Shown here: piece by piece, positions 1-64,000 of the stretch
How positions within the stretch are numbered: the first letter of the stretch is position 1
Layout: each line of letters begins with the position of its first letter
NCBI GenBank assembly: GCA_002787035.1
Contig: PCVP01000024.1
Coordinates: 1 to 64,000 of the forward strand
Origin: Candidatus Peregrinibacteria bacterium CG11_big_fil_rev_8_21_14_0_20_49_14
GTDB taxonomy: Bacteria > Patescibacteriota > Gracilibacteria > Peribacterales > Peribacteraceae
Length of the DNA stretch: 64,000 nucleotides
Direction: 5' to 3'
The notes under the pieces: model-generated
The model's database searches: none
What the model saw: the letters and a program-made list of their open reading frames with translations, nothing else
What the model was told of the DNA's origin: nothing
Program-made: the position numbers and the translations under genes

Positions 1-2
1 CG

Positions 3-371
3 AACAAAAAAGTAGCTCAGACTTCTGCCCAAAGTATAAGGCTGATCTTAAATTCAATGTTCAATATTTCACTTGATTCAAACGTGCTGAACGACGAAGC
101 AGCTTCTCGAACTATTCTTATTACTTCTCCGGATTCTTCCTGTGCATACGAAGGTGAGATTTTGGAGAGAGGAGTACGGATTTTACGAATTCCTATACTA
201 GATGGAGTTTTCGATTGGAACTCTCTGTGGTGCATGCTTACGACTCCTGATGAAGATTTTTATGGCATCAGCAGTATTCTTGTGGAGGGGGGGCGAAAAA
301 CATGGGACATTTTTACGAGCAGCGGCTTTGTAGATGAAGAAGTTCTTCTTATAAGTAAATGCCCGTCATGA
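3..371 (+). CDS. ribD: Riboflavin biosynthesis reductase domain (RibD C-terminal), 5'-truncated by window edge
   Basis: The reading frame is open from the first bases of the window, so only about 120 C-terminal residues are visible. The segment SSILVEGGRKTWDIF followed by a VDE motif matches the end of the RibD C-terminal (DHFR-like) reductase fold, where the VEGG loop binds NADPH. The family reduces the ribosylamino-pyrimidine intermediate of riboflavin synthesis in the cytoplasm. The deaminase domain, if fused, lies outside the window. The TGA stop lies inside a perfect hairpin that ends the transcript. RibD rather than a stand-alone reductase is an inference from the C-terminal motif only. 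Confidence 0.65.
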   Translation, partial: NKKVAQTSAQSIRLILNSMFNISLDSNVLNDEAASRTILITSPDSSCAYEGEILERGVRILRIPILDGVFDWNSLWCMLTTPDEDFYGISSILVEGGRKTWDIFTSSGFVDEEVLLISKCPS

Positions 372-389
372 GTGTCATGACGGGCATTT
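357..389. terminator. Perfect 15-bp hairpin after ribD
   Basis: Positions 357-371 pair perfectly with 375-389 around a 3-nt loop. The stem begins AAAT and ends ATTT, and it contains the ribD stop codon. A second hairpin (397-405 with 411-419) lies next to it, just beyond the stop of the convergent gene. The pair probably ends transcription from both sides, although the U tract is short. Confidence 0.55.
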
Positions 390-419
390 CTGCTCTTAGT
401 CGCACAGGATGTGCGACTA

Positions 420-1010
420 TTATCCGGCGTGCCGTGCAACCGAGTGCGGAAGCGGCATATTGGCCGCGGCTTCCATGGACATAGGCATGATCGCCAATGC
501 GGGTGATACTACCTGAAGCAGCTTCGTGATGCAGAGCTGATTCATGCTTGTTTGGCGGTCGTGCCCTTCGGCCTTCAGTGCTTCGTGAAGACTTTTGGGC
601 AACCGAACGGTAATCACGCGTGTCGGCTCGTTGCCAGTGTCGTCGGTTCGAGACTTCCCTCGGAGCTGCGCCAATATTTCTTCGATATCGGCGTACTCCG
701 CGGTGAGTTCGAAGGCACGAAGGGCTCGAACACTCGGGAATAATTTACGCAGAACACCATCTACGCCAATAATCTCCCGGTAGAACGTCACCCAATCCGG
801 ATTTTGGCGGAACAATGCTTCCGCCACTCGCTTCGCTTTGCTTTCGGGACTTGCTTCCGTCTGGGCGCGATCTTGCGCCGCAATCGTCGTGGCCATCCGT
901 GTGGCCTCCATGTGTCGAAAGAGCAGAAATACAGTGGATCTCCCAGACCCGTGCATTCGCTCCCTCTTAAGGAAGAAATGAAGTGGGTCTACAGACCTAT
1001 GATGAATCAT
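420..1010 (-). CDS. Ribbon-helix-helix (HicB/Arc-like) domain protein, orphan
   Basis: The C-terminal third contains RVITVRLPKSLHEALK followed by SMNQL, the beta-strand plus helix-turn-helix pattern of RHH DNA-binding domains found in HicB-type antitoxins and Arc-like repressors. The first 100 residues are helical and not recognised. No HicA-like or other toxin lies beside it, so an orphan regulator is as likely as an antitoxin. Two starts are plausible: the listed ATG at 1010 has AGGAG 8 nt upstream, and an internal ATG at 896 has GGAGG 8 nt upstream, which would give 158 residues. The role as a DNA-binding protein is inferred from the motif. Confidence 0.6.
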   Translation of the reverse strand: MIHHRSVDPLHFFLKRERMHGSGRSTVFLLFRHMEATRMATTIAAQDRAQTEASPESKAKRVAEALFRQNPDWVTFYREIIGVDGVLRKLFPSVRALRAFELTAEYADIEEILAQLRGKSRTDDTGNEPTRVITVRLPKSLHEALKAEGHDRQTSMNQLCITKLLQVVSPALAIMPMSMEAAANMPLPHSVARHAG

Positions 1011-1115
1011 AGTATTTTCTCCTAAAATGTCAATTATTCGTTACATGTAGTACAGAGTTGCAACTGAGCGGTTATCTTTAGCTGTGAAGTTAAGAGAGAG
1101 AGATAGAGAGAGCAA

Positions 1116-2069
1116 CTATGCCGCCAAACGTTCAGTTTCATTTGATGTTACACTCTGTGTGTCTTCTTCCTCTTCCAGTCCGGCTGCCAATTTGCCGAGT
1201 GCTTCAGTTTCTATTTGACGTATTCTTTCTCTGGTGAGTCCCAATTCTTCACCTATTTGCTTCAGTGTTTTTTTGCCCTCGTAATGAAGATTAAATCTCG
1301 CTGTAATAACTCTTTGCTCTCGCTCGTCAAGACAGGAGAGCAGCGCAGATACTTTTCGTCTTGCTATCATACTTCGTACGTCGAGGTACAAGCCAAGCGG
1401 ACATTCCGGCATCTTCTCAGGTGCGGGATTTACATGAAGGTCGTTGGGTTCTACCGGAGTTTCCATAGCACGACCTCTTCTGTGCGCCCCCAACGTATTT
1501 CGTAGTCTACTTTTCAGTTTCGGTGCTGCGTAGTCTACGAAACGCTTGCCCTTTGCGGGCTCGTAACTTTCTATCAGTTCAAAGAGTAACATGCTTCCTT
1601 CACTCAACATTTCGTCATAGAAAGGAGTTCCGCCTCCAACCTCTCTTGCTATGTATTTTACAAGAGCCATATTTGCTCGTGTGAGAGTTTCTCGGAGTTC
1701 GAGTGATTCCTGCAGAAAACTTTGCATATCCATCATGGTATCTTCCTGCAGAGCGGCGAATTTCAGATAGTTCATTTTGCGGAATGCAAAGTATTCCTGT
1801 TCTGCAGAGAGTTGGGGAGTACCGTATTGCCCTGTTTCAGAGAACTCTTCGCCCTCCTCATTGGAGGGCATGTATGTGTTAAGAAATTGAATATTGTATC
1901 TGCTCCCGTTTCTTCGCGGGAAGCTTCTTGCTCCTACGTAGTGAATAGATGCTTTCACCTGTGCTATTTCATCGTTTACCGCAGAGGATATCTCTGCTGT
2001 CGCAGGTAGGACTCTCTCTCGCTCTATTATTTCCGGCGGGCTCATAACTTGCGTAATATTATCAAACAT
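1116..2069 (-). CDS. Alternative sigma-70 family RNA polymerase sigma factor
   Basis: A 317-residue sigma factor. Region 2 is visible around ANMALVKYIAREVGG through a stretch ending KGKRFVDYAAPKLKSRLRNT. Region 4 carries the helix-turn-helix [20 protein letters not shown], which contacts the -35 element. The spacer between them is short, so region 3 appears reduced or absent, and the first 100 residues are unlike the housekeeping factor encoded at 55829-57292. It is therefore probably a second, conditional sigma factor. No anti-sigma gene is adjacent. It is transcribed away from the FMN reductase side; the regulon is unknown. Confidence 0.85.
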   Translation of the reverse strand: MFDNITQVMSPPEIIERERVLPATAEISSAVNDEIAQVKASIHYVGARSFPRRNGSRYNIQFLNTYMPSNEEGEEFSETGQYGTPQLSAEQEYFAFRKMNYLKFAALQEDTMMDMQSFLQESLELRETLTRANMALVKYIAREVGGGTPFYDEMLSEGSMLLFELIESYEPAKGKRFVDYAAPKLKSRLRNTLGAHRRGRAMETPVEPNDLHVNPAPEKMPECPLGLYLDVRSMIARRKVSALLSCLDEREQRVITARFNLHYEGKKTLKQIGEELGLTRERIRQIETEALGKLAAGLEEEEDTQSVTSNETERLAA

Positions 2070-2120
2070 TATGTAATATACAATAGAAATTCGATAAAGA
2101 ATTCGTATGCCAAAGTGCCA

Positions 2121-2795
2121 TTATGTTACCTTTTTGAGTACTGACTCACCCCATTTCATTATTTTGCCCTGCGTACGCTGTTTTATGGGTGCTTTGCCGG
2201 TCTCTTTGTACTTTTTCACCACAGAGGCAAATGCATGGCCCTGCTTGCGTACAGAAGCAATACTCTCCGGTCGTTCATCCACAACGAGTCCGAATTTTCC
2301 CTGTCCTTTCACGCATTTTCCCTCGAAATGATGACCCATATAACTCGCTCCGAAGTACTTCAGAGCTTCCGGAATATGACTGCTCGTTTTTTCCATCAAT
2401 CCTTTCCATGCCGGGTAGGGTGCTCCTCCCGTATAAATCATGTAAAACGGCATGCCGTTCAGCGTTCCTCTCGACCGCGTGGCATCCAATGCGAAGCTGC
2501 CCATGCGGTCTATAAAATTTTTCAGGTGAGCAGGGACACCGAAGTTCCACACGGGGGTTGCTATCACAAGACCGTCCGCCTCTTGCATCAGCGCTTGCAG
2601 TGCACAGAAATCCTCTTCCTGACTGCATTGCGGATCGTAAAAGTCCAATGAGAAGTGTTCGATGCGAAAATCTTTCAGCCTCCTCTTATGTACCGTCACG
2701 CCACCCAGCTGCTGCATGCCCTGCACGAAGGTATCTGCGAGAACGTTGGAATTGCTCGGTTCGTTTGTTCCTGCGACAAGTACGAGAATATTCAT
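2121..2795 (-). CDS. NAD(P)H-dependent FMN reductase family (flavodoxin-like fold)
   Basis: The N-terminus MNILVLVAGTNEPSNSN is the phosphate-binding loop of the NADPH-dependent FMN reductase family. VIATPVWNFGVPAHLKNFID is the conserved segment that packs against the isoalloxazine ring (usually P.YN.S.PA.LKN.ID). At 224 residues it is slightly longer than the usual 180-200, with a basic C-terminal tail. Members use NAD(P)H to reduce flavins, quinones, azo dyes or chromate; the substrate cannot be told here. It sits alone between the sigma factor gene and nrdJ. Confidence 0.8.
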   Translation of the reverse strand: MNILVLVAGTNEPSNSNVLADTFVQGMQQLGGVTVHKRRLKDFRIEHFSLDFYDPQCSQEEDFCALQALMQEADGLVIATPVWNFGVPAHLKNFIDRMGSFALDATRSRGTLNGMPFYMIYTGGAPYPAWKGLMEKTSSHIPEALKYFGASYMGHHFEGKCVKGQGKFGLVVDERPESIASVRKQGHAFASVVKKYKETGKAPIKQRTQGKIMKWGESVLKKVT

Positions 2796-2988
2796 GGTAA
2801 CAAAGGGGGAGTGAGGATGTTTCTGCAGTGTATAACGTGAGCGACGTTATGCAGTGGCACTGCCCAATATAGGCTTGAGAACCTATCGTAAATTGTGTTG
2901 CAAATGCACTATGCTAAGCGACATTTTCATCGATCTGATTCACGAATTTTCTCTGAATGCAGAGCTAAGAATCCGAATTTATCAAAAA

Positions 2989-3018
2989 TTGACAGATAAC
3001 AATAAGAGCAATCAATAT
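2989..3018 (+). promoter_or_regulatory. Candidate nrdJ promoter
   Basis: An exact TTGACA lies at 2989-2994, followed 18 nt later by CAATAT at 3013-3018. The -35 is strong and the -10 weak. The NrdR-like boxes lie just downstream, in a position to block elongation or initiation. Confidence 0.4.
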
Positions 3019-3038
3019 GCATTGACCGAGGGGAATCA

Positions 3039-3084
3039 GTCCAATATCTTGTGTGGTTGTGGCATCAGTGCCACAAGATAGTGT
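3039..3084 (+). promoter_or_regulatory. Tandem NrdR-box-like operators upstream of nrdJ
   Basis: Two 16-bp sites, 3039-3054 and 3069-3084, each end in WGTGT and resemble the NrdR consensus ACAcwAtATaTwGTGT. By eye the first matches at about 12 of 16 positions and the second at 9-10. They are 30 bp apart, close to the roughly three helical turns typical of NrdR pairs. NrdR represses ribonucleotide reductase genes when dATP is high. No nrdR gene is in this window. Confidence 0.45.
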
Positions 3085-3108
3085 GTTTCCTTTTCCCTTC
3101 CCGTCCAA

Positions 3109-6100
3109 ATGAATCCGCCGACCGCCGCAACAGACAGCGCTTCCGCGCAGAATATTTCACCGACCAAGCACCACAGAGGTCTTTCCATTCCCCGCGTATT
3201 TACGACTCCGGGGAGCGACCCTCTGGAGGAAGTGCGATACGACAGACGTACCAGTCGCATTTCCAATACGGATGGTTCTGTGGTGTTCGAAATGGAAGAT
3301 GCGGAAATTCCCATCGCATGGAGTCAGGTGGCTACCGATATCATGGTCAGTAAGTACTTTCGAAAGGCGGGAGTACCTCAGTACAATGAGAAAGGAGAAG
3401 TGATTCACGATGAGAAAGGTGAAGTAGTCATGGGTCCCGAGCGCAGCGCAAAGCAGGTTATACGACGTCTTGCAGGGTGTTGGCGACACTGGGGTCAGCA
3501 GTATGGCTATTTTGAAACCGCACAAGATGCTCAGGCATTCGAAGATGAATTGGGATACATGCTTATTCATCAGATGGCGGCACCCAACAGTCCACAATGG
3601 TTCAATACCGGTTTGCATTACTCCTACGGCATCACGGGGCCCGCACAGGGGCATTACTATTGCGAGCCGACCACCGGAGAGGTGAAGCAGAGTGAAGATG
3701 CCTACACACATCCGCAGCCTCACGCATGTTTTATACAGTCTGTGGATGACGATATGGTCAACGAAGGAGGTATTATGGACCTCTGGGTTCGAGAAGCTCG
3801 TCTCTTTAAATTCGGTTCAGGGACGGGAACGAATTTCAGCAATCTTCGAGGAGAAGGGGAGCCGCTTTCGGGCGGTGGCAAAAGCTCCGGTCTTATGAGC
3901 TTTCTGAAAATCGGAGACAGAGCCGCGGGAGCCATAAAGTCAGGCGGTACCACCCGCCGTGCGGCCAAAATGGTCTGCTTGAATTTGGATCATCCGGATA
4001 TCGAAAATTTCATAAGCTGGAAGGCAAATGAAGAGAAAAAAGTCGCCGCTATGGCCAAAGCGGGTTACGACACCGATTTTAACGGAGAAGCGTATCAGAC
4101 TGTCTCCGGTCAAAATTCAAATAACTCAGTTCGTATTCCGCACGAGTTCTTTGAGGCGGTAGAAAAAGACAGTGACTGGCATCTTATCTGGCGCACAGAG
4201 AAGCGCAAGGCGGCCAAAGAAGCCAGGGAGCCTGTGCCATGCAAAACCATGCGAGCACGCGAACTGTGGGATCAAATAGGCTACGCAGCATGGTCGTGTG
4301 CGGACCCTGGTGTGCAGTACGACACCAGTATCAATGACTGGCACACGTGTCCCGAGGACGGACCGATTAACGCCAGCAATCCGTGCAGTGAATACATGTT
4401 CTTAGATAACACTGCCTGCAACCTCGCCTCCATTAATCTGCTGAAATTCTACGATGACGAGCACGGCACGTTCGAAGTGGAGAAGTACAAGCACGCTGCT
4501 CGGCTCTGGACTATCGTGCTGGAGATCTCTGTGCTTATGGCACAGTTTCCCAGCAAAGAGATTGCGGAGCTCAGCTACGTATTCCGCACACTCGGTCTCG
4601 GGTATGCGAACATCGGAGCCATGTTGATGCGTATGGGTATTCCGTACGATTCGGAAGAAGCACGCTCCATATGCGGTGCACTCACAGCCATTCTTACGGG
4701 AGAGTCGTATGCGACATCCGCCGAAATGGCAGATGTGCACGGTACCTTTAAAGGGTACGAGCGCAATAAGCAGCATATGCTTCGTGTCATTCGTAACCAC
4801 AGACGTGCGGCATACGATGCTCCGAATGCGGAGTACGAAGGCTTGCATGTGCCACCGGTGGGCATAAACCAGCAGAAGTGCCCGGGGTATCTTCTGGAGG
4901 CGTCCAAAGAGTGTTGGGATCGTGCGCTTGCCATGGGTGAGAAGTTCGGATTCCGTAACGCGCAAACAACGGTCATTGCTCCCACGGGAACAATCGGTCT
5001 GCTTATGGATTGCGATACCACCGGAGTGGAACCCGACTTTGCTCTCGTAAAATTCAAAAAGCTTGCAGGAGGGGGATACATGAAAATTGCGAACCAGTCC
5101 GTCAAGCCTGCGTTCCAAAATTTGGGATACACCGAATCGGAAGTAAACGACATCATGCGCTACGTAAAGGGAACGCTAAGTCTGGAAGGCGCACCGTTCA
5201 TCAATCGTGAAAGTCTCAGGGAGAAAGGATTTACGGATAAAGACATAGCCACTGTGGAAAAAAATCTTCCGCAAGTGTTCGAGCTCCAGTTTGCATTCAA
5301 CAAGTGGGTACTGGGAGATGAAGCAATGAAACGACTGGGCTTGAGGGATGAACAAACAGACAGCCTGAACTTCGATCTTCTTTCCGCACTCGGATTTACG
5401 AAAGATCAAATAGAAAAAGCGAACGTATACATTTGCGGAAATATGACTGTGGAGGGTGCGCCACATCTCAAACCACAGCACCTTGCCGTCTTTGACTGTG
5501 CCAATAAGTGCGGAAAGCTCGGTAAGAGGTTTATTTCTGCCGAGGGTCACATTCGCATGATGGCGGCCGCACAGCCCTTCATATCCGGTGCAATCAGCAA
5601 AACCATCAACTTACCGAACGAAGCGACCGTTGAAGATATCACCAATGCTTACCTCTTAAGCTGGAAGCTGGGACTCAAGGCCAATGCTCTTTACAGAGAC
5701 GGATGCAAAATGAGTCAGGCACTCAGTAACAAATCAGATTCCAAAGAAGAAGCTGTTGAAGCAGAGAAAGAAGTGGTGGAGAGAGTGGTTATTAAAGAAG
5801 TGCCTCGCAGAAGAAAATTGCCGAACGAACGTATGTCCATTACACACAAGTTCTCGGTTGCGGGACACGAAGGCTATATTCATGCGGGACTCTACGAGAA
5901 CGGCGCACCCGGTGAAATATTTATAAAAATGAGTAAAGAAGGCTCCACGCTTTCGGGTGTTATGGACACGCTTGCACTCAGTCTTTCCATGAACCTGCAG
6001 TACGGTGTGCCGTTGGAAGTGCTCTGTAACAAACTCGTACACACGCGTTTCGAACCGATGGGTATGACAACGAATAAGGAAATTCCGATGGTGAAGAGTC

Positions 6101-6474
6101 TTATGGACTACCTCGGACGCTGGCTCGCATTAAAGTTCCTAACCAAGGAGCAGGCGATGCAGTTTCACAATAAAGAACTGGTAGAGAAGGCATATTCGGA
6201 AGGAACGAAGAGTAAAGATGCCTTTGCCATGAGACTTCCTGTTATGGATGAAGGTGCTCCTGTTATGAATCTCGGTGTTGCTGTGGAGGAAAAGACACAC
6301 GAAGAAGTGGAACAGGCAGTGCACCAAGTGGAAGTAATGCCGAACAAAATGGAGTCTGCCAAACAACAAGGATTTACGGGTTCCATATGTTCGGGATGCG
6401 GAAGTCTTCGCATGAAGCGTAACGGGTCTTGTGAAGTTTGTCTGGACTGCGGCGCAACCAGCGGTTGCAGCTAG
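3109..6474 (+). CDS. nrdJ: Adenosylcobalamin-dependent (class II) ribonucleoside-diphosphate reductase
   Basis: A 1,121-residue class II ribonucleotide reductase that makes deoxyribonucleotides with a cobalamin radical and needs no oxygen. The catalytic barrel is visible in NPCSEYMFLDNTACNLASIN (starting near residue 424) and PTGTIGLLMDCDTTGVEPDF. An N-terminal segment precedes the core, and the last 28 residues form a Cys-rich zinc-ribbon-like tail (CSGCG...CEVCLDCG...C), which in the family helps re-reduce the active-site disulfide. ATG at 3109 is the first start after the NrdR-like sites. No nrdAB or nrdDG is seen, and a need for imported B12 is inferred. Confidence 0.95.
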   Translation: MNPPTAATDSASAQNISPTKHHRGLSIPRVFTTPGSDPLEEVRYDRRTSRISNTDGSVVFEMEDAEIPIAWSQVATDIMVSKYFRKAGVPQYNEKGEVIHDEKGEVVMGPERSAKQVIRRLAGCWRHWGQQYGYFETAQDAQAFEDELGYMLIHQMAAPNSPQWFNTGLHYSYGITGPAQGHYYCEPTTGEVKQSEDAYTHPQPHACFIQSVDDDMVNEGGIMDLWVREARLFKFGSGTGTNFSNLRGEGEPLSGGGKSSGLMSFLKIGDRAAGAIKSGGTTRRAAKMVCLNLDHPDIENFISWKANEEKKVAAMAKAGYDTDFNGEAYQTVSGQNSNNSVRIPHEFFEAVEKDSDWHLIWRTEKRKAAKEAREPVPCKTMRARELWDQIGYAAWSCADPGVQYDTSINDWHTCPEDGPINASNPCSEYMFLDNTACNLASINLLKFYDDEHGTFEVEKYKHAARLWTIVLEISVLMAQFPSKEIAELSYVFRTLGLGYANIGAMLMRMGIPYDSEEARSICGALTAILTGESYATSAEMADVHGTFKGYERNKQHMLRVIRNHRRAAYDAPNAEYEGLHVPPVGINQQKCPGYLLEASKECWDRALAMGEKFGFRNAQTTVIAPTGTIGLLMDCDTTGVEPDFALVKFKKLAGGGYMKIANQSVKPAFQNLGYTESEVNDIMRYVKGTLSLEGAPFINRESLREKGFTDKDIATVEKNLPQVFELQFAFNKWVLGDEAMKRLGLRDEQTDSLNFDLLSALGFTKDQIEKANVYICGNMTVEGAPHLKPQHLAVFDCANKCGKLGKRFISAEGHIRMMAAAQPFISGAISKTINLPNEATVEDITNAYLLSWKLGLKANALYRDGCKMSQALSNKSDSKEEAVEAEKEVVERVVIKEVPRRRKLPNERMSITHKFSVAGHEGYIHAGLYENGAPGEIFIKMSKEGSTLSGVMDTLALSLSMNLQYGVPLEVLCNKLVHTRFEPMGMTTNKEIPMVKSLMDYLGRWLALKFLTKEQAMQFHNKELVEKAYSEGTKSKDAFAMRLPVMDEGAPVMNLGVAVEEKTHEEVEQAVHQVEVMPNKMESAKQQGFTGSICSGCGSLRMKRNGSCEVCLDCGATSGCS

Positions 6475-6496
6475 AATTTCTTTTTCTTGCATACGG

Positions 6497-6529
6497 AGGA
6501 GCGGACGAATGTCTGCTCCTTTTGTTTTT
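6497..6529 (+). terminator. Rho-independent terminator of nrdJ
   Basis: A 10-bp stem (6497-6506 with 6511-6520, one G-U pair) closes a GAAT loop and is followed by TTTGTTTTT. Confidence 0.85.
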
Positions 6530-6553
6530 CTTCTTGCGCTACACTGCTCTTAA

Positions 6554-7009
6554 ATGAGTTGGATAGATCGCCTGCCGGCAAACGAAAAACAGAGGCTGCG
6601 CAAGCGCATGCGCAGCCCCGAGGAATACGAGCGTTTGCGTGAACGCGTAAAAGGTCCCGAAGATCTGGAGAAAGAAATGGCTCAAAATGAATTGCTGGCG
6701 GAACTGAAGTTCACATTGGAAACAGAGCCGAGAGTGCAGGAGGAACTGCGAAAGGAGTTGGAGAAAGATCTCCATGAACAGGGTCTAGAAAACATACTGG
6801 AGACTGCCGATATGTCTCCGGATGCCAAAAGTGCGTTGGAGCAGGGAAATTTTTCGGTATCTCTGGAAACCAATGCTCAGACAGGGCACGAGCAAATGGT
6901 GCTGCAGCCCGAGGGAAATATTTCGGAAAAAGCGGTACTTCGACAGTCGGTTTCGGATACCTACACTGACGGATTCATCAGCGCTATGGGCGGAGGTTCG
7001 GTGGCATAA
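6554..7009 (+). CDS. Hypothetical charged helical protein
   Basis: The 151-residue product is not recognised. Residues 1-75 are extremely rich in Glu, Arg and Lys (for example SPEEYERLRERVKGPEDLEK) and should form long amphipathic helices. The second half is more polar and ends in a glycine-rich GGGSVA. No signal peptide or membrane segment is present. TACACT lies 8 nt before the ATG and no Shine-Dalgarno sequence is seen, consistent with a leaderless mRNA. The frame continues open for 60 codons after the TAA stop (see the next entry). Confidence 0.6.
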   Translation: MSWIDRLPANEKQRLRKRMRSPEEYERLRERVKGPEDLEKEMAQNELLAELKFTLETEPRVQEELRKELEKDLHEQGLENILETADMSPDAKSALEQGNFSVSLETNAQTGHEQMVLQPEGNISEKAVLRQSVSDTYTDGFISAMGGGSVA

Positions 7010-7192
7010 ATCACTGAGTACCATACGGACTCAGTCTACGAAGCGGTGCCTCACTTCTTACATAGAAATGAAAAGCATGCCGAACACACAGATCATCAGG
7101 AAAACTCGCATGGGGTGCAATCCTACGACCGTTTGTATGAAATATTCAATAGTCAAATAGGAAAGAACCCTTGCATAAAGGCAGAAACCTGA
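7010..7192 (+). other. In-frame open extension beyond the stop of the preceding gene
   Basis: Directly after the TAA at 7007-7009 the same frame stays open for 60 codons to TGA at 7190-7192. It reads as a polar, His- and Glu-rich peptide (for example TEYHTDSVYEAVPHF). It has no start codon of its own near the beginning. It could be a former C-terminus cut off by a nonsense mutation, a readthrough extension, or chance. Confidence 0.25.
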
Positions 7193-7198
7193 ACAAAT

Positions 7199-7534
7199 TT
7201 ATACTTCACCTTTTATCGATTTCTCGCTCAGGATAGCCAAATTATCATCGTCGGCAGTGATATTTGGGATTACTTTCGTACACCTGTCGCACCTGTGGAC
7301 AATCATCCAGCCTTTCCCCGACTTATAATCCATTCCGGTCGGTCGCATTAAGCCTCCGCACTGAGATGCCCGGTCTCCCGGACCGTCTTTATCTACGTGT
7401 TTTGAGTACAGGCAGTGGGGACAGTGGTTGCGGTACGAGCCGCTTGTCAAAGGCTCGACATCGGCGGAGCAGTGCTCGCAGGTGAACCGTTCCTGTCGTG
7501 CAATAAATGGCATATGAAATGGCGGACTATTCAA
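7199..7534 (-). CDS. RNHCP domain protein
   Basis: The protein carries the hallmark GSYRNHCPHCLYSKHVD, an upstream FTCEHC pair and a downstream HRCDRC pair, giving a small zinc-ribbon-like fold with the RNHCP signature. The family is short (about 90-110 residues), widespread and of unknown function. The listed start is a TTG that overlaps the end of the upstream gene by 8 bases. An ATG at 7513 (MPFIARQERF) leaves the whole domain intact and is an equally good start. Overlap suggests translation coupled to the 7527-7976 gene. Confidence 0.85.
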   Translation of the reverse strand: MNSPPFHMPFIARQERFTCEHCSADVEPLTSGSYRNHCPHCLYSKHVDKDGPGDRASQCGGLMRPTGMDYKSGKGWMIVHRCDRCTKVIPNITADDDNLAILSEKSIKGEV

Positions 7535-7976
7535 ATCCGAGAGCTGCTATCGTATCAAGACAGAACTCCATCTCTTCATCCGAACTTTCATACTCGGATT
7601 TCACTATCGTAGGTTGCACATTCAATTCGGATGAAAGCTTCTTTCCAAGTGCTACCGTCATCGGATATCTGGAATCAATCATGATACGTATCAGCATGCC
7701 CGGCTTTTCCTCAGCTCTTGCCAGTTTCAATATTGTGCCGAGTTCCGCATGGCGATCTGTTTCCATGTGTGTGGAATTTCCCAAGGGTTCGAGTGTGTGT
7801 CTTTTCCTCGTTACCGCATTGTGAATTGCCCATAAAACTGCAAAATCATCTTGAGATACAGCTTCCGTTCCGGGAGAAGAATTATTGTAGTCCACGTCTG
7901 CTATGCGAGGAAATTCAGTATCTCCTTGCATCGGTTCAGCTTCTGCAGCCGGTGTTTCTTTCAGTGCGGAACTCAT
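7527..7976 (-). CDS. Hypothetical acidic protein upstream of RNHCP gene
   Basis: The product of 149 residues is not recognised. It starts with a Glu/Pro-rich, probably disordered stretch of about 35 residues. A helical core follows (DDFAVLWAIHNAVTRKR) and then an alternating strand-helix region (GMLIRIMIDSRYPMTVALGK). No signal peptide or membrane segment is visible. Its stop overlaps the TTG start of the RNHCP gene, so the two are likely co-transcribed. Confidence 0.55.
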   Translation of the reverse strand: MSSALKETPAAEAEPMQGDTEFPRIADVDYNNSSPGTEAVSQDDFAVLWAIHNAVTRKRHTLEPLGNSTHMETDRHAELGTILKLARAEEKPGMLIRIMIDSRYPMTVALGKKLSSELNVQPTIVKSEYESSDEEMEFCLDTIAALGFE

Positions 7977-8030
7977 TTAATGAATAATATACAACAAAAA
8001 ATAACTTATGCAAGTATCAAATCACACGAA

Positions 8031-9125
8031 TCACACATTGAATTTAAAATGCATAATGTCACCGTCTTTCACAATATACTCTTTGCCTTCACTGCGCATC
8101 TTTCCCGCTTCTTTCGCACCCTGTTCGCCATTAAATTGCACGTAATCTTCATATGCAATGGTGTCCGCACGTATGAATCCTTTCTCAAAATCGGTATGAA
8201 TAACTCCCGCCGCCTGTGGAGCGGTGGATCCTTTGCGTACGTTCCATGCGCGCACTTCTTTCTCTCCCGCGGTGAAATAGGTGATGTACCCGAGTGCCAT
8301 ATACGCGGCCTGAATCAGCTTATCTAGTCCCGCAGATTCTATGCCAAGTTCAGAGAGCATTTCCTGCGCTTCCTCGGCAGAAAGCTCCTGAAGGTCCTCC
8401 TCTATTTTTGCCGATATCGTTATAAGTTGTTCATCTTGCGCTATTCCCATGCTCTTACGTAAAGAGTCTGTATCTGCATTTCGCAGATCATCTTCGGCTA
8501 TGTTTACCGCGTAAATAATCGGTTTGTTTGTGAGCAGATGAAAGTTTTTCAATATTCTGGACTCCTCTTCGTTACATTCCAGACTGTGTGTGGTTTTCCC
8601 TTCATTCAACGTCGCTTGCACGCGCTGCAGCAGTGCCAGTTCTTTCAGTTTACTTTTCTCTCCCGTACGTGCGCCGCCCGCAACTTTATCCATCTGCTTT
8701 TCCACGGAATCGATATCGGAAATAATCAATTCGGCTTCTATGGTTTCCCTGTCTCGTTTCGGGTCCACCGTACCTTCAACGTGTGTGATATTGGAGTCAC
8801 CGAATGCTCGAACAACGTGGCAAATAGCATCCACTTCGCGGATGGCATGCAAAAATTTGTTTCCCAGCCCTTCCCCTTTACTCGCCCCCTTTACCAGTCC
8901 TGCAATATCTTTGAACTCAATTGCTGCGGGTATGATTTTTTGAGGATTCACCATGCTTGTCAGAGTGCTCAGACGTCTGTCCGGCACTTCCACTATTCCT
9001 ACGTTGGGCTCTATGGTGCAGAAAGGATAGTTTGCAGCTTCCGCACCTTTGCTGCGTGTAAGTGCATTAAAGAGCGTGGATTTTCCCACGTTCGGGAGGC
9101 CGACGATGCCTATCTGTAAAGCCAT
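8031..9125 (-). CDS. ychF: YchF/OLA1 family ribosome-associated ATPase
   Basis: The G-domain P-loop GLPNVGKST is at residue 8 onward, followed by the long Obg-like insertion and a C-terminal TGS domain beginning near YITYFTAGEKEVRAW. YchF proteins bind ATP rather than GTP, associate with ribosomes and the proteasome in other organisms, and respond to oxidative stress. The frame is open back to 9176, but the ATG at 9125 (MALQIGIVGLPNVGKST) matches the conserved family N-terminus, so 364 residues is preferred. It lies 22 bases after the membrane protein gene and may be co-transcribed with it. Confidence 0.95.
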   Translation of the reverse strand: MALQIGIVGLPNVGKSTLFNALTRSKGAEAANYPFCTIEPNVGIVEVPDRRLSTLTSMVNPQKIIPAAIEFKDIAGLVKGASKGEGLGNKFLHAIREVDAICHVVRAFGDSNITHVEGTVDPKRDRETIEAELIISDIDSVEKQMDKVAGGARTGEKSKLKELALLQRVQATLNEGKTTHSLECNEEESRILKNFHLLTNKPIIYAVNIAEDDLRNADTDSLRKSMGIAQDEQLITISAKIEEDLQELSAEEAQEMLSELGIESAGLDKLIQAAYMALGYITYFTAGEKEVRAWNVRKGSTAPQAAGVIHTDFEKGFIRADTIAYEDYVQFNGEQGAKEAGKMRSEGKEYIVKDGDIMHFKFNV

Positions 9126-9147
9126 CGCGCTGGAGTATAGGGCATGT

Positions 9148-10671
9148 TTAGGAATGAGACATTCTAAACACCGCAATTTGTTCGCCGGATGACACCTCTG
9201 TTAGAGATGTGAGAGATTGTAAATATGGCAGTACGCGGACGTGTTCCGGAATACGTATGACCAAGTAGTCCGAAGGGTACAGTGCAGCCAGATCCCTCTC
9301 CCACGATTCCCAATCGATCTTCTCGGGTTGGGAGCTGCGTACCGCAAGCAGTAGGCCCGTAACTTTGGGATTGGCCACAAAATCCAACGAAGGATCCATT
9401 CCCCGTGCGAAGCGTAGGTCGGGTCGTACTGTAAACAGCGCAGGAAAAAGATCCCAGTCTATGTTCAGTACTGCGGCTCCCGAAGGAATGCTCTCCAGGG
9501 GAGCAGAGTAGTGCGTCAGCATTCTTTCTAAATCCGTTGAACGAAAAGAGTAGTGCATTTTCCCCATATTCACGCCGACAACAAGAAGCAGTATAAGAAG
9601 CGGTACATGATTTCTCACTGCGAAAGACGGGAGCAAATCTTTCGCTGCCTTTGCTGCCATATCGGTTTGCAGGCTCAGTAATTGTGCCAAAAGTACAATG
9701 AGGACGGGCCAGAGGAAATCGAGCATTCGTACCCACATGCACATGCCCAGCAGAAATACGCATGCGATGAACGCCGTAAGAGAAATACCTTTTTCGTGCA
9801 GCTGTTTTTTGGTGATTCCGCACGCGTGTGATGCGTAGTACGCAAGCAGTATCGCAGCTCCTGCAAGAGCGATCGGTGCGGCCATTCTTCCTATGCCGGA
9901 TTGCAGTTCGGTTCCGAGAGGAAGGTTCTGCATGAACGGAATGCGCAGAAAAACAGTAAAGAAGAAATGCATATACTCCATGCTCTGCGGATGGAGAGCG
10001 AACCCCGCTGCCACGCCTGTCGCACCGGCAACAAGCATTTCAATGGCACTGCGTTTGTCATGGAGTGTCCACAGCCAGACACCGGCACATACCACTATGA
10101 AGAACGGAAAGAGAAAGAGATGAGAAAGAAGGGTCGCAATTGCAAGCAGTACTCCCGATGCCACGGCTTTCTTTTGCAGAGCGGTGCTCCAAACAACAAT
10201 GCTGAGTGCCACCATAAGAATGAGAGGTCTTCCTATGAGAAGTCGCATGGAAAACTGCACGTGCCCCAAAAGAAGCAGGACGAGCAACACACTTTTTGTG
10301 GTTGGAGAAAGATGCAGGTTCGACATGGCGTACAGCAGTGCGAGAGACAAGAGTGAGATGCTGAGTACTATGAATATGCGTTGAGCCACTATGCTTTCAA
10401 ATCCTCCCAGTGGCATAAGAATAACGTGTGTGAGAAACCACGGGTCCGAGTTATGCAGACGGAAGTACCCTCCGTAGAGAATATCACCCCATCCTCCGAA
10501 GCTTCTCACGCCGTTCTTTGTAAGAAGAGAGGCGAGTGTATGGTGTCGTATGCCATCTCCCAACGACGTGGGTGCATGCAGGCCCATGAGTACGGAGCTC
10601 AATAGAACCAGTGCCAAAACAATGGTAATCAGAGGGAGAAAATTGCGTTGATCTCTATGCATTGTAGGCAT
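9148..10671 (-). CDS. Polytopic membrane protein, GT-C glycosyltransferase-like
   Basis: A 507-residue integral membrane protein with roughly ten hydrophobic segments between residues 10 and 370, then a soluble C-terminal domain of about 130 residues. The first segment is followed by TSLGDGIRHHTLASLL, an acidic motif in the first outer loop like the catalytic loop of GT-C enzymes such as PMT/ArnT, which use polyprenyl-phosphate sugars. Overall architecture supports a lipid-linked sugar transferase acting on the outer face, but no signature settles the family. An uncharacterised membrane protein remains possible. Confidence 0.55.
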   Translation of the reverse strand: MPTMHRDQRNFLPLITIVLALVLLSSVLMGLHAPTSLGDGIRHHTLASLLTKNGVRSFGGWGDILYGGYFRLHNSDPWFLTHVILMPLGGFESIVAQRIFIVLSISLLSLALLYAMSNLHLSPTTKSVLLVLLLLGHVQFSMRLLIGRPLILMVALSIVVWSTALQKKAVASGVLLAIATLLSHLFLFPFFIVVCAGVWLWTLHDKRSAIEMLVAGATGVAAGFALHPQSMEYMHFFFTVFLRIPFMQNLPLGTELQSGIGRMAAPIALAGAAILLAYYASHACGITKKQLHEKGISLTAFIACVFLLGMCMWVRMLDFLWPVLIVLLAQLLSLQTDMAAKAAKDLLPSFAVRNHVPLLILLLVVGVNMGKMHYSFRSTDLERMLTHYSAPLESIPSGAAVLNIDWDLFPALFTVRPDLRFARGMDPSLDFVANPKVTGLLLAVRSSQPEKIDWESWERDLAALYPSDYLVIRIPEHVRVLPYLQSLTSLTEVSSGEQIAVFRMSHS

Positions 10672-10768
10672 CCTATCTTGCGGTGAGATCTTAGTCGATA
10701 TTCTTTAAATTCTTATTCTCAGAGCCTATTCTCTACGTTATTTAGCATGTTCAATCGCCTCTAAAAAC

Positions 10769-10797
10769 TTGACAAAAATTAAAAAAAGCTTTAGATT
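10769..10797 (+). promoter_or_regulatory. Promoter of the SLH-sortase gene
   Basis: TTGACA at 10769-10774 and TAGATT at 10792-10797 are 17 bp apart. The TTG of the -35 could be mistaken for a start codon. Transcription should begin near 10804, only a few bases before the ATG at 10808. Confidence 0.65.
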
Positions 10798-10807
10798 ATG
10801 CCACTAT

Positions 10808-12046
10808 ATGATTTGCAAGAGATTCCTCTGGCTGCTGGCTATTGTGCTCCTTGTCGGGGCGGGTACAAGCGCGTTTGCAGCGGGATTTCCTGACACCGTG
10901 AGCACTCCGTATCAGGAGACTTTTGCATATTTATCCGAGAAGGGGATTGTAAGAGGGTACAGTGACGGCTTCGCGCACCCCGAAGGGTACTTAAACCGTG
11001 CGGAAGCACTGAAGGTGATAATGGTCAGTCAGCCCAAGTATGCCGAGCGAGTGATATGGCACAAAAATAACATGCCGCCACTCCCGCTCTTCGGGGACAT
11101 GCGTCAGGACCAATGGTTTGCTCCGTTTGTAGAGGCGGCATTTGAAGCTGAGGTGTTGCAAGGATACCCGGATGCAACACTCCGCCCGTCACAGGTTCTT
11201 CGAGTTGAAGAGGCTGTCGTTCTTCTTATGCGTGCGTACGGAGAAGCAGGAGATGTTCAAACTGCGGAGCTTTCTACGGCCATACAAAATACTCCCGGGC
11301 AGTGGTATACACCTGCTATCAATGCTTCCATTACACGAAATCTTGTACGGAAAGATCAGCCCATACTGCGATTGGGGGATCCCATTACACGCGGACAGTT
11401 TTTTGACATGGTCTTTCGTATGATGCGCGTGAAGGAGACAGGCACCCTTGCCTACAGAGACAGTGCAGTTTCTTCACAGCCGGTAGCAACCGCACAGGGA
11501 AGTTTTACGAATCAACATGCCATCAATGTTCCTCAGCAACCCCTTGCAGTCGTTTCCCAACCACAGCCTGTTGTATCGTCCGCAACGCTTACGTACGCGT
11601 CTGAAAAATACTTCTCTATCAGTATGCCGAGTCTTGGTATAAAAGATCTCACTGTTACGCATCCCACAGATCCTTTTTCTCAGCAGGGGGTTTTGGAGCC
11701 TCTCAGGCTTGGCGTAGGGCATCTGTTCAGTTACCCCGGTGGCGGAGGCAAAATTATGATTTACGGTCATAGCAGCGGATACCCTTGGGATATTTCCGAG
11801 TTCACAAAAATCTTTCGCAAGGTAAATCAGCTGAAGCCGGGAGACAAAATATACGTAACATACGAAGGAAAACTTCACACGTACGAAGTAACGCATGAGC
11901 AGACAATCGCCGCCAAAGATTCCTCACCTTTCAGTGATAACGGTGCGGGTGAAGAACTGATTCTGTACACCTGTTGGCCACCGGATTCCATCGCCCAGCG
12001 ATACTTGGTGCATGCGCGTGCCATAGATACCGTGGCATTGCAGTAA
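10808..12046 (+). CDS. SLH-domain protein fused to a sortase
   Basis: A secreted 412-residue protein. A signal peptide (about residues 1-25) precedes three SLH repeats (about 28-75, 95-145 and 165-210), a flexible Gln/Pro linker and a sortase domain from about residue 265. The sortase catalytic triad is present: His321 in IYGHSS, Cys389 in LYTCWPP and Arg398 in QRYLVHA. SLH domains usually anchor proteins to cell-wall polymers, and sortases join surface proteins by transpeptidation. Here the enzyme itself would be tethered to the wall. An open frame reaches TTG 10769, but that codon is the -35 box, so ATG 10808 is preferred. No LPxTG-like substrate was noticed in this window. Confidence 0.85.
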   Translation: MICKRFLWLLAIVLLVGAGTSAFAAGFPDTVSTPYQETFAYLSEKGIVRGYSDGFAHPEGYLNRAEALKVIMVSQPKYAERVIWHKNNMPPLPLFGDMRQDQWFAPFVEAAFEAEVLQGYPDATLRPSQVLRVEEAVVLLMRAYGEAGDVQTAELSTAIQNTPGQWYTPAINASITRNLVRKDQPILRLGDPITRGQFFDMVFRMMRVKETGTLAYRDSAVSSQPVATAQGSFTNQHAINVPQQPLAVVSQPQPVVSSATLTYASEKYFSISMPSLGIKDLTVTHPTDPFSQQGVLEPLRLGVGHLFSYPGGGGKIMIYGHSSGYPWDISEFTKIFRKVNQLKPGDKIYVTYEGKLHTYEVTHEQTIAAKDSSPFSDNGAGEELILYTCWPPDSIAQRYLVHARAIDTVALQ

Positions 12047-12135
12047 AAAAGAAAGAAAGGTATTTCCTTGAGTGCTTACAGCCGAAAAGCGTCTCCGGAG
12101 CGCAAGTGAATAAATAAAAATGGATAGTGTGAGAA

Positions 12136-14655
12136 TCAGCCTATTCGCCTCATAATCTCACGATCCACGAAATCTTTGGATCGTCCGTACGTCAGACGAG
12201 AGAGTTGTTTGTAGGCTTCGGCACCCTGCTCGTCTTTCGGGTAGGTTTTGTCCAACCATGGGCGCGGAACCTCTATGGAAAATGGTCTTGAAGGCTGTCC
12301 GCCGACGCTCAATTTCATTGCCCCCTTAAACGCGTCTATGTTCACAAGATCTTGTTCGGAGAATACGGGTGCCATTTCCTTTGCACATACCTCGGCATCC
12401 TGAGGACCGATTTTGTAAAACATCATGGTACCCACGTTTCCGAATACCGCTCCTTTCAAACTTACACTGCCCGAGAGTTTACTGTCTTTCTCCAGCTGAT
12501 CTATGTACTGGTGAGCCAGTATGAGACCGAGGCGATATTTTCTCGCTTCGGAAAGAATGGACTCGATAGACGGGGTAACGAAGTTCTGGAATTCGTCGAT
12601 ATACAGGAAGAAGTCTCGTCGCTCTTCCTTGCTCAGACGTTGTCTGCGCATGGCAGCGACTTGAATTTTACTCACGGCTATCATACCAAGGAGCTGAGCG
12701 TTCACATCTCCCACAAGACCTTTACTCAAGTTCATAAGCAGAATCTTGCCTTCGCTCATGCATTTGGCAATATCGAAAGCACTGCGAGTTTGACCCACGA
12801 TGTTGCGAATGAGTGTGTTTGTGTAGAACTGTCCGAATTTTGCCGCAAAGTACGGAATCATTTCCTGTTTTTCGCGTTGTCCGGTTTGTGCCATCTGTTT
12901 TTCCCAGAATGAGCGAACGATCGGATTTTTTACTTTACTCACTTTGTATTTCTGCCATTCGTCATCGGTAAAGAGTTTCACCAAATCCGTAATGGCACCT
13001 CCTTCATCGTCATCGTCCATGAGGGTCAGACATCCGTTTCGGAAATAGTCTTGAATACGAGGGCCGAAAATTTCCTCTCCGAACATTTTCACCATCATGT
13101 TCATGGCATCCAGTGCGACGAGATCTTTCTCTTCTTCACTGCTTGCTTCCAACAAGTTAAGACCCATGGGACGTTCCGTATCTGCGGGATTAAAGTAAAT
13201 AACATCGTCCGCTCTTTCACGAGGAATATACGGCAGCAGATCTTCTATGAGCGATCCGTGGGGATCTACGATGCAGCAACCTGTATTATTGTGAAAATCC
13301 TGCCTTGCCATTACCTGCATAATGGAAGACTTTCCCGTACCGGTTTGCCCGATAATATAGAAGTGTCGAAAGCGATCTTCATTGTTCATGTAGATTCTTC
13401 TCTTCTCACCTCGGTAGGTGTTTGTGCCAAGGAACAGACCTTCTTCCGGAATATCTTTCGGTGCGGGAGCTATTTTAAAGTTCTGCCATTTTATGGTTTC
13501 CACTTTGTTGTACTTAATGTTCGGGAAATGAAAGAACGTTGTGAGTTCCGAAACTCCCAAGATCATCAAAGGAGACGAGAGCCAGGTGGTGAGTCCCAGT
13601 CGGGGGGACCTGCGAATAAATCTTGCTACGAGTCCGCATTTTGAAGTCATTTTTGCCGTGCGAAGTCCGTTGCCTCGAATTTCGCTGAACTGACTGAAAG
13701 AAGTGCTTACTTGATCCAGTAGCATTTTGGCCCTGTTCGGAGTTTCCGCTGAAGTCACGATACGAATAACGGCAGAGAAACCCGGGCTGCTTGCTTTTTC
13801 ATCCACCGCCTTGCTGTATTCTTCCACCATTTGAGATACGCGTTCTCCGGTCGGCTTGCTCTCTTCTTGTAAATTTACAACATCTTCTCCGGTGGTAAGA
13901 AGACTGAAAGCAGCGCTTAACCATGTGAGCGGGTTCCACAATGTCATTTTTTTCTTCGTAGGATTTATAAGTTGAGTCGCTTCTTTCTGTAACTTTTTCT
14001 GCCAGCCCTGTCTTGCCGGTTTTATGATGATTTGAATTGCAGCTCCGTCTGTTTCTTTCAACTTGGAAAATGCGTTTGTAATGGTACTTAGAGGGTCACT
14101 TTTCAGCTGCTGATATGTACGAAAAAGCTTTGTAAACTTCTGTGTGGGCACCAGTGCCTTTGCTGCCACAGCGGATGTGTTCGTAAAGATATTGTAGTCT
14201 TCGACTTCGTCGATGACAGCGTCAGGAAAGAAAGATGTGATCTGCTTCTCTATGAGATGCACCACTTTTCTCGGGCACACGACGAAGAATAAAATTTCTC
14301 TCTGCAGTGCCGCATATTCAAGGGAAATAAAATCTTGTCCTTTCCAGAACCGTTTACTGCCTCCGCGATAAATTCCATGCAGAGACTGGTAGAGGTGATC
14401 CATTATTCCGAGCACTTCTTTGAAGTCCTGACCGGAGGAATACCGTTCGGATTCAGTCTCCTTCTCTTCCTTACTCTCTTTTTTAGGGAGAAGTACCTGC
14501 AGAAAGACCAAATCTCGCTCTCTTCGCCTGTCTGCCAACAACCGAGCAAACCATAGCACTGCATGGCTTCCACAGTATGTGGCGACAAGAAGGAGTATAG
14601 TAACGAAGGCGAGCTGCATGGCTTGCATATCATACCATTCTATCATGAATTTCAT
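12136..14655 (-). CDS. VirD4/TraG-like ATPase (paralogue A)
   Basis: A large ATPase of the type IV secretion coupling-protein/HerA-FtsK class. An N-terminal membrane segment (MQLAFVTILLLVATYCG) is followed by about 350 residues of an uncharacterised domain. The motor has Walker A GQTGTGKS (codons near 13330-13352) and Walker B FFLYIDEFQNFV (near 12580-12610). The second half closely matches the protein at 41021-43633, for example RPMGLN and EIFGPRIQ blocks. It probably moves DNA or protein across the membrane. The frame is open to 14868, but that would overlap the divergent PLD gene; a start at ATG 14655 leaves a 25-bp divergent promoter gap. ATG 14628 is also possible. Confidence 0.8.
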   Translation of the reverse strand: MKFMIEWYDMQAMQLAFVTILLLVATYCGSHAVLWFARLLADRRRERDLVFLQVLLPKKESKEEKETESERYSSGQDFKEVLGIMDHLYQSLHGIYRGGSKRFWKGQDFISLEYAALQREILFFVVCPRKVVHLIEKQITSFFPDAVIDEVEDYNIFTNTSAVAAKALVPTQKFTKLFRTYQQLKSDPLSTITNAFSKLKETDGAAIQIIIKPARQGWQKKLQKEATQLINPTKKKMTLWNPLTWLSAAFSLLTTGEDVVNLQEESKPTGERVSQMVEEYSKAVDEKASSPGFSAVIRIVTSAETPNRAKMLLDQVSTSFSQFSEIRGNGLRTAKMTSKCGLVARFIRRSPRLGLTTWLSSPLMILGVSELTTFFHFPNIKYNKVETIKWQNFKIAPAPKDIPEEGLFLGTNTYRGEKRRIYMNNEDRFRHFYIIGQTGTGKSSIMQVMARQDFHNNTGCCIVDPHGSLIEDLLPYIPRERADDVIYFNPADTERPMGLNLLEASSEEEKDLVALDAMNMMVKMFGEEIFGPRIQDYFRNGCLTLMDDDDEGGAITDLVKLFTDDEWQKYKVSKVKNPIVRSFWEKQMAQTGQREKQEMIPYFAAKFGQFYTNTLIRNIVGQTRSAFDIAKCMSEGKILLMNLSKGLVGDVNAQLLGMIAVSKIQVAAMRRQRLSKEERRDFFLYIDEFQNFVTPSIESILSEARKYRLGLILAHQYIDQLEKDSKLSGSVSLKGAVFGNVGTMMFYKIGPQDAEVCAKEMAPVFSEQDLVNIDAFKGAMKLSVGGQPSRPFSIEVPRPWLDKTYPKDEQGAEAYKQLSRLTYGRSKDFVDREIMRRIG

Positions 14656-14680
14656 GGTATAGATAGAACTATCCGATTCT

Positions 14681-15841
14681 ATGATGCCATTCAAAGCATT
14701 TCTCTCAGGACGTAGTATTCGCACAATATGCAGAAGTTTCTGCGACCGCTTTAAGCGTAAGAAGGGAATGAGGAGTTTGCGGAGCATAAAGTCCTGGTAT
14801 CGAGTGACCCTTCGTTCCGCACTGCATACACCATTGCACATTCCGTCCGCTTTGCGTTCAAATTCCATACGCTTATGGTTGGATGGACACGAATACTTTC
14901 CTCGTATTCACCATTTACTCAGACAAGCGAAACACAATGTTGTGGTACATATGTATAACTGGAAAGAAGATGTAACAGGGCTGCAGTTGGCCGAGACACT
15001 GCTGGAAATAGCAGACAAGGGTATCCATGTTGAAGTGTTAAAGGAAACAACGGGAGATATTTTTGAGCTTCACCAAGACTTTCAGTCCACCCGTTCCAGC
15101 AAGCATTCCGTATGGAATCGTTTTTGGAATCATCCGAACATATCCGTGCACTTCACTGCGGATGAAAATCATTCGAAGGTCTTTGTGATAGACGATACGA
15201 CACTGCTTATCGGCAGCATGAACATAAGTGATGACTACCTGCGTTCGTGGGATTGCCTGGTGGAGTTGCGCGGAAGAAAGTTTGTACGGAGTTATCTCAC
15301 GCAAAAGCCCGAAAAATCAGCATCAGTTCGCATTGCCCTTAATACGCAGTCAGTAAAGGAAATCAGATCTTGCATGGAACTTTTTATTCGGAATGCCACT
15401 TCTTCCATTGTGGTGCAGCATTCATACCTCGGAGACGCACACATTCGTTCCATGCTCGCAGAAGCAAGCCACAGAGGCGTGCGAGTCACTCTATTTATCC
15501 CGCAACAAGCGGACATGTGCCAAAATATGAATTTGGAATTTATTGCAAAGCTGATGGAAGAGAGTAACTCGAAAAATATTGCAGTCAGACTTTTGCCGGG
15601 TTTTGTGCACGGCAAACTGGTTGTGACAGACGGTCAGAATATTTGTGTGGGTTCCGCAAATCTGTTCACTCACTCCTTGGATTCCATGGGGGAAACCAAC
15701 GTTGTCATATCGCATCATAACAAGAGATTACATCGCAAATTACGCAGATACCTTTGGTATTTACATCTGAAAAGCATGCCGCTTATCACCATGCCAAGAC
15801 GAGGAATACGAAGCAGACTGTTGGCAAAAATAGGTTTCTAG
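14681..15841 (+). CDS. Phospholipase D superfamily protein (cardiolipin synthase-like)
   Basis: A 386-residue protein with two HKD modules: HSKVFVIDD followed by GSMNISDDY near residue 165, and HGKLVVTDG followed by GSANLF near residue 312. These are the paired active sites of PLD enzymes, including cardiolipin synthases and some nucleases. The first 60 residues are very basic with no clear transmembrane helices, unlike most Cls enzymes, so a peripheral membrane or nucleic-acid role is possible. TATAGAT lies upstream of the ATG and no ribosome binding site is visible. It is divergent from the VirD4-like ATPase and its stop abuts the stop of the response regulator. Confidence 0.8.
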   Translation: MMPFKAFLSGRSIRTICRSFCDRFKRKKGMRSLRSIKSWYRVTLRSALHTPLHIPSALRSNSIRLWLDGHEYFPRIHHLLRQAKHNVVVHMYNWKEDVTGLQLAETLLEIADKGIHVEVLKETTGDIFELHQDFQSTRSSKHSVWNRFWNHPNISVHFTADENHSKVFVIDDTTLLIGSMNISDDYLRSWDCLVELRGRKFVRSYLTQKPEKSASVRIALNTQSVKEIRSCMELFIRNATSSIVVQHSYLGDAHIRSMLAEASHRGVRVTLFIPQQADMCQNMNLEFIAKLMEESNSKNIAVRLLPGFVHGKLVVTDGQNICVGSANLFTHSLDSMGETNVVISHHNKRLHRKLRRYLWYLHLKSMPLITMPRRGIRSRLLAKIGF

Positions 15842-16234
15842 CTACTTCTTCCAGTAGTGCTTTGCTTTCATAAGGTTATCCACCATTTCCATCAGCTTAC
15901 GGATGGTCATTTCACTTTTAATAAAATAGTCTTCGGCACCCAGCTCCTCTCCTCGCTGCTTGTTCCTGTCATCTCCGAAATTTGTGAGCATTATGACCGG
16001 GAACGGTCGTTGTTCTTTCGGGTATTTCTCCAGGACGGTAAATCCGTCCATGACAGGCATATTGATATCCAGTATCAGCAAATCCGGCACTTGTTTCTCT
16101 ATTGCCTCTATTGCTTCCACACCGTCTTTCACTGTTCGGATTTGGTAACCCGCTATGGAGAACTTTTTAACATAGACTTCCCGCAGTACGGGATCGTCTT
16201 CAGCGATGAGGATGTTTCCTTTTTCCAAAATCAA
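15842..16234 (-). CDS. Single-domain CheY-like response regulator (copy 1)
   Basis: A 130-residue receiver domain with no output domain. Key residues are visible: acidic pair in LIAEDDP, phospho-acceptor Asp in LLILDINMPVMDG, the switch Thr in IMLTNF and the conserved Lys in YFIKSE. No histidine kinase is adjacent, so it must be phosphorylated by a kinase elsewhere. The start is a TTG 5 nt after a TATAAT box, suggesting a leaderless message. It is about 60% identical by eye to the neighbour at 16289-16681, so the pair arose by tandem duplication. Confidence 0.9.
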   Translation of the reverse strand: MILEKGNILIAEDDPVLREVYVKKFSIAGYQIRTVKDGVEAIEAIEKQVPDLLILDINMPVMDGFTVLEKYPKEQRPFPVIMLTNFGDDRNKQRGEELGAEDYFIKSEMTIRKLMEMVDNLMKAKHYWKK

Positions 16235-16239
16235 TAATA

Positions 16240-16249
16240 ATTATAGCAT
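16240..16249 (-). promoter_or_regulatory. Extended -10 promoter of response regulator copy 1
   Basis: On the minus strand TGCTATAAT runs from 16248 to 16240, an extended -10 (TGn) with a perfect TATAAT. The putative TTG start follows after 5 bases. Confidence 0.65.
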
Positions 16250-16288
16250 ATCTCGTTCCATAAGTACAGATGTGTCCAAAAGGCGCAT

Positions 16289-16681
16289 TCAGGACTTCTC
16301 TAGATGAGATTCCACCATTTCTATGAGAGTCTTTATGGTCATATCCTTTTTTATGAAGAATTTGGAGACTCCGAGGCTTTCCCCCCTTTTTTTGTTCTTT
16401 TCATCGCCAAAATTCGTGAGCATAATGACCGAGAACGGCCGTTGTTTTTCGGGGTACTTTTCCAAGACGGAAAATCCGTCCATGACAGGCATATTTATAT
16501 CCAGAATGGCCACATCGGGAACGGATTCCTCTATGGCAGCTATTGCCTCCGCACCGTTTTCCACTACGCGAATACCGTAACCGCACATGGAAAATTTTCT
16601 CTTGTACAGATCTCGGAGGAGGGGATCGTCCTCTGCTATGAGAATGGATGCGTACTTCACAAAATGATGATAGAGATGCAT
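16289..16681 (-). CDS. Single-domain CheY-like response regulator (copy 2)
   Basis: A receiver domain with LIAEDDP, phospho-acceptor Asp in VAILDINMPVMDG, Thr in IMLTNF and Lys in FFIKKD. No output domain follows. The listed ATG adds seven residues to the family consensus. A GTG at 16660 (then KYASILIAEDDP) lies 6 nt after TATCAT and may be the true start. With the copy at 15842-16234 it forms a tandem pair in which each gene has its own promoter. The output is unknown; the adjacent VirD4-like ATPase and PLD genes make a link to surface behaviour possible but unproven. Confidence 0.88.
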   Translation of the reverse strand: MHLYHHFVKYASILIAEDDPLLRDLYKRKFSMCGYGIRVVENGAEAIAAIEESVPDVAILDINMPVMDGFSVLEKYPEKQRPFSVIMLTNFGDEKNKKRGESLGVSKFFIKKDMTIKTLIEMVESHLEKS

Positions 16682-16718
16682 CGATGGAATCGCAAAGAGG
16701 GATGGTGATGCGCATGTA

Positions 16719-16748
16719 CAAAAAGGTCGGAAAATTTCTTTCCGACCT
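16719..16748 (-). terminator. Rho-independent terminator of the rpsB-tsf operon
   Basis: A 10-bp perfect stem (16724-16733 with 16739-16748) and a 5-nt loop are followed on the minus strand by TTTTTG. Confidence 0.85.
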
Positions 16749-16768
16749 CTTAAAATAAAGCAGTGCTC

Positions 16769-17545
16769 TTATCCTACAGAGATGCGGACATAGCCCGAAA
16801 TTGTTGCGCCGTTTAAGTGCTTCTCCACTGTTATGGAAGGATCTTTTACGAAGTTCTGTGTAAGCAGAGCGCTCTCTTCACGGAATTTCTTCTCTTTGCC
16901 AAGCATGATTTTCTCCATAATCTCGGCTGGCTTTCCTTCTTTGGCGAGTTGCTCTTTCCAGATGTTCTTTTCTCCCTCCACAGCTTCTGTTGTGACATCA
17001 TCGGGTGAGACGTATTCGGGGTTCATGGCAGCGGCATGCATGGCAACATCTTTTGCAACTGCAGTATCGCCGCTGTCCATTCCGACAAGAACGCCAATTT
17101 TGCCGTTGCTGTGCACGTAGTAACCCAAAGTCGGGGCTTCTATTCTGTGCATTTCTCCGAGAGTGATGTTTTCACCGAGCTTCTGCACTGCATCGGGAAG
17201 CTTACTTTCCGCCAGTGCTTGTGCGGCTTCAGTGCCTTCTTTGCAGAGTGTTTCTGCAAGCTCTTGTCCCAGAGCTTTAAAGTTGTCGTCGCGAGCGACG
17301 AAGTCCGTTTCACATTTCAGAAAGACCAGTGCGGCGGCACCGTTTTCTTCGTGTGCGAATACGGAACCTTCGGATTGTTCGCGTGCAGCTTTCTTGGAAG
17401 CCTGAGCGATACCACGCTTGCGTAGAAGTTCAATTGCCTTCTCTTCGTCTCCGTTTGCTTCTTCAAGTGCTTTTTTACACTCGAGAATGGAAACGCCTGT
17501 GCGGCTGCGAAGCGAAGCGACCAAGGATGCGGAAATATCTGTCAT
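16769..17545 (-). CDS. tsf: Elongation factor Ts
   Basis: The N-terminal UBA-like domain shows LRSRTGVSILECKKALEEA and the hallmark TDFVAR occurs near residue 82 (CETDFVARDDNF), the loop that contacts EF-Tu and displaces Mg-GDP. At 258 residues it is close to the usual length. It follows rpsB by 23 bases on the same strand, the classical rpsB-tsf operon, and a strong terminator lies just downstream. Confidence 0.96.
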   Translation of the reverse strand: MTDISASLVASLRSRTGVSILECKKALEEANGDEEKAIELLRKRGIAQASKKAAREQSEGSVFAHEENGAAALVFLKCETDFVARDDNFKALGQELAETLCKEGTEAAQALAESKLPDAVQKLGENITLGEMHRIEAPTLGYYVHSNGKIGVLVGMDSGDTAVAKDVAMHAAAMNPEYVSPDDVTTEAVEGEKNIWKEQLAKEGKPAEIMEKIMLGKEKKFREESALLTQNFVKDPSITVEKHLNGATISGYVRISVG

Positions 17546-17568
17546 GAGAATGAAAGGGGAAGCAAAAG

Positions 17569-18240
17569 TTAGGAGGAAAGTTCCTCTTTAATGGTGCCAA
17601 GAATAAGGGTCAATGACGAAATGGCATCATCATTTGCGGGAATAAATGCGGTGAAGTCGTCGGGGTTGGCGTTGCTGTCACAAATACCATAGAGCGGTAT
17701 TTTCAATTTCTTTGCCTCTGCAATTGCCACCGAATCACGCACGGCATCCACAACGAATACGGCATCCGGAACTCTTTTCATGCCTGAAAGACCCGAGAGT
17801 GCCGCATCTAGCTTGGTGAGTTTCTTGCGAAGAGAGGTCTGCTCTTTCTTCGTGTACTTCTCCACGGTGCCGCTGCGGAAGGAATCCTGTAGATCCAAGT
17901 AGTAACGAAGTCTTTCTTTGATGGTATTCCAGTTCGTAAGAAGTCCGGGAAGCCACTTCTTCGTGACAGTGGGTTGGTTGAGCGTATCTCCCAAATCTTC
18001 GATGAGAGGAATACTCTGCTGCTTCGTGGATACGAACAGAATTTGCTTTCCTTCGGATTGCAACTTTTTCAGTGCTGCACACACTTTTTCCAGATGATCC
18101 TTGGTTTGTTCAAGATCGAAGATATGAATATCTTTTCGGTTTCCGTAGATGTACGGAGCCATGTGAGGATGCCATTTACTGGTAGGGTGTCCGAGGTGAC
18201 AGGCTGCGTTGAGCAGTTCCTTTTCGCTAGGTATAGCCAT
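17569..18240 (-). CDS. rpsB: 30S ribosomal protein S2
   Basis: Recognised from LLNAACHLGHPTSKWHPHM, YIYGNRKDIHIFDLEQT and the C-terminal PDAVFVVDAVRDSVAIAEA block. S2 joins the 30S subunit late and is needed for S1 binding in other bacteria. At 223 residues it is slightly short, lacking the usual C-terminal extension. The ATG at 18240 has no purine-rich ribosome binding site; the bases before it are a pyrimidine run (CCCTCTTTCT). It is first in an operon with tsf. Confidence 0.96.
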   Translation of the reverse strand: MAIPSEKELLNAACHLGHPTSKWHPHMAPYIYGNRKDIHIFDLEQTKDHLEKVCAALKKLQSEGKQILFVSTKQQSIPLIEDLGDTLNQPTVTKKWLPGLLTNWNTIKERLRYYLDLQDSFRSGTVEKYTKKEQTSLRKKLTKLDAALSGLSGMKRVPDAVFVVDAVRDSVAIAEAKKLKIPLYGICDSNANPDDFTAFIPANDDAISSLTLILGTIKEELSS

Positions 18241-18557
18241 AGAAAGAGGGTGAAAGGCTTGGGGAGAGAAAATCGATACTCTGTCCTTAACTGCCTTCCG
18301 ACGTCTTCTCGCGTAGAGAGTGGAGGATACCTCGCAAATGCGGGGTCAGGACCACAGCGATCAGTCGAAAGTGATACACCAGTTTTACGGTAATTTCGCT
18401 TCCGGTGCAAGAAAAATTCAATCTTTGATTCGGCACGGAAATAGACAGTTCTTGTGCAATTTATTTATACAAAAATACATCAAGGCACAGTCCTTCAAAT
18501 CTGCCAGTGACTTCCGAAAATTCATTCGTAATATGTGGCCTCTTTCCCCTCCGAACC
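18241..18557. other. Intergenic region upstream of rpsB
   Basis: This gap of 317 bases separates rpsB (minus) from a small gene (plus). It presumably holds the rpsB promoter and leader, and S2 leaders often carry autoregulatory structures. Beyond local GC-rich patches (18300-18360) I could not identify a defined fold, promoter or RNA gene. Confidence 0.3.
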
Positions 18558-18974
18558 ATGATGGATTCAGCATCTTCCGGCGATATGAGAATGAATGAAA
18601 TCAAGGGCAAAATTACGACAGTAGAAGGGGATTTGGAAGTGTTGTACGGCTTTGTAGATCGCCTGCCGCAGCAGCATCAGACCGCTGCGCGTGCCGCTCT
18701 GCGCAGGGCTGTGAATATTGGAAGAACCATGGAAGACCTACAGCGGCTGCCGGCAGATCCGCCTCTGAATTCCGAGGGGCTTATGCTTCTGGGGCCGGAG
18801 TTGCGTCACCATATTCTGGAAACCAGAAGAATCTACTCTGCGGTCGAGGATCTCGAGCAGACAGTGACGGATATTTTCAGCGCACAGTCGCAGGAACATT
18901 TACGTTCTATTTTGCGTTCGGAACGAGATTCTACTTCCTCAACGTCATCCACAGCATTCGATATAGCCACATAA
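18558..18974 (+). CDS. Hypothetical small helical protein
   Basis: The product (about 139 residues) is not recognised. It is mainly helical and polar, with a Ser/Thr-rich tail. Starts at 18558, 18561 and 18588 are possible; the open frame extends to 18507, but the first residues from there are not protein-like. No signal peptide, membrane segment or Cys cluster is visible. It precedes the flavin-binding protein gene but with an 85-base gap. Confidence 0.5.
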   Translation: MMDSASSGDMRMNEIKGKITTVEGDLEVLYGFVDRLPQQHQTAARAALRRAVNIGRTMEDLQRLPADPPLNSEGLMLLGPELRHHILETRRIYSAVEDLEQTVTDIFSAQSQEHLRSILRSERDSTSSTSSTAFDIAT

Positions 18975-19059
18975 GAACGTATCTTCCTTTGTACGAACTT
19001 CGGTCGTGTCCAGCACTCTCGTTTGTTGCAACAAGTGCATATCCGATACTCTGATATTT

Positions 19060-19524
19060 ATGATTTTAGAGCTTTCAGATGCGGATACCGAGGCGTTGCT
19101 CAGCTCACTTGCGTACGGTCATTTGGCGTGCGCAAAAAAGGATGCCAGCGTGCTGTATCTGGTGCCCGTTACCTACGTCTATTTCGAAAGAGCAGTCTAT
19201 GGGTTTTCGTTCGTAGGGAGGAAGGTTGAAATGCTCAGGCGTCATCCCGAAGCTTGTTTTCAGGTGGAGGAATTCACCGAACCGGGAATATGGAAGAGTG
19301 CGATTGTGTGGGGCGCGTACGAGGAGCTTGCGGGAGAAGAAAGGCAGCGTGCATTTAAAATGTTACTGAAAAGACTTTGGGAGGAAGGGGAGCGTGACCA
19401 GCCTCTTTTCATGCCGTTTCGAAACTCTGCACGCACATTGCAGCAGGCAAGAGACGAAGACGGAATAGTACTCTACAAAATAAAGGTTCGAGAACTTTCG
19501 GGTCGCATGGAACAGTATGAGTAG
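19060..19524 (+). CDS. Pyridoxamine 5'-phosphate oxidase-like FMN-binding split-barrel protein
   Basis: The sequence has the split-barrel pattern of the PNPOx/nitroimidazole-resistance families: GHLACAKKDASVLYLVPVTY is followed by a strand with FVGRKVEMLRRHPEACFQVE, where members bind FMN. At 154 residues the size fits. The substrate is unknown. The frame is open from a GTG at 19006, but the ATG at 19060 (MILELSDADTEALL) aligns with the normal family start. Confidence 0.75.
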   Translation: MILELSDADTEALLSSLAYGHLACAKKDASVLYLVPVTYVYFERAVYGFSFVGRKVEMLRRHPEACFQVEEFTEPGIWKSAIVWGAYEELAGEERQRAFKMLLKRLWEEGERDQPLFMPFRNSARTLQQARDEDGIVLYKIKVRELSGRMEQYE

Positions 19525-19527
19525 GTG

Positions 19528-20937
19528 TTATGCTTTCCAGTACTCGGCGATTTTCTCGCGCAGTTTTGCAATAGGAATTCGGTCTTGCTTCAGCGTGTCG
19601 CGGTCTCGAACCGTAATGGTATCGGGCTCACCCTGCTCCGCATCTTCACCGATGGTGCCGAAGTCCACGGTCACACAAAGAGGAGTTCCTATTTCATCCT
19701 GCCTTCTGTAGCGCTTTCCTATGGATCCTGTGATATCGAAATCCACAACCAAATTTGTTTCTGCCAGAAGCATGCGTTGAATTTCTTGTGCTTTTTCCAG
19801 GAGCGGCTCTTTTTTGCTGAGAGGCAGTACGGCAACATCTATGGGGGCGAGGCGTTTGTCGAATTTCATAACGGTGCGCACATCTCCGTTTTCCAATTCC
19901 TCTTCTTCGTATGCTTCCAGCAAAAATGTAAGAATAGTACGGTCGCACCCGAAGCTCGGTTCTATGACATGCGGCAAAAACTTTCTGGTGGGATCGTCGG
20001 GGTCGGTGTACTTCAGATCTTCTTTACTGAACTTCTCATGTTGAGACAGATCGAAGTCTCCTCGATTTGCGAGACCGAATAATTCGCCCCAACCCCACGG
20101 GAACTCGTACTCTATGTCGACAGTTTTGGAGCTGTAGTGCGAGAGTTCTTCATCGCTGTGCTCACGTACACGGAGTCTTTTTTTATCGATTCCCAGGCTT
20201 GTGTACCACTCCCATACAGATTCTCTCCATTCATCGAATGCGTCGTCCGTACATCCCGGTTCTGCGAAGTATTCTATTTCCATCTGCTCGAATTCTCTTG
20301 TTCGGAAGGTAAAGTTTCCCGGTGTTATTTCGTTACGGAACGCTTTTCCGATTTGTGCGATTCCGAAAGGCAGACGCATTCGCTGGGTCTGCAAGATATT
20401 CCTAAAATTCACAAAAATACCCTGTGCGGTTTCGGGTCGCAGATAAATGGTATTGGATTCACCCTTTACCACTCCCTGCTGTGTCTCAAACATCAAATTG
20501 AACTGTTTTGCTTCGGTCCAGTTGTTCTTGCCGCAGTTCGGACAGTGTATTTTTTCCGCTTTCAACATGGGCTGTACTTGTTCCAACTGGAGTACCGCTG
20601 TCGCTTCTACTCCCAATTTTTCTTCCAGAAGTTTGTCTCCTCTGAAACGTTCGTTACATTCTTTGCAATCGACCAGAGGGTCGGAGAACGACCCGACATG
20701 GCCGCTTGCTTCCCATACCTTTGGATTCATAAGTATTGCGCTATCGAGCCCTACGATATCGTTTCTGCTTCGTACGAATGTGTTCCACCACTCGCGTTTC
20801 ACACGGTTTTTCAGTTCAGTACCGAGTGGTCCGTAATCCCATGTGTTTGCCAAACCTCCGTAAATATCGGATCCCGGGAAGATAAATCCGCGACGTTTGC
20901 ACAGGGAGACGATTTGGTCGAGAGAAGTTGCAGGCAT
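19528..20937 (-). CDS. glyS: Glycyl-tRNA synthetase (dimeric, GRS1 type)
   Basis: A class II synthetase. Motif 1/active-site blocks are visible as GSDIYGGLANTWDYGPLG, RPETAQGIFVNF and FRNEITPGNFTFRTREFEQ, and motif 3 as IEPSFGCDRTILTFLLEAY. It contains a small zinc-binding insertion (CPNCG, with CKEC upstream). This is the single-subunit archaeal/eukaryotic-like form, not the bacterial alpha2beta2 type; it occurs in some bacteria. The C-terminal anticodon-binding domain ends at 19528. At 469 residues it is a normal length. Confidence 0.96.
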   Translation of the reverse strand: MPATSLDQIVSLCKRRGFIFPGSDIYGGLANTWDYGPLGTELKNRVKREWWNTFVRSRNDIVGLDSAILMNPKVWEASGHVGSFSDPLVDCKECNERFRGDKLLEEKLGVEATAVLQLEQVQPMLKAEKIHCPNCGKNNWTEAKQFNLMFETQQGVVKGESNTIYLRPETAQGIFVNFRNILQTQRMRLPFGIAQIGKAFRNEITPGNFTFRTREFEQMEIEYFAEPGCTDDAFDEWRESVWEWYTSLGIDKKRLRVREHSDEELSHYSSKTVDIEYEFPWGWGELFGLANRGDFDLSQHEKFSKEDLKYTDPDDPTRKFLPHVIEPSFGCDRTILTFLLEAYEEEELENGDVRTVMKFDKRLAPIDVAVLPLSKKEPLLEKAQEIQRMLLAETNLVVDFDITGSIGKRYRRQDEIGTPLCVTVDFGTIGEDAEQGEPDTITVRDRDTLKQDRIPIAKLREKIAEYWKA

Positions 20938-20995
20938 AGCAGAACGTACGGTAGCAGTGCATACGGTCCTGCGCCATATGTGAAAAAGTAATATA

Positions 20996-21028
20996 TTTCA
21001 ATAAAAGTCAATATATGTTATAATATAT
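20996..21028 (+). promoter_or_regulatory. Promoter of the PrsW-like protease gene
   Basis: An extended -10, TGTTATAAT, ends at 21024 with a weak TTTCAA -35 at 20996-21001 (17-bp spacer). The 16-bp core ATATGTTATAATATAT (21013-21028) is repeated exactly at the promoter at 24448-24463. Confidence 0.65.
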
Positions 21029-21041
21029 TCAAACACACACT

Positions 21042-22724
21042 ATGTTTTTCAAAGCAAGATCAGCGTTGGTTTCCGGGCTAATGGCAGTGCATATGTTACT
21101 GCTTGCACCTTCATATGCTATGGCACAGGGAATGAATGAATCCATCTCTCCGGCTAATGTGAAAGTGATTGTTTCATTTTTGATTTTCTTGGTCGTAAGT
21201 ATGGTATTTAGCAGGTTATGGATAGGCATAGTGAATGCTTCTTTCATCCATGCGGAGCCGATAGGATCCATTGAAAAAAGGCAGCCATACATTCCTTCTC
21301 CGAAAATCATATCGGGTACCATAGTCGGAACACTCCTGCTGTTCCTGCTTGCCGTACACGGGCTGCGCAATATTCTGCCTTTGCACAGTATGGGCGGAGC
21401 CATGGGTTTGGCCATAGTTTTTGCGATAGTGGGAGGTGCCGCTCTGGCGGTAGAGCAACGATGGCGTGCGGCCCGCGAGTACGTGTTTGCGGGTATGATG
21501 GGCACGGGTATTTCCATAGTACTCATAGGATTTCAGCATGCGCTGTTCACGGAGGGGACATTCGGAAGTAATCCGTATTTTATGGCGCTTTCCGTTCTGT
21601 GTATTGCGCTGACATGGAGGTGCTTGTTCGGTCCGTGGAATTCGCACATTAAGGCGACGGTACTCGGCATGTTCCTGTTTTGGATCGGTGTGTACATGAT
21701 TTCCAAAGACGCATCCGATATCCGCCTTGCCAGAATTCTTGCAGGCATGGTTGCTTTCGTACCTGCCATTATTTGGTGCGGTTTCTTCCTGAAGTACCAC
21801 TATCAGCGTACGAGTCTTGTGCTCCTCATGTTTTTTGCGGGCATGCTTTCCACCGCACCCATTCTGTTTTACGACAAGTTGGTACGGTCCGGCTCGGAGT
21901 TGCAGTTCTTCCTGTTTCGCATTGTTCCGGAAAATTTCAATCAAACTTCGAGTGTCTTTGTCGCGGGCAATGTAATAAATGCGGGAGGGGTACGTTCCAC
22001 GTTACTTGTCAGCTTTCTTTCGTTTATGTTTGTGGGAGTGGTGGAAGAGGTGAGTAAGTTCTGGGTGCTGAAAAAGAGCGGTACGACTTTCTTTACCAGT
22101 ATCGATGATGCCATGCAGCTCTCCATTATTGTGGCTATCGGGTTTGCATTCGCAGAAAATATTATCAATCCGACGTATTTCATGAGTTTCGTACAAGACT
22201 TCCTTATGCACAGCTCTCCGGATTGGGGAGGATTTCTGGGTAATGTAATGGGGCGTGCCATTCTTACCAATATGGTCCACATAGTCGCTACCGGCGTGCT
22301 CGGGTACTTCTTTGGTATGGCGTTGTTTGCGGGGCCGTACATTCGTGAAGCGCACGGCAGAGGAAAAATGTTGTGGGTGGCAGACGGGTTACATGCACTC
22401 CTTGGCTTTCCACAGAAAATCATATTCAGACGTCAGATGTTCCTTATGGGACTTACTCTTGCAATAGCGTTGCACGGGCTCTTTAACTTCCTTGTCACAT
22501 TTCCGGAAATTTTACCCTCGCACCCAAGCACTCTTGGGGATCTCTTCGGCTCTTCACCGGGCGCGGCGTGGAACTTTGTTCCCATTCTTATGATACCGTC
22601 TCTCTTTTATGTCGTAGGCGGCTTCTGGCTTCTTACGGACTTGTTCTATAAGAAGGAGAACATGAAAGAGCACGGACATTTGGTAACAACCGATACATTT
22701 GTGACAGCTCAGGTGGTTGCGTAA
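21042..22724 (+). CDS. PrsW-like intramembrane glutamic protease
   Basis: A 560-residue polytopic membrane protein with many hydrophobic helices. The C-terminal half carries the PrsW family signatures in order: EEVSK near residue 335, FAFAENI near 370, a conserved His in NMVHIVATG near 412 and LHGLFNF near 478. PrsW proteases cut membrane substrates such as anti-sigma factors in Bacillus. The N-terminal half adds about eight further membrane helices beyond the usual 250-residue core. The following S41 protease gene begins 18 bases downstream, so a two-step proteolysis unit is possible, though its substrate is unknown. Confidence 0.82.
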   Translation: MFFKARSALVSGLMAVHMLLLAPSYAMAQGMNESISPANVKVIVSFLIFLVVSMVFSRLWIGIVNASFIHAEPIGSIEKRQPYIPSPKIISGTIVGTLLLFLLAVHGLRNILPLHSMGGAMGLAIVFAIVGGAALAVEQRWRAAREYVFAGMMGTGISIVLIGFQHALFTEGTFGSNPYFMALSVLCIALTWRCLFGPWNSHIKATVLGMFLFWIGVYMISKDASDIRLARILAGMVAFVPAIIWCGFFLKYHYQRTSLVLLMFFAGMLSTAPILFYDKLVRSGSELQFFLFRIVPENFNQTSSVFVAGNVINAGGVRSTLLVSFLSFMFVGVVEEVSKFWVLKKSGTTFFTSIDDAMQLSIIVAIGFAFAENIINPTYFMSFVQDFLMHSSPDWGGFLGNVMGRAILTNMVHIVATGVLGYFFGMALFAGPYIREAHGRGKMLWVADGLHALLGFPQKIIFRRQMFLMGLTLAIALHGLFNFLVTFPEILPSHPSTLGDLFGSSPGAAWNFVPILMIPSLFYVVGGFWLLTDLFYKKENMKEHGHLVTTDTFVTAQVVA

Positions 22725-22742
22725 GAGAGGGGCTCACGTACA

Positions 22743-24425
22743 ATGGGCGGGCTTTCTTCTCAATCTTTTCGTATGTCTTCAATCGTAAGACGATTTGCTC
22801 TTCCGCTTCGACTCCTCAGTATTTCTCTGTTGTTTTCGTCATTCGCACTGAGTGCCGCTGCACAAGAGATACGAGTTACAGATACGGATGTCGTTTCACG
22901 CGGAGATTTTATTCGGGCAGTCGTACGTGCCTACGATATAGATGTGGATGAGGGAGAAGATGTTTCTCTTCCATTCCTACGAGTACCAAGCGCTCTGCGC
23001 CCGTATGTGCGCGCCGCATACACGAGAGATGCTCTCGGTATTTTCGGTTCGGATCTTCAGTTGGCTCAGGGTATCACCCGCGGAGATGCTTTGCATTTGG
23101 CAGTGGTACTCGGAGGGCAAACGCCTGCAGATACGGCGGCAGTTGATTTTAAAGATGTTCGCAAAGGGTCGGATGCGGAGAAAGAAGTGGCAGTCGCAAT
23201 CGAGCAGAACTGGTTGCAGCCACTGAGAGAAGGAATCTTCGGTGTGCGCAGAGTTCTTACAGGAAAAGATGCGAACTTACTTATCCGCAAATTAAAAGGA
23301 GAAGACTTGCCGGTACCTGCTCGCAATCGTCAGGCGCCGCAGGAAATTGAAACCCCTCCGACCATCAAGGTTCAATTTGAGCGCACTGCAAGGCCTCTTC
23401 CCAAGTCCGATATTTTGCAGACTCTGTGGCAGCTTATAAATGAAGAGTATTTGTACAGCGACAAAATAGATCAAGACGAAGCGGCTTACAGTGCGGCCGA
23501 AGCACTTATGAAAACACTGGGTGATCCGTACACCACATTCATGCGTCCCGTGCAGTCCCGCAGTTTCCAAACGCAGATTCGTGGTGAAGTATCGGGCATA
23601 GGTGCGCAAGTAGAGTATGTGGATGGATTCCTTACCATTGTTTCTCCTCTGCGAGGTTCGCCAGCCGAGGCGGCCGGCATTAAGCCGGGAGATGTCGTAC
23701 TCGAAGTCGACGGAGTCAGTGTGGTGGATATAGGTTTCCTGGAAGCAGTCGAACATGTCCGCGGACCGAAGGGCTCAACCGCCGTACTCAAGATACGTCG
23801 TGATGGCATAGTGCTGAATATTTCCGTAAAGCGAGATGTTATCACCGTTCCGGAAATAGATGTGTCATGGCAGGGTAAAATGGCCGTGGTAAAACTTCTG
23901 CAGTTCGGTCGTGTGACATACAACGACCTTCGTCCGATTGTCGAAGAGATCAATAGTCAAAATCCCGAAGGTTTTGTGTTGGACCTTCGCAGCAATCCGG
24001 GAGGATTACTGGATGCCGCAACAAGCGTTATGGGTAACTTTGTGAAGAAGGGGAGTGCTGTAGCCAAAATTGTCTCTCGCAACAGCACCAGAACAGAAAA
24101 AACGAATGATGATCCGAGTTTGGATCCTGAGGTTCGTATGGTCGTGCTGATTAACGGCGGAAGTGCCAGTGCTTCGGAGATAGTGGCAGGTGCGCTGCAA
24201 GATCTTGGACGCGCAACCATTCTCGGAGAGAAGAGTTTCGGCAAAGGAACCGTACAACAGGTGCTCCAGTTTAACGATCAGTCTTCCATGAAAATGACCG
24301 TTGCCGAGTGGCTCACGCCGGATGGCAGAAAAATAAACGGTGTCGGTATCATTCCCGATATCGAAGTTCCGGAAGGGGATCGCGATGAGCAAATGAGCAG
24401 GGCACTGGAGATTATGCGACGCTAG
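22743..24425 (+). CDS. Secreted S41 C-terminal processing protease with SLH-like N-terminal domain
   Basis: After a signal peptide comes a region with SLH-like segments (SRGDFIRAVVRAYDI; TRGDALHLAVVLGG) to about residue 185. A CtpA-type core follows: a PDZ domain (about 285-360, GIKPGDVVLEVDGVSV) and the catalytic Ser/Lys dyad in GGSASASEIVAGALQD and EKSFGKGTVQ. S41 proteases trim the C-termini of envelope proteins and can activate peptidoglycan hydrolases. ATG 22743 is listed, but it overlaps a TACAAT box, and ATG 22773 gives a more typical signal peptide. It lies 18 bases after the PrsW-like gene. Confidence 0.92.
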   Translation: MGGLSSQSFRMSSIVRRFALPLRLLSISLLFSSFALSAAAQEIRVTDTDVVSRGDFIRAVVRAYDIDVDEGEDVSLPFLRVPSALRPYVRAAYTRDALGIFGSDLQLAQGITRGDALHLAVVLGGQTPADTAAVDFKDVRKGSDAEKEVAVAIEQNWLQPLREGIFGVRRVLTGKDANLLIRKLKGEDLPVPARNRQAPQEIETPPTIKVQFERTARPLPKSDILQTLWQLINEEYLYSDKIDQDEAAYSAAEALMKTLGDPYTTFMRPVQSRSFQTQIRGEVSGIGAQVEYVDGFLTIVSPLRGSPAEAAGIKPGDVVLEVDGVSVVDIGFLEAVEHVRGPKGSTAVLKIRRDGIVLNISVKRDVITVPEIDVSWQGKMAVVKLLQFGRVTYNDLRPIVEEINSQNPEGFVLDLRSNPGGLLDAATSVMGNFVKKGSAVAKIVSRNSTRTEKTNDDPSLDPEVRMVVLINGGSASASEIVAGALQDLGRATILGEKSFGKGTVQQVLQFNDQSSMKMTVAEWLTPDGRKINGVGIIPDIEVPEGDRDEQMSRALEIMRR

Positions 24426-24432
24426 TAAGAAT

Positions 24433-24470
24433 TTGACACAATTGAAAATATGTTATAATATATAACATAT
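24433..24470 (+). promoter_or_regulatory. Promoter with a 10-bp-arm palindrome over the -10
   Basis: TTGACA lies at 24433-24438 and an extended -10 TGTTATAAT ends at 24459. A perfect inverted repeat, ATATGTTATA-ATA-TATAACATAT (24448-24470), is centred on the -10. Its left half and centre are shared with the promoter at 21013-21028. It could be an operator or an AT-rich coincidence. Confidence 0.6.
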
Positions 24471-24484
24471 ACCCCCTCGATTGT

Positions 24485-24760
24485 ATGAGTGATAAAAGAG
24501 AACAATTTCCCGTTATACAGACCGGAGGAACAATCGATTCTGCATCCGGTACAGGTGGTTCACGTGATGACGCACCCGGAGGTACGATAGACGGAAGAAC
24601 AGGGAAGCCTGTTCATCCCGATTCATCTCAGCTACCCACGGACTCGGTTGTGAATATGGCAAAGGCTATGCGTGCGATGAGAGGACAGGATAAACTGGGA
24701 GACCTTCCTGTTATCATTGAACACGGAACAGACGTTTTGGATGGTGATACGGAAGAGTAA
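24485..24760 (+). CDS. Hypothetical 91-residue protein with asparaginase-like motifs
   Basis: A small acidic protein of unknown function behind a strong promoter. The first half is Gly/Asp/Ser-rich and contains GGTID twice (TGGTIDS; PGGTIDG). The C-terminal end has VIIEHGTDVL. TGGTI near residue 13 and HGTD near residue 79 are spaced as in the N-terminal active-site region of L-asparaginases, but the rest does not look like that fold. It could be a remnant or chance. No signal peptide is present. Confidence 0.55.
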   Translation: MSDKREQFPVIQTGGTIDSASGTGGSRDDAPGGTIDGRTGKPVHPDSSQLPTDSVVNMAKAMRAMRGQDKLGDLPVIIEHGTDVLDGDTEE

Positions 24761-24855
24761 GGAAGCAGTCTTTTGTTTGCCCCCGTCGTGACAATCGGAA
24801 CAAGACAATGTTTTTCCATATGGAAAAAAAGGCGGTTATCCCCGACGGCAGCAAA

Positions 24856-25071
24856 TTACATGTTGCTGTAAAACTGCTTCTTCTTATTGCGAGCGCGGTA
24901 CTCCTCTCGCTTTATGGCTCCCTGACGGATCTTGCGCTTGTTTGGCTTCTTTGCTCGCACGGAGCTTACGCGCAGCGCTTTGAGCAAGCCGGTTTTCTGC
25001 ACCTGGCGCTTGAAGCGCTGTTGCAGCCCGTCATTACTTTCTTCGCCTCTCTTGTGTGCATGAATAGCCAT
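24856..25071 (-). CDS. rpsU: 30S ribosomal protein S21
   Basis: A 71-residue, very basic protein whose sequence fits S21: HKRGEESNDGLQQRFKRQVQ, then KTGLLKALR, then a KPNKRKIRQ basic tail. S21 sits on the 30S platform near the 3' end of 16S rRNA and assists initiation. A longer open frame on the plus strand (24808-25125) covers the same DNA but encodes a hydrophobic product that looks like the antisense of a Lys/Arg-rich gene, so the minus strand is the real gene. It stands alone rather than in the classical rpsU-dnaG-rpoD operon; dnaG-rpoD are 29 kb away. Confidence 0.88.
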   Translation of the reverse strand: MAIHAHKRGEESNDGLQQRFKRQVQKTGLLKALRVSSVRAKKPNKRKIRQGAIKREEYRARNKKKQFYSNM

Positions 25072-25260
25072 AATCGTAGCTCACGCAGGGTAAAGAACTG
25101 TCGAGGGCAACGCAAGTGCTTCTAAGAGGTTTTCTTTTTCATACTGCCTTCTCAAATATTTCCGGTATGGAAAGTGTGCTTTCCATATTGGTATCCCAAA
25201 GACGAAAAACAGCGAAAAACCACGTTTCTACCCGTTGATTCGGATAGGGTTTATCTCTAA

Positions 25261-27303
<2,043 letters not shown>

Positions 27304-27333
27304 ACAGTACGGTGAAACCGGATGTTCTGCGTG

Positions 27334-27546
27334 CTACATCAGTTCTTCGACGATATAGTTTGTGGCAGACAGGAGTCCTATTCCAATAAAGAAGCAAACA
27401 ATGGAACTTATTCCGTAGTTGTTCGGGAAAATATACACGTCCATTATTCCCCATGCTCCCCGCCAAAACGATACGACGGAAAGACCGATTATGAGGGCGA
27501 AAATTAATTTATGCTTCCTTTTGAATGTTGATATTTTACTGATCAT
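27334..27546 (-). CDS. Small two-helix membrane protein of an uncharacterised family
   Basis: This protein of about 70 residues has two transmembrane helices. The first is followed by FWRGAWGIMDVYIFPNN, and the second by a short polar tail (NYIVEEL). I recognise the RG.WG..D.Y.FPNN pattern as recurring in small hypothetical proteins of CPR bacteria and archaea, but no function is known to me. ATG 27546 is chosen because a perfect TATAAT ends exactly 6 nt upstream; the longer frame's ATG at 27561 overlaps that box. Confidence 0.65.
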   Translation of the reverse strand: MISKISTFKRKHKLIFALIIGLSVVSFWRGAWGIMDVYIFPNNYGISSIVCFFIGIGLLSATNYIVEELM

Positions 27547-27552
27547 AAGTAT

Positions 27553-27581
27553 ATTATACAATAATTTATATATTTATACAA
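27553..27581 (-). promoter_or_regulatory. Promoter for a leaderless small membrane protein gene
   Basis: On the minus strand TTGTAT (27581-27576), a 17-bp spacer and TATAAT (27558-27553) are followed by ATACTT and the ATG at 27546. Transcription should begin at or within a base or two of the start codon. Confidence 0.65.
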
Positions 27582-27843
27582 TAACCAAATTCTATTAAAA
27601 AAAGGGCATCTGGACAATTTTGCAGGATAAAATGAGTACTTTCCCTTTTGTATAAGCCAAAATATGCTTCTCTTTTTCGCAACACATCATGAAAAATATG
27701 TTCTCATTGCACTTTAGGCTCCATCAAGAAGAATGGAATACGGCACAGAAAGTAGCTCCGGAAATGTCGTACCTGCAGTAAACAATTCCATCAAAAACAA
27801 CCTGAGTGAGCAATGTTTCAGATCGCAAAATTGTTCATATTGC
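27562..27843. other. AT-rich intergenic region without recognised genes
   Basis: These 282 bases are clearly richer in A and T than their surroundings. The left end holds the minus-strand promoter above. The remainder shows no convincing open frame, RNA fold or repeat. It forms one flank of the oxidoreductase gene that may have been acquired by transfer. Confidence 0.35.
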
Positions 27844-29529
27844 CTAAGTATTCAAAGTAGGCTCTGCGGACTCACGCTTGAGTCTCGTTTGAACTTCGGC
27901 AATCATTTCATCATCCGTAGGAGCGGTAGTCGGGTCATAAAATTTGTCTCCGGTCAGCTTGGAATACAAGCCAGATCCCGTGAGTACCGTTCCGTAAATA
28001 CCTGCCCACCCGCTGGAAGCATTACACCAATGCAGATTGGTAAACGGAGTGTCGGCCTTGAGCCGATCGGTTGTGTAGTATGAGGGAGTCAGTCGAGATC
28101 CGTACGCATTTCCAAACGGACTCAAACAAAAATCTTCGTTAGTGACCGAACTTCCCACAACTTTTACAGTGATGTGATTTCGTAAATTCGGAATAAATCT
28201 CTCCTCAACTATTTCAATCATACGACCGGCAATTTTGTCCTTAAGACGGTCGTAATCGGCGTAGCCTTTTTCTTGAGCTTCTTTGAGAGGTTGATATTCC
28301 GTATACGATGCGATTTCTAAAATCTGATGCCCTTTTGGAGAATTGCTCTCGTCGTTGGTATGCAGGGTAGGGGTGGACATAAAAATCCACGGATTATCAA
28401 AATTACATTCACTCATTTCTTTCCACATTGTGTTCATATCCCACTGCTCGTTGTGCCAAATGTTATAACTTCCGAATCCAAAATCTCGTAAATCAATATC
28501 ATCTTTCAGCCCCAAGTACACAACTATGCCAGCAGGGGAATATTCGTACGATAACTTTTTGCGATCTTCTTTTGGAAATTTGTCCCATCCGATCATATGA
28601 GATGCCTTTTGAGGATCCATATTGCAGATGTAATTGGGGGCAGTAAACGTTTTTCCATCTTTGGTTTCTACGCTCCGTACCGTATTTCCGTCGGTATGTA
28701 TTTTTGAAACTTCCGTCTCGTAGTATATATGGCATCCTTCATGTTCTGTGATGAAATCTGCAATTCGACCGATATAGTATTTAAAATGTTTGGTCGGATA
28801 ATACGATCCTGTGTTATACCCTCCAAATAGTCCCGCATAGGCAAAAATAGAGAGAGACTCTGGAGGTTCCATAAGATCTCCTGCATTGGCTATTAAAATC
28901 AGCTGAGATTCTTTACTCAGTCCACACTCATCAAAAACATCTTGGACAGTTTTATTCCGGTATCGCAGTAGCGTTCGCACTCGATACCATTTTGTCATGT
29001 AATCCCACAGGGTGAGTTTTTTGTCGGGTATCCTGTTAAATTCAGTTCGCATTTTTGATAAAAGATTTGTAAATGTATCCACAGCCTGCTTTTGGCCCGG
29101 ATATTCCTTCTCTATATTTTCTGACAGTTTATCCCAACCGTAGGGAATGAACACCTTCTTTCCATCGGGCAAACTCATTAAGTCGTAACCTTCCGGTCCC
29201 ATCAGCTCAAATGTGATGTCTTTTTCCAGTCCTATCTTTTTTAAAAATGCATGCACTCTTCCCCCTGGTCCGGCTCCCCATATGTAGTGTACCTGAGCGC
29301 AAAAGTGAAAATCTCCCATATGAAAAGTATGAGCGTAGCCACCGGGAGTATCGTGTGCTTCCAGCATGCAAATCTTCTTTCCGGCATTCGCAAGCAGTGC
29401 TCCTACGGTTAAAGCTGCATTGCCTGTTCCTATAATAATATAGTCATACTCATGATTCTCCGCATACCGACTATCTTGCTCTTCGAGCTGTTTAGACTTG
29501 AGAGCATTCGTGCTGAATTTTTTTACCAT
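27844..29529 (-). CDS. FAD-dependent oxidoreductase, phytoene desaturase/retinol saturase-like
   Basis: A 561-residue flavoprotein. The dinucleotide-binding motif IIIGTGNAALTVGALLANAG and the following EAHDTPGGYAHTF are typical of the CrtI/CRTISO/RetSat superfamily, which saturates, desaturates or isomerises polyene chains. The C-terminus has a Gly-rich FAD-contacting region (WAGIYGTVLTGSGLYS). No other carotenoid genes are nearby, so the substrate is unknown. Codons look more A/T-rich than in neighbouring housekeeping genes, and it is embedded in AT-rich DNA between gyrB and hisS, which suggests acquisition from another lineage. Confidence 0.8.
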   Translation of the reverse strand: MVKKFSTNALKSKQLEEQDSRYAENHEYDYIIIGTGNAALTVGALLANAGKKICMLEAHDTPGGYAHTFHMGDFHFCAQVHYIWGAGPGGRVHAFLKKIGLEKDITFELMGPEGYDLMSLPDGKKVFIPYGWDKLSENIEKEYPGQKQAVDTFTNLLSKMRTEFNRIPDKKLTLWDYMTKWYRVRTLLRYRNKTVQDVFDECGLSKESQLILIANAGDLMEPPESLSIFAYAGLFGGYNTGSYYPTKHFKYYIGRIADFITEHEGCHIYYETEVSKIHTDGNTVRSVETKDGKTFTAPNYICNMDPQKASHMIGWDKFPKEDRKKLSYEYSPAGIVVYLGLKDDIDLRDFGFGSYNIWHNEQWDMNTMWKEMSECNFDNPWIFMSTPTLHTNDESNSPKGHQILEIASYTEYQPLKEAQEKGYADYDRLKDKIAGRMIEIVEERFIPNLRNHITVKVVGSSVTNEDFCLSPFGNAYGSRLTPSYYTTDRLKADTPFTNLHWCNASSGWAGIYGTVLTGSGLYSKLTGDKFYDPTTAPTDDEMIAEVQTRLKRESAEPTLNT

Positions 29530-29663
29530 CTATAAACATTAAGTGAAAAAATAATTCACATGTATTCAATTACCATTTCATTCTCTTCTAAAAAGATAAA
29601 AATAGAAACAGGAAACTGCTCGTACTCGTTGAATCATAAGATACATTTTTCATGCAACTATGT

Positions 29664-31010
29664 CTAGCCGTCCTCTTCTCCCATGTGGTCTTTCAGCATA
29701 TAGGTATCCAGGTTTTTATCTCCTATCAGTTTGATGATTGCGGGTACGGCGGTATCAAACTTTATCTGCTTCTGCTTACCGGCGGCCATATCTCGCAGAA
29801 TTATCACTCCTTCTTTTACTTCCATCTGACCCAGCAACAACGTGTAGCGCACACCGAATTTGTCTGCCAGACGCATTTGGCTCTTCAGGCTTGCTTCACC
29901 GAGCGCTCCGATAGTGTGCACACCGCTGTCTCGCAGTTGTGAAATGAGCGAAAGGCATGTCTTTTTTGCTTCGGGCCCAAGCTGTGCGACAAACACATCC
30001 ACTTGGTCTTTGTTCGGAGGCTTTATGCCCGCCTGTTTCATTTGCCAGACGGTGCGCTCCATTCCGCATGCAAAACCTATGCCTGGAGTATTGCTTCCGC
30101 CCAGCAATTCTATGAGCGGGTCGTACCTTCCTCCGCCTCCGACTGCGTTCTGGGCGCCCGTACTTTCATCCCAGTATTCAAATACTGTCTGGGTGTAGTA
30201 ATCCAACCCGCGCACAAGGCCGGGGTTTGGCTGGTAGGCTATACCAAGTTCATCTAAGTATTCCAATACCGTTTCGTGGTACGCCTTGCTCTCGTCATTG
30301 AGAAATTGCTCGAGCGTGGGAGCACTCTTTAGCAGTATTTGCGTATCCTCTTCTTTGGAGTCCAGTAAGCGCAGAGGATTTGTTTCCAAGCGCTTTCGGT
30401 CTAAGTCGGGCAAGTTACGTTCTTTGCCTATGAAGTAATCTTTCAGGGCTTCCACGTATGCACCGCGGTTCTCTGCCGTCCCAATATTATTAATTTGCAG
30501 GCAAAGCCTGTCCAAAATTTTCAGGTCTTCCAGTATGCGGCTCAGTACCTGAATAAGCTGTGCATCCAGACTCGCATCTTTTAGGCCGATAATTTCAAAG
30601 TTGAACTGATTAAATTGCCTGTACCGTCCTTTCTGCGGACGGTCATGACGGAAGCAAGGTCCTATGGCATACAGCTCCACAGGTTGGGGCAATTGTTGCA
30701 TGCCGTGCTCCACGTAGCTTCTGCAGATGCTGGCGGTGAATTCGGGGCGAAGTGCGAACTCCGGTTGCGAGTCATCGTCTGTTCCGTGTTTGGAAGAGAC
30801 CATGAAGAGTTCTTTTTCCACAATGTCGGTGTGTGCACCGATACCACGTTCAAATATGGCTCTGTTTTCGAAGAGGGGAGTCTCTATACGCTTGTACCCA
30901 GCTTGCCTCGCGCGGTGACGCACGGCCTTTTTAATGTAGGTCATGAAGACGTGATCCTCCGGGAGGAGGTCGTGTGTGCCTTTGGGGGTGCGAAATTGTG
31001 CTTCTGCCAT
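29664..31010 (-). CDS. hisS: Histidyl-tRNA synthetase
   Basis: A class II synthetase. TPKGTHDLLPED opens the protein, motif 2 includes YAIGPCFRHDRPQKGRYRQF, the His-specific LVRGLDYYTQTVFEY follows, and motif 3 is GIGFACGMER. The C-terminal domain with DVFVAQLG is the anticodon-binding fold. The frame is open to 31052, but ATG 31010 (MAEAQFRTPKGTHD) gives the normal N-terminus (448 residues). No Shine-Dalgarno sequence precedes it. A tRNA-His gene lies 3 kb away at 33904-33981. Confidence 0.96.
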   Translation of the reverse strand: MAEAQFRTPKGTHDLLPEDHVFMTYIKKAVRHRARQAGYKRIETPLFENRAIFERGIGAHTDIVEKELFMVSSKHGTDDDSQPEFALRPEFTASICRSYVEHGMQQLPQPVELYAIGPCFRHDRPQKGRYRQFNQFNFEIIGLKDASLDAQLIQVLSRILEDLKILDRLCLQINNIGTAENRGAYVEALKDYFIGKERNLPDLDRKRLETNPLRLLDSKEEDTQILLKSAPTLEQFLNDESKAYHETVLEYLDELGIAYQPNPGLVRGLDYYTQTVFEYWDESTGAQNAVGGGGRYDPLIELLGGSNTPGIGFACGMERTVWQMKQAGIKPPNKDQVDVFVAQLGPEAKKTCLSLISQLRDSGVHTIGALGEASLKSQMRLADKFGVRYTLLLGQMEVKEGVIILRDMAAGKQKQIKFDTAVPAIIKLIGDKNLDTYMLKDHMGEEDG

Positions 31011-31171
31011 ACGTGGAGTGTTGTACCAACGTGGTAACACCGTGCAGCCCACGCTAGCATATTTCTTTGATACAAGAAAGACTGCTGAGCTTGATAAGTT
31101 CTCTATTTTTTAAAGGGCATATATTTGGCAGGAAAACTGTCCATAGGTTATAAATGATGTATTGATCAATA

Positions 31172-31199
31172 TTGACATAAATATATTATAGTTTAGAAT
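31172..31199 (+). promoter_or_regulatory. Strong promoter upstream of a structured RNA element
   Basis: TTGACA (31172-31177) and TAGAAT (31194-31199) are 16 bp apart. Transcription should start near 31206 and run into the hairpin at 31230. This is among the best -35/-10 matches in the window. Confidence 0.65.
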
Positions 31200-31229
31200 A
31201 TACGCTCTGATCTTTTCCATCATCAAAAG

Positions 31230-31324
31230 TTCCCTGACTATATCCTCATTTCGAGGGCCCTCTCCGACTATGACTCTTTGTATCCGGCGGGGAGCCCGGG
31301 TGGAATGAGGATATAGTCAGGGGA
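31230..31324 (+). ncRNA. Candidate structured RNA: 21-bp helix enclosing a GC-rich inner hairpin
   Basis: Positions 31230-31250 pair with 31304-31324 over 21 bp, with a single G-U pair. Inside, 31255-31258 pairs with 31294-31297 and 31261-31266 with 31288-31293 across a 2-nt bulge, leaving a loop of about 21 nt. The element lies about 24 nt after a good promoter and 57 nt before the gene at 31381. It lacks the conserved loops of SRP RNA, tmRNA or RNase P. It may be a 5' UTR regulator of the downstream gene, a free-standing small RNA or a small mobile inverted repeat. Confidence 0.5.
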
Positions 31325-31380
31325 GCATATAGTTTGTTTGTTCAGTTTTTTCTCACAGAAGAAAGGTAACAGGTAGCGTC

Positions 31381-31884
31381 ATGAAAGATTCTTCTACAGC
31401 CGTAATGGATCTCACCCTCACAGGTGGCCATGCATCCGGCGATGGCAAAGGTCCGTTCGTCATGAGCATCACTACTCCGCATCAGGAGGTCGACTTTGTG
31501 CTCGATAACCAGATGCCGGCCGACGTGACAGTTCAGCTCAGTGGCGAAGGTCAAGAATATTCACTCAAAATCGATGGAAAGGAAGTTTCAAGCGGTCACG
31601 CCGCAAAAGAACCGGGTGTTGAACGCAAGAATGTCTCTGTTCGCGTTACGCCGTGCCCCCACGGCTGCCATGCAGAAGTCATACTTCTCGTTCCCGCCGT
31701 CTGGGAACGCTGCACCAACGCGGTTCAAGTTGCCCCGAGAGAAATGCTGTTGCTTGTCGTGACAGGTTCCGGCTACGGTTCGCTTGCAGACGCGTTGTTC
31801 GGAATGGGTGGAGGATTCTTTCCGCCGTCCTTCGGTCAACGACGTTCTACCAACGCCAAACCTATCGAAGAGAAGAAAAGCTGA
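31381..31884 (+). CDS. Hypothetical protein downstream of the structured RNA
   Basis: A 167-residue protein that I do not recognise. The first 100 residues alternate short polar beta strands (DVTVQLSGEG; KNVSVRVTPC), suggesting a beta-sandwich. A Cys/His cluster TPCPHGCHAEV sits near residue 90. A hydrophobic helix (EMLLLVVTGSGYGS) and a Gly/Phe-rich segment follow, then a basic tail. There is no N-terminal signal peptide. It has its own promoter with a long 5' UTR of about 175 nt containing a strong hairpin, and a terminator at its end, so it is a single-gene unit. Confidence 0.6.
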   Translation: MKDSSTAVMDLTLTGGHASGDGKGPFVMSITTPHQEVDFVLDNQMPADVTVQLSGEGQEYSLKIDGKEVSSGHAAKEPGVERKNVSVRVTPCPHGCHAEVILLVPAVWERCTNAVQVAPREMLLLVVTGSGYGSLADALFGMGGGFFPPSFGQRRSTNAKPIEEKKS

Positions 31885-31914
31885 TGAAACGGGCGCGGGT
31901 TTACCCGTGCCGAG

Positions 31915-31940
31915 ACTGCCATGCTCCCCTGGCAGTTTTT
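31915..31940 (+). terminator. Rho-independent terminator
   Basis: ACTGCCA (31915-31921) pairs with TGGCAGT (31930-31936) around an 8-nt loop, followed by TTTTA. It ends the unit starting at 31172 and reaches the stop of the convergent ABC transporter gene. Confidence 0.8.
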
Positions 31941-33723
31941 ATTCCACAATGAATCCGTCGCTCTGGTGCGACCAGAGTTCGGCATAAATGCCCTTCTCTT
32001 TTTTCAGGAGATCTGCATGTGTGCCGTCTTCCGCTATCTGCCCTCCTTGCATCACAATAATGCGATCCATTTGGTTTATGGTGGATATGCGGTGGGCGAT
32101 TGCCAAGGTGGTCTTACCTTTCATGAGTTCGTGCAGTTGCTCCTGAATGTATTTTTCGCTTAGGGAATCCAGAGAACTGGTGGCTTCATCCAGCAACAGA
32201 ATGGGTGCGTTTTTTAAAATGGCTCTGGCTATGGCCACTCGTTGGCGTTCTCCACCCGATAGTTTCACGCCACGTTCACCTACGAGTGTGTCGTACCCTT
32301 GCGGACACTTGGAAATAAAATCATCGGCGTGTGCTTGCTTGGCGGCTCTTTCCACTTCTTCTCTGGTTGCCCCCTCTTTGGCGTAGGCGATGTTTTCGTA
32401 GAGTGACCGGTGGAACAGTACGGGATCTTGCGGTACATAGCTTATGTTTCGTCTTAGGTCATCTTGGGTAATGCGGCGAATATCTTGCCCGTCTATTTCT
32501 ATGCACCCGTCACTTACATCCAAAAATCGAAGTAGCAACTTAAACAGTGTCGACTTTCCCGCACCGGAGTGGCCTACCAGTCCGACTCTTTGCCCGCATT
32601 CCACGGTAAGGTTAAGCTCAGAAAGCACTGATTTTTCGGGAACGTAACAGAAGGTCACGTTCTTAAATGCTATTTCTCCTTTGTGTATGCGAGAAGTTTC
32701 GGGTTGCACAGGGTCACGAACTTCCAGAGGTTGCTTGATTATTTCCACAAGTTCCAGAGCGTCTGAAAGCGCGCGAAACACATCACTCATGGCTTGGCGA
32801 ATTTCCCATGCACTGCGGGAAACGAGTATGAAGTAGGTCTGGACCAGAATAATTGTTCCTGCCGTTATTTCTCCCGATATCCAGAGCGTGAGCGCTATGT
32901 ACATTCCCACTATTTCCAGTGCGGCCATCACAACCGACTGAAGAGCCCGAAATACGTTATCCCTGTTCCATGCGCGCAGTCTTGCCACTTGCTTGCGCAT
33001 CGTCGTGTTCTTAAATCGCCCCATTTCTCTGGCGGTCGAGGTGAACATTTTCACATTGATAATGTTCGTCACAATGTCCGCTATATCTCCCGTTTCATCG
33101 GAATCCGCACTTGCTATGGCTGCATCAAACGGAAAGCGATACCGAACATAAGCGTAGGTAATACCAAGGTAGAGCACACACCAGCTCAAAAAGAATATGC
33201 CAAGCTGCGGTGACGTATACCAAAGAATCAGCATCACTCCCACCAGTTCTATTCCGGTCATCCAGAAGTTAAACACTATTTTGTCATGCAGTGTTTCAAA
33301 CGAACGCACGAATCGTTTGGATTTCGCCACCAGACTTCCGCTGAAGTTTCCTATAAAAAATGAGTAGGAGTGTTTTTGTAATTTCTCCTGCGCAAAGTCA
33401 GCCAGTTCTCGCAGGGTATTTGCTTGCTGGTAGGTCATGCAAAAATCTCCGATTCTCCACAGCACGTTAAAGGAGAAAATAACAACTATAATTTTAACCA
33501 GAATCGCCATGAGCCCCGGCCACAGTGCGGCATCGGGCGTTGTTCCTGCTATCAAATCAAAAATATCTCTGTAGTAGGTTTTCAGCAGAAGATCATTGAG
33601 CACCACTCCCGTACCGAAACACAGGAATACAAATATCCCGGTAATTTTATACCTTTTTGCGACCTGAAAGTAGGTTCTGAAAATTTGGCGGTTCGAGACA
33701 CTCATACGATAATGCCTTAGCAT
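31939..33723 (-). CDS. ABC exporter, fused permease and ATPase
   Basis: A half-transporter of 594 residues with six N-terminal transmembrane helices (to about residue 320) followed by a nucleotide-binding domain. Walker A is GHSGAGKST, the signature is LSGGERQRVAIARAI and Walker B is ILLLDEATSSLD. The layout is that of MsbA/multidrug or lipid exporters, which work as dimers. The substrate cannot be told. ATG 33705 (MSVSNRQIF) is an alternative start. It stands alone on the minus strand. Confidence 0.93.
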   Translation of the reverse strand: MLRHYRMSVSNRQIFRTYFQVAKRYKITGIFVFLCFGTGVVLNDLLLKTYYRDIFDLIAGTTPDAALWPGLMAILVKIIVVIFSFNVLWRIGDFCMTYQQANTLRELADFAQEKLQKHSYSFFIGNFSGSLVAKSKRFVRSFETLHDKIVFNFWMTGIELVGVMLILWYTSPQLGIFFLSWCVLYLGITYAYVRYRFPFDAAIASADSDETGDIADIVTNIINVKMFTSTAREMGRFKNTTMRKQVARLRAWNRDNVFRALQSVVMAALEIVGMYIALTLWISGEITAGTIILVQTYFILVSRSAWEIRQAMSDVFRALSDALELVEIIKQPLEVRDPVQPETSRIHKGEIAFKNVTFCYVPEKSVLSELNLTVECGQRVGLVGHSGAGKSTLFKLLLRFLDVSDGCIEIDGQDIRRITQDDLRRNISYVPQDPVLFHRSLYENIAYAKEGATREEVERAAKQAHADDFISKCPQGYDTLVGERGVKLSGGERQRVAIARAILKNAPILLLDEATSSLDSLSEKYIQEQLHELMKGKTTLAIAHRISTINQMDRIIVMQGGQIAEDGTHADLLKKEKGIYAELWSHQSDGFIVE

Positions 33724-33903
33724 AAACGAAAGCGACGTGTATGTATTACAAAAAAAGTCATCTTTTTGGCTTATGGAAGAGAAAAGCCTTCCGAAAGAAT
33801 GTACGCCTGTGTTTCACAAGTGGCTTGGTTGGTGATTCTTTCTATGATGAATTTTTCTCCCGCACTCACGGTGCGGAGGATTGTGTAAATCTGGTAAAAA
33901 CAG

Positions 33904-33981
33904 TGGGGCGAGATATGGGGCTTGAACCCATGACCTTCCGGACCACAACCGGACGCTCTAACCAACTGAGCTAATCTCGCC
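33904..33981 (-). tRNA. tRNA-His (GTG)
   Basis: On the minus strand the sequence folds as a standard tRNA. The acceptor helix is GCGAGAT with ATCTCGC, and the anticodon loop TTGTGGT gives anticodon GTG on a TCCGG/CCGGA stem. The T loop is TTCAAGC. An extra 5' G at position -1 faces C73, the identity feature of tRNA-His, and CCA is encoded (33906-33904). A short open frame on this strand (33771-33998) is an artefact of the tRNA gene. Confidence 0.96.
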
Positions 33982-34026
33982 ATGCATAGCTGGCGCATAC
34001 TAAATAAATAACCGCTGTTTCGCCAA

Positions 34027-37002
34027 CTATTCTCCTTCTTTCTCCTGTAGAGGAATGTCTCCTTCCGGAGGTAATGCCTGATTCTCTTGCCCCAGGCTGT
34101 CTGCGCTTATGACGAATTTAATGTCTTCGTCCGCTCTTTGTTTCTGTGGTTCTTGGTTCTGAGAGCTTTGAGTGTTGGCCGGTGTATCCTGCGTCATTTT
34201 CAGCCACTCGGGTACCGGATCACTATTTTGCTGAGTATCGGAAGGTTTTTGTGATTCTGTCACTGCAGGTTGGTTTGTCTCTGGTAGCTCTGCAGGAGCG
34301 TCTACCGGAGGAGGTGGAGGAATAGACGGTGTAGTACTTGCAGACTGTAACCACGATGGGACAGGTGCGACGGAAGTCTGTGAGTCCACTGGAGGAGTTG
34401 TGCTATTTTCCGGCTGTCGCGGCTGTCGCGGAAGGGTTGATTCTTTTTTTTCTTCTTCCGTAGGAGCAGCGGGAGCAGGCGGTGCGGGAGCGCTTTGCAA
34501 CCAAGCCGGAACAGCATCCTGCTTTACGGGCTCAGGAGCTTTTTGCTCAGGTTCTGAGACAGGCTTAGTGTCAGGAGGTGTAGGAATATTCGGAGTCGTA
34601 ACTGTCGCAGCAGCAGGAGTGACAGAAGCGGCTGAAGGGGGGATGCTCTGCAGCCATGCGGGCACGGGAGCGGGTACGGTAGATTGAGGAGCTTCTTTTT
34701 GCGAAGGAGCTTGTTCAGATACCTTTTCAGCCTGCCGTACATCTGTATTGTCGGCATCGGCAGTACGTTCTCTTTCTCGCTTATTTGTACGGTAACGCTG
34801 ACGCTTTTTGCGTTTACGCTCCCTTTCTTTCTCTTCCGGAGTCATTTCTCCCATTGGTTTTTGTATGGTATTGACGGAATCCTGCGAGGGCACGGGAGCG
34901 GGGGCAGTTGTGGCAGGTGACTTCTCAGCGGGTTTGCTCGGTACATTGGTAAGCCACGGCGGTGATGGTGCTGCCTGTGTTGCAGTTGATGTTCCTAATG
35001 GGGGAGTGACAGCAGGAGTGGCAGAAGAAGGGGCGGAAGCCACTTCCTTGTCCTTTTCAGGAGCGCTTGGCACCGCGGAAAGCCATGGTGGAGTAGGTGC
35101 GGAAACAGCTTCTTTGGCAGGGCTTACAGCATTTGAAGTTTTCTGTTGAGATGGTGTTTCTGTCGGGAGTTTTTTATCTGCAGACTCGCTTGTTGTATCC
35201 CTTGTGTCCACAGTTCTCGGTGCGGAAGTTTGAACAGGAGAATCCGATTGAGCCGGAGCGGATACAGGTGGTGGCGGTGGCGGAGGATTTTGAGTGACAC
35301 TTTCCGCACCGGCCAACCATGGCGGGGTGGCAGCAGGTGCCTGTGCAGGTGGCGTTTCTTCGGGTTTTTTCGTACGTAAATCTTCCTCGGGATATTGTGC
35401 GGCTGCAGCCGAGACTTGTGTAGTTGTCGGTGCGACTTCATTCACGGGAACCGTCTTTGTCGGTTCGGCAGGCGGCGGAGGGGGTGGAGGCGGAGGTGGT
35501 GGAGGAGTCGGTGACGATGCGGGTATATCCACTCCTTCCGCGGGGGACGGCGCAAGCCAACTTGGCACTTGCCTGTGAATCTCCGGAGTTTTTTCTTGTG
35601 GTACTTCCGGCTTGACTGCTTCTTCCGGCACATCTTTCTTTTCTGCTTCTTCCTTCGGTACGAGATCTTCTATGAATTCAGCATCTGTGGAATTTGCGGC
35701 AATTTCCATGGGTGCGGCAGGTTCCGTGACATCTTCCGCAGTCCCCACCAGCTTCTTTTCAACTTTTTCCAATGAATCCTGCAGCGATTTTCCTTTTATT
35801 TTCGCAAAGAGGAATACAGTCAGCATTCCGATTCCAACAGATGCAGCAAGTCCCAATACTGCCTTCAGTACTGTGGACACCAGAGATCCTTTCTCTTTTT
35901 GTGCCTTCGGAGGGCTGTCTTCTTTCGGTTCCTCTGCGGATGGCTCCGTTACATCTCCGTTCGGTTCTTCAGTGGTAGGCGGAGAAATTTCAGGTTCTGT
36001 TGATTTTCCTATGAAGACCATTTGCGAGGCATTCAGCACTTCGCTTCCGTCGGTAAGATTCACGATTCGTAGTGTTATGCGGTACTCCCTTTGCGTATCT
36101 GCATACGTATGATTCGGTCTGTTTAGAAGGCTTTGTGTTCCATCGCCGAAATCCCAGAAGTACAAAAGAGGAGCTTGTGGCAGCACACCGTCTTCCGTTT
36201 GTACTGAAATTTTGTATGTGTCTCCCTCTTGTTGTGTTGAAGAAATTTTTGTTCGTTCTTTTCGTGCCAGCTCCTCGGCTTCCGCCTGATTGCGCAGAAT
36301 TTCGTAGTAGGTATCTGTCACTATTTCAATCGCTTGCGTGAGAAAAGATCCGTTACGAAATTTGGCAGCTAGAAGCATTTTCTGGCTTGTCAGATTTTTT
36401 GGAAGCCATATGTGCAGACTGCCCTCTCCGGAACTGAAAATACTTTTTCCTAAAATATTGTCATTTTGAGAGTCTCCGTCTCCGTTGGTATCGAGTTCCG
36501 TATTCGCATCCAAGGCGAGCAGTTCAATATCGTTTTGAATAACATCCAAGCGGACAAGTCGTTTGGTGCCCACAAGACTTACGATGTTATCGTTGTCAGC
36601 AGCGGGAAAAATGCGTGTCAGCAAATTCTTTTCCGCTTTTGTTGCCAATTCTATGAGTGGCACATCTTGTCGAACATCAAGGCGAAGTATCATACGAACA
36701 GGGGGTTGCCCCGCGTCCGTCATTTCTCCGCTCAGCAAATATTGTCCGGCTTCGGAAGGTCTGAAACTGAAAAAAGGTCCTCTGTCTGCCTGTGCAAATA
36801 CGCCGTTTTTCGTAAGAACCCAGCTCACTTGTGAGTTTGAGTTTGTTGTGTTTGCATAAATTTCAAATATCGAACCGGGTCTGAGGGATACGTCTTCCAC
36901 TGTCTCAGGTCTGCTCTGCGCGTTTGCGACCGTAACGGATGCAAGTACTCCGCTAAGCAGAATAGTGAGAGTTAACCCGTATGGGAGAGAAAAACGACGC
37001 AT
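34027..37002 (-). CDS. PKD-domain membrane scaffold with proline-rich tail and eight PxWL motifs
   Basis: A 991-residue modular protein. A signal peptide (1-28) is followed by an extracellular region with a PKD-like domain around residues 275-330 (FWDFGDGT near 282), an acidic/Pro linker, one transmembrane helix (about 374-400) and a cytoplasmic tail of nearly 600 residues. The tail is Pro/Ala/Ser-rich with poly-Pro runs (12 near 500, 7 near 573), a very basic patch (724-747) and eight copies of PxWL, with the Trp at 482, 562, 640, 683, 783, 834, 884 and 933. It lies 18 bases downstream of the VirB2-like gene. The repeats suggest multivalent docking of one partner; the function is unknown. 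Confidence 0.75.
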   Translation of the reverse strand: MRRFSLPYGLTLTILLSGVLASVTVANAQSRPETVEDVSLRPGSIFEIYANTTNSNSQVSWVLTKNGVFAQADRGPFFSFRPSEAGQYLLSGEMTDAGQPPVRMILRLDVRQDVPLIELATKAEKNLLTRIFPAADNDNIVSLVGTKRLVRLDVIQNDIELLALDANTELDTNGDGDSQNDNILGKSIFSSGEGSLHIWLPKNLTSQKMLLAAKFRNGSFLTQAIEIVTDTYYEILRNQAEAEELARKERTKISSTQQEGDTYKISVQTEDGVLPQAPLLYFWDFGDGTQSLLNRPNHTYADTQREYRITLRIVNLTDGSEVLNASQMVFIGKSTEPEISPPTTEEPNGDVTEPSAEEPKEDSPPKAQKEKGSLVSTVLKAVLGLAASVGIGMLTVFLFAKIKGKSLQDSLEKVEKKLVGTAEDVTEPAAPMEIAANSTDAEFIEDLVPKEEAEKKDVPEEAVKPEVPQEKTPEIHRQVPSWLAPSPAEGVDIPASSPTPPPPPPPPPPPPAEPTKTVPVNEVAPTTTQVSAAAAQYPEEDLRTKKPEETPPAQAPAATPPWLAGAESVTQNPPPPPPPVSAPAQSDSPVQTSAPRTVDTRDTTSESADKKLPTETPSQQKTSNAVSPAKEAVSAPTPPWLSAVPSAPEKDKEVASAPSSATPAVTPPLGTSTATQAAPSPPWLTNVPSKPAEKSPATTAPAPVPSQDSVNTIQKPMGEMTPEEKERERKRKKRQRYRTNKRERERTADADNTDVRQAEKVSEQAPSQKEAPQSTVPAPVPAWLQSIPPSAASVTPAAATVTTPNIPTPPDTKPVSEPEQKAPEPVKQDAVPAWLQSAPAPPAPAAPTEEEKKESTLPRQPRQPENSTTPPVDSQTSVAPVPSWLQSASTTPSIPPPPPVDAPAELPETNQPAVTESQKPSDTQQNSDPVPEWLKMTQDTPANTQSSQNQEPQKQRADEDIKFVISADSLGQENQALPPEGDIPLQEKEGE

Positions 37003-37020
37003 GTACGTTTGTATTGTGTA

Positions 37021-37395
37021 TTAATTGGTTGTCGGGATACTGGCGAGTATTTCCACCAGTCCCTGTGCGAGCAAGATTACTATCAGTCCCGCAATTGCGA
37101 AGAAGACTATTCGCTTCGCCCTTTCTTTGTTTTCATCATTTCCTCCACTGAATACCAAAATAATTCCGGCAATGACTATCACAACCACGGCAGCAAGCGC
37201 CATGTACGAGAGCACCTTTTTGACTATGGTAATAACAGTGGGTCGTATGAGGTTTCCTCCGACCACAGTCGATGCACTGCCCGCACCACCCGTGAGCCCT
37301 GCTCCGGAATATTCAGAAGCGTATGCTGCTCCTGTGCTTACAGCTACGAATGCAGCGGTACAAAGTGCCGAAATGCGTGTGTGAAGAGCGAGCAT
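37021..37395 (-). CDS. VirB2/TrbC-like pilin-type membrane protein
   Basis: A 124-residue protein with a signal peptide (about 1-25), a Gly/Ser/Ala-rich stretch, and two hydrophobic helices (VLSYMALAAVVVIVIAGII; IVFFAIAGLIVILLAQGLV) separated by a charged loop GGNDENKERAKR. This is the architecture of VirB2/TrbC pilins of type IV secretion systems. It is first in a unit with the PKD/PxWL scaffold. TACTAT lies 8 nt before the ATG. No relaxase or VirB4 homologue is seen in the window. Confidence 0.7.
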   Translation of the reverse strand: MLALHTRISALCTAAFVAVSTGAAYASEYSGAGLTGGAGSASTVVGGNLIRPTVITIVKKVLSYMALAAVVVIVIAGIILVFSGGNDENKERAKRIVFFAIAGLIVILLAQGLVEILASIPTTN

Positions 37396-37461
37396 TGGTC
37401 TCTATAGTAGAATATCAGACTATGATAGCACAAATCTCACTCAGAAGCTACTCTGGAGGCC

Positions 37462-38454
37462 ATGAGACCTCAAAAGCCATCCGCCATACTTCGGTGCTCC
37501 GGCACACAGGCATTTTTGGTGACGGATCTTACGAATATTTTGTATCTTTCAGGGGTTTCCATGTCTGCGGGATTCATGCTGATAACCCCGCGCAAAATGC
37601 TGCTGTTTGCAGACAGCAGATACGCCGAAATTGCTCAAAAAACTGCGGGGGATTGCGTGACTGTATTGTCCCCTGATCTGCTGGGTAAATCACTGGCTTC
37701 CTACAGACAGTGCGGGTGTGAGGCAGATAGCGTTACATTGGCTCAATTCGGCAGATGGAAGCGAAAATTTAAGAACACAAAATTTGTTCAAAAGACAGGA
37801 GTAATCGAAGAGTTTCGACGGTCCAAATCACAAGATGAACTGCGAAAATTCAGAAAGGCTCAAGAAATAACCCATGACATAATCGCTCGGGTACCTCGTG
37901 TGTTAAAAGACGGGGAGTCGGAACTGAAAGTTGCCGAAAAATTGCGGTCCTGGGCTCTGCAACTCGGAGCGCAGGAACTTGCGTTTGAGCCCATCGTTGC
38001 GTTCGGTACACACTCCAGCAGGCCACATCATCGTCCGACAAGCCGCACACTGCGAATGGGAAATGTGGTGCAAATAGATGTCGGAGCACGTTACGAGGGC
38101 TACGCAGCGGATCAGAGTGCTTTTTTCTTCACAGGTTCTCCCACGCCGAAGCAATCGCGTGCATACGAAGCCGTGCGGAAGGCAAAAGATGCGGCAGTTG
38201 CGCTTGTGCGTCCGGGTGTTTCGACTCATGCGTTGGACGAGGCAGCCAGAAACGTACTTCGAGACTATGATATGGAAGAGGCATTCACGCATGCGCTCGG
38301 ACACGGTCTCGGGCTGGATGTGCACGAGGGAGTGACCGTATCCGGTCGTGCACAGGAGAAGTATTTGTTAAAAGGAGAAATTATTACCATAGAGCCCGGA
38401 GTGTATTTTGCGGGACAATTTGGTATTCGGCTGGAGGAAGAAGTGGTTGTGTAG
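37462..38454 (+). CDS. M24 family metallopeptidase (Xaa-Pro aminopeptidase-like)
   Basis: A creatinase-like N-terminal domain precedes a pita-bread catalytic domain. Metal ligands are visible: Asp in VVQIDVGARYEG, Asp in YAADQSA, His in HALGHGLGLDVHE, Glu in IITIEPGVYF and Glu in GIRLEEEVVV. These support a dinuclear-metal aminopeptidase that removes N-terminal residues before proline. The protein ends right after the last ligand, about 10-15 residues shorter than typical homologues. ATG 37462 is used. Confidence 0.92.
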   Translation: MRPQKPSAILRCSGTQAFLVTDLTNILYLSGVSMSAGFMLITPRKMLLFADSRYAEIAQKTAGDCVTVLSPDLLGKSLASYRQCGCEADSVTLAQFGRWKRKFKNTKFVQKTGVIEEFRRSKSQDELRKFRKAQEITHDIIARVPRVLKDGESELKVAEKLRSWALQLGAQELAFEPIVAFGTHSSRPHHRPTSRTLRMGNVVQIDVGARYEGYAADQSAFFFTGSPTPKQSRAYEAVRKAKDAAVALVRPGVSTHALDEAARNVLRDYDMEEAFTHALGHGLGLDVHEGVTVSGRAQEKYLLKGEIITIEPGVYFAGQFGIRLEEEVVV

Positions 38455-38480
38455 GCCTTCTTGTGGTACAATGACGGGAT

Positions 38481-39857
38481 TTGAAAACACATATTTCACA
38501 TTCGGTTCCAAGGCATGTTTTTCTGACAGTGTTTGCATTGCTTCTTGTCATGCCTGTGCGAGCAGGGAGTACGCAGGAACCGTACCAGCAAAATTTTATA
38601 ATAACCGCGTACTATTCACCGCTGGAAAATCAGTGTTGCTACGTAACTGGTGGCTATGCCGCAGAAAGAATTCTTAACGGCAATGGGGTAAAGGCAGCCG
38701 ACGGAACAGCGGTGTATCCCGGCATGCTTGCCGCACCTCCCAGTTATCCGTTCGGTACGAAAGTACTGTTGCCGGGTATCGGTACGTTATCCGTGCATGA
38801 TCGTGGCGGCGCTATTCAGGAATTTTCCGGGGGAATGCATCGACTCGATATTTGGGTTGGATTCGGTGAAGAGGGACTTGCGAGAGCTTTGGACTTCGGT
38901 GTTCAAGCAATGAAGGGAACAGTGTATCCTCCCGGTTTCAGTCAGCCGCAAACTTCCATAGCATTGGAAGAATTTCCCGCACCTGTTGAACAGTTGAAAA
39001 AATACATGCTAGAGGGAACGAACCTTCTTTCCGTGCGTCCAAAAATAAAAGACAGAGGGTTGTCTGTAATCATGTTACAGGATGTACTGAAGCGTATCGG
39101 CTACTTTCGTCACGGAGTGACAGGCACATACGGAAAAGTGACACAGCAGTCTCTTGAAAACTTTGAAAGGGACTACCATCTTTCCCAGCCGTCGGATGTT
39201 CTTACCAAAAGTACTGCAGCATATTTGCTTTCGGCCGAAAGGAGACATGGGGTCAAAAACCCCATCGGAGGGTACATACAACAGGGGAGTAACGGAGAAT
39301 CTGTCCAAGAAGCACAGCGTATTCTGAGATTTTTAGGATACTACAGAGGACGAACGAATGGTGTATACGACCAGGATCTTGCGGATGCAATCCTGCGATT
39401 TCAACAAGACGAATATCTTGTCGGAACAGAAAAAGATCCCGGAGCAGGGCGCATTGGGCCACTGACAATGCAGAAAATTCGCGGTGCGTGGGACAGGGAA
39501 TTGGTTGCTGAGCGTGCTCGAAAGCTGGTGGTACTGCACGATGTGGAACAGTACATTCGTGAGCGAAATCTGACCGTGCAAAGATTTCTTTCCGAAGGAG
39601 ACTACGGTTCTCAGGTTCTCAGGCTGCAGGAATTTTTGTCAGAGAGAGGCTTTTTTCCGGAGAAAGATATAAACGGCAGTTACGGTCCCCTTACCAAGCA
39701 GTCTGTCATTGCATTCCAGGTGGCACGCGGAATCGTACAATCACAGAGCGATCACGGTGCGGGAGTAGTGGGACCTTCAACACTTTCTTTGCTTCAAAAA
39801 GAGGAGAAACTGGGTTTGTATCGTCTGGTGCGTGCGGAGGGATGGCGGGCTTTGTAA
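38481..39857 (+). CDS. Secreted 3D-domain protein with peptidoglycan-binding repeats
   Basis: A 458-residue exported protein. A signal peptide is followed by a 3D (Asp-Asp-Asp) double-psi beta-barrel: ITAYYSPLENQCCY, GVKAADGTAVYPGMLAA, LSVHDRGG and RLDIWVG with its conserved Asp residues, as in MltA/YabE-type lytic transglycosylases. Three PG_binding_1-like repeats follow (about 190-235, 265-325 and 370-435), each ending in a G.YG..T..A...FQ pattern. It probably remodels or binds peptidoglycan. The start is a TTG about 9 nt after TACAAT with an upstream TGG. The next gene, also a wall protein, follows after 6 bases. Confidence 0.85.
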   Translation: MKTHISHSVPRHVFLTVFALLLVMPVRAGSTQEPYQQNFIITAYYSPLENQCCYVTGGYAAERILNGNGVKAADGTAVYPGMLAAPPSYPFGTKVLLPGIGTLSVHDRGGAIQEFSGGMHRLDIWVGFGEEGLARALDFGVQAMKGTVYPPGFSQPQTSIALEEFPAPVEQLKKYMLEGTNLLSVRPKIKDRGLSVIMLQDVLKRIGYFRHGVTGTYGKVTQQSLENFERDYHLSQPSDVLTKSTAAYLLSAERRHGVKNPIGGYIQQGSNGESVQEAQRILRFLGYYRGRTNGVYDQDLADAILRFQQDEYLVGTEKDPGAGRIGPLTMQKIRGAWDRELVAERARKLVVLHDVEQYIRERNLTVQRFLSEGDYGSQVLRLQEFLSERGFFPEKDINGSYGPLTKQSVIAFQVARGIVQSQSDHGAGVVGPSTLSLLQKEEKLGLYRLVRAEGWRAL

Positions 39858-39863
39858 AGTCAA

Positions 39864-40937
39864 TTGCTATTCTTCGTCAGGCTCTGCAACCTGTGTGCCG
39901 TGCGTATAGTGGTTTTTCTTATCGGCATATTGGTTCCTGTTTCTGCGGCGCTCGCCGCAGAGGATTCCATTCTTCGTAAAGACGGGTTTTTACTCATATG
40001 GGAATCCATACGAAGGCCTGCATTCGACACAAGTTACACGACTCCGTTTACGGATGTGTCGGAGGAAGAAGAAGGGTTTCAGGAAATTACCTACGCAAAG
40101 AACAGAAAGTTTTTCGATGAAGAAACGGAATTTCACCCCCATGACTTACTGAGTCAGCGTGATGCACTGCTCTGGATTTTTCGATCTCGCAATGTCGATG
40201 AACGTCCCGATGTGGAACATGAAGATCTCTCGCGATTCTTGGAAAAGTATCCCATTGCAACATTGGACGAGAGTATGATTCTCAGTCGTTCTCAGCTTCT
40301 CGAATACATGAGAGCTTTGGATGCACTTCTTGCCGAAGAAGTGCACGAAACCAGCTACTATGCCGCCGATTTTCACGGGAAGGGTACCGCATTCGGTGAG
40401 ACGTTTAACATGGAAGACCTCACTGCTGCGCATCGTAGCTTTCCGCACAATACGCTGGTGCGTGTCACCAATGTTGAGAATGGAAAAAGTGTTGTCGTAC
40501 GAATAAACGACAGAGGTCCGTATGTGGACGGAAGAGATATGGATCTCAGTAAGGCGGCGTTCGAACGCATAGCCTCAGCGTCACAGGGTGTCATACGGGC
40601 GACGTATCTTCGTCTGGGAGATAAAGACCTTATCGATATGTGTTCCGATAAGCCAAAAAGGTACCAGAAGCGCATTACGAGAGATGTTCGATTTCACAGA
40701 GGCATACCGCATACCATGGAACTGGGAGATTCTCTGTACTTGGGTTCCAGTGCGTATTTTGTCGTTCGTGGAATAGACTTTCCGGATGGAAATTTTATGC
40801 GCATTCAAGATTTTGTGAGTCCGAAGGAGCGCTATCGCTTTATGCCATCCATGGTTGGTGAATACACGTTCTTCATCGGAACAACCGAAGGAAGGTTGCG
40901 GGAAATGGTCATGACAGTCTCATCGTGCAATTCATAA
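39864..40937 (+). CDS. rlpA: RlpA-like secreted double-psi beta-barrel protein
   Basis: After a signal peptide and an N-terminal region of about 150 residues, the protein carries an RlpA core: SYYAADFHGKGTAFGE, TAAHRSFPHNTLVRVTN, VVVRINDRGPYVDGRDMDLS. RlpA enzymes are lytic transglycosylases of naked glycan strands at division sites in other bacteria. A further domain (about 280-350) follows the barrel. The listed start is TTG 39864; GTG 39900 would give a textbook signal peptide (RIVVFLIGILVPVSAALA) and may be correct. It follows the 3D-domain gene closely and probably shares its transcript. Confidence 0.85.
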   Translation: MLFFVRLCNLCAVRIVVFLIGILVPVSAALAAEDSILRKDGFLLIWESIRRPAFDTSYTTPFTDVSEEEEGFQEITYAKNRKFFDEETEFHPHDLLSQRDALLWIFRSRNVDERPDVEHEDLSRFLEKYPIATLDESMILSRSQLLEYMRALDALLAEEVHETSYYAADFHGKGTAFGETFNMEDLTAAHRSFPHNTLVRVTNVENGKSVVVRINDRGPYVDGRDMDLSKAAFERIASASQGVIRATYLRLGDKDLIDMCSDKPKRYQKRITRDVRFHRGIPHTMELGDSLYLGSSAYFVVRGIDFPDGNFMRIQDFVSPKERYRFMPSMVGEYTFFIGTTEGRLREMVMTVSSCNS

Positions 40938-40967
40938 GCACTTGGCCTACCTCTGAGACCGAATTTG

Positions 40968-40976
40968 TGCTATAAT
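40968..40976 (+). promoter_or_regulatory. Extended -10 promoter of the VirD4-like ATPase B gene
   Basis: TGCTATAAT is a perfect extended -10. No good -35 is visible at 17 bp. The expected transcript has a pyrimidine-rich leader of about 38 nt before GTG 41021. Confidence 0.6.
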
Positions 40977-41020
40977 TCATAGATTTCTGTTATTGTTTTT
41001 CCACCCCTCCCCTCCCTGCC

Positions 41021-43633
41021 GTGGCGGCATTCCTCAGCATCTTCTTCTGGCCGGTAGTTCTTGGCATAACCGCACTCGGTACCAGCCTTGTAAAAGCCGA
41101 TATCTGGCTGACTATTTGGGATTGGTTCATCAACGATCCTTTCATGGCTGTTCTGTGGGTGTTATCCGGTTATCTTGCGTGGAAACTTTTGAAGAAATAC
41201 GCGAGGTTGTACTACGCAATTCGACAATCAAAAAAACTGGTTGCCATCAAAATTATCCAGCCTCGCAGTGATAGCAAAATTGACCAAGAAAAAAGGACAG
41301 ACAAAGATTTCAAAGAAAAGATGGCCGTTATGGAACAGCTGTACCGTGCTCTTTGGGAAGTACGAAGTCTGACCATATGGCAGACTGTTCACTTTTGGAT
41401 TTTTCGATACCTCACTATCAGTTTGGAAATTTTCTTAAACAAGGGTGAGCTGATGTTCTACGTCGTCACGCAGCCGAAGTTCGCATCTATCGTCGAAAAA
41501 CAGATCACAGCGTTCTATCCCGATGCGGAAGTGTATCCGGATCAAACTCCTGAAATCTGGCCCAAAGGGTCGAAGTTGGTCGGGTACAACATGGCGCTTA
41601 AAAAGCCGTTTATGTACCCCATTCGTTTCTATGAGCAAATGCAGGACGATCCGCTGAATGGTATCGGAAACGTGCTGAGTAAATTGCAGGAAGAAGAAAC
41701 GGCAACCATTCAAATGGTCATGACTCCCTCTTTTTCAAACAAGTGGGGAAGGCGGGCACAAGAGCGTGCGTCCATGATGTTTAAGGGGAAGAAAGATAAT
41801 TTCTTAAAACATGTACCGGGTCTTTCCATTCTGGGATACATAGTCGATATGTTTGCCACGTCCGGTGAAGGTAATATGGCTCCCGGTGCCAAGCAGGGTG
41901 ACGCGTTTATTCGAATGATTCAACCTGAAGAAGAATTGTACAAACGTATGGGCGAAAAAGGAGGTATGAGTTTCTATCACTGTTCCATTCGTATTATGGC
42001 AGCCGCAAGTACGTGGCAGCGTGCGATAGAAATTACGAACAATATGCAGGTTGCCTTCAACTCGTTTAAAGATCTCTACGGAAACTTCTTTCAGAACAAG
42101 CGAGTTCTTAGCGACATTATGCCGCTGAAATGGAACGCTCCGCTCATCTACAAGCTTTGGAAACGACGGTTAAACGGCTATATGACTCCGGATTGTTTGC
42201 TTGTGGAGAAAGAACTCGCAGGGCTGTATCACTTCCCGGATAGCCGCTACAACAAAATTCCTATCATACAGTGGAGCACTTACAAAATTCTTCCGCCTCC
42301 TCCGGATGCTCCGACAGAGGGAATACTTCTCGGTAACAATAAGTACAGAGGAGTCGAAACACCTATCCGATTCATTGGAAAAGACCGTACAAGACATCAT
42401 TACATCATAGGAAAATCCGGTTGCGGTAAATCTGCGTTGCTCTCATGGATGTCTCGGCAAGATATTGCCAATGGAGACGGGCTGTGCCTGGTAGACCCGC
42501 ATGGAGATCTTGTGGAAGATGCGTTGGCACACATACCGAAAGCACGCGCAAAGGAAGTCATTGTGTTTGATCCTTCGGACTTGGAGCGTCCGATGGGACT
42601 CAATATGTTGGAGGCACACACGCCGGAAGAAAAAGACAGAGCCGCACTGGATGCGATGGAAATTTTCATCAAGCTCTTCGGAAATGAGATCTTCGGACCA
42701 CGTATTCAGCATTACTTCAGAAACGGATGTCTTACTCTCATGGATGATGAAGAAGAGGGTGCGACTCTCATAGACGTTCCACGCATGTTCGTGGATGAAG
42801 AATTTCAGCGTTACAAAGTAAGTAAAATACGTAATCCCGTCGTGCGCAGTTTCTGGGAGCATGAAATGGCTCAAACGGGAGACCGGGAACGTCAGGAAAT
42901 GATTCCGTATTTCAGCTCCAAGTTCGGTCCTTTCATTACAAATACCACCATGCGTAACATCATCGGGCAACCGAAGAGCGCATTCAATATTCGGGAAATC
43001 ATGGATTCGGGAAAAGTGCTGCTTGTGAATCTTTCCAAAGGAAAAATCGGAGATACCAACGCGGAACTTCTCGGTCTTATTTTCGTAAACAAAATAAGCA
43101 TGGCTGCCATGAGCAGAGCAGATATGCCGCGAGCGGACAGAAAACGTTTCTACTTGTATGTCGATGAGTTCCAAAACTTCGTGACAGACGCCTTTGCAAC
43201 CATTCTCTCGGAAGCTCGTAAATATGAGCTCGCACTTGTTATGGCGCACCAGTACATCGGCCAGCTTGTCGGTAAAACGTCATCGTACGGAGAAGGAGGT
43301 ACCAAAATGCGAGATGCGGTGTTCGGTAACGTCGGCACAATTATGAGTTTTAAAATAGGTGCAGAAGATGCCGAGTACATGGCAAAGGAATTTGCACCGG
43401 TTCTCTCGGAACAGGATGTCATAGGCGTGCCGAACTTTAACTGTTACTGTAAACTCAACATCAATAACGTGCAGTCGCGTCCGTTCAGTATGTCCACTAT
43501 CTGGGATGAATCGAAGAGAAATGAAGATCTTGCCAAACTCATAAAAGAGTACAGTCGCCTCAAGTTTGCGCGAAAAAAAGTTTTCGTCGATCAAGAAATA
43601 GAAGATCGCATCGGTATTCAGCGAGGAAAATAA
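41021..43633 (+). CDS. VirD4/TraG-like ATPase (paralogue B)
   Basis: An 870-residue ATPase with one or two N-terminal membrane helices, a middle domain shared with paralogue A (12136-14655) and a VirD4/HerA-like motor. Walker A is GKSGCGKS (residues 464-471) and Walker B is FYLYVDEFQNF (from 710). Shared blocks include RPMGLNMLEA, EIFGPRIQHYF and ILSEARKYELALVMAHQYIG. The start is GTG 41021, the first after the extended -10; no Shine-Dalgarno sequence is seen. The 3' end, including the stop codon, is repeated downstream. It is near the VirB2-like pilin and PxWL scaffold genes, so it may power the same apparatus. Confidence 0.82.
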   Translation: MAAFLSIFFWPVVLGITALGTSLVKADIWLTIWDWFINDPFMAVLWVLSGYLAWKLLKKYARLYYAIRQSKKLVAIKIIQPRSDSKIDQEKRTDKDFKEKMAVMEQLYRALWEVRSLTIWQTVHFWIFRYLTISLEIFLNKGELMFYVVTQPKFASIVEKQITAFYPDAEVYPDQTPEIWPKGSKLVGYNMALKKPFMYPIRFYEQMQDDPLNGIGNVLSKLQEEETATIQMVMTPSFSNKWGRRAQERASMMFKGKKDNFLKHVPGLSILGYIVDMFATSGEGNMAPGAKQGDAFIRMIQPEEELYKRMGEKGGMSFYHCSIRIMAAASTWQRAIEITNNMQVAFNSFKDLYGNFFQNKRVLSDIMPLKWNAPLIYKLWKRRLNGYMTPDCLLVEKELAGLYHFPDSRYNKIPIIQWSTYKILPPPPDAPTEGILLGNNKYRGVETPIRFIGKDRTRHHYIIGKSGCGKSALLSWMSRQDIANGDGLCLVDPHGDLVEDALAHIPKARAKEVIVFDPSDLERPMGLNMLEAHTPEEKDRAALDAMEIFIKLFGNEIFGPRIQHYFRNGCLTLMDDEEEGATLIDVPRMFVDEEFQRYKVSKIRNPVVRSFWEHEMAQTGDRERQEMIPYFSSKFGPFITNTTMRNIIGQPKSAFNIREIMDSGKVLLVNLSKGKIGDTNAELLGLIFVNKISMAAMSRADMPRADRKRFYLYVDEFQNFVTDAFATILSEARKYELALVMAHQYIGQLVGKTSSYGEGGTKMRDAVFGNVGTIMSFKIGAEDAEYMAKEFAPVLSEQDVIGVPNFNCYCKLNINNVQSRPFSMSTIWDESKRNEDLAKLIKEYSRLKFARKKVFVDQEIEDRIGIQRGK

Positions 43634-43820
43634 CTCCCACGGAAGAAGCCTGCCCTGAGCTTGCCGAAGGGTCGATCAAGAAATAGAAGATCGCATCGGT
43701 ATTCAGCGAGGAAAATAACTCCCACGGAAGAAGCCTGCCCTGTTTACCGTGAGTTACATCGAATGGAGCTTGCCGAAGGGTCGATCAGGAAATAGAAGAT
43801 CGCATCGGTATTCAGCGAGG
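43586..43820 (+). repeat. Three imperfect copies of the 3' end of the ATPase B gene
   Basis: Copies start at 43586 (inside the gene), 43671 and 43780. The first two are identical over 72 bp, from GTCGATCAAG through the stop codon to GCCTGCCCTG. The third matches for the first 41 bp with one change. Copies two and three are each preceded by AGCTTGCCGAAGG. The segment GCCCTGAGCTTGCCGAAGGG resembles a dispersed intergenic palindrome seen in many bacterial genomes. Spacing is 85 and then 109 bp. Confidence 0.9.
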
Positions 43821-43856
43821 TCAGTAGTATTTGTCGAAGAACCGGAGATTACTCTT

Positions 43857-44276
43857 CTACGAGCTCTTTTTTTGCCTGCTTACCATTTTTGCCATCTCTT
43901 GCTCTTCCTCCATTCCATGTAAAACATCTTTTAGTTCCCAGGAAAGAAACAGGGTAATAACGGTGCGAAGCGCCACAATGGCAGCAAGTTTACCCAGGTC
44001 GGTCCAGGTGGGGTGCACAATGGTTTCTATGATGTCTTTACCCACAAGGAACTCCAGACCCAAAGCCAAGTATTTTCCGAGCTCTATTCGGATTTGCGGT
44101 AAGTGATTCTTCCTCTGCAGGACGGATAATATGAAAAGACTCGCACTGTACAGTGCGCCGAATGCCATAATTATCACCCCGATAAATCCGATAATCGCCG
44201 CAGTAATCAGGCTGACATACTGCAGACCGCTAATGAGAGCGGGTGGCTGAATAACGTTGAAAGAATCTATAAGCAT
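43857..44276 (-). CDS. DUF1622 family membrane protein
   Basis: A 139-residue membrane protein with three hydrophobic segments. It carries the DUF1622 signature: IRIELGKYLALGLEFLVGKD followed by a conserved IVALRTVITLFL segment. The function is unknown. The gene is alone on the minus strand, and its ATG lies exactly 6 nt after TATACT, implying a leaderless mRNA. Its 3' end faces the triplicated repeat. Confidence 0.85.
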   Translation of the reverse strand: MLIDSFNVIQPPALISGLQYVSLITAAIIGFIGVIIMAFGALYSASLFILSVLQRKNHLPQIRIELGKYLALGLEFLVGKDIIETIVHPTWTDLGKLAAIVALRTVITLFLSWELKDVLHGMEEEQEMAKMVSRQKKSS

Positions 44277-44282
44277 CGTCTT

Positions 44283-44288
44283 AGTATA
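44283..44288 (-). promoter_or_regulatory. -10 box of the DUF1622 gene (leaderless type)
   Basis: TATACT on the minus strand (44288-44283) is followed by AAGACG and then ATG 44276. Confidence 0.55.
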
Positions 44289-44369
44289 CAGAAATTTTTG
44301 TCTTCCTGCCAGATTCTTTTGCCCGTGGTCTTGCTTTCTGGTGAGCGCGCCTTTAGCCTCTACTGCGCT

Positions 44370-44681
44370 ATGACATCACTCTCTCAAGCAAAGGATATGT
44401 ACCGCATGCAACGGGACGCGAAGAAGATCAAAAAACAGCTCAAAAGGGTTCATATAGAGGCCGAAGCCAACGGCGTAAAGGTGGTGGTGAACGGTGAACA
44501 GGAGATTGTTCAAATTGAGATTGCGGAATCAGTACCCCGGGAATCCATTCCGACTCTCCTTACGGATGCCCTCAATAGGGCCATGAAAAAAGCACAGGTA
44601 GTCGCTGCCGAACAAATGCAGGGCTTGCTTGGTCAGATGGGTATGCCAACCGAAGAGGGGATGCGCGGCCTTGGTCAGTAA
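44370..44681 (+). CDS. ybaB: YbaB/EbfC family nucleoid-associated protein
   Basis: A small DNA-binding protein (103 residues) with helices MYRMQRDAKKIKKQLKR and a central beta hairpin GVKVVVNGEQEIVQIEI, the fold of YbaB dimers that clamp DNA. The C-terminus is Met/Gln/Gly-rich, as is usual. The frame is open from 44298, but ATG 44370 matches the family start. mltG begins 12 bases after its stop. The usual recR/dnaX neighbours are absent. Confidence 0.88.
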   Translation: MTSLSQAKDMYRMQRDAKKIKKQLKRVHIEAEANGVKVVVNGEQEIVQIEIAESVPRESIPTLLTDALNRAMKKAQVVAAEQMQGLLGQMGMPTEEGMRGLGQ

Positions 44682-44692
44682 ATGAATTTCTT

Positions 44693-45697
44693 ATGAAGCG
44701 CACATTTATCTTTTTGTTCATCGTAGGCGTGGCGACAACATTCTGGTTTTACAATGCCATCTCTCCGGTAAGCAGAACGAGTCAAGATCGTCATACCATT
44801 ACCATTGAGAAGGGTTCCTCTGTCACAGCCATTGCAGATCTCTTGCACGAAAAAGGTGTGATAAAGTCGCCCTTGGCATTTAAAACATATGTACGCATTC
44901 ACGGAAAATCAGCATTTCTGCAGGCGGGAAAATTTGTTCTGCGTCCTACCATGGCCGTAGAGGAAATTGTGGAGGTGCTGCAAAGCGGAAAAGCCGATGA
45001 GGCAATCATCACTATTCCCGAAGGATTTACCGTAAAACAAATAGATGCACTTATGGCTCAAAAAGGTTTTATTGAAGAGGGTGAGATTCTGCGATGTGCA
45101 AAGGAATGTGATTTCTCTTCATTTGAATTCCTTCCTCAAGTAGGAGGACTTGCCGATCGCGGCGGAAAGCTGGAAGGGTATTTGTATCCCGATACCTACT
45201 TTGTAACCAAGGAAGATTTTAATCGGAAGTTTTTCTTGGAGAGACTGCTCACCACCACCAGAAAAAATATTGTGGATTACTACGCTCCGGATATCGAAAA
45301 ATCCGGTCGTACGTTACATGAGCTTCTTACCATGGCTTCTCTCATAGAAGAAGAAACCCGCGCAGATGAAGAGAGAGCGACAGTTTCGGGCATTTTATGG
45401 AAACGGTATGACGACGGAAGGGGACTGGGTGTGGATGCGACGGTTCGTTATATATTGGATAAACCGTCGGCCGAAATTACGGTTGCCGATCTCAATACGA
45501 ATTCTCCCTACAACACGCGAAAGTTCAGAGGTCTTCCGCCGGGTCCCATAGCAAGTCCGGGTATAAAGAGCTTTATAGCCGCACTCTATCCGCAAGACAG
45601 CGAATATTGGTACTACCTGCACGGAACGGACGGTGACATTCACTATGCGGTGGGAAACGAAGAGCACAACATAAACAGATACAAGTACATCCGGTAG
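44693..45697 (+). CDS. mltG: Endolytic transglycosylase MltG
   Basis: An inner-membrane peptidoglycan enzyme with an N-terminal transmembrane helix, a LysM-like module and the YceG catalytic domain. Landmarks are LEGYLYPDTYF, ASLIEEET with the catalytic Glu, and NSPYNTRKFRGLPPGPIASPG. MltG cuts nascent glycan strands and sets their length. At 334 residues its size is normal. It is co-transcribed with ybaB (12-base gap). Confidence 0.95.
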   Translation: MKRTFIFLFIVGVATTFWFYNAISPVSRTSQDRHTITIEKGSSVTAIADLLHEKGVIKSPLAFKTYVRIHGKSAFLQAGKFVLRPTMAVEEIVEVLQSGKADEAIITIPEGFTVKQIDALMAQKGFIEEGEILRCAKECDFSSFEFLPQVGGLADRGGKLEGYLYPDTYFVTKEDFNRKFFLERLLTTTRKNIVDYYAPDIEKSGRTLHELLTMASLIEEETRADEERATVSGILWKRYDDGRGLGVDATVRYILDKPSAEITVADLNTNSPYNTRKFRGLPPGPIASPGIKSFIAALYPQDSEYWYYLHGTDGDIHYAVGNEEHNINRYKYIR

Positions 45698-45722
45698 TTC
45701 CGCGTTGAAAATATCGTAAAAT

Positions 45723-45740
45723 TCGGCTATAATAAGCCGA
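45723..45740 (+). promoter_or_regulatory. TATAAT within a 6-bp-arm palindrome
   Basis: TCGGCT and AGCCGA (45723-45728 and 45735-45740) flank ATAATA, so that TATAAT at 45728-45733 straddles the left arm. It could serve as an operator-controlled promoter or a weak mltG terminator without a U tract. Confidence 0.35.
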
Positions 45741-45825
45741 TACAAAGCACGTAATGGTACTCGGTACGTCAGGATATATTTTTGCCAAGTGCCGAGCATC
45801 CTCTACTCAGATACACTCCTTTCAT

Positions 45826-46512
45826 ATGTCATCTCAGAAACATTTCCACCGCTTGAAGATAGGCGTTATGGGTTCGGCTTCCGGTCCGCAGATAGTGGAC
45901 CCGGAGGCGATAGCAAAAGCGAAGGCTCTTGGAAAAGCCATTGGGGAGCGCGGTCATATTTTCATAAACGGCGCATGTCCCGGATTGCCGAACGATGCTC
46001 TTCTTGCCGCAAAGGAAGCCGGAGCACTTACCATAGGAATATCTCCCGCGTTCTCAAAACATGCCCACATTTATGATTACAAATCCCCGCACAGCCACGA
46101 TATGATTATTTACACGGGTATGGGTTTTATGGAGAGAGATATCATCAATATTCGTTCTTCGGACGGTATTGTTATCGTCGGAGGAGGAGTGGGAACATTA
46201 AACGAGCTTACCATTGCGTACGACGAAGGACGTCCCATAGCAGTTCTTACAAACAGCGGAGGAATAAGTAATCATGTTCCGCATGTCATAGAAGACCTTT
46301 GTCAGCGCAAGGTGGCACCCAATATGGTTTTCGATGACGACCCCGAGGTTCTTTTGGACAAACTGGAAGCCGCAATAGAAGAGTTCCCGCTTCCTATTCA
46401 TGAAGATGGTCGTGTCATAGACTCCGGAAATAAGGCAGAAGGCAGAAAGCATGCACATGAGCTGGAGGGATCTGCCGCCGGACGTAGTGCCGAAGCGGGC
46501 TCTCGAGGTTAG
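45826..46512 (+). CDS. LOG family (lysine decarboxylase-like Rossmann) protein
   Basis: A 228-residue Rossmann-fold protein. KIGVMGSASGP and INGACPGLPNDALLAAKE form the nucleotide site, MGFMERDIINIRSSDGIVIVG is followed by GGGVGTLNELTIAYDEGRPI, the variant of the PGGxGTxxE motif. LOG-like proteins include cytokinin-activating phosphoribohydrolases and Mo-cofactor carriers; the substrate here is unknown. The frame is open from 45754, but ATG 45826 fits the family and lies 8 nt after TACACT. The C-terminal 25 residues are polar. Its stop overlaps the stop of der by 3 bases. Confidence 0.85.
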   Translation: MSSQKHFHRLKIGVMGSASGPQIVDPEAIAKAKALGKAIGERGHIFINGACPGLPNDALLAAKEAGALTIGISPAFSKHAHIYDYKSPHSHDMIIYTGMGFMERDIINIRSSDGIVIVGGGVGTLNELTIAYDEGRPIAVLTNSGGISNHVPHVIEDLCQRKVAPNMVFDDDPEVLLDKLEAAIEEFPLPIHEDGRVIDSGNKAEGRKHAHELEGSAAGRSAEAGSRG

Positions 46513-47855
46513 GTTTCCGTTTTCAGAATCCAGCGAATGGGAGTCCCTTCGAATGCGTAGGTTCTTCGCAAAGAGTTTTCGAGTGCTCGCAGTTGGGTAA
46601 CGCGAATGCGCTGCGGATTCTTTACGAAAAGCACAAAGCTTGGAGGAACTTCTTCCGCTTGCGTAATATGCTTACACTTCGCGAGTGAACTCATGGGCTG
46701 ACCCAGAACCGTATCGCGGAACCATCGGTGCAAGTCGTTCGTGGGAATTCTTCGTGTGCGATTTCTCTGAGCGCTCTCTATGAGATCAAATATTTTCAGC
46801 AATCCCTCCCGAGATTCGGCAGAGCACGTTTGTACCATAGCAAATTTACAGAATTTCAGTTCGTACTGAATCAGCTCCACTGCAGATTTCTTGGAGCCGG
46901 CAGGAAGTAAATCGGCCTTGTTTAAGAGTACGATAAGACCTTTACCCTCGGAGACTGCCATCGCTGCAATGCGCTTGTCCTGCTTGCTTACGGGTTGCGA
47001 CACATCCAGCACCAGTACGCAGATATCGCACATTTCCAACGCTTTTACGCTGCGAAAGTACGCGTGAGTTTCTATGTCGTTTCCAACCGTCTGTCGTCGT
47101 CGCTTTATACCTGCGGTATCCATAAACATGTATTCTTTTTCATTGAAACGAATAATTGTATCTGTGGTGTCTCGGGTGGTTCCGGGTATGTCCGAGACAA
47201 GCAGGGGAGATTTCTCTCTCTGCGTTTCACTCATGAATGCATTGACTATGGAGCTTTTTCCCACGTTCGGTTTTCCGATTATCGCGATACGTGGAGGGCG
47301 TTGAGCATCAGAATCTTCTTCTTTTTGAAAGTGTAATTTCTTCAGCTCCGATTCAATGCAGCTTTCCAAATCATCCACTCCTATTTTATGCGGGGCACTC
47401 ACTGCTATGACGTGCTCTGCAATTCCCAGTTCATAGTACTGAGGAAGTAGTTCGTCTATTGTCATAGGGTCATCGCATTTCGTTGCCGCAACGATAACCG
47501 GGACGTGACTTCGTTTATTTTTACGCAATGTGGCGACAATATCAAAATCCGATGCTGTAAGTTCTTCTCGACTGTTTACCGTCAGTACGATGACATCGGC
47601 ATGTTCCAATGCCAGTACGGATTGCTTATGTACATCGTCTTCCAAATCCGTATCTTCGGTTCCGCCTCCCATGCCTCCGGTATCTATAAGAAGATAGTCC
47701 ACGTCCGCACCTTCCACCTTGTGAGCGACATGGTCTCTTGTAGTCCCGGGAATATCACTCACTATGGCCTTTCTGCGACCAACAAGCCTGTTAAACAGTG
47801 TGGATTTTCCGGTATTGGGACGCCCGATAATGGCGACAGTTGGCAATTTTGACAT
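46509..47855 (-). CDS. der: Ribosome biogenesis GTPase Der
   Basis: Two tandem G domains: the first with GRPNTGKST near residue 11 and DTGG, and the second with GKPNVGKSS near residue 195 and DTAG, followed by a KH-like domain. Der (EngA) acts in 50S assembly. The frame is open to 47930, but ATG 47855 (MSKLPTVAIIGRPN) has GGAG 7 nt upstream, one of the clearest ribosome binding sites here. The product is 448 residues. It is divergent from leuS. Confidence 0.96.
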   Translation of the reverse strand: MSKLPTVAIIGRPNTGKSTLFNRLVGRRKAIVSDIPGTTRDHVAHKVEGADVDYLLIDTGGMGGGTEDTDLEDDVHKQSVLALEHADVIVLTVNSREELTASDFDIVATLRKNKRSHVPVIVAATKCDDPMTIDELLPQYYELGIAEHVIAVSAPHKIGVDDLESCIESELKKLHFQKEEDSDAQRPPRIAIIGKPNVGKSSIVNAFMSETQREKSPLLVSDIPGTTRDTTDTIIRFNEKEYMFMDTAGIKRRRQTVGNDIETHAYFRSVKALEMCDICVLVLDVSQPVSKQDKRIAAMAVSEGKGLIVLLNKADLLPAGSKKSAVELIQYELKFCKFAMVQTCSAESREGLLKIFDLIESAQRNRTRRIPTNDLHRWFRDTVLGQPMSSLAKCKHITQAEEVPPSFVLFVKNPQRIRVTQLRALENSLRRTYAFEGTPIRWILKTET

Positions 47856-47961
47856 TGGAGAACTCCATACTACAGCATCGTGACCGGGTGTACATATTCC
47901 CGAGGGGAAAACGGAGTTCTGTGTAGGCAAGGTGGCGTTACAGCGGTATCCTACGTGCGCT

Positions 47962-50379
47962 ATGTCACAGTACGACCCTACAGCATCGGAAGGAAAGTGG
48001 CGGAAGAGGTGGGAGAAAGAGCGCGCCTACAACGTGGATCTCACTGCGGCGAAAAATCCTTACTACAGCATGGTGATGTTCCCGTACCCGAGCGGAGATA
48101 AGCTTCATGTGGGGCACTGGTATAATTTTGCTCCCGCAGACAGTTTCTCTCGATTCATGAGAATGCAGGGCAACACGGTGTTTACGCCCATGGGGTTCGA
48201 TGCGTTCGGACTGCCGGCAGAAAACTATGCCATAAAAACGGGAGTACATCCCGATGATTCCATTACGGCGAACGTGGAAACAATGATCACCCAGCTCAAG
48301 AGAATCGGCTGTATGTACGACTGGGAAAAAATGGTGAACACCAGCAAGCCGGAGTACTACCGTTGGACACAGTGGCTCTTTCTGCAGATGTTTAAAAACA
48401 ATCTTGCCTACCGCAAGGATGCGAACGTGAACTGGTGCGACAGCTGCAAGACCGTGCTGGCAAACGAGCAGGTATGGGAGGGAAAGTGTGAGCGATGCGA
48501 AACGGATATTCTTCTCAAGCCGATGACACAGTGGTACTGGAGGGTGAAAGATTACGCGCAAAAATTGCTCGACGGTTTGGATACTTTGGATTGGCCCGAA
48601 AAAACAAAGACCATGCAACGCAACTGGATAGGAAGAAGCGAAGGTATGAATTTTACATTCAAAGTGAAAGACAGTGACGTTGAGTTCGAGGTCTATGACT
48701 CCGTACCCCAAACCTATCGCGCGCAAACGTTCGCTGTTATCGCTCCCGAACACCCCATGCTCCCTCAGCTGGTAAAGGGGCAGAAGAACGAGAAGGAGGT
48801 CTTGGATTTCATAGAACGTGTCAAAGTGAAGAAGGCGACGCAGAAGTACAATTTCGCAGAAGATCTGGAAGGTGTGTTTACGGGTCGTTACGTGGAATTC
48901 GTAACCGGAGATCTTCCGCTGTGGGTGGCCTCCTTTGCCGTGATGGATTACGGCTCCGGTATTGTGAACTGTTCTGCTCACGACGAGCGCGACTTTGCTT
49001 TTGCCAAGAAGTACGGCATTCCTCTTCATGTAGTCATGGTTCCTGAAGATGAGAAAGAGGCTGAAAAGGTGCGTAATTTGGAGTACTGCTTCTGCAAAGA
49101 CCCTCAGGGAATTATGTTGGAGCCGGAAGAATTCGAAGGAAGGCGCTGGGGAGAAGCGCGGCAAGACATCATCAATCATTTGGAACAGGAAGGTATCGGT
49201 TATCCCGTTGTGCAGTACAAGCTGCGAGACTGGAGTATTTCCCGTCAGCGCTACTGGGGTGCGCCTATTCCCATCGTCTACGATCCGGAAGGAAACGCAC
49301 ATGCGATTCCCGAGAAGCACCTTCCGTGGGAGCTACCTCACGATGTGGAGTTTCGACCTACCGGCACGTCACCACTTGCGCAAAGCAAGGAGCTTAAGGA
49401 AAGAACCGAAAAGATTTTTGGAAAAGGATGGACTCCCGAAGTAGATACCATGGATACATTCGTCTGTTCGTCGTTCTACCAGTTCCGGTATCTGGCAGAA
49501 AACTCGGAAAAGGAATTTGTTCCGAAAAACGTAGAAAAAAACTGGATGCCCGTAGATATGTACATCGGCGGACCGGAGCATGCGTGTATGCACCTTATTT
49601 ATGCCCGATTCGTGACTATGGCACTCAAAGACTTCGGACATGTTTCCCATGACGAACCGTTTAAGCGGCTTGTGCACCAGGGCCTTATAACCAACCAGGG
49701 TGCGAAGATGAGTAAGAGTAAGGGCAATGTGGTATCTCCGGATGCATTCATAGAGAAATACGGCTCGGATGTTTTTCGCATGTACCTCATGTTCATGGGT
49801 CCGTTTACGGAAGGGGGAGACTGGAGTGATACGGGTATAAAGGGAGTAGACCGCTTTGTGCAGCGAATCTGGCGTATCTTCTCCGAGAAGTTGAACAAAA
49901 AAGTAGATCAAGAAACAGAAGTGACCGTAAAGTTGCATGCAACCATAAAGAAAGTAACGGCAGACATAGAAAGGTTGCACTTCAATACCGCACTCAGCGC
50001 ACTTATGGAATTGTTGAATATTTTGGAGAAGCACGATGCGGTCTCGCATGACGTAGCCGGTGTGTTTGCAAAACTCCTCGCTCCTCTTGCTCCTCATTTG
50101 GCGGAAGAGCTTTGGGAACTTTCGGGCGCTACGGGCTTTGTTATAGATCAAAAATGGCCTACGTACGACGAAGCGCAACTGATTACCGATACCATAACCA
50201 TTGCCGTCCAAATAAACGGCAAAGTACGAGCTGAATTTACTGCTCCGACAGATATTTCACAGTCAGATGCCATAGCGCAGGCGAAGCAAGACCCCAATGT
50301 GCAGAAATATATGGAAGGAAAAGAGATTCGAAAAGAGATCTACGTAAAAGGAAAGCTGGTGAGTTTGGTTGTAGGCTAA
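47962..50379 (+). CDS. leuS: Leucyl-tRNA synthetase
   Basis: A class I synthetase with HIGH-type motif PYPSGDKLHVGHW near residue 44 and KMSKSKGNVVSPD. The CP1 editing region contains FYQFRY and related landmarks, and a zinc-binding CDSC/CERC set lies near residue 160. ATG 47962 (MSQYDPTASEGKWRKRW) matches the family; the frame is open to 47932. At 805 residues the length is normal. It is divergent from der across 106 bases. Confidence 0.96.
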   Translation: MSQYDPTASEGKWRKRWEKERAYNVDLTAAKNPYYSMVMFPYPSGDKLHVGHWYNFAPADSFSRFMRMQGNTVFTPMGFDAFGLPAENYAIKTGVHPDDSITANVETMITQLKRIGCMYDWEKMVNTSKPEYYRWTQWLFLQMFKNNLAYRKDANVNWCDSCKTVLANEQVWEGKCERCETDILLKPMTQWYWRVKDYAQKLLDGLDTLDWPEKTKTMQRNWIGRSEGMNFTFKVKDSDVEFEVYDSVPQTYRAQTFAVIAPEHPMLPQLVKGQKNEKEVLDFIERVKVKKATQKYNFAEDLEGVFTGRYVEFVTGDLPLWVASFAVMDYGSGIVNCSAHDERDFAFAKKYGIPLHVVMVPEDEKEAEKVRNLEYCFCKDPQGIMLEPEEFEGRRWGEARQDIINHLEQEGIGYPVVQYKLRDWSISRQRYWGAPIPIVYDPEGNAHAIPEKHLPWELPHDVEFRPTGTSPLAQSKELKERTEKIFGKGWTPEVDTMDTFVCSSFYQFRYLAENSEKEFVPKNVEKNWMPVDMYIGGPEHACMHLIYARFVTMALKDFGHVSHDEPFKRLVHQGLITNQGAKMSKSKGNVVSPDAFIEKYGSDVFRMYLMFMGPFTEGGDWSDTGIKGVDRFVQRIWRIFSEKLNKKVDQETEVTVKLHATIKKVTADIERLHFNTALSALMELLNILEKHDAVSHDVAGVFAKLLAPLAPHLAEELWELSGATGFVIDQKWPTYDEAQLITDTITIAVQINGKVRAEFTAPTDISQSDAIAQAKQDPNVQKYMEGKEIRKEIYVKGKLVSLVVG

Positions 50380-50429
50380 AAAGACGGAATTTCCCTTGTT
50401 TGAGAGTCAAATACTACTATTCTGCCTTC

Positions 50430-50939
50430 ATGGTTAAAGGAATAGATACGAAGCAAAATCCGCTCCTTTCGGAGGCAAATATGGTTGAGCACGTGCAGCT
50501 CACCATAGAAGGTTCCACCGGACGTGCCGTTAATAGTGCAAATACCCCTTGTACAGATCTGCCATTTCTTCAGGAGAGGGAGAGAAGAACCAGAGCTGCG
50601 GCACGTATTGTATTGGGTATGGACAAAGCAGGTCTGCATTTTGCAACAGGACAAGGACAAAAGCTGGAAGCACGTGTGCGACAAATGCTCGAATCTTCTA
50701 CGGAGACTCCTGCCTCAATTGCCGCACTTCTGAAGCGCTATTCCGACAGACTCCGTTACTTAAAAAGGGAACAGAGAAGAAAGGGGAGGGCGGTACCGAA
50801 TGCGGTACATGAGGAAGAGACCGAAGAAATAGTAGAACAGTATGCGCCCGTGGATCTGGTTGAATCGGAAACAGGAGAGGGAGACGGAGTAGCGTTGCCT
50901 TTGGAGGTGACGACTGAATCAGACCGAGAAATTGTGTAG
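50430..50939 (+). CDS. Hypothetical basic/acidic helical protein
   Basis: The product is not recognised. A central helical region is strongly basic (DRLRYLKREQRRKGR) and the C-terminus is acidic (EEETEEIVEQY). Three starts are possible: TTG 50400, ATG 50430 (after TACTAT) and ATG 50481, which has the best ribosome binding site (GGAGG, 5-nt spacing). No signal peptide or membrane segment is present. It follows leuS on the same strand, so readthrough expression is possible. Confidence 0.5.
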   Translation: MVKGIDTKQNPLLSEANMVEHVQLTIEGSTGRAVNSANTPCTDLPFLQERERRTRAAARIVLGMDKAGLHFATGQGQKLEARVRQMLESSTETPASIAALLKRYSDRLRYLKREQRRKGRAVPNAVHEEETEEIVEQYAPVDLVESETGEGDGVALPLEVTTESDREIV

Positions 50940-50949
50940 AGTCTCTGTG

Positions 50950-51576
50950 CTACTGTTTCATCATTTTTCGATATAAGACTGCCATTTCATTCATAATTTC
51001 CGGCAGTTCGACTGTCTCTAAATTTCCCATGGGGTGTGCATGCAGCGCTCTCTCAAACATCATAATCATTGCTTTGCCGCGTATGTTCACTGTGCCTTGA
51101 ATGATCGCATACTCAGGCGCAGGTCTGCCATAGGCTATGCACCTCATTACAGTGGCAGAGGAATGAACGGTACTTGTAAGTTCATGAGAAATTTTAAGTA
51201 TTTGCTCTGCTCTTGCGGCAAAGCGAATACGAGCATGTGGGTCACCGAGTTGTAATTCCACTGCATCCAAACTCGCATTCCCCACAGCATTATTTTTGTC
51301 TGCCGTAATCAATTTTTCAAGTTCGCAAAGCATTGCCAAGCCTCCCTGTTCGCGACTCAGTTCCTCAATAAGTTCACTGTAGTCGTCTTTACCCTGTACG
51401 ATTGCGTCTACAAGATGTCTGAATTTGTTGTGACGTTCGTAGACGCGTCGACATTCTTCCAGTACCACTTTTGCACGAGTGCGAAACCGCAGAATAAGAG
51501 GAGTGGAGTCGTACCGCTCATGTCCTCCTTCGTCGGGAGAGGGATTTTCCGATGGGCGAGGAGGTATGTGGATCAT
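50950..51576 (-). CDS. Hypothetical helical protein
   Basis: A protein of about 208 residues that I do not recognise. It is mostly helical (VVLEECRRVYERHNKFRHLV; ELEKLITADKNN) with an N-terminal Pro-rich linker (IPPRPSENPSPDEGG). No membrane segments or catalytic motif is evident. The open frame extends to 51720, overlapping the previous gene by 131 bases; ATG 51576 removes the overlap and is preferred. It probably follows the gene at 51590-52327 in an operon. Confidence 0.55.
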   Translation of the reverse strand: MIHIPPRPSENPSPDEGGHERYDSTPLILRFRTRAKVVLEECRRVYERHNKFRHLVDAIVQGKDDYSELIEELSREQGGLAMLCELEKLITADKNNAVGNASLDAVELQLGDPHARIRFAARAEQILKISHELTSTVHSSATVMRCIAYGRPAPEYAIIQGTVNIRGKAMIMMFERALHAHPMGNLETVELPEIMNEMAVLYRKMMKQ

Positions 51577-51589
51577 CTGAGAAACAGCG

Positions 51590-52327
51590 TTATAGAATGC
51601 CGCTGGCAGATTTTGTAGTGTGAAATCCTGCTTGATATTCGAGGGGAAGAACAGTGCTGATTTCAGACTGTATTCCCAAAAGATACGATGGAAGTATTCC
51701 ACTCGATTCCGCGACTTCACAAGGAACTCCAGCAGCTATAGCCCTTCCTGCGGGCGCAACTTTCGTATTGGTATTTTCATATGCTTCACCTACCGTATAG
51801 GAAAGCTTCTCGTAAGAAAGACGAGCATGGGTATCTATAAATTCTTGCGCACCCATTTCTTGCTTACGACTGATTTCAAATTTACTGCTACACAATTGAA
51901 GTATTTCTTCTTGTGATGCGCCACTAAGAATGTAGTCGGCAACAATCAAGACGGCATTTGGAGACTGTTCATGCAGTGATCGTAAAAAGTCTATGCGTTC
52001 TTGTGTTGTCTCTAGATCATGGAGAAAAAACCCTACCACTATTAATCCGATATTACGCATAGCCGCACCTGTGAGCGCACTGCGTTCATTAATTCTTCGC
52101 GTAATGATATCGGGGTCTTTATCCTCCAGTCTCAAAATTTCCCCTCTTCCGTTTTGTTCCATGCACAAGAGTCTGTGGTTAATGGACTGCCTATCGGGAA
52201 ATGGATCTATGCTGAGGCTATTTGGAGGCAGTTTGCCTCGGCTAGGATGAGATTGAGCCCTATGGATAACTGTATGGAGATCATCCACCGCATCCATAGA
52301 TGTACCAGTTCTATTCAATTTGACCAT
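51590..52327 (-). CDS. Hypothetical protein with a methyltransferase-like alpha/beta segment
   Basis: A 245-residue protein of uncertain family. Residues about 90-135 read NIGLIVVGFFLHDLE then NAVLIVADYILSG, the strand-helix pattern of the second half of a class I SAM-dependent methyltransferase, but the glycine-rich SAM loop is not evident upstream. It may be a degenerate or divergent member. ATG 52327 lies 7 nt after TATTCT. It precedes the gene at 50950-51576 by 13 bases. Confidence 0.5.
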   Translation of the reverse strand: MVKLNRTGTSMDAVDDLHTVIHRAQSHPSRGKLPPNSLSIDPFPDRQSINHRLLCMEQNGRGEILRLEDKDPDIITRRINERSALTGAAMRNIGLIVVGFFLHDLETTQERIDFLRSLHEQSPNAVLIVADYILSGASQEEILQLCSSKFEISRKQEMGAQEFIDTHARLSYEKLSYTVGEAYENTNTKVAPAGRAIAAGVPCEVAESSGILPSYLLGIQSEISTVLPLEYQAGFHTTKSASGIL

Positions 52328-52462
52328 TTATCAAAGAATATTTTTTTATCGAGTCATCAGCAAGTATGTTATTAATTAATTTATATACAATCGTGTCAAA
52401 TCTGCCTACAACAACTCTAATCGGTCGTATTCTTTCGCATTCTCCAGTAGTCTCTATTGGCT

Positions 52463-53899
52463 ATGTCGGAAGTTCATCCATTTGATAGATACGCTAAATT
52501 CACGAATCTTGCACTTCTGAAAGAATACAGTGCAAAGCCGCTGCGAAGATGCGTACGTGTAAACACCATTCTCTCTTCAGTAGAGAAGCTTACGCAGTGG
52601 GGCACGGAGAAAGGATGGCAACTCGAGCCGGTACCGTGGTGCAAAGAGGGTTTTTTCGTGGAGAGAGAAGACAGAACCGTACCACTGGGAAAAGATCTTA
52701 TGCATCTTCTCGGGCACTTCTACTTTCAGGAAGCCAGCAGCATGTTGCCCGTGGAACTTTTGGATCCTCAGCCCGGAGAAAACATACTGGATATGGCAGC
52801 CGCGCCGGGAAGTAAGAGCACGCAAATTGCCGCAAAAATGCGGGGCAGGGGAGTGCTGGTGGCAAACGACATGGAAGATCGTCGCATAAAAACACTCAGA
52901 GAAGCGCTTAACAGGAGCGGAGTCACCAATGTGATTATTACGAAGAAAATCGGACAGTGGTTCGGAGAGAACATGACAGGGAGATTCGACCGCGTGCTCA
53001 TAGACGCGCCATGTACCGCTCAGGGCACCGTACGAAAAGATGCCCAGGCACTCAACTTCACGAGCGACCACAGCATTGGCAAAGCGGCGAAACTGCAGAG
53101 GGAACTGCTGGAGTCTGCCGTGCATGCCACAAAAATCGGTGGGAGAATCGTGTATTCAACCTGCACACTCTGCCCCGAAGAAAATGAAGAAGTAGTGCGA
53201 TCAATATTGAACAAATTTAGTACTCAACTGGAAGTATCAGACCCAAGAAAAATGTCTGTAAATGGGGCTGAAAAGAAACTTGGTGCCGCAGTAAAAGATT
53301 CCCTAAAAGTCCAAGGATCGGCTGGGGATATGCCACTCTTACGTATTTGGCCGCATACGTACGATACCGAGGGATTCTTTTGTGCGGTGCTCACAAAAAC
53401 AGCACCGACACGTCCCGCTGAAAAAGTGGAAATCAAACATCTGCGAGAGAAGCCGTTGCCTGTTGGCGTTCAGCGTGAAATTCGCACGTTTCTTCGCACA
53501 CGGTACGGCACGGATATTGTAGAAGACGGTGAGCAGATTCTCGACAGAGGCGATCATCTGGTACTCACAACGGATCAGGTTCTGAAATTCAAGCTCCCTA
53601 CCGTAGATTACGCTGCGGGTCTGCCGTTCGGGAAAAGACTCCGAGATGTCCCCGTGTACATAGACCACGAAATGGCCGTACTGAGGGGCTCGGCAGCTAC
53701 CGAGAATAGTTACACCGTGGACGATGGGCAGTTGCAGCAGCTCCTACAGGGCAAGGATATTGCATGTGACTCCTCGCTTCGAAATCATGTGTTACTTCAC
53801 TACAGAGGGCTCTGCATAGGGCGAGGAAGAGCGTACATGGGCACACTGAAAAATCATCTTCCACGATGGATGATTTATCATATGCAAGATGTGGCGTAA
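52463..53899 (+). CDS. NOL1/NOP2/Sun family rRNA (cytosine-C5) methyltransferase, RsmF-like
   Basis: A SAM-dependent RNA methyltransferase. The SAM-binding motif is DMAAAPGSKSTQIAAKM, and the two catalytic cysteines are in DAPCTAQGTV (motif IV) and STCTLCPEENEEVV (motif VI). The C-terminal 140 residues form a PUA-like RNA-binding tail as in RsmF/YebU, which methylates 16S rRNA C1407 in E. coli. The target here is inferred. ATG 52463 follows TAGTCT by 9 nt; the TTG at 52457 is less likely. Confidence 0.9.
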   Translation: MSEVHPFDRYAKFTNLALLKEYSAKPLRRCVRVNTILSSVEKLTQWGTEKGWQLEPVPWCKEGFFVEREDRTVPLGKDLMHLLGHFYFQEASSMLPVELLDPQPGENILDMAAAPGSKSTQIAAKMRGRGVLVANDMEDRRIKTLREALNRSGVTNVIITKKIGQWFGENMTGRFDRVLIDAPCTAQGTVRKDAQALNFTSDHSIGKAAKLQRELLESAVHATKIGGRIVYSTCTLCPEENEEVVRSILNKFSTQLEVSDPRKMSVNGAEKKLGAAVKDSLKVQGSAGDMPLLRIWPHTYDTEGFFCAVLTKTAPTRPAEKVEIKHLREKPLPVGVQREIRTFLRTRYGTDIVEDGEQILDRGDHLVLTTDQVLKFKLPTVDYAAGLPFGKRLRDVPVYIDHEMAVLRGSAATENSYTVDDGQLQQLLQGKDIACDSSLRNHVLLHYRGLCIGRGRAYMGTLKNHLPRWMIYHMQDVA

Positions 53900-53950
53900 A
53901 TTTTTGAAATATGAGCAATCGTATAGGGGACTTCCGCTGTCTTTGGTAGT

Positions 53951-55717
53951 ATGTCTTCCTCTATGGATCCCGTATTTGAAATAAAAGCTCGGCTACCGAT
54001 AGAAGAACTGGTCGGTCAGTACTGCAGTCTTTCCAAGAAAGGAAAACATTTAAAATGCGTTTGTCCGTTTCACAATGATACGCATCCGAGCATGCTTGTA
54101 TCACCCGACAAAGGAATAGCATACTGCTTTGCATGTAACAGCGGAGGAGATATTTTTGGTTTTTATCAAAAAATAGAAGGTGTGGATTTTCATCAGGCAC
54201 TGAGAGATCTTGGTGAAAGAACAGGCGTGGATGTATCGGAAGGAAAATCCGATGCCGTTAAAAAAGACGTGAAAGACAGACTTCGCGATTGTCTGGAGGC
54301 GGCACAGCTTTTTTATATTCGGACACTCAGAGAATCCGCTGTTGCGAAGGAATATGTAAAGAAGCGTGGAATTCCCGCAGAGCAACAGGATCAATTTGGC
54401 ATAGGATTTGCTCCCGACTCTTTTTCGGAGACGTACGAATACCTCCTGAAACAGGGCTTTTCCAAAACTGAAATTTTAGATGCGGGCTTAGGTGTGCAAA
54501 AAGATTTGAGCGAGGGTCGTATTTACGACCGATTCAGAAACAGGCTCATGTTCCCCATTCACGACCATCAAGGGAAAATTGTCGCATTTGGCGGGCGCAC
54601 ATTGGGAGATGACGATGCAAAGTACATCAATTCTTCCGAGGGGCCTCTCTACCATAAATCTGCGATTCTCTACGGATTTCACTATGCCAAAGACTCCATG
54701 CGCTTAGAACAGAAGGTCGTGGTGGTGGAAGGGTACTTCGATGTGCTTGCCTGCCACAGAGTCGGAGTGACCAACGTGGTGGCTGCAAGCGGTACTGCGT
54801 TTACCGTAGAGCACGTAAAGCTTCTGAAGCGTTACGTGGAAAAAATAGTGCTCTGTCTGGACCAAGATACCGCAGGTCGTAAAGCCGCAGAGAGTGCTTT
54901 TCATCTTGCCAGTGTCGAAGGATTACACGTACATACGGCTTTCTTGCCGGAAAAAGATCCCGATGAGACAGCGGCAAAAGAACCGGGTTTGTTGCAACGT
55001 GCGTTGCAAGAAGAAGACATACCGTATTTGGAAGCTGTTATTCAGGAATTACAAAAGCAAGATCTCTCCTCCGTACAAGGGAAGAGGCTCACCCTTAAAA
55101 CACTGCTGCCACTCATAGATTCCATTACTCTTTCTGTCGAAAAATCTCACTACATCAGCACTGTCGCAAGCCTGCTTGGTACGACCGAAACAACGCTGAA
55201 AGAAGACATTGCCAGGCTTCCAAGGCAGCAAATTCACGAGCGAGAGCACTCGGAGGAGTCCCCCGGAAATGCTACGGTCACAAATAAAAATATGTTTTCC
55301 AGCATGGAAATTGCGTTGGCACTTTTTGTGTTGTATCCGGCAAACAAATCGCTTTTTCACAGGCTTATTCATCCCGAAGGAGAGAGAGAAGAAGCACTGT
55401 TTATGGGAATACGAGAAGCTCCCGAGTCATCGACTCTTACAGTGGATATGCTGGATATGCCGGAAGATGTTCGCGACCGATTGCGAATTTTGCTTCTCTA
55501 CCTCGAAGATCACGGCATGGGAGAATGGTCTGAAAACATTGCCATGCAAGAAATGGTGAAGAATTGTACCAACGCGAACAGAGAATTTCTGCAACGAAAA
55601 CAGAGAGATATCGCAAAGAAACTCATGCACGCAAAATCCGAAGGACGCACAAGTGACGAAGCGCAACTTGCCACTCAGTACCAGCAGGTGCTCAAGCTTG
55701 CAAAAATGGCCGGGTAG
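53951..55717 (+). CDS. dnaG: DNA primase
   Basis: The N-terminal CHC2 zinc finger is visible (CPFHNDTHPSMLV ... YCFACNSGGD). The Toprim domain has VVVVEGYFDVLACHRVG and DQDTAGRKA, the acidic metal-binding residues of primer synthesis. A C-terminal helicase-interaction domain of about 150 residues follows. At 588 residues the size is normal. rpoD follows on the same strand, a remnant of the macromolecular synthesis operon without rpsU. Confidence 0.96.
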   Translation: MSSSMDPVFEIKARLPIEELVGQYCSLSKKGKHLKCVCPFHNDTHPSMLVSPDKGIAYCFACNSGGDIFGFYQKIEGVDFHQALRDLGERTGVDVSEGKSDAVKKDVKDRLRDCLEAAQLFYIRTLRESAVAKEYVKKRGIPAEQQDQFGIGFAPDSFSETYEYLLKQGFSKTEILDAGLGVQKDLSEGRIYDRFRNRLMFPIHDHQGKIVAFGGRTLGDDDAKYINSSEGPLYHKSAILYGFHYAKDSMRLEQKVVVVEGYFDVLACHRVGVTNVVAASGTAFTVEHVKLLKRYVEKIVLCLDQDTAGRKAAESAFHLASVEGLHVHTAFLPEKDPDETAAKEPGLLQRALQEEDIPYLEAVIQELQKQDLSSVQGKRLTLKTLLPLIDSITLSVEKSHYISTVASLLGTTETTLKEDIARLPRQQIHEREHSEESPGNATVTNKNMFSSMEIALALFVLYPANKSLFHRLIHPEGEREEALFMGIREAPESSTLTVDMLDMPEDVRDRLRILLLYLEDHGMGEWSENIAMQEMVKNCTNANREFLQRKQRDIAKKLMHAKSEGRTSDEAQLATQYQQVLKLAKMAG

Positions 55718-55828
55718 CCAAGTTATATTTCTCCTCTTTTTAGAGAGATTTCCTTTTCTTTAGTGCTTCTTGGCAGTAACCTGTCAGCCGGAATTGCGAC
55801 CGTTATTTTTTTGCCTGTACTACACTCC

Positions 55829-57292
55829 ATGGCATCCCACCCAAGAAAATTTATCGCTCAACCATCGGATGATGATTTGAAGGGATTTCCCGATGAAGTG
55901 AAACACCTTATTAAAAAGGGGCGAGAACAGCGATATGTGACACATCAGGAGATTATGAAGGTCGTGCCGAATGCGGAGAAAAATGTGGATCTTCTCGATG
56001 ATATCTACTCACTCTTGGTGAATCTCGGTATTCAGATAATCGATGTGAAAGATGCGCTTATTTGGGAAAAAAAATCCAAAGCAGAGCTGGGTGAGCCAAT
56101 CGAAGATCTTACCGAAGTGGCATCTTTCGATGAATCAGACATAGACGGAGACGATGAATCTTCATTGGATATGGATGACGACTCAGATCTTGATGTAAGC
56201 GACAAAAAGGTAGGAAAGGTGGACGACAAAGACGATGACGCTTTGGATGTGATTGCGACCGCAGGCATTGCCATAGACGACAAAGAAATTTCCGATGAAG
56301 AAAAAGGAAAGCGACGCAGGGAGAGAGAGGTGGATCTTCTCGAAATCAGCAATGACTCCGTGCGTATGTACCTTTCCGAAATAGGAAGAGTGCCGCTTAT
56401 CGACGGTCGTAAAGAAGTGGAACTGGCACGCCGTATTCGCAAAGGAGACGCTTCTGCAAAACAACAACTGGCAGAAGCGAACCTTCGACTGGTTGTGAGT
56501 ATTGCAAAGAAGTATATCGGTCGAGGACTCTCGTTCTTAGACCTTATTCAGGAAGGAAATATCGGCTTGTTCCGCGCAGTGGAAAAGTTTGATCCCGAAC
56601 GTGGATTTAAGTTCTCCACCTACGCAACGTGGTGGATACGACAAGCCATTACACGTGCCATCGCAGACCAGGCTCGCACCATTCGTATTCCGGTGCATAT
56701 GGTGGAAACCATCAACAAGCTCACACACACACAGCGCAGACTGGTGCAGGAGCTCGGTCGTGAGCCAACAGTCGAAGAGCTGGCTGTGGAAATGGAAATG
56801 GACGTGAAGAAAGTTCGTCACATTCAAAAGATCAGCCAAGACATCATTTCATTGGAGTCTCCCGTCGGAAGCGAAGAAGACAGCAAGCTCGGTGACTTCA
56901 TAGAAGATGAAGAAGCAATCAATCCTTTCGATGCCACAAACAGACAGCTACGCAAAGAGAATGTGCACTCCATGCTTGAGTTCCTCACACCTCGCGAACG
57001 AAAAATCATAGAAATGCGCTTCGGGTTAAGCGATGGAATCGGTCATACGTTGGAAGAAGTCGGAAAAGAATTCGGAGTCACCAGAGAACGCATTCGTCAG
57101 ATAGAAGCCAAGGTACTGCAAAAGATGAGAGACCACCCTCGCTCCATGACCATCCGCGAACACGGAGGCGCCCCAAAGCGCGTTGGCTTTACACCAAACA
57201 GCCCGTTTATGGATGTGGATGCAAAGCTGGAAGATCTTATTCGCAAGGACTTGGAGCAAGCCGAAGCGGAAAGGAAACGAAAAGCGTCATAA
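55829..57292 (+). CDS. rpoD: Housekeeping sigma factor RpoD
   Basis: A 487-residue primary sigma factor. Region 1.1-like helices (about 20-85) are followed by an acidic Asp/Glu-rich insert (about 90-165), then regions 1.2 ([16 protein letters not shown]), 2 ([36 protein letters not shown]), 3, and 4 with helix-turn-helix [20 protein letters not shown]. The frame is open from 55763, but ATG 55829 ([12 protein letters not shown]) gives the expected start. It shares the strand with dnaG 111 bases upstream, and a bidirectional terminator follows. Confidence 0.95.
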
Positions 57293-57296
57293 AAAA

Positions 57297-57325
57297 ATAA
57301 AAGTCGCAGAAAGCGACTTTTATTT
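57297..57325. terminator. Bidirectional terminator between rpoD and a DUF378 gene
   Basis: An 11-bp perfect stem (57297-57307 with 57313-57323) closes a 5-nt AGAAA loop. A-rich and T-rich sequence on either side gives a U tract in both directions. Confidence 0.85.
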
Positions 57326-57340
57326 GGTACGGCTGTTGTT

Positions 57341-57553
57341 TTAGTTGCCGCCTTTTCCGGGTAGGAGAAGGTAGATACCGCTCAGACCCACGAGAATGTA
57401 GACGATAGCCTCCACAGCCGGCCATGCTCCGAGAAGCATGGTGACAACGTTGAGGTCGTTTCCCGTGAAGAAACCGATACCGACCAATCCCCAGTTTATT
57501 GCTCCTACGAAAACGAGCAATTTGGAGATTGAGCGAACCATAGATTTTTCCAT
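57341..57553 (-). CDS. DUF378 family membrane protein (copy 1)
   Basis: A 70-residue membrane protein with the DUF378 pattern: GAINWGLVGIGFF between two helices, then LGAWPAVEAIVYILVGLSGIY. The family is widespread, two-helix and of unknown function. ATG 57553 is preferred over 57589 because it begins just before the first helix. The paralogue at 57650-57913 lies directly upstream. Confidence 0.85.
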   Translation of the reverse strand: MEKSMVRSISKLLVFVGAINWGLVGIGFFTGNDLNVVTMLLGAWPAVEAIVYILVGLSGIYLLLPGKGGN

Positions 57554-57649
57554 AGAAGGGAATTGGGAAAAAATACTGATTCTGAGCATAACACAACAAG
57601 CTCATACGGAAGTATGAGCGTTGTTGCTATAAGAAAGAATGATTGCTTA

Positions 57650-57913
57650 TTACTTTTTGCAGCACTTGCAGCACTTTGCCGCTTTCATGACTGCAGCGAG
57701 ACCGACAAGAATGTACACAATCCATTCAAGAGCGGGCATACCGCCAAGAATCATGTGCACGACGTTGAGGTCTTTGCTCAAAAAACCTCCGAGACCCACA
57801 AGTCCCCAGTTTAAACCTCCGACGAGGAGGAGGATACATGCGAGCTTGCAGACAGGACATTTGCCACAGGAGCCGCTTGAACAACTGGCTCCGGCACCGG
57901 ATGGAGTAGACAT
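57650..57913 (-). CDS. DUF378 family membrane protein with Cys-rich termini (copy 2)
   Basis: An 87-residue paralogue of the gene at 57341-57553 (GGLNWGLVGLGGF and MPALEWIVYILVGLAAV). Unlike copy 1 it has five cysteines before the first helix (residues 11, 16, 19, 22, 26) and four at the end (CCKCC, 81-85). Both ends probably lie on one side of the membrane, so a metal site or disulfide cluster is possible. A hairpin near 57599-57618 separates the two copies. Confidence 0.85.
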   Translation of the reverse strand: MSTPSGAGASCSSGSCGKCPVCKLACILLLVGGLNWGLVGLGGFLSKDLNVVHMILGGMPALEWIVYILVGLAAVMKAAKCCKCCKK

Positions 57914-58180
57914 GGAAAAGAGGGGAAAAAAGAAGAGTGTATGAAGATAACTCTATCACAGTTACGGTTTGGAGTATGCATACATCCAACGCAGATGCTT
58001 TTTTGGCAATAAATTCTTTTGTGTACATACATATGAGTGAGGAGCGCGATGGTGTGGTAGCATGCAGTCATACGGAAGGCATCACCAGTTCAATCGGCAG
58101 ACCCCGACAAAAGAGCCACAAAAAAGCGTGTTTCCACGGAATTTACCAGAAGAATTTCCGCACTCAATACTCAGCAGCTC

Positions 58181-61066
58181 TTGGCTGTGGAAACCATAGA
58201 AGGACCGGTCATGGTGGTTGCAGGACCCGGTACGGGCAAAACCGAAGTGGTATCCATGCGCGTGGCCAACATACTGCAGGAAACTCAAATGAGGCCCGGA
58301 AATATTCTCTGTCTTACATTCAGCAAAAGCGGCGCCACCGCCATGCGTAAACGTCTGCGAGATATCATAGGGCCGGATGCGTACGGAGTGACTGTGGATA
58401 CCATTCATGGCTTCTGTAACGGTATCATCACTCAACATCCGCACGTATTTGAGGAATGGTCCTCTCTGGAGCAAATCAGCGATGTGGAGCGATACAGAAG
58501 TTTGAACAAAATAATTGATCAACTAATGCCACACACCACTCTGGTAAACAAAAAAGATCCTCATGCGAGAACGCGTGACATTCTTGGTCGTATCAGTCAG
58601 TTAAAGAGAGAGGGTGTGACCGACAGAGAGGAGTTACTGCGTATTGCCGATGAGTACGAAGCGCATATGGCAGGGAAGAGTAAAGAGGGTACGAAAGTCC
58701 ACGAGAAAAACCTGCTTGCCGCACAAAAGTTCAGGGACTTTCTGCAGGTATTTTTTCTCTACCAGGAAATGCTCGAGCGGACAGGGCGCTACGACTACGA
58801 CGATATGATTTTGAATGTCATTCAAGCGTTGGAATCGGAGGACTGGATGCTCGCACGGCTGCAAGAGCTATATCAGTATGTTCTGGTAGATGAGTTCCAA
58901 GATACGAACGGTGCCCAGAACAGATTTATTGAAATTCTCACGCAGGATCCTACGGGAAGTCATCACCCCAATTTGTTTATAGTCGGAGATGACGATCAGG
59001 CTATTTACAGATTCCAAGGGGCTAACCTGAGCAATATTCTCTCTTTCCGAGAGCGTTTTCCGAGTGCGCCGGTTATTCCGCTCACCATAAGCTATCGCTG
59101 TACGCAGGCGATACTCAATGCCGCGGCAAATCTTATATCCCATAACACCGAGCGTCTCGTGGGAAGAATTCCCGATTTGGAAAAAAATTTGACATCATCC
59201 GTGTCTTCCGAAGGCATGTCTCCCGTTCTTCTGCTCTCACCGAGTGATATGAGTGAACCCTGGATGCTGGCAGACCTGGTGGAAGACAGGTTGAAAGAAG
59301 GTATGTCGCCGAGTGAAATAGCAATTCTGGTTCAGACCAACAGGGAACTCCCGGGAATATACGAAGTCCTGAAAGCGAGAGACATTCCCGTGCAAATGAC
59401 GGGAAAAATTGATCTGCTCAGTCACCCCCTTGTCGTGCAGGCAATTGCGATTCTCAGAGCGGTACATACTCCGGAAGAAAGCGGAGTGCTGGCAGCCGCA
59501 CTCGCATGTGAGTGCTTCGATTGCAATCCGGTGGATTTGGCAAAAATATTTGCCATGAGAAGAGAGCTGCATGTTTCCGTGCTCGATGCCTTGCTACAGT
59601 TCAAAGACAATGGAGAACATCCTGATGTGTCACTTTCCAATCCCGAAACACTGCTCACAGCTCTGAGCACTATTGTGGATCTGCACCAGAAAATACCGTC
59701 ACGCACGGTCGTACAGACCCTCGAGCACACATTGAAAGAGTGCAATATACTCTCTGCGTTCAAAGACGGTGTAATGGACATTCTGGACTTTGCAGCGATT
59801 CAAGAATTCTTCGACCGCATTCAACAGCGTGCCTACGAGCAGCCCTCTTTCTCTTTCGAAACGTTTCTCTCGGACCTTGAATTTTATATGAACGATGATT
59901 ACGGAGACCTTCGTTTGTCGTACGATCTTCCGCACCTCACAAAAGAAGGCGTGCAACTCATGACGGCGCACAAGAGCAAGGGGCTTGAATTTCACACCGT
60001 TATCATTTCAAATTTCAGAGAAGGTCATTGGGACCGCAGGAGAAATCCTCCTTCTCTCTCCGTTCCCGAAGATCTCCTCTTTGGATGGGAGAAAGACCAG
60101 AAGTCCTTCGAGCAAAATCAAGACGAGAGAAGAGTCGCATTTGTGGCTATAACTAGGGCTAAACGCGAATTAATATTCACCTGCCCCAACGAGCTTACAA
60201 CCGGAGAAAGCCTACGTGCGGTTTCTCCTTCCGGTTTCTTTTCCGAATGCGGCGATCTTTCGGAAGAGACAAGAGAAGCCAGAGACCCCGAGCGTATGTC
60301 CACACTTCTCAGTCCGAATGTGAGAGACTTCAATGAAGAAACCAAAGCATTTCTTCTGCGGCGTATTGAAAACTTCTCTCTTTCTCCCACTGCCCTGAAC
60401 GATTTTTTGGAAGATCCTCAGCTCTTTGTTCAGCGACATCTTCTTATGGTTCCCCAGGCAAAGGAATCTCACTTCGCATATGGTAATGCCGTTCATCATG
60501 TTCTTGCCATGTGGGGACTTTCTGTTCGAGATGCCGAGCCACTCACACGGCCTCAGCTTCTTGCCGAGTTTTCTTCTCATCTTCAACACAAAGAACTTTT
60601 GCCTCTCAGTGAGTTCGTACGACTGGAGAGCTTGGGCCATGAGACACTGCAGCGGTACTACGATGAATTTCTGCAACAGCCCTACCCCATTGTGTATAAG
60701 GTGGAATTTGATTTGTCGGCACGACTGGGAGATATTCCCATCAAAGGTAAAATAGACAGAATAGATTTATTGGAACCGCATTCAACTGCTGCGGTTATTT
60801 ATGATTACAAGACGGGAACTCCCAAAGCACCCAAGCAAATTCTGGACTACGGGTACCACAGACAGTTGGTATTTTACGCGTTGCTCATAGAGAAGAGTTC
60901 TCTTCCGCTGGATCCCAAAGAATTCGTACTGGAGTTTGTGGGGGAGGGGAGTGAGCATGCCGTGCGCAGAACGTACTCCATTTCTTCTCAGGAGAAACAG
61001 GAACTCGAAGCTCTCATAGAGAAGGTCTGGGCTAAAATCATTGCGCTGGATTTCTCTCCTCTCTAG
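58181..61066 (+). CDS. UvrD/Rep-family helicase fused to a PD-(D/E)XK nuclease; 5' end anomalous
   Basis: A 961-residue superfamily 1 helicase. Walker A is AGPGTGKTEVV, Walker B is VLVDEFQDTNGAQN, and motifs VAITRAKREL and TAHKSKGLEFH are present. The last 200 residues contain a PD-(D/E)XK nuclease (GKIDRIDLLE ... VIYDYKTG), as in AddA-like and Cas4-type enzymes. The annotated TTG start drops the Q motif LNTQQLLAVE, which lies in the same frame upstream with no canonical start. A 1-base change in an A6 tract at 58120-58125 would join it to ATG 58033. It likely works in DNA repair or recombination. Confidence 0.85.
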   Translation: MAVETIEGPVMVVAGPGTGKTEVVSMRVANILQETQMRPGNILCLTFSKSGATAMRKRLRDIIGPDAYGVTVDTIHGFCNGIITQHPHVFEEWSSLEQISDVERYRSLNKIIDQLMPHTTLVNKKDPHARTRDILGRISQLKREGVTDREELLRIADEYEAHMAGKSKEGTKVHEKNLLAAQKFRDFLQVFFLYQEMLERTGRYDYDDMILNVIQALESEDWMLARLQELYQYVLVDEFQDTNGAQNRFIEILTQDPTGSHHPNLFIVGDDDQAIYRFQGANLSNILSFRERFPSAPVIPLTISYRCTQAILNAAANLISHNTERLVGRIPDLEKNLTSSVSSEGMSPVLLLSPSDMSEPWMLADLVEDRLKEGMSPSEIAILVQTNRELPGIYEVLKARDIPVQMTGKIDLLSHPLVVQAIAILRAVHTPEESGVLAAALACECFDCNPVDLAKIFAMRRELHVSVLDALLQFKDNGEHPDVSLSNPETLLTALSTIVDLHQKIPSRTVVQTLEHTLKECNILSAFKDGVMDILDFAAIQEFFDRIQQRAYEQPSFSFETFLSDLEFYMNDDYGDLRLSYDLPHLTKEGVQLMTAHKSKGLEFHTVIISNFREGHWDRRRNPPSLSVPEDLLFGWEKDQKSFEQNQDERRVAFVAITRAKRELIFTCPNELTTGESLRAVSPSGFFSECGDLSEETREARDPERMSTLLSPNVRDFNEETKAFLLRRIENFSLSPTALNDFLEDPQLFVQRHLLMVPQAKESHFAYGNAVHHVLAMWGLSVRDAEPLTRPQLLAEFSSHLQHKELLPLSEFVRLESLGHETLQRYYDEFLQQPYPIVYKVEFDLSARLGDIPIKGKIDRIDLLEPHSTAAVIYDYKTGTPKAPKQILDYGYHRQLVFYALLIEKSSLPLDPKEFVLEFVGEGSEHAVRRTYSISSQEKQELEALIEKVWAKIIALDFSPL

Positions 61067-61658
61067 TTTCTGGGAGGTAAAAATCACGAAACTGCTCGAG
61101 TGCACGCCCTCTGTGGCTTGTACTATTTTTTTGTTCAATACTCATGGCCGAGTAGACAAGATCATAACCATTAGGTCGAAAGCAGCCTGATATTGGCAAT
61201 CTCGGTAAATAGTCTGCTTCGAGTGTTTCTGTAATTTCACCGTCACACACCCCCTGAAACATATGCAAGGTTCCCCCGGAATCAACGTGTGCAAGGTGGC
61301 ACACAAATCGAGCTTTCTTGTTTTCTTCTCGTCTCATTCTTTCAAGAAAGTACTCAATCCACTCTTCGTCGGATGCCGCAGGTCCCGCACCCCATCTGCG
61401 AGTGTGTATGCCCAGCTCTCCTTCCAGAGCTTCCACTATTATTCCCGAGTCGTCTGCTATGGTCGGAAGTTTTGTTTGCTCAAAGTAGTAGCGTGCCTTC
61501 TCCATCGCATTTTCTTCGAAAGTGTTTCCGCATTCTTCGGGAGGAATGAAAGATACATCTATATCTTCCGGTGCCAGTATGTGAAAGTCCGGTGCCCGAA
61601 GACACTCGGATATTTCCGTAATTTTGCCCCTGTTACTTGTTCCAACAAGTATCTTCAT
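61038..61658 (-). CDS. rdgB: XTP/dITP diphosphatase (RdgB/HAM1)
   Basis: A house-cleaning pyrophosphatase that hydrolyses non-canonical purine nucleotides. Landmarks are ILVGTSNRGKITEI at the N-terminus, NTFEENAMEKARYYF, the catalytic ADDSGIIVEAL and the C-terminal SHRGRALEQF. The frame is open to 61727, but ATG 61658 matches the family and lies 6 nt after TATAAT. Its 3' end overlaps the helicase gene by 29 bases on the opposite strand. The product is 206 residues. Confidence 0.93.
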   Translation of the reverse strand: MKILVGTSNRGKITEISECLRAPDFHILAPEDIDVSFIPPEECGNTFEENAMEKARYYFEQTKLPTIADDSGIIVEALEGELGIHTRRWGAGPAASDEEWIEYFLERMRREENKKARFVCHLAHVDSGGTLHMFQGVCDGEITETLEADYLPRLPISGCFRPNGYDLVYSAMSIEQKNSTSHRGRALEQFRDFYLPETREERNPAQ

Positions 61659-61664
61659 GTCGAA

Positions 61665-61670
61665 ATTATA
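61665..61670 (-). promoter_or_regulatory. -10 box of rdgB (leaderless type)
   Basis: TATAAT on the minus strand (61670-61665), then TTCGAC and ATG 61658. Confidence 0.6.
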
Positions 61671-61756
61671 GCCACATTCAGGGCTTTTACATACGTTTAC
61701 TTTTTTTAGGTGGAGATCTTTTGACATATTGACAAAAACAAGAGTAATTTTACTAC

Positions 61757-63205
61757 ATGCTTGGTCTTAAGAGTCTCATTCGGCGCCAATCGGGTTTGAG
61801 TGCCGCAGAACAGAATCAGCTTGCAGCAGAACTGAAAGCAGTGGAACTGCCGCAGACGCGTGAGAGTGTGGAAGCGAAGGCAGGATCTATTCGCTCTATT
61901 GCAGGGAGAGTGGATGCGTCTGCACGCGATGTGCTGTCCGGCGATTTGCATCAGTCAACGGACCAAGACACTGTTTTCTTAGGACGTCTGAGTGCCATAG
62001 AACAAGCGGTATCCGGAGTCACTGCCTCCGTTGCACAAGATACGGACGGAGTGTCGGACCCCGTAACTTTTACGCAACAGTTGCAGTTTTTGGCACGTGA
62101 GCTGGGAGTGTTAGAAGAGCATATTACTCGCATTGGAGGCGCAATCGGTGGCTTCAGAGGAAGAATTTCTCGGCTGTTGCAGCAAGTGGAAACTGCGGAA
62201 ACCAGTCTTGCGTCCAAGGAAGATAACCGTCACAGCTTGCAAAACGGAAGAGCCGCAAGTAACGCAGTGCTCCGTGAGCGGGAGAAAAAGATTGCTGCTC
62301 TCGACGGGCAAATACAAAACTCAGCAAGCAAACTTTCCCGCAAAAAGAGGGCACTGCGTGATATGCAAACAGGCAGTCTGGAAGCGATTTCCGTAGAGCA
62401 ACAGAACGGAAATGCCGAAGCAACCGTAGGCTCACTTCTGTCGGAAATCGAGAGCATTGTTGCACGGTTGGATGTTTCGCATGCTCCCATAGAAGATCCC
62501 GAAACTCACTTTCCGGATGCCGTTGCCAGGGTTCGAAGCCGGCAAAAAAAGCCGGAAAGAATGAAAGTGGATTCTCCAAAAGGTACTGCCGAAACTCTGA
62601 AGGCAAATACGGGAAAAACAAATGCGGCACTGAGCGATTCCATTGCTCCGAAAGTTGCGATTTTCAATCAGGCGCTGGACGAAACTGTGCTATCTGTCAT
62701 TGCGGAATTGGAAGGAGGAGTTCTTACGTCATCGGGATTCTTACGGGCTCTCAATGCAAAGTACAATGCGCTGCTTAAAGAGAACGGATTGGGATCATTG
62801 AGTGCGCAGGTACGGGGGTCATCTGCATTTATTGAATCGCTTCCGCAGGGTTTCAACGAGGCGATGGACTGCCTGGAAGCATTGCAGGATGAATGGCAGC
62901 AGAAACAGAAAGCTGCAGAGGGTGAAATTGGTAAAATAGAGAGAAGGTACAGAGAAGAGTGCAAGCGTTCAGCCGGCGGACAAGTGCGGGCAATGCCACA
63001 AATTCACAGTGGCAAGGGCAGAGGAGGAATGCAGAACATGCAGCCGCCGCAATCACCTCTCTTCAATTCCAAGTACAAAGGACAGCAATCTCGACGCGAA
63101 GAAGCACGCCTAAAGCTGGAATTTATACAAGGTGCACTGAAGGGGCAAAAACTGAGCAGTCCCATACGTGCGGTGCTTAGATGGATGAAGCGAAAATCGA
63201 ACTAA
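61757..63205 (+). CDS. Hypothetical coiled-coil protein
   Basis: The 482-residue product is not recognised. Residues about 100-215 form a long heptad-rich coiled coil (ISRLLQQVETAETSLASKE), a flexible Lys/Pro region follows, then a second helical block (LQDEWQQKQKAAEGEIGKIE) and a basic tail (RAVLRWMKRKSN). No signal peptide or transmembrane helix is seen. Two TTGACA elements (61721-61726 and 61729-61734) and -10-like TAATTT/TACTAC sit just before the ATG. A role in chromosome organisation is possible given the neighbouring ftsK, but this is conjecture. Confidence 0.6.
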   Translation: MLGLKSLIRRQSGLSAAEQNQLAAELKAVELPQTRESVEAKAGSIRSIAGRVDASARDVLSGDLHQSTDQDTVFLGRLSAIEQAVSGVTASVAQDTDGVSDPVTFTQQLQFLARELGVLEEHITRIGGAIGGFRGRISRLLQQVETAETSLASKEDNRHSLQNGRAASNAVLREREKKIAALDGQIQNSASKLSRKKRALRDMQTGSLEAISVEQQNGNAEATVGSLLSEIESIVARLDVSHAPIEDPETHFPDAVARVRSRQKKPERMKVDSPKGTAETLKANTGKTNAALSDSIAPKVAIFNQALDETVLSVIAELEGGVLTSSGFLRALNAKYNALLKENGLGSLSAQVRGSSAFIESLPQGFNEAMDCLEALQDEWQQKQKAAEGEIGKIERRYREECKRSAGGQVRAMPQIHSGKGRGGMQNMQPPQSPLFNSKYKGQQSRREEARLKLEFIQGALKGQKLSSPIRAVLRWMKRKSN

Positions 63206-63220
63206 CAGAAGTAGTTCGGA

Positions 63221-64000
63221 TTACGACGCCATGCTGTCTATGTAGACTTTGCGCGGTTTTGCACCGTCAGCAGGACCGACAATGCCTTTGTCTTCCATAA
63301 TATCTAACAGTCGTGCCGCTCTTGCGTACCCTACTTTCAGCTGTCTTTGCAGTAAGCTGGCAGATGCCCTTCCTGTTTCCTGTACGACACGAACAGCCTC
63401 GAAGAAGAGTTCATCTCCTCCGTTGTCATCTGCTTCGAGATCTATCATGTGGCTGCCGTCACCATCTTCATCTTCATTTTCTTGCAACGGAATCTCTTCG
63501 GTAATTTTTCCTCCTCCAGCAATTTTAACCGCATTTATGACCCGCTCAACTTCTTTGGTGGAGGTAAAGATTCCTTGAATACGCACTGGCATGGATGTTT
63601 CTGCCGTAAGGTAGAGCATGTCTCCTTTTCCCAGAAGATCTTCTGCTCCTATGCCGTCTAATATGGTGCGACTGTCTACGGAGCCCACCACACGGAAGGC
63701 TATGCGAGTGGGAACGTTGGCCTTAATAAGTCCGGTAATCACATCCACGCTCGGACGTTGCGTAGCGATAATAAGATGCATTCCCACCGCTCTGGCCATC
63801 TGAGAAATGCGGACGATCATTGTTTCCGAATCACGTTTGTACTGTCGCATCATAAGGTCTGCCAACTCGTCTATGACGATGACAATACGAGGAATAACAT
63901 TCTCTTCCTCTTCTTGGAGGGCGTTGAATTCTTGAATATTTCTCGCACCGACTTCCGAGAATCTGTGCAAGCGTCTTCCCATTTCCGCAACGGCCCAACG
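63221..64000 (-). CDS. ftsK: FtsK/SpoIIIE DNA translocase, 3' part (gene continues beyond window)
   Basis: The C-terminal 260 residues of an FtsK motor. RWAVAEMGRRLHRF is read from the window edge, Walker B is IVIVIDELADLMM, and IIATQRPSVDVITGLIKANV is the conserved RecA-core segment. The C-terminal gamma winged-helix domain (SASLLQRQLKVGYARAARLL) recognises KOPS/SRS sites in the family. An acidic linker (ENEDEDGDG) separates them. FtsK pumps chromosomes at the division septum. The N-terminal part lies outside the window. Confidence 0.93.
   Translation of the reverse strand, partial: RWAVAEMGRRLHRFSEVGARNIQEFNALQEEEENVIPRIVIVIDELADLMMRQYKRDSETMIVRISQMARAVGMHLIIATQRPSVDVITGLIKANVPTRIAFRVVGSVDSRTILDGIGAEDLLGKGDMLYLTAETSMPVRIQGIFTSTKEVERVINAVKIAGGGKITEEIPLQENEDEDGDGSHMIDLEADDNGGDELFFEAVRVVQETGRASASLLQRQLKVGYARAARLLDIMEDKGIVGPADGAKPRKVYIDSMAS

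Follow-up and report, generated by a model that had tools for sequence, protein, structure and literature searches.

Genes for T4SS-type pilins, VirB4, PrgI, TrsD and VirD4-like proteins are known from Patescibacteria (PMC12102498, PMC10633639), and pilins are essential in S. epibionticum (PMC10633639). A survey of patescibacterial T4SS describes pilin arrays, while PKD domains and a scaffold are absent from its text, and a PrgB-like adhesin is reported as not found in Patescibacteria (PMC12102498). Giant PKD proteins have been described in Vampirococcus (PMC8080830). For a further family, NF058578 (CPR_pilus_PamR, pilus system RbmA-like protein), the open-licence literature yielded no paper. 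Searches of the same literature for PxWL, PDWL and short linear motifs of Patescibacteria likewise returned no description of the docking motif reported here or of its operon.

Here we present a pilin gene and a gene for a membrane scaffold which were found in the window, the whole 64,000-nt stretch of DNA that was analysed. The pilin belongs to the same family (PF18895) as other patescibacterial pilins, the difference being its obligate pairing with a membrane receptor. The original prediction had named the locus a candidate new envelope apparatus. This was too strong, since T4SS-type genes are already known in Patescibacteria and the source genome itself carries VirB4, PrgI and a TrsD-like gene, a VirD4-like gene within the window (Table 1) and 14 PF18895 matches at E ≤ 1. 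The pilus machinery is of a known kind, and it is apparently the cytoplasmic docking motif that is undescribed.

The pilin and scaffold gene pair

The 124-aa ORF matched PF18895 (T4SS_pilin) with 31.1 bits against a cut-off of 26.6 and gave no match to PF04956 (TrbC/VirB2), so that the VirB2/TrbC-like pilin originally proposed was confirmed as a pilin and not as a member of that family. In the AF2 model (pLDDT 83) it consisted of helices at residues 2-24, 33-46, 50-82 and 87-119, the last two forming the hairpin. No profile match to the PDB and no Foldseek match at E ≤ 0.001 were obtained for the pilin, and since short hairpins score weakly in fold searches it may still be a distant homologue of VirB2.

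The pilin ORF ended 18 bp before the start of the scaffold on the same strand, and a pilin ORF was found directly upstream of the scaffold in 30/30 loci, the source locus included. Start codons are uncertain in some of the loci compared, and one locus (L006) was counted among the 30 after a shift of its start codon. The linkage between the two genes was therefore as consistent as had been anticipated.

Table 1. Coordinates of the features in the 64,000-nt window; residues are those of the scaffold unless stated otherwise
Feature	Residues	Coordinates	Strand	Remarks
T4SS-type pilin	124 aa	37021..37395	(-)	PF18895; signal-like helix and two-helix TM hairpin
Scaffold/receptor ORF	991 aa	34027..37002	(-)	single-pass membrane protein; bicistronic with pilin, 18 bp gap
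Signal peptide	~1-27	36922..37002	(-)	hydrophobic N-terminus; model helix 8-26
Ig-like domain 1	33-110	36673..36906	(-)	AF2 model, pLDDT mostly >90
Ig-like domain 2	129-229	36316..36618	(-)	AF2 model; Asp-rich loop
PKD domain	252-331	36010..36249	(-)	PF18911; W-x-FGDGxxS; invariant W283, F285, G286, D287
Transmembrane helix	374-403	35794..35883	(-)	hydropathy, AF2 helix, K/R asymmetry
Pro-rich tail, predicted cytoplasmic	404-991	34030..35793	(-)	
PxWL 1, PSWL	480-483	35554..35565	(-)	
PxWL 2, PPWL	560-563	35314..35325	(-)	
PxWL 3, PPWL	638-641	35080..35091	(-)	
PxWL 4, PPWL	681-684	34951..34962	(-)	
Basic box ERERKRKKRQRYRTNKRERER	726-746	34765..34827	(-)	about half of 30 orthologues
PxWL 5, PAWL	781-784	34651..34662	(-)	
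PxWL 6, PAWL	832-835	34498..34509	(-)	
PxWL 7, PSWL	882-885	34348..34359	(-)	
PxWL 8, PEWL	931-934	34201..34212	(-)	
Third conserved tail motif DEDIKFVISADSL	958-970	34093..34131	(-)	25/27 complete tails
VirD4-like gene		41021-43633		in same window

Domain structure and predicted topology of the scaffold

AF2 modelling of the scaffold ectodomain and TM region (mean pLDDT 85.6) gave three Ig-like beta domains followed by a disordered linker, the TM helix and then one short helix. The PKD domain matched PF18911 with 31.6 bits (Pfam cut-off 27) over residues 267-320. Ig-like domain 2 contains the Asp-rich loop DxxxDxDGDGNPxND, in which D165, D171 and D181 were invariant on comparison of the orthologues and which is a possible Ca site. 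In the PDB the ectodomain best matched proteins built of Ig beads, which included GhpA and SiiE from bacterial surfaces; TM-scores were so low that only a generic bead architecture can be claimed. What the scaffold has in common with the PKD/Ig bead adhesins (SiiE, Aureispira GhpA, Vampirococcus) is thus an extracellular string of Ig-like domains, a generic fold match, to which it adds a TM anchor and a long docking tail predicted to be cytoplasmic. The PKD/Ig parts of related scaffolds and giant pilin proteins matched NF058578 weakly (18-33 bits, the cut-off being 300), and the source scaffold had no match to this family.

The order of signal peptide and single TM helix, together with the positive-inside rule (mean K/R of 1.3 before the TM helix vs 3.9 after it in 30 orthologues), predicts that the Ig/PKD part lies outside and the tail in the cytoplasm, in agreement with the extracellular PKD domain and inward-facing tail that had been proposed. 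Both the poly-Pro runs and the basic patch originally noted in the tail were found, the patch corresponding to the basic box in Table 1. Its consensus is KRxKRQRYRxNKR, with at least 11 K/R in 20 residues and mostly KRQRYRxN. The third tail motif, [FI][VI]x-A-[DE]-S, lies near the C-terminus and was counted by eye, the regular expression having missed five instances.

PxWL copies in the source scaffold and its family

Eight PxWL copies were reproduced at exactly the positions originally listed (Trp at 482, 562, 640, 683, 783, 834, 884 and 933), and these hold all eight Trp residues of the 591-residue tail. With Pro making up 19% of the tail, a compositional or chance origin was considered; when the tail was shuffled 20,000 times at constant composition, a mean of 0.05 and a maximum of 2 copies were obtained vs 8 observed, and the motif is conserved throughout the class (see below), so that such an origin is excluded by the counts and its probability is negligible. 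The DNA around the eight copies was only 27-52% identical, which excludes a recent tandem duplication. Judged from the nucleotide comparison, the repeats are old, or arose independently and were kept. A second protein with multiple PxWL was not found in the sampled parts of the source genome, and matches to P.WL[KQ] outside the scaffold are background, since the pattern gave 21 matches in the source genome vs 17 in a reversed control.

Scaffold orthologues were recovered by protein search in 39/59 relatives, including 33/35 of the same family. All 34 family tails (paralogue L072 included) carried P-x-W-[LM], and 92 of their 99 Trp residues were located inside the motif where about 1.1 would be expected. 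Within the genus, comparison with L002 showed identity at 21/21 of the P, W and L positions in the motif vs ~37% in the remaining tail, and comparison with L003 at 13/16 vs ~34%; the context of PxWL 1, RQVPSWLAPSP, was identical across three congeners. The expectation that the motif would persist while its flanks drift was therefore borne out. Trp was near-obligatory (128 P.W[LMI] vs 3 P.[FY][LMI]). The number of P.W[LM] copies per family tail ranged from one to eight and was usually one to three, with two or three the most frequent, and as a copy number of one is common, multivalency is not essential.

Counterparts in other families of the class

A profile of the full-length ectodomain recovered the source family only and elsewhere matched PKD domains, and a single-protein scan with the scaffold ectodomain returned mostly PKD domains of Bacteroidota. 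Two weak out-of-family matches (L073, L074) were true counterparts, each with an Ig/PKD ectodomain, one TM helix and a short tail containing PDWLK, and each with a giant pilin-PKD ORF immediately upstream. Such an ORF was also present upstream of the scaffold in L363, L364 and L366; in f9 little of its pilin portion lay within the flank covered. A 210-aa gene downstream of the L074 scaffold was considered as a partner and rejected as it was not adjacent to the scaffold in f9.

A profile built from L073 and L074 recovered many further counterparts in class Gracilibacteria. The motif was present in 25 of 26 other-family loci and contained 45 of their 48 Trp residues, the sole motif-less locus (L184) being truncated by a contig end. 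In 21 of the 26 it ended five or fewer residues from the C-terminus (GPVPDWLKxx), the consensus being G-P-V-P-D-W-[LM]-K. By these pattern and profile searches P-x-W-[LM] is spread through the class, and its ancestral form was probably a motif at the extreme C-terminus behind a disordered linker. A strict [VIM]PDWLK pattern gave matches in 18 of 380 genomes of the phylum. Outside Gracilibacteria, this strict pattern was found on similar proteins only in G277 and G624 (L328, L329), where a TM protein with Ig domains and an acidic tail, encoded in conserved synteny, carries IPDWLK about 45 residues before its end.

The proposal of multivalent docking of one partner held in part. The selectively kept motif is best read as a docking site for one partner, but eight copies are not general, and since one to three copies are usual and the motif of other families is mostly located at the extreme C-terminus, multivalency is a lineage-specific elaboration. 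Alternatively, the Trp-Leu units could have no specific protein partner and serve as anchors at the membrane interface, or as stickers that act generally in a disordered tail. Trp-Leu prefers membrane interfaces, a basic box is located within the same tail and copy number varies freely. The strict Pro at -2, the strong preference for D/E/A/S/P at x, the K or Q after Leu, the near absence of Phe/Tyr substitution and the C-terminal placement nevertheless argue for a putative shaped binding pocket, and we regard such partner-free anchoring or sticking as improbable.

A second protein with the same tag

When 15 and 19 genomes were searched in full for PDWLK, the scaffold was the main match and the only other recurrent carrier was a soluble DHH/DHHA1 protein (PF01368, PF02272; NrnA-like in NCBIfam). 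The disordered Pro-rich tail of this enzyme ended VPDWLKxx or IPDWLKxx in five relatives (G346, G379, G332, G374, G366), and the G049 enzyme had two internal copies of the motif. In most relatives the NrnA-like orthologue lacked the tag, as did that of the source genome (L289). Most remaining P[DE]W[LMI]K matches were incidental, such as the SPEWMK of a PheT-like protein, judged by its sequence. The independent occurrence of this ending on the phosphoesterase in five relatives is indicative of a cytosolic docking motif that both proteins use. That an enzyme of the cytosol bears the tag at its C-terminus is also an independent hint at a cytoplasmic scaffold tail, and the motif would then be received by a protein of the cytosol or the inner membrane.

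Comparison with the FtsZ C-terminal peptide

The C-terminus of bacterial FtsZ has been described by a PAFLR motif (PMC8178401). The FtsZ of the source genome ends EELEVPAFMRKPISK, and 24 FtsZ C-termini from the class and two outgroups shared [VIT]-P-[AS]-F-[MLI]-R, mostly with V or I before the Pro. Both peptides thus follow the pattern hydrophobic-P-x-aromatic-hydrophobic-basic and terminate a disordered linker. This likeness of V-P-x-W-L-K to the FtsZ end (VPAFMRK), and the common layout of linker, motif and few terminal residues, would fit a mimic of the FtsZ peptide that docks on FtsA or a similar protein and ties the pilus or adhesin to division or the poles. However, the Phe was present in the FtsZ of every genome whereas the scaffold tails had 128 Trp vs 3 Phe/Tyr, and the Arg was kept in FtsZ where the tails have K/Q/A/S; the tails thus lack the two residues, Phe and Arg, that mark PAF[LM]R. 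The motif also does not follow the changes of FtsZ between families, and its carriers are a membrane protein and a DHH enzyme, with copies multiplied. FtsZ mimicry therefore appears improbable to us.

Discussion

We think it likely, on balance, that the pilin and scaffold together act at the cell surface as a receptor or adhesin associated with the T4SS-type pilus of Patescibacteria, and that the scaffold tail docks a single cytosolic partner. The computational results behind this reading are the pairing of the two genes, the order of the domains, the conservation of the motif and its presence on an enzyme of the cytosol. In the proposed mechanism the pilin would be located outside the cell together with the row of Ig/PKD-like domains, a single TM helix would span the membrane, and the disordered inner tail would offer one cytosolic partner a short docking motif, P-x-W-[LM]-[K/Q]. 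The source family would have multiplied the motif to between one and eight copies, giving avidity or clustering of the partner under the pilus or adhesin, and the NrnA-like phosphoesterase of relatives would have gained the same tag, presumably for recruitment to the same partner.

The motif could instead dock on the T4SS ATPases, either the VirD4-like coupling protein or VirB4, as a recruitment or secretion signal, in which case the T4SS would take tagged enzymes of the cytosol as its substrates, loaded below the pilus on a platform formed by the scaffold tail. VirB4 was present in 14/14 genomes tested, a VirD4-like gene is located in the window, and the motif is C-terminal, as are many T4SS signals. 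Only in G049 (L363) was VirB4 a neighbour of the scaffold operon, at a distance of about 1.5 kb, while in the source genome the two are on separate contigs; the scaffold itself is predicted to be Sec-exported with only its tail inside, and a single further tagged protein was found, a small number for a secretion signal. We consider ATPase docking unlikely and retain docking of a cytosolic partner by a surface receptor as the preferred reading.

More tentatively, in Gracilibacteria, a class of tiny, probably host-attached bacteria, a class-wide P-x-W-[LM]-K motif may couple pilin-linked receptors, and with them one or more nucleotide-metabolising enzymes, to the same undescribed hub in the cytosol, the number of copies being a setting that evolution can adjust. 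We know of no account of how patescibacterial pili or secretion machinery are linked to the cell interior. If the hub reading is true, epibiotic bacteria would possess, where their machinery contacts the host, a docking system from outside to inside that was not known before, and the motif would be part of it. In the one patescibacterial species with genetics, epibiotic growth depends on T4SS genes as essential genes (PMC10633639). As a conserved short peptide the motif can be synthesised as bait, so that a search for the partner is directly feasible, and the pilin-receptor operon provides a class-wide marker for such machinery.

Tail motifs

Two further conserved elements were recognized in the cytoplasmic tail predicted for the scaffold. 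A basic box, ERKRxKRQRYRxNKR, lies mid-tail and is retained by about half of the orthologues, and a third motif, [FI][VI]x-A-[DE]-S, is found close to the C-terminus in 25 of the 27 complete family tails, with no obvious equivalent among the listed tail ends of the apparently out-of-family, short-tailed counterparts (f9). Genome G001 encodes a second scaffold paralogue which contains only one PDWL copy of the putative docking motif and has a pilin match just upstream.

The motif was also observed in other proteins. A PDWLK tag is present on, or absent from, the long disordered tail of an NrnA-like DHH phosphoesterase depending on the relative (loci L222, L223, L224, L247, L252 and L282). In another class of the same phylum IPDWLK occurs within the acidic tail of Ig-TM proteins, whose genes neighbor a solute-binding-protein-like gene and one for a large TM protein, the latter without a Pfam match at L329.

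Fused pilins upstream of the scaffold

In three loci the ORF directly upstream of the scaffold is a fused poly-pilin, with approximately three to five two-helix pilin hairpins in series. The window genome carries two multi-TM pilin ORFs (289–298 aa). In G049, approximately 1.5 kb separates a VirB4 gene from the operon that encodes the pilin, the giant pilin and the scaffold.

In five other loci the scaffold is immediately preceded by a giant ORF (1294–1725 aa), in which an N-terminus with nearby pilin-like TM segments is followed by many PKD domains. Both PF18895 and PKD were matched by profile in those of L074 and L363, and the giant ORFs are probably pilin-adhesin fusions.

Coordinates of tail elements and related genes
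Feature	Position	Strand
Basic box	window 34765-34827	
[FI][VI]x-A-[DE]-S motif	window 34093-34131	
Scaffold paralogue	L072:2518-4539	-
Pilin match	G001:C44:5061-5258	
NrnA-like phosphoesterase	L224:7347-9125	+
Ig-TM protein	L328:3632-5581	+
Ig-TM protein	L329:3853-5820	-
Poly-pilin	L010:606-1484	+
Poly-pilin	L014:389-1456	+
Poly-pilin (459 aa)	L027	
Multi-TM pilins	L036:1771-3540	-
VirB4	L363:14410-16536	-
Giant pilin-PKD	L073:2465-7642	
Giant pilin-PKD	L074:5163-9431	
Giant pilin-PKD	L363:6335-10219	
Giant pilin-PKD	L364:2836-7413	
Giant pilin-PKD	L366:675-5276
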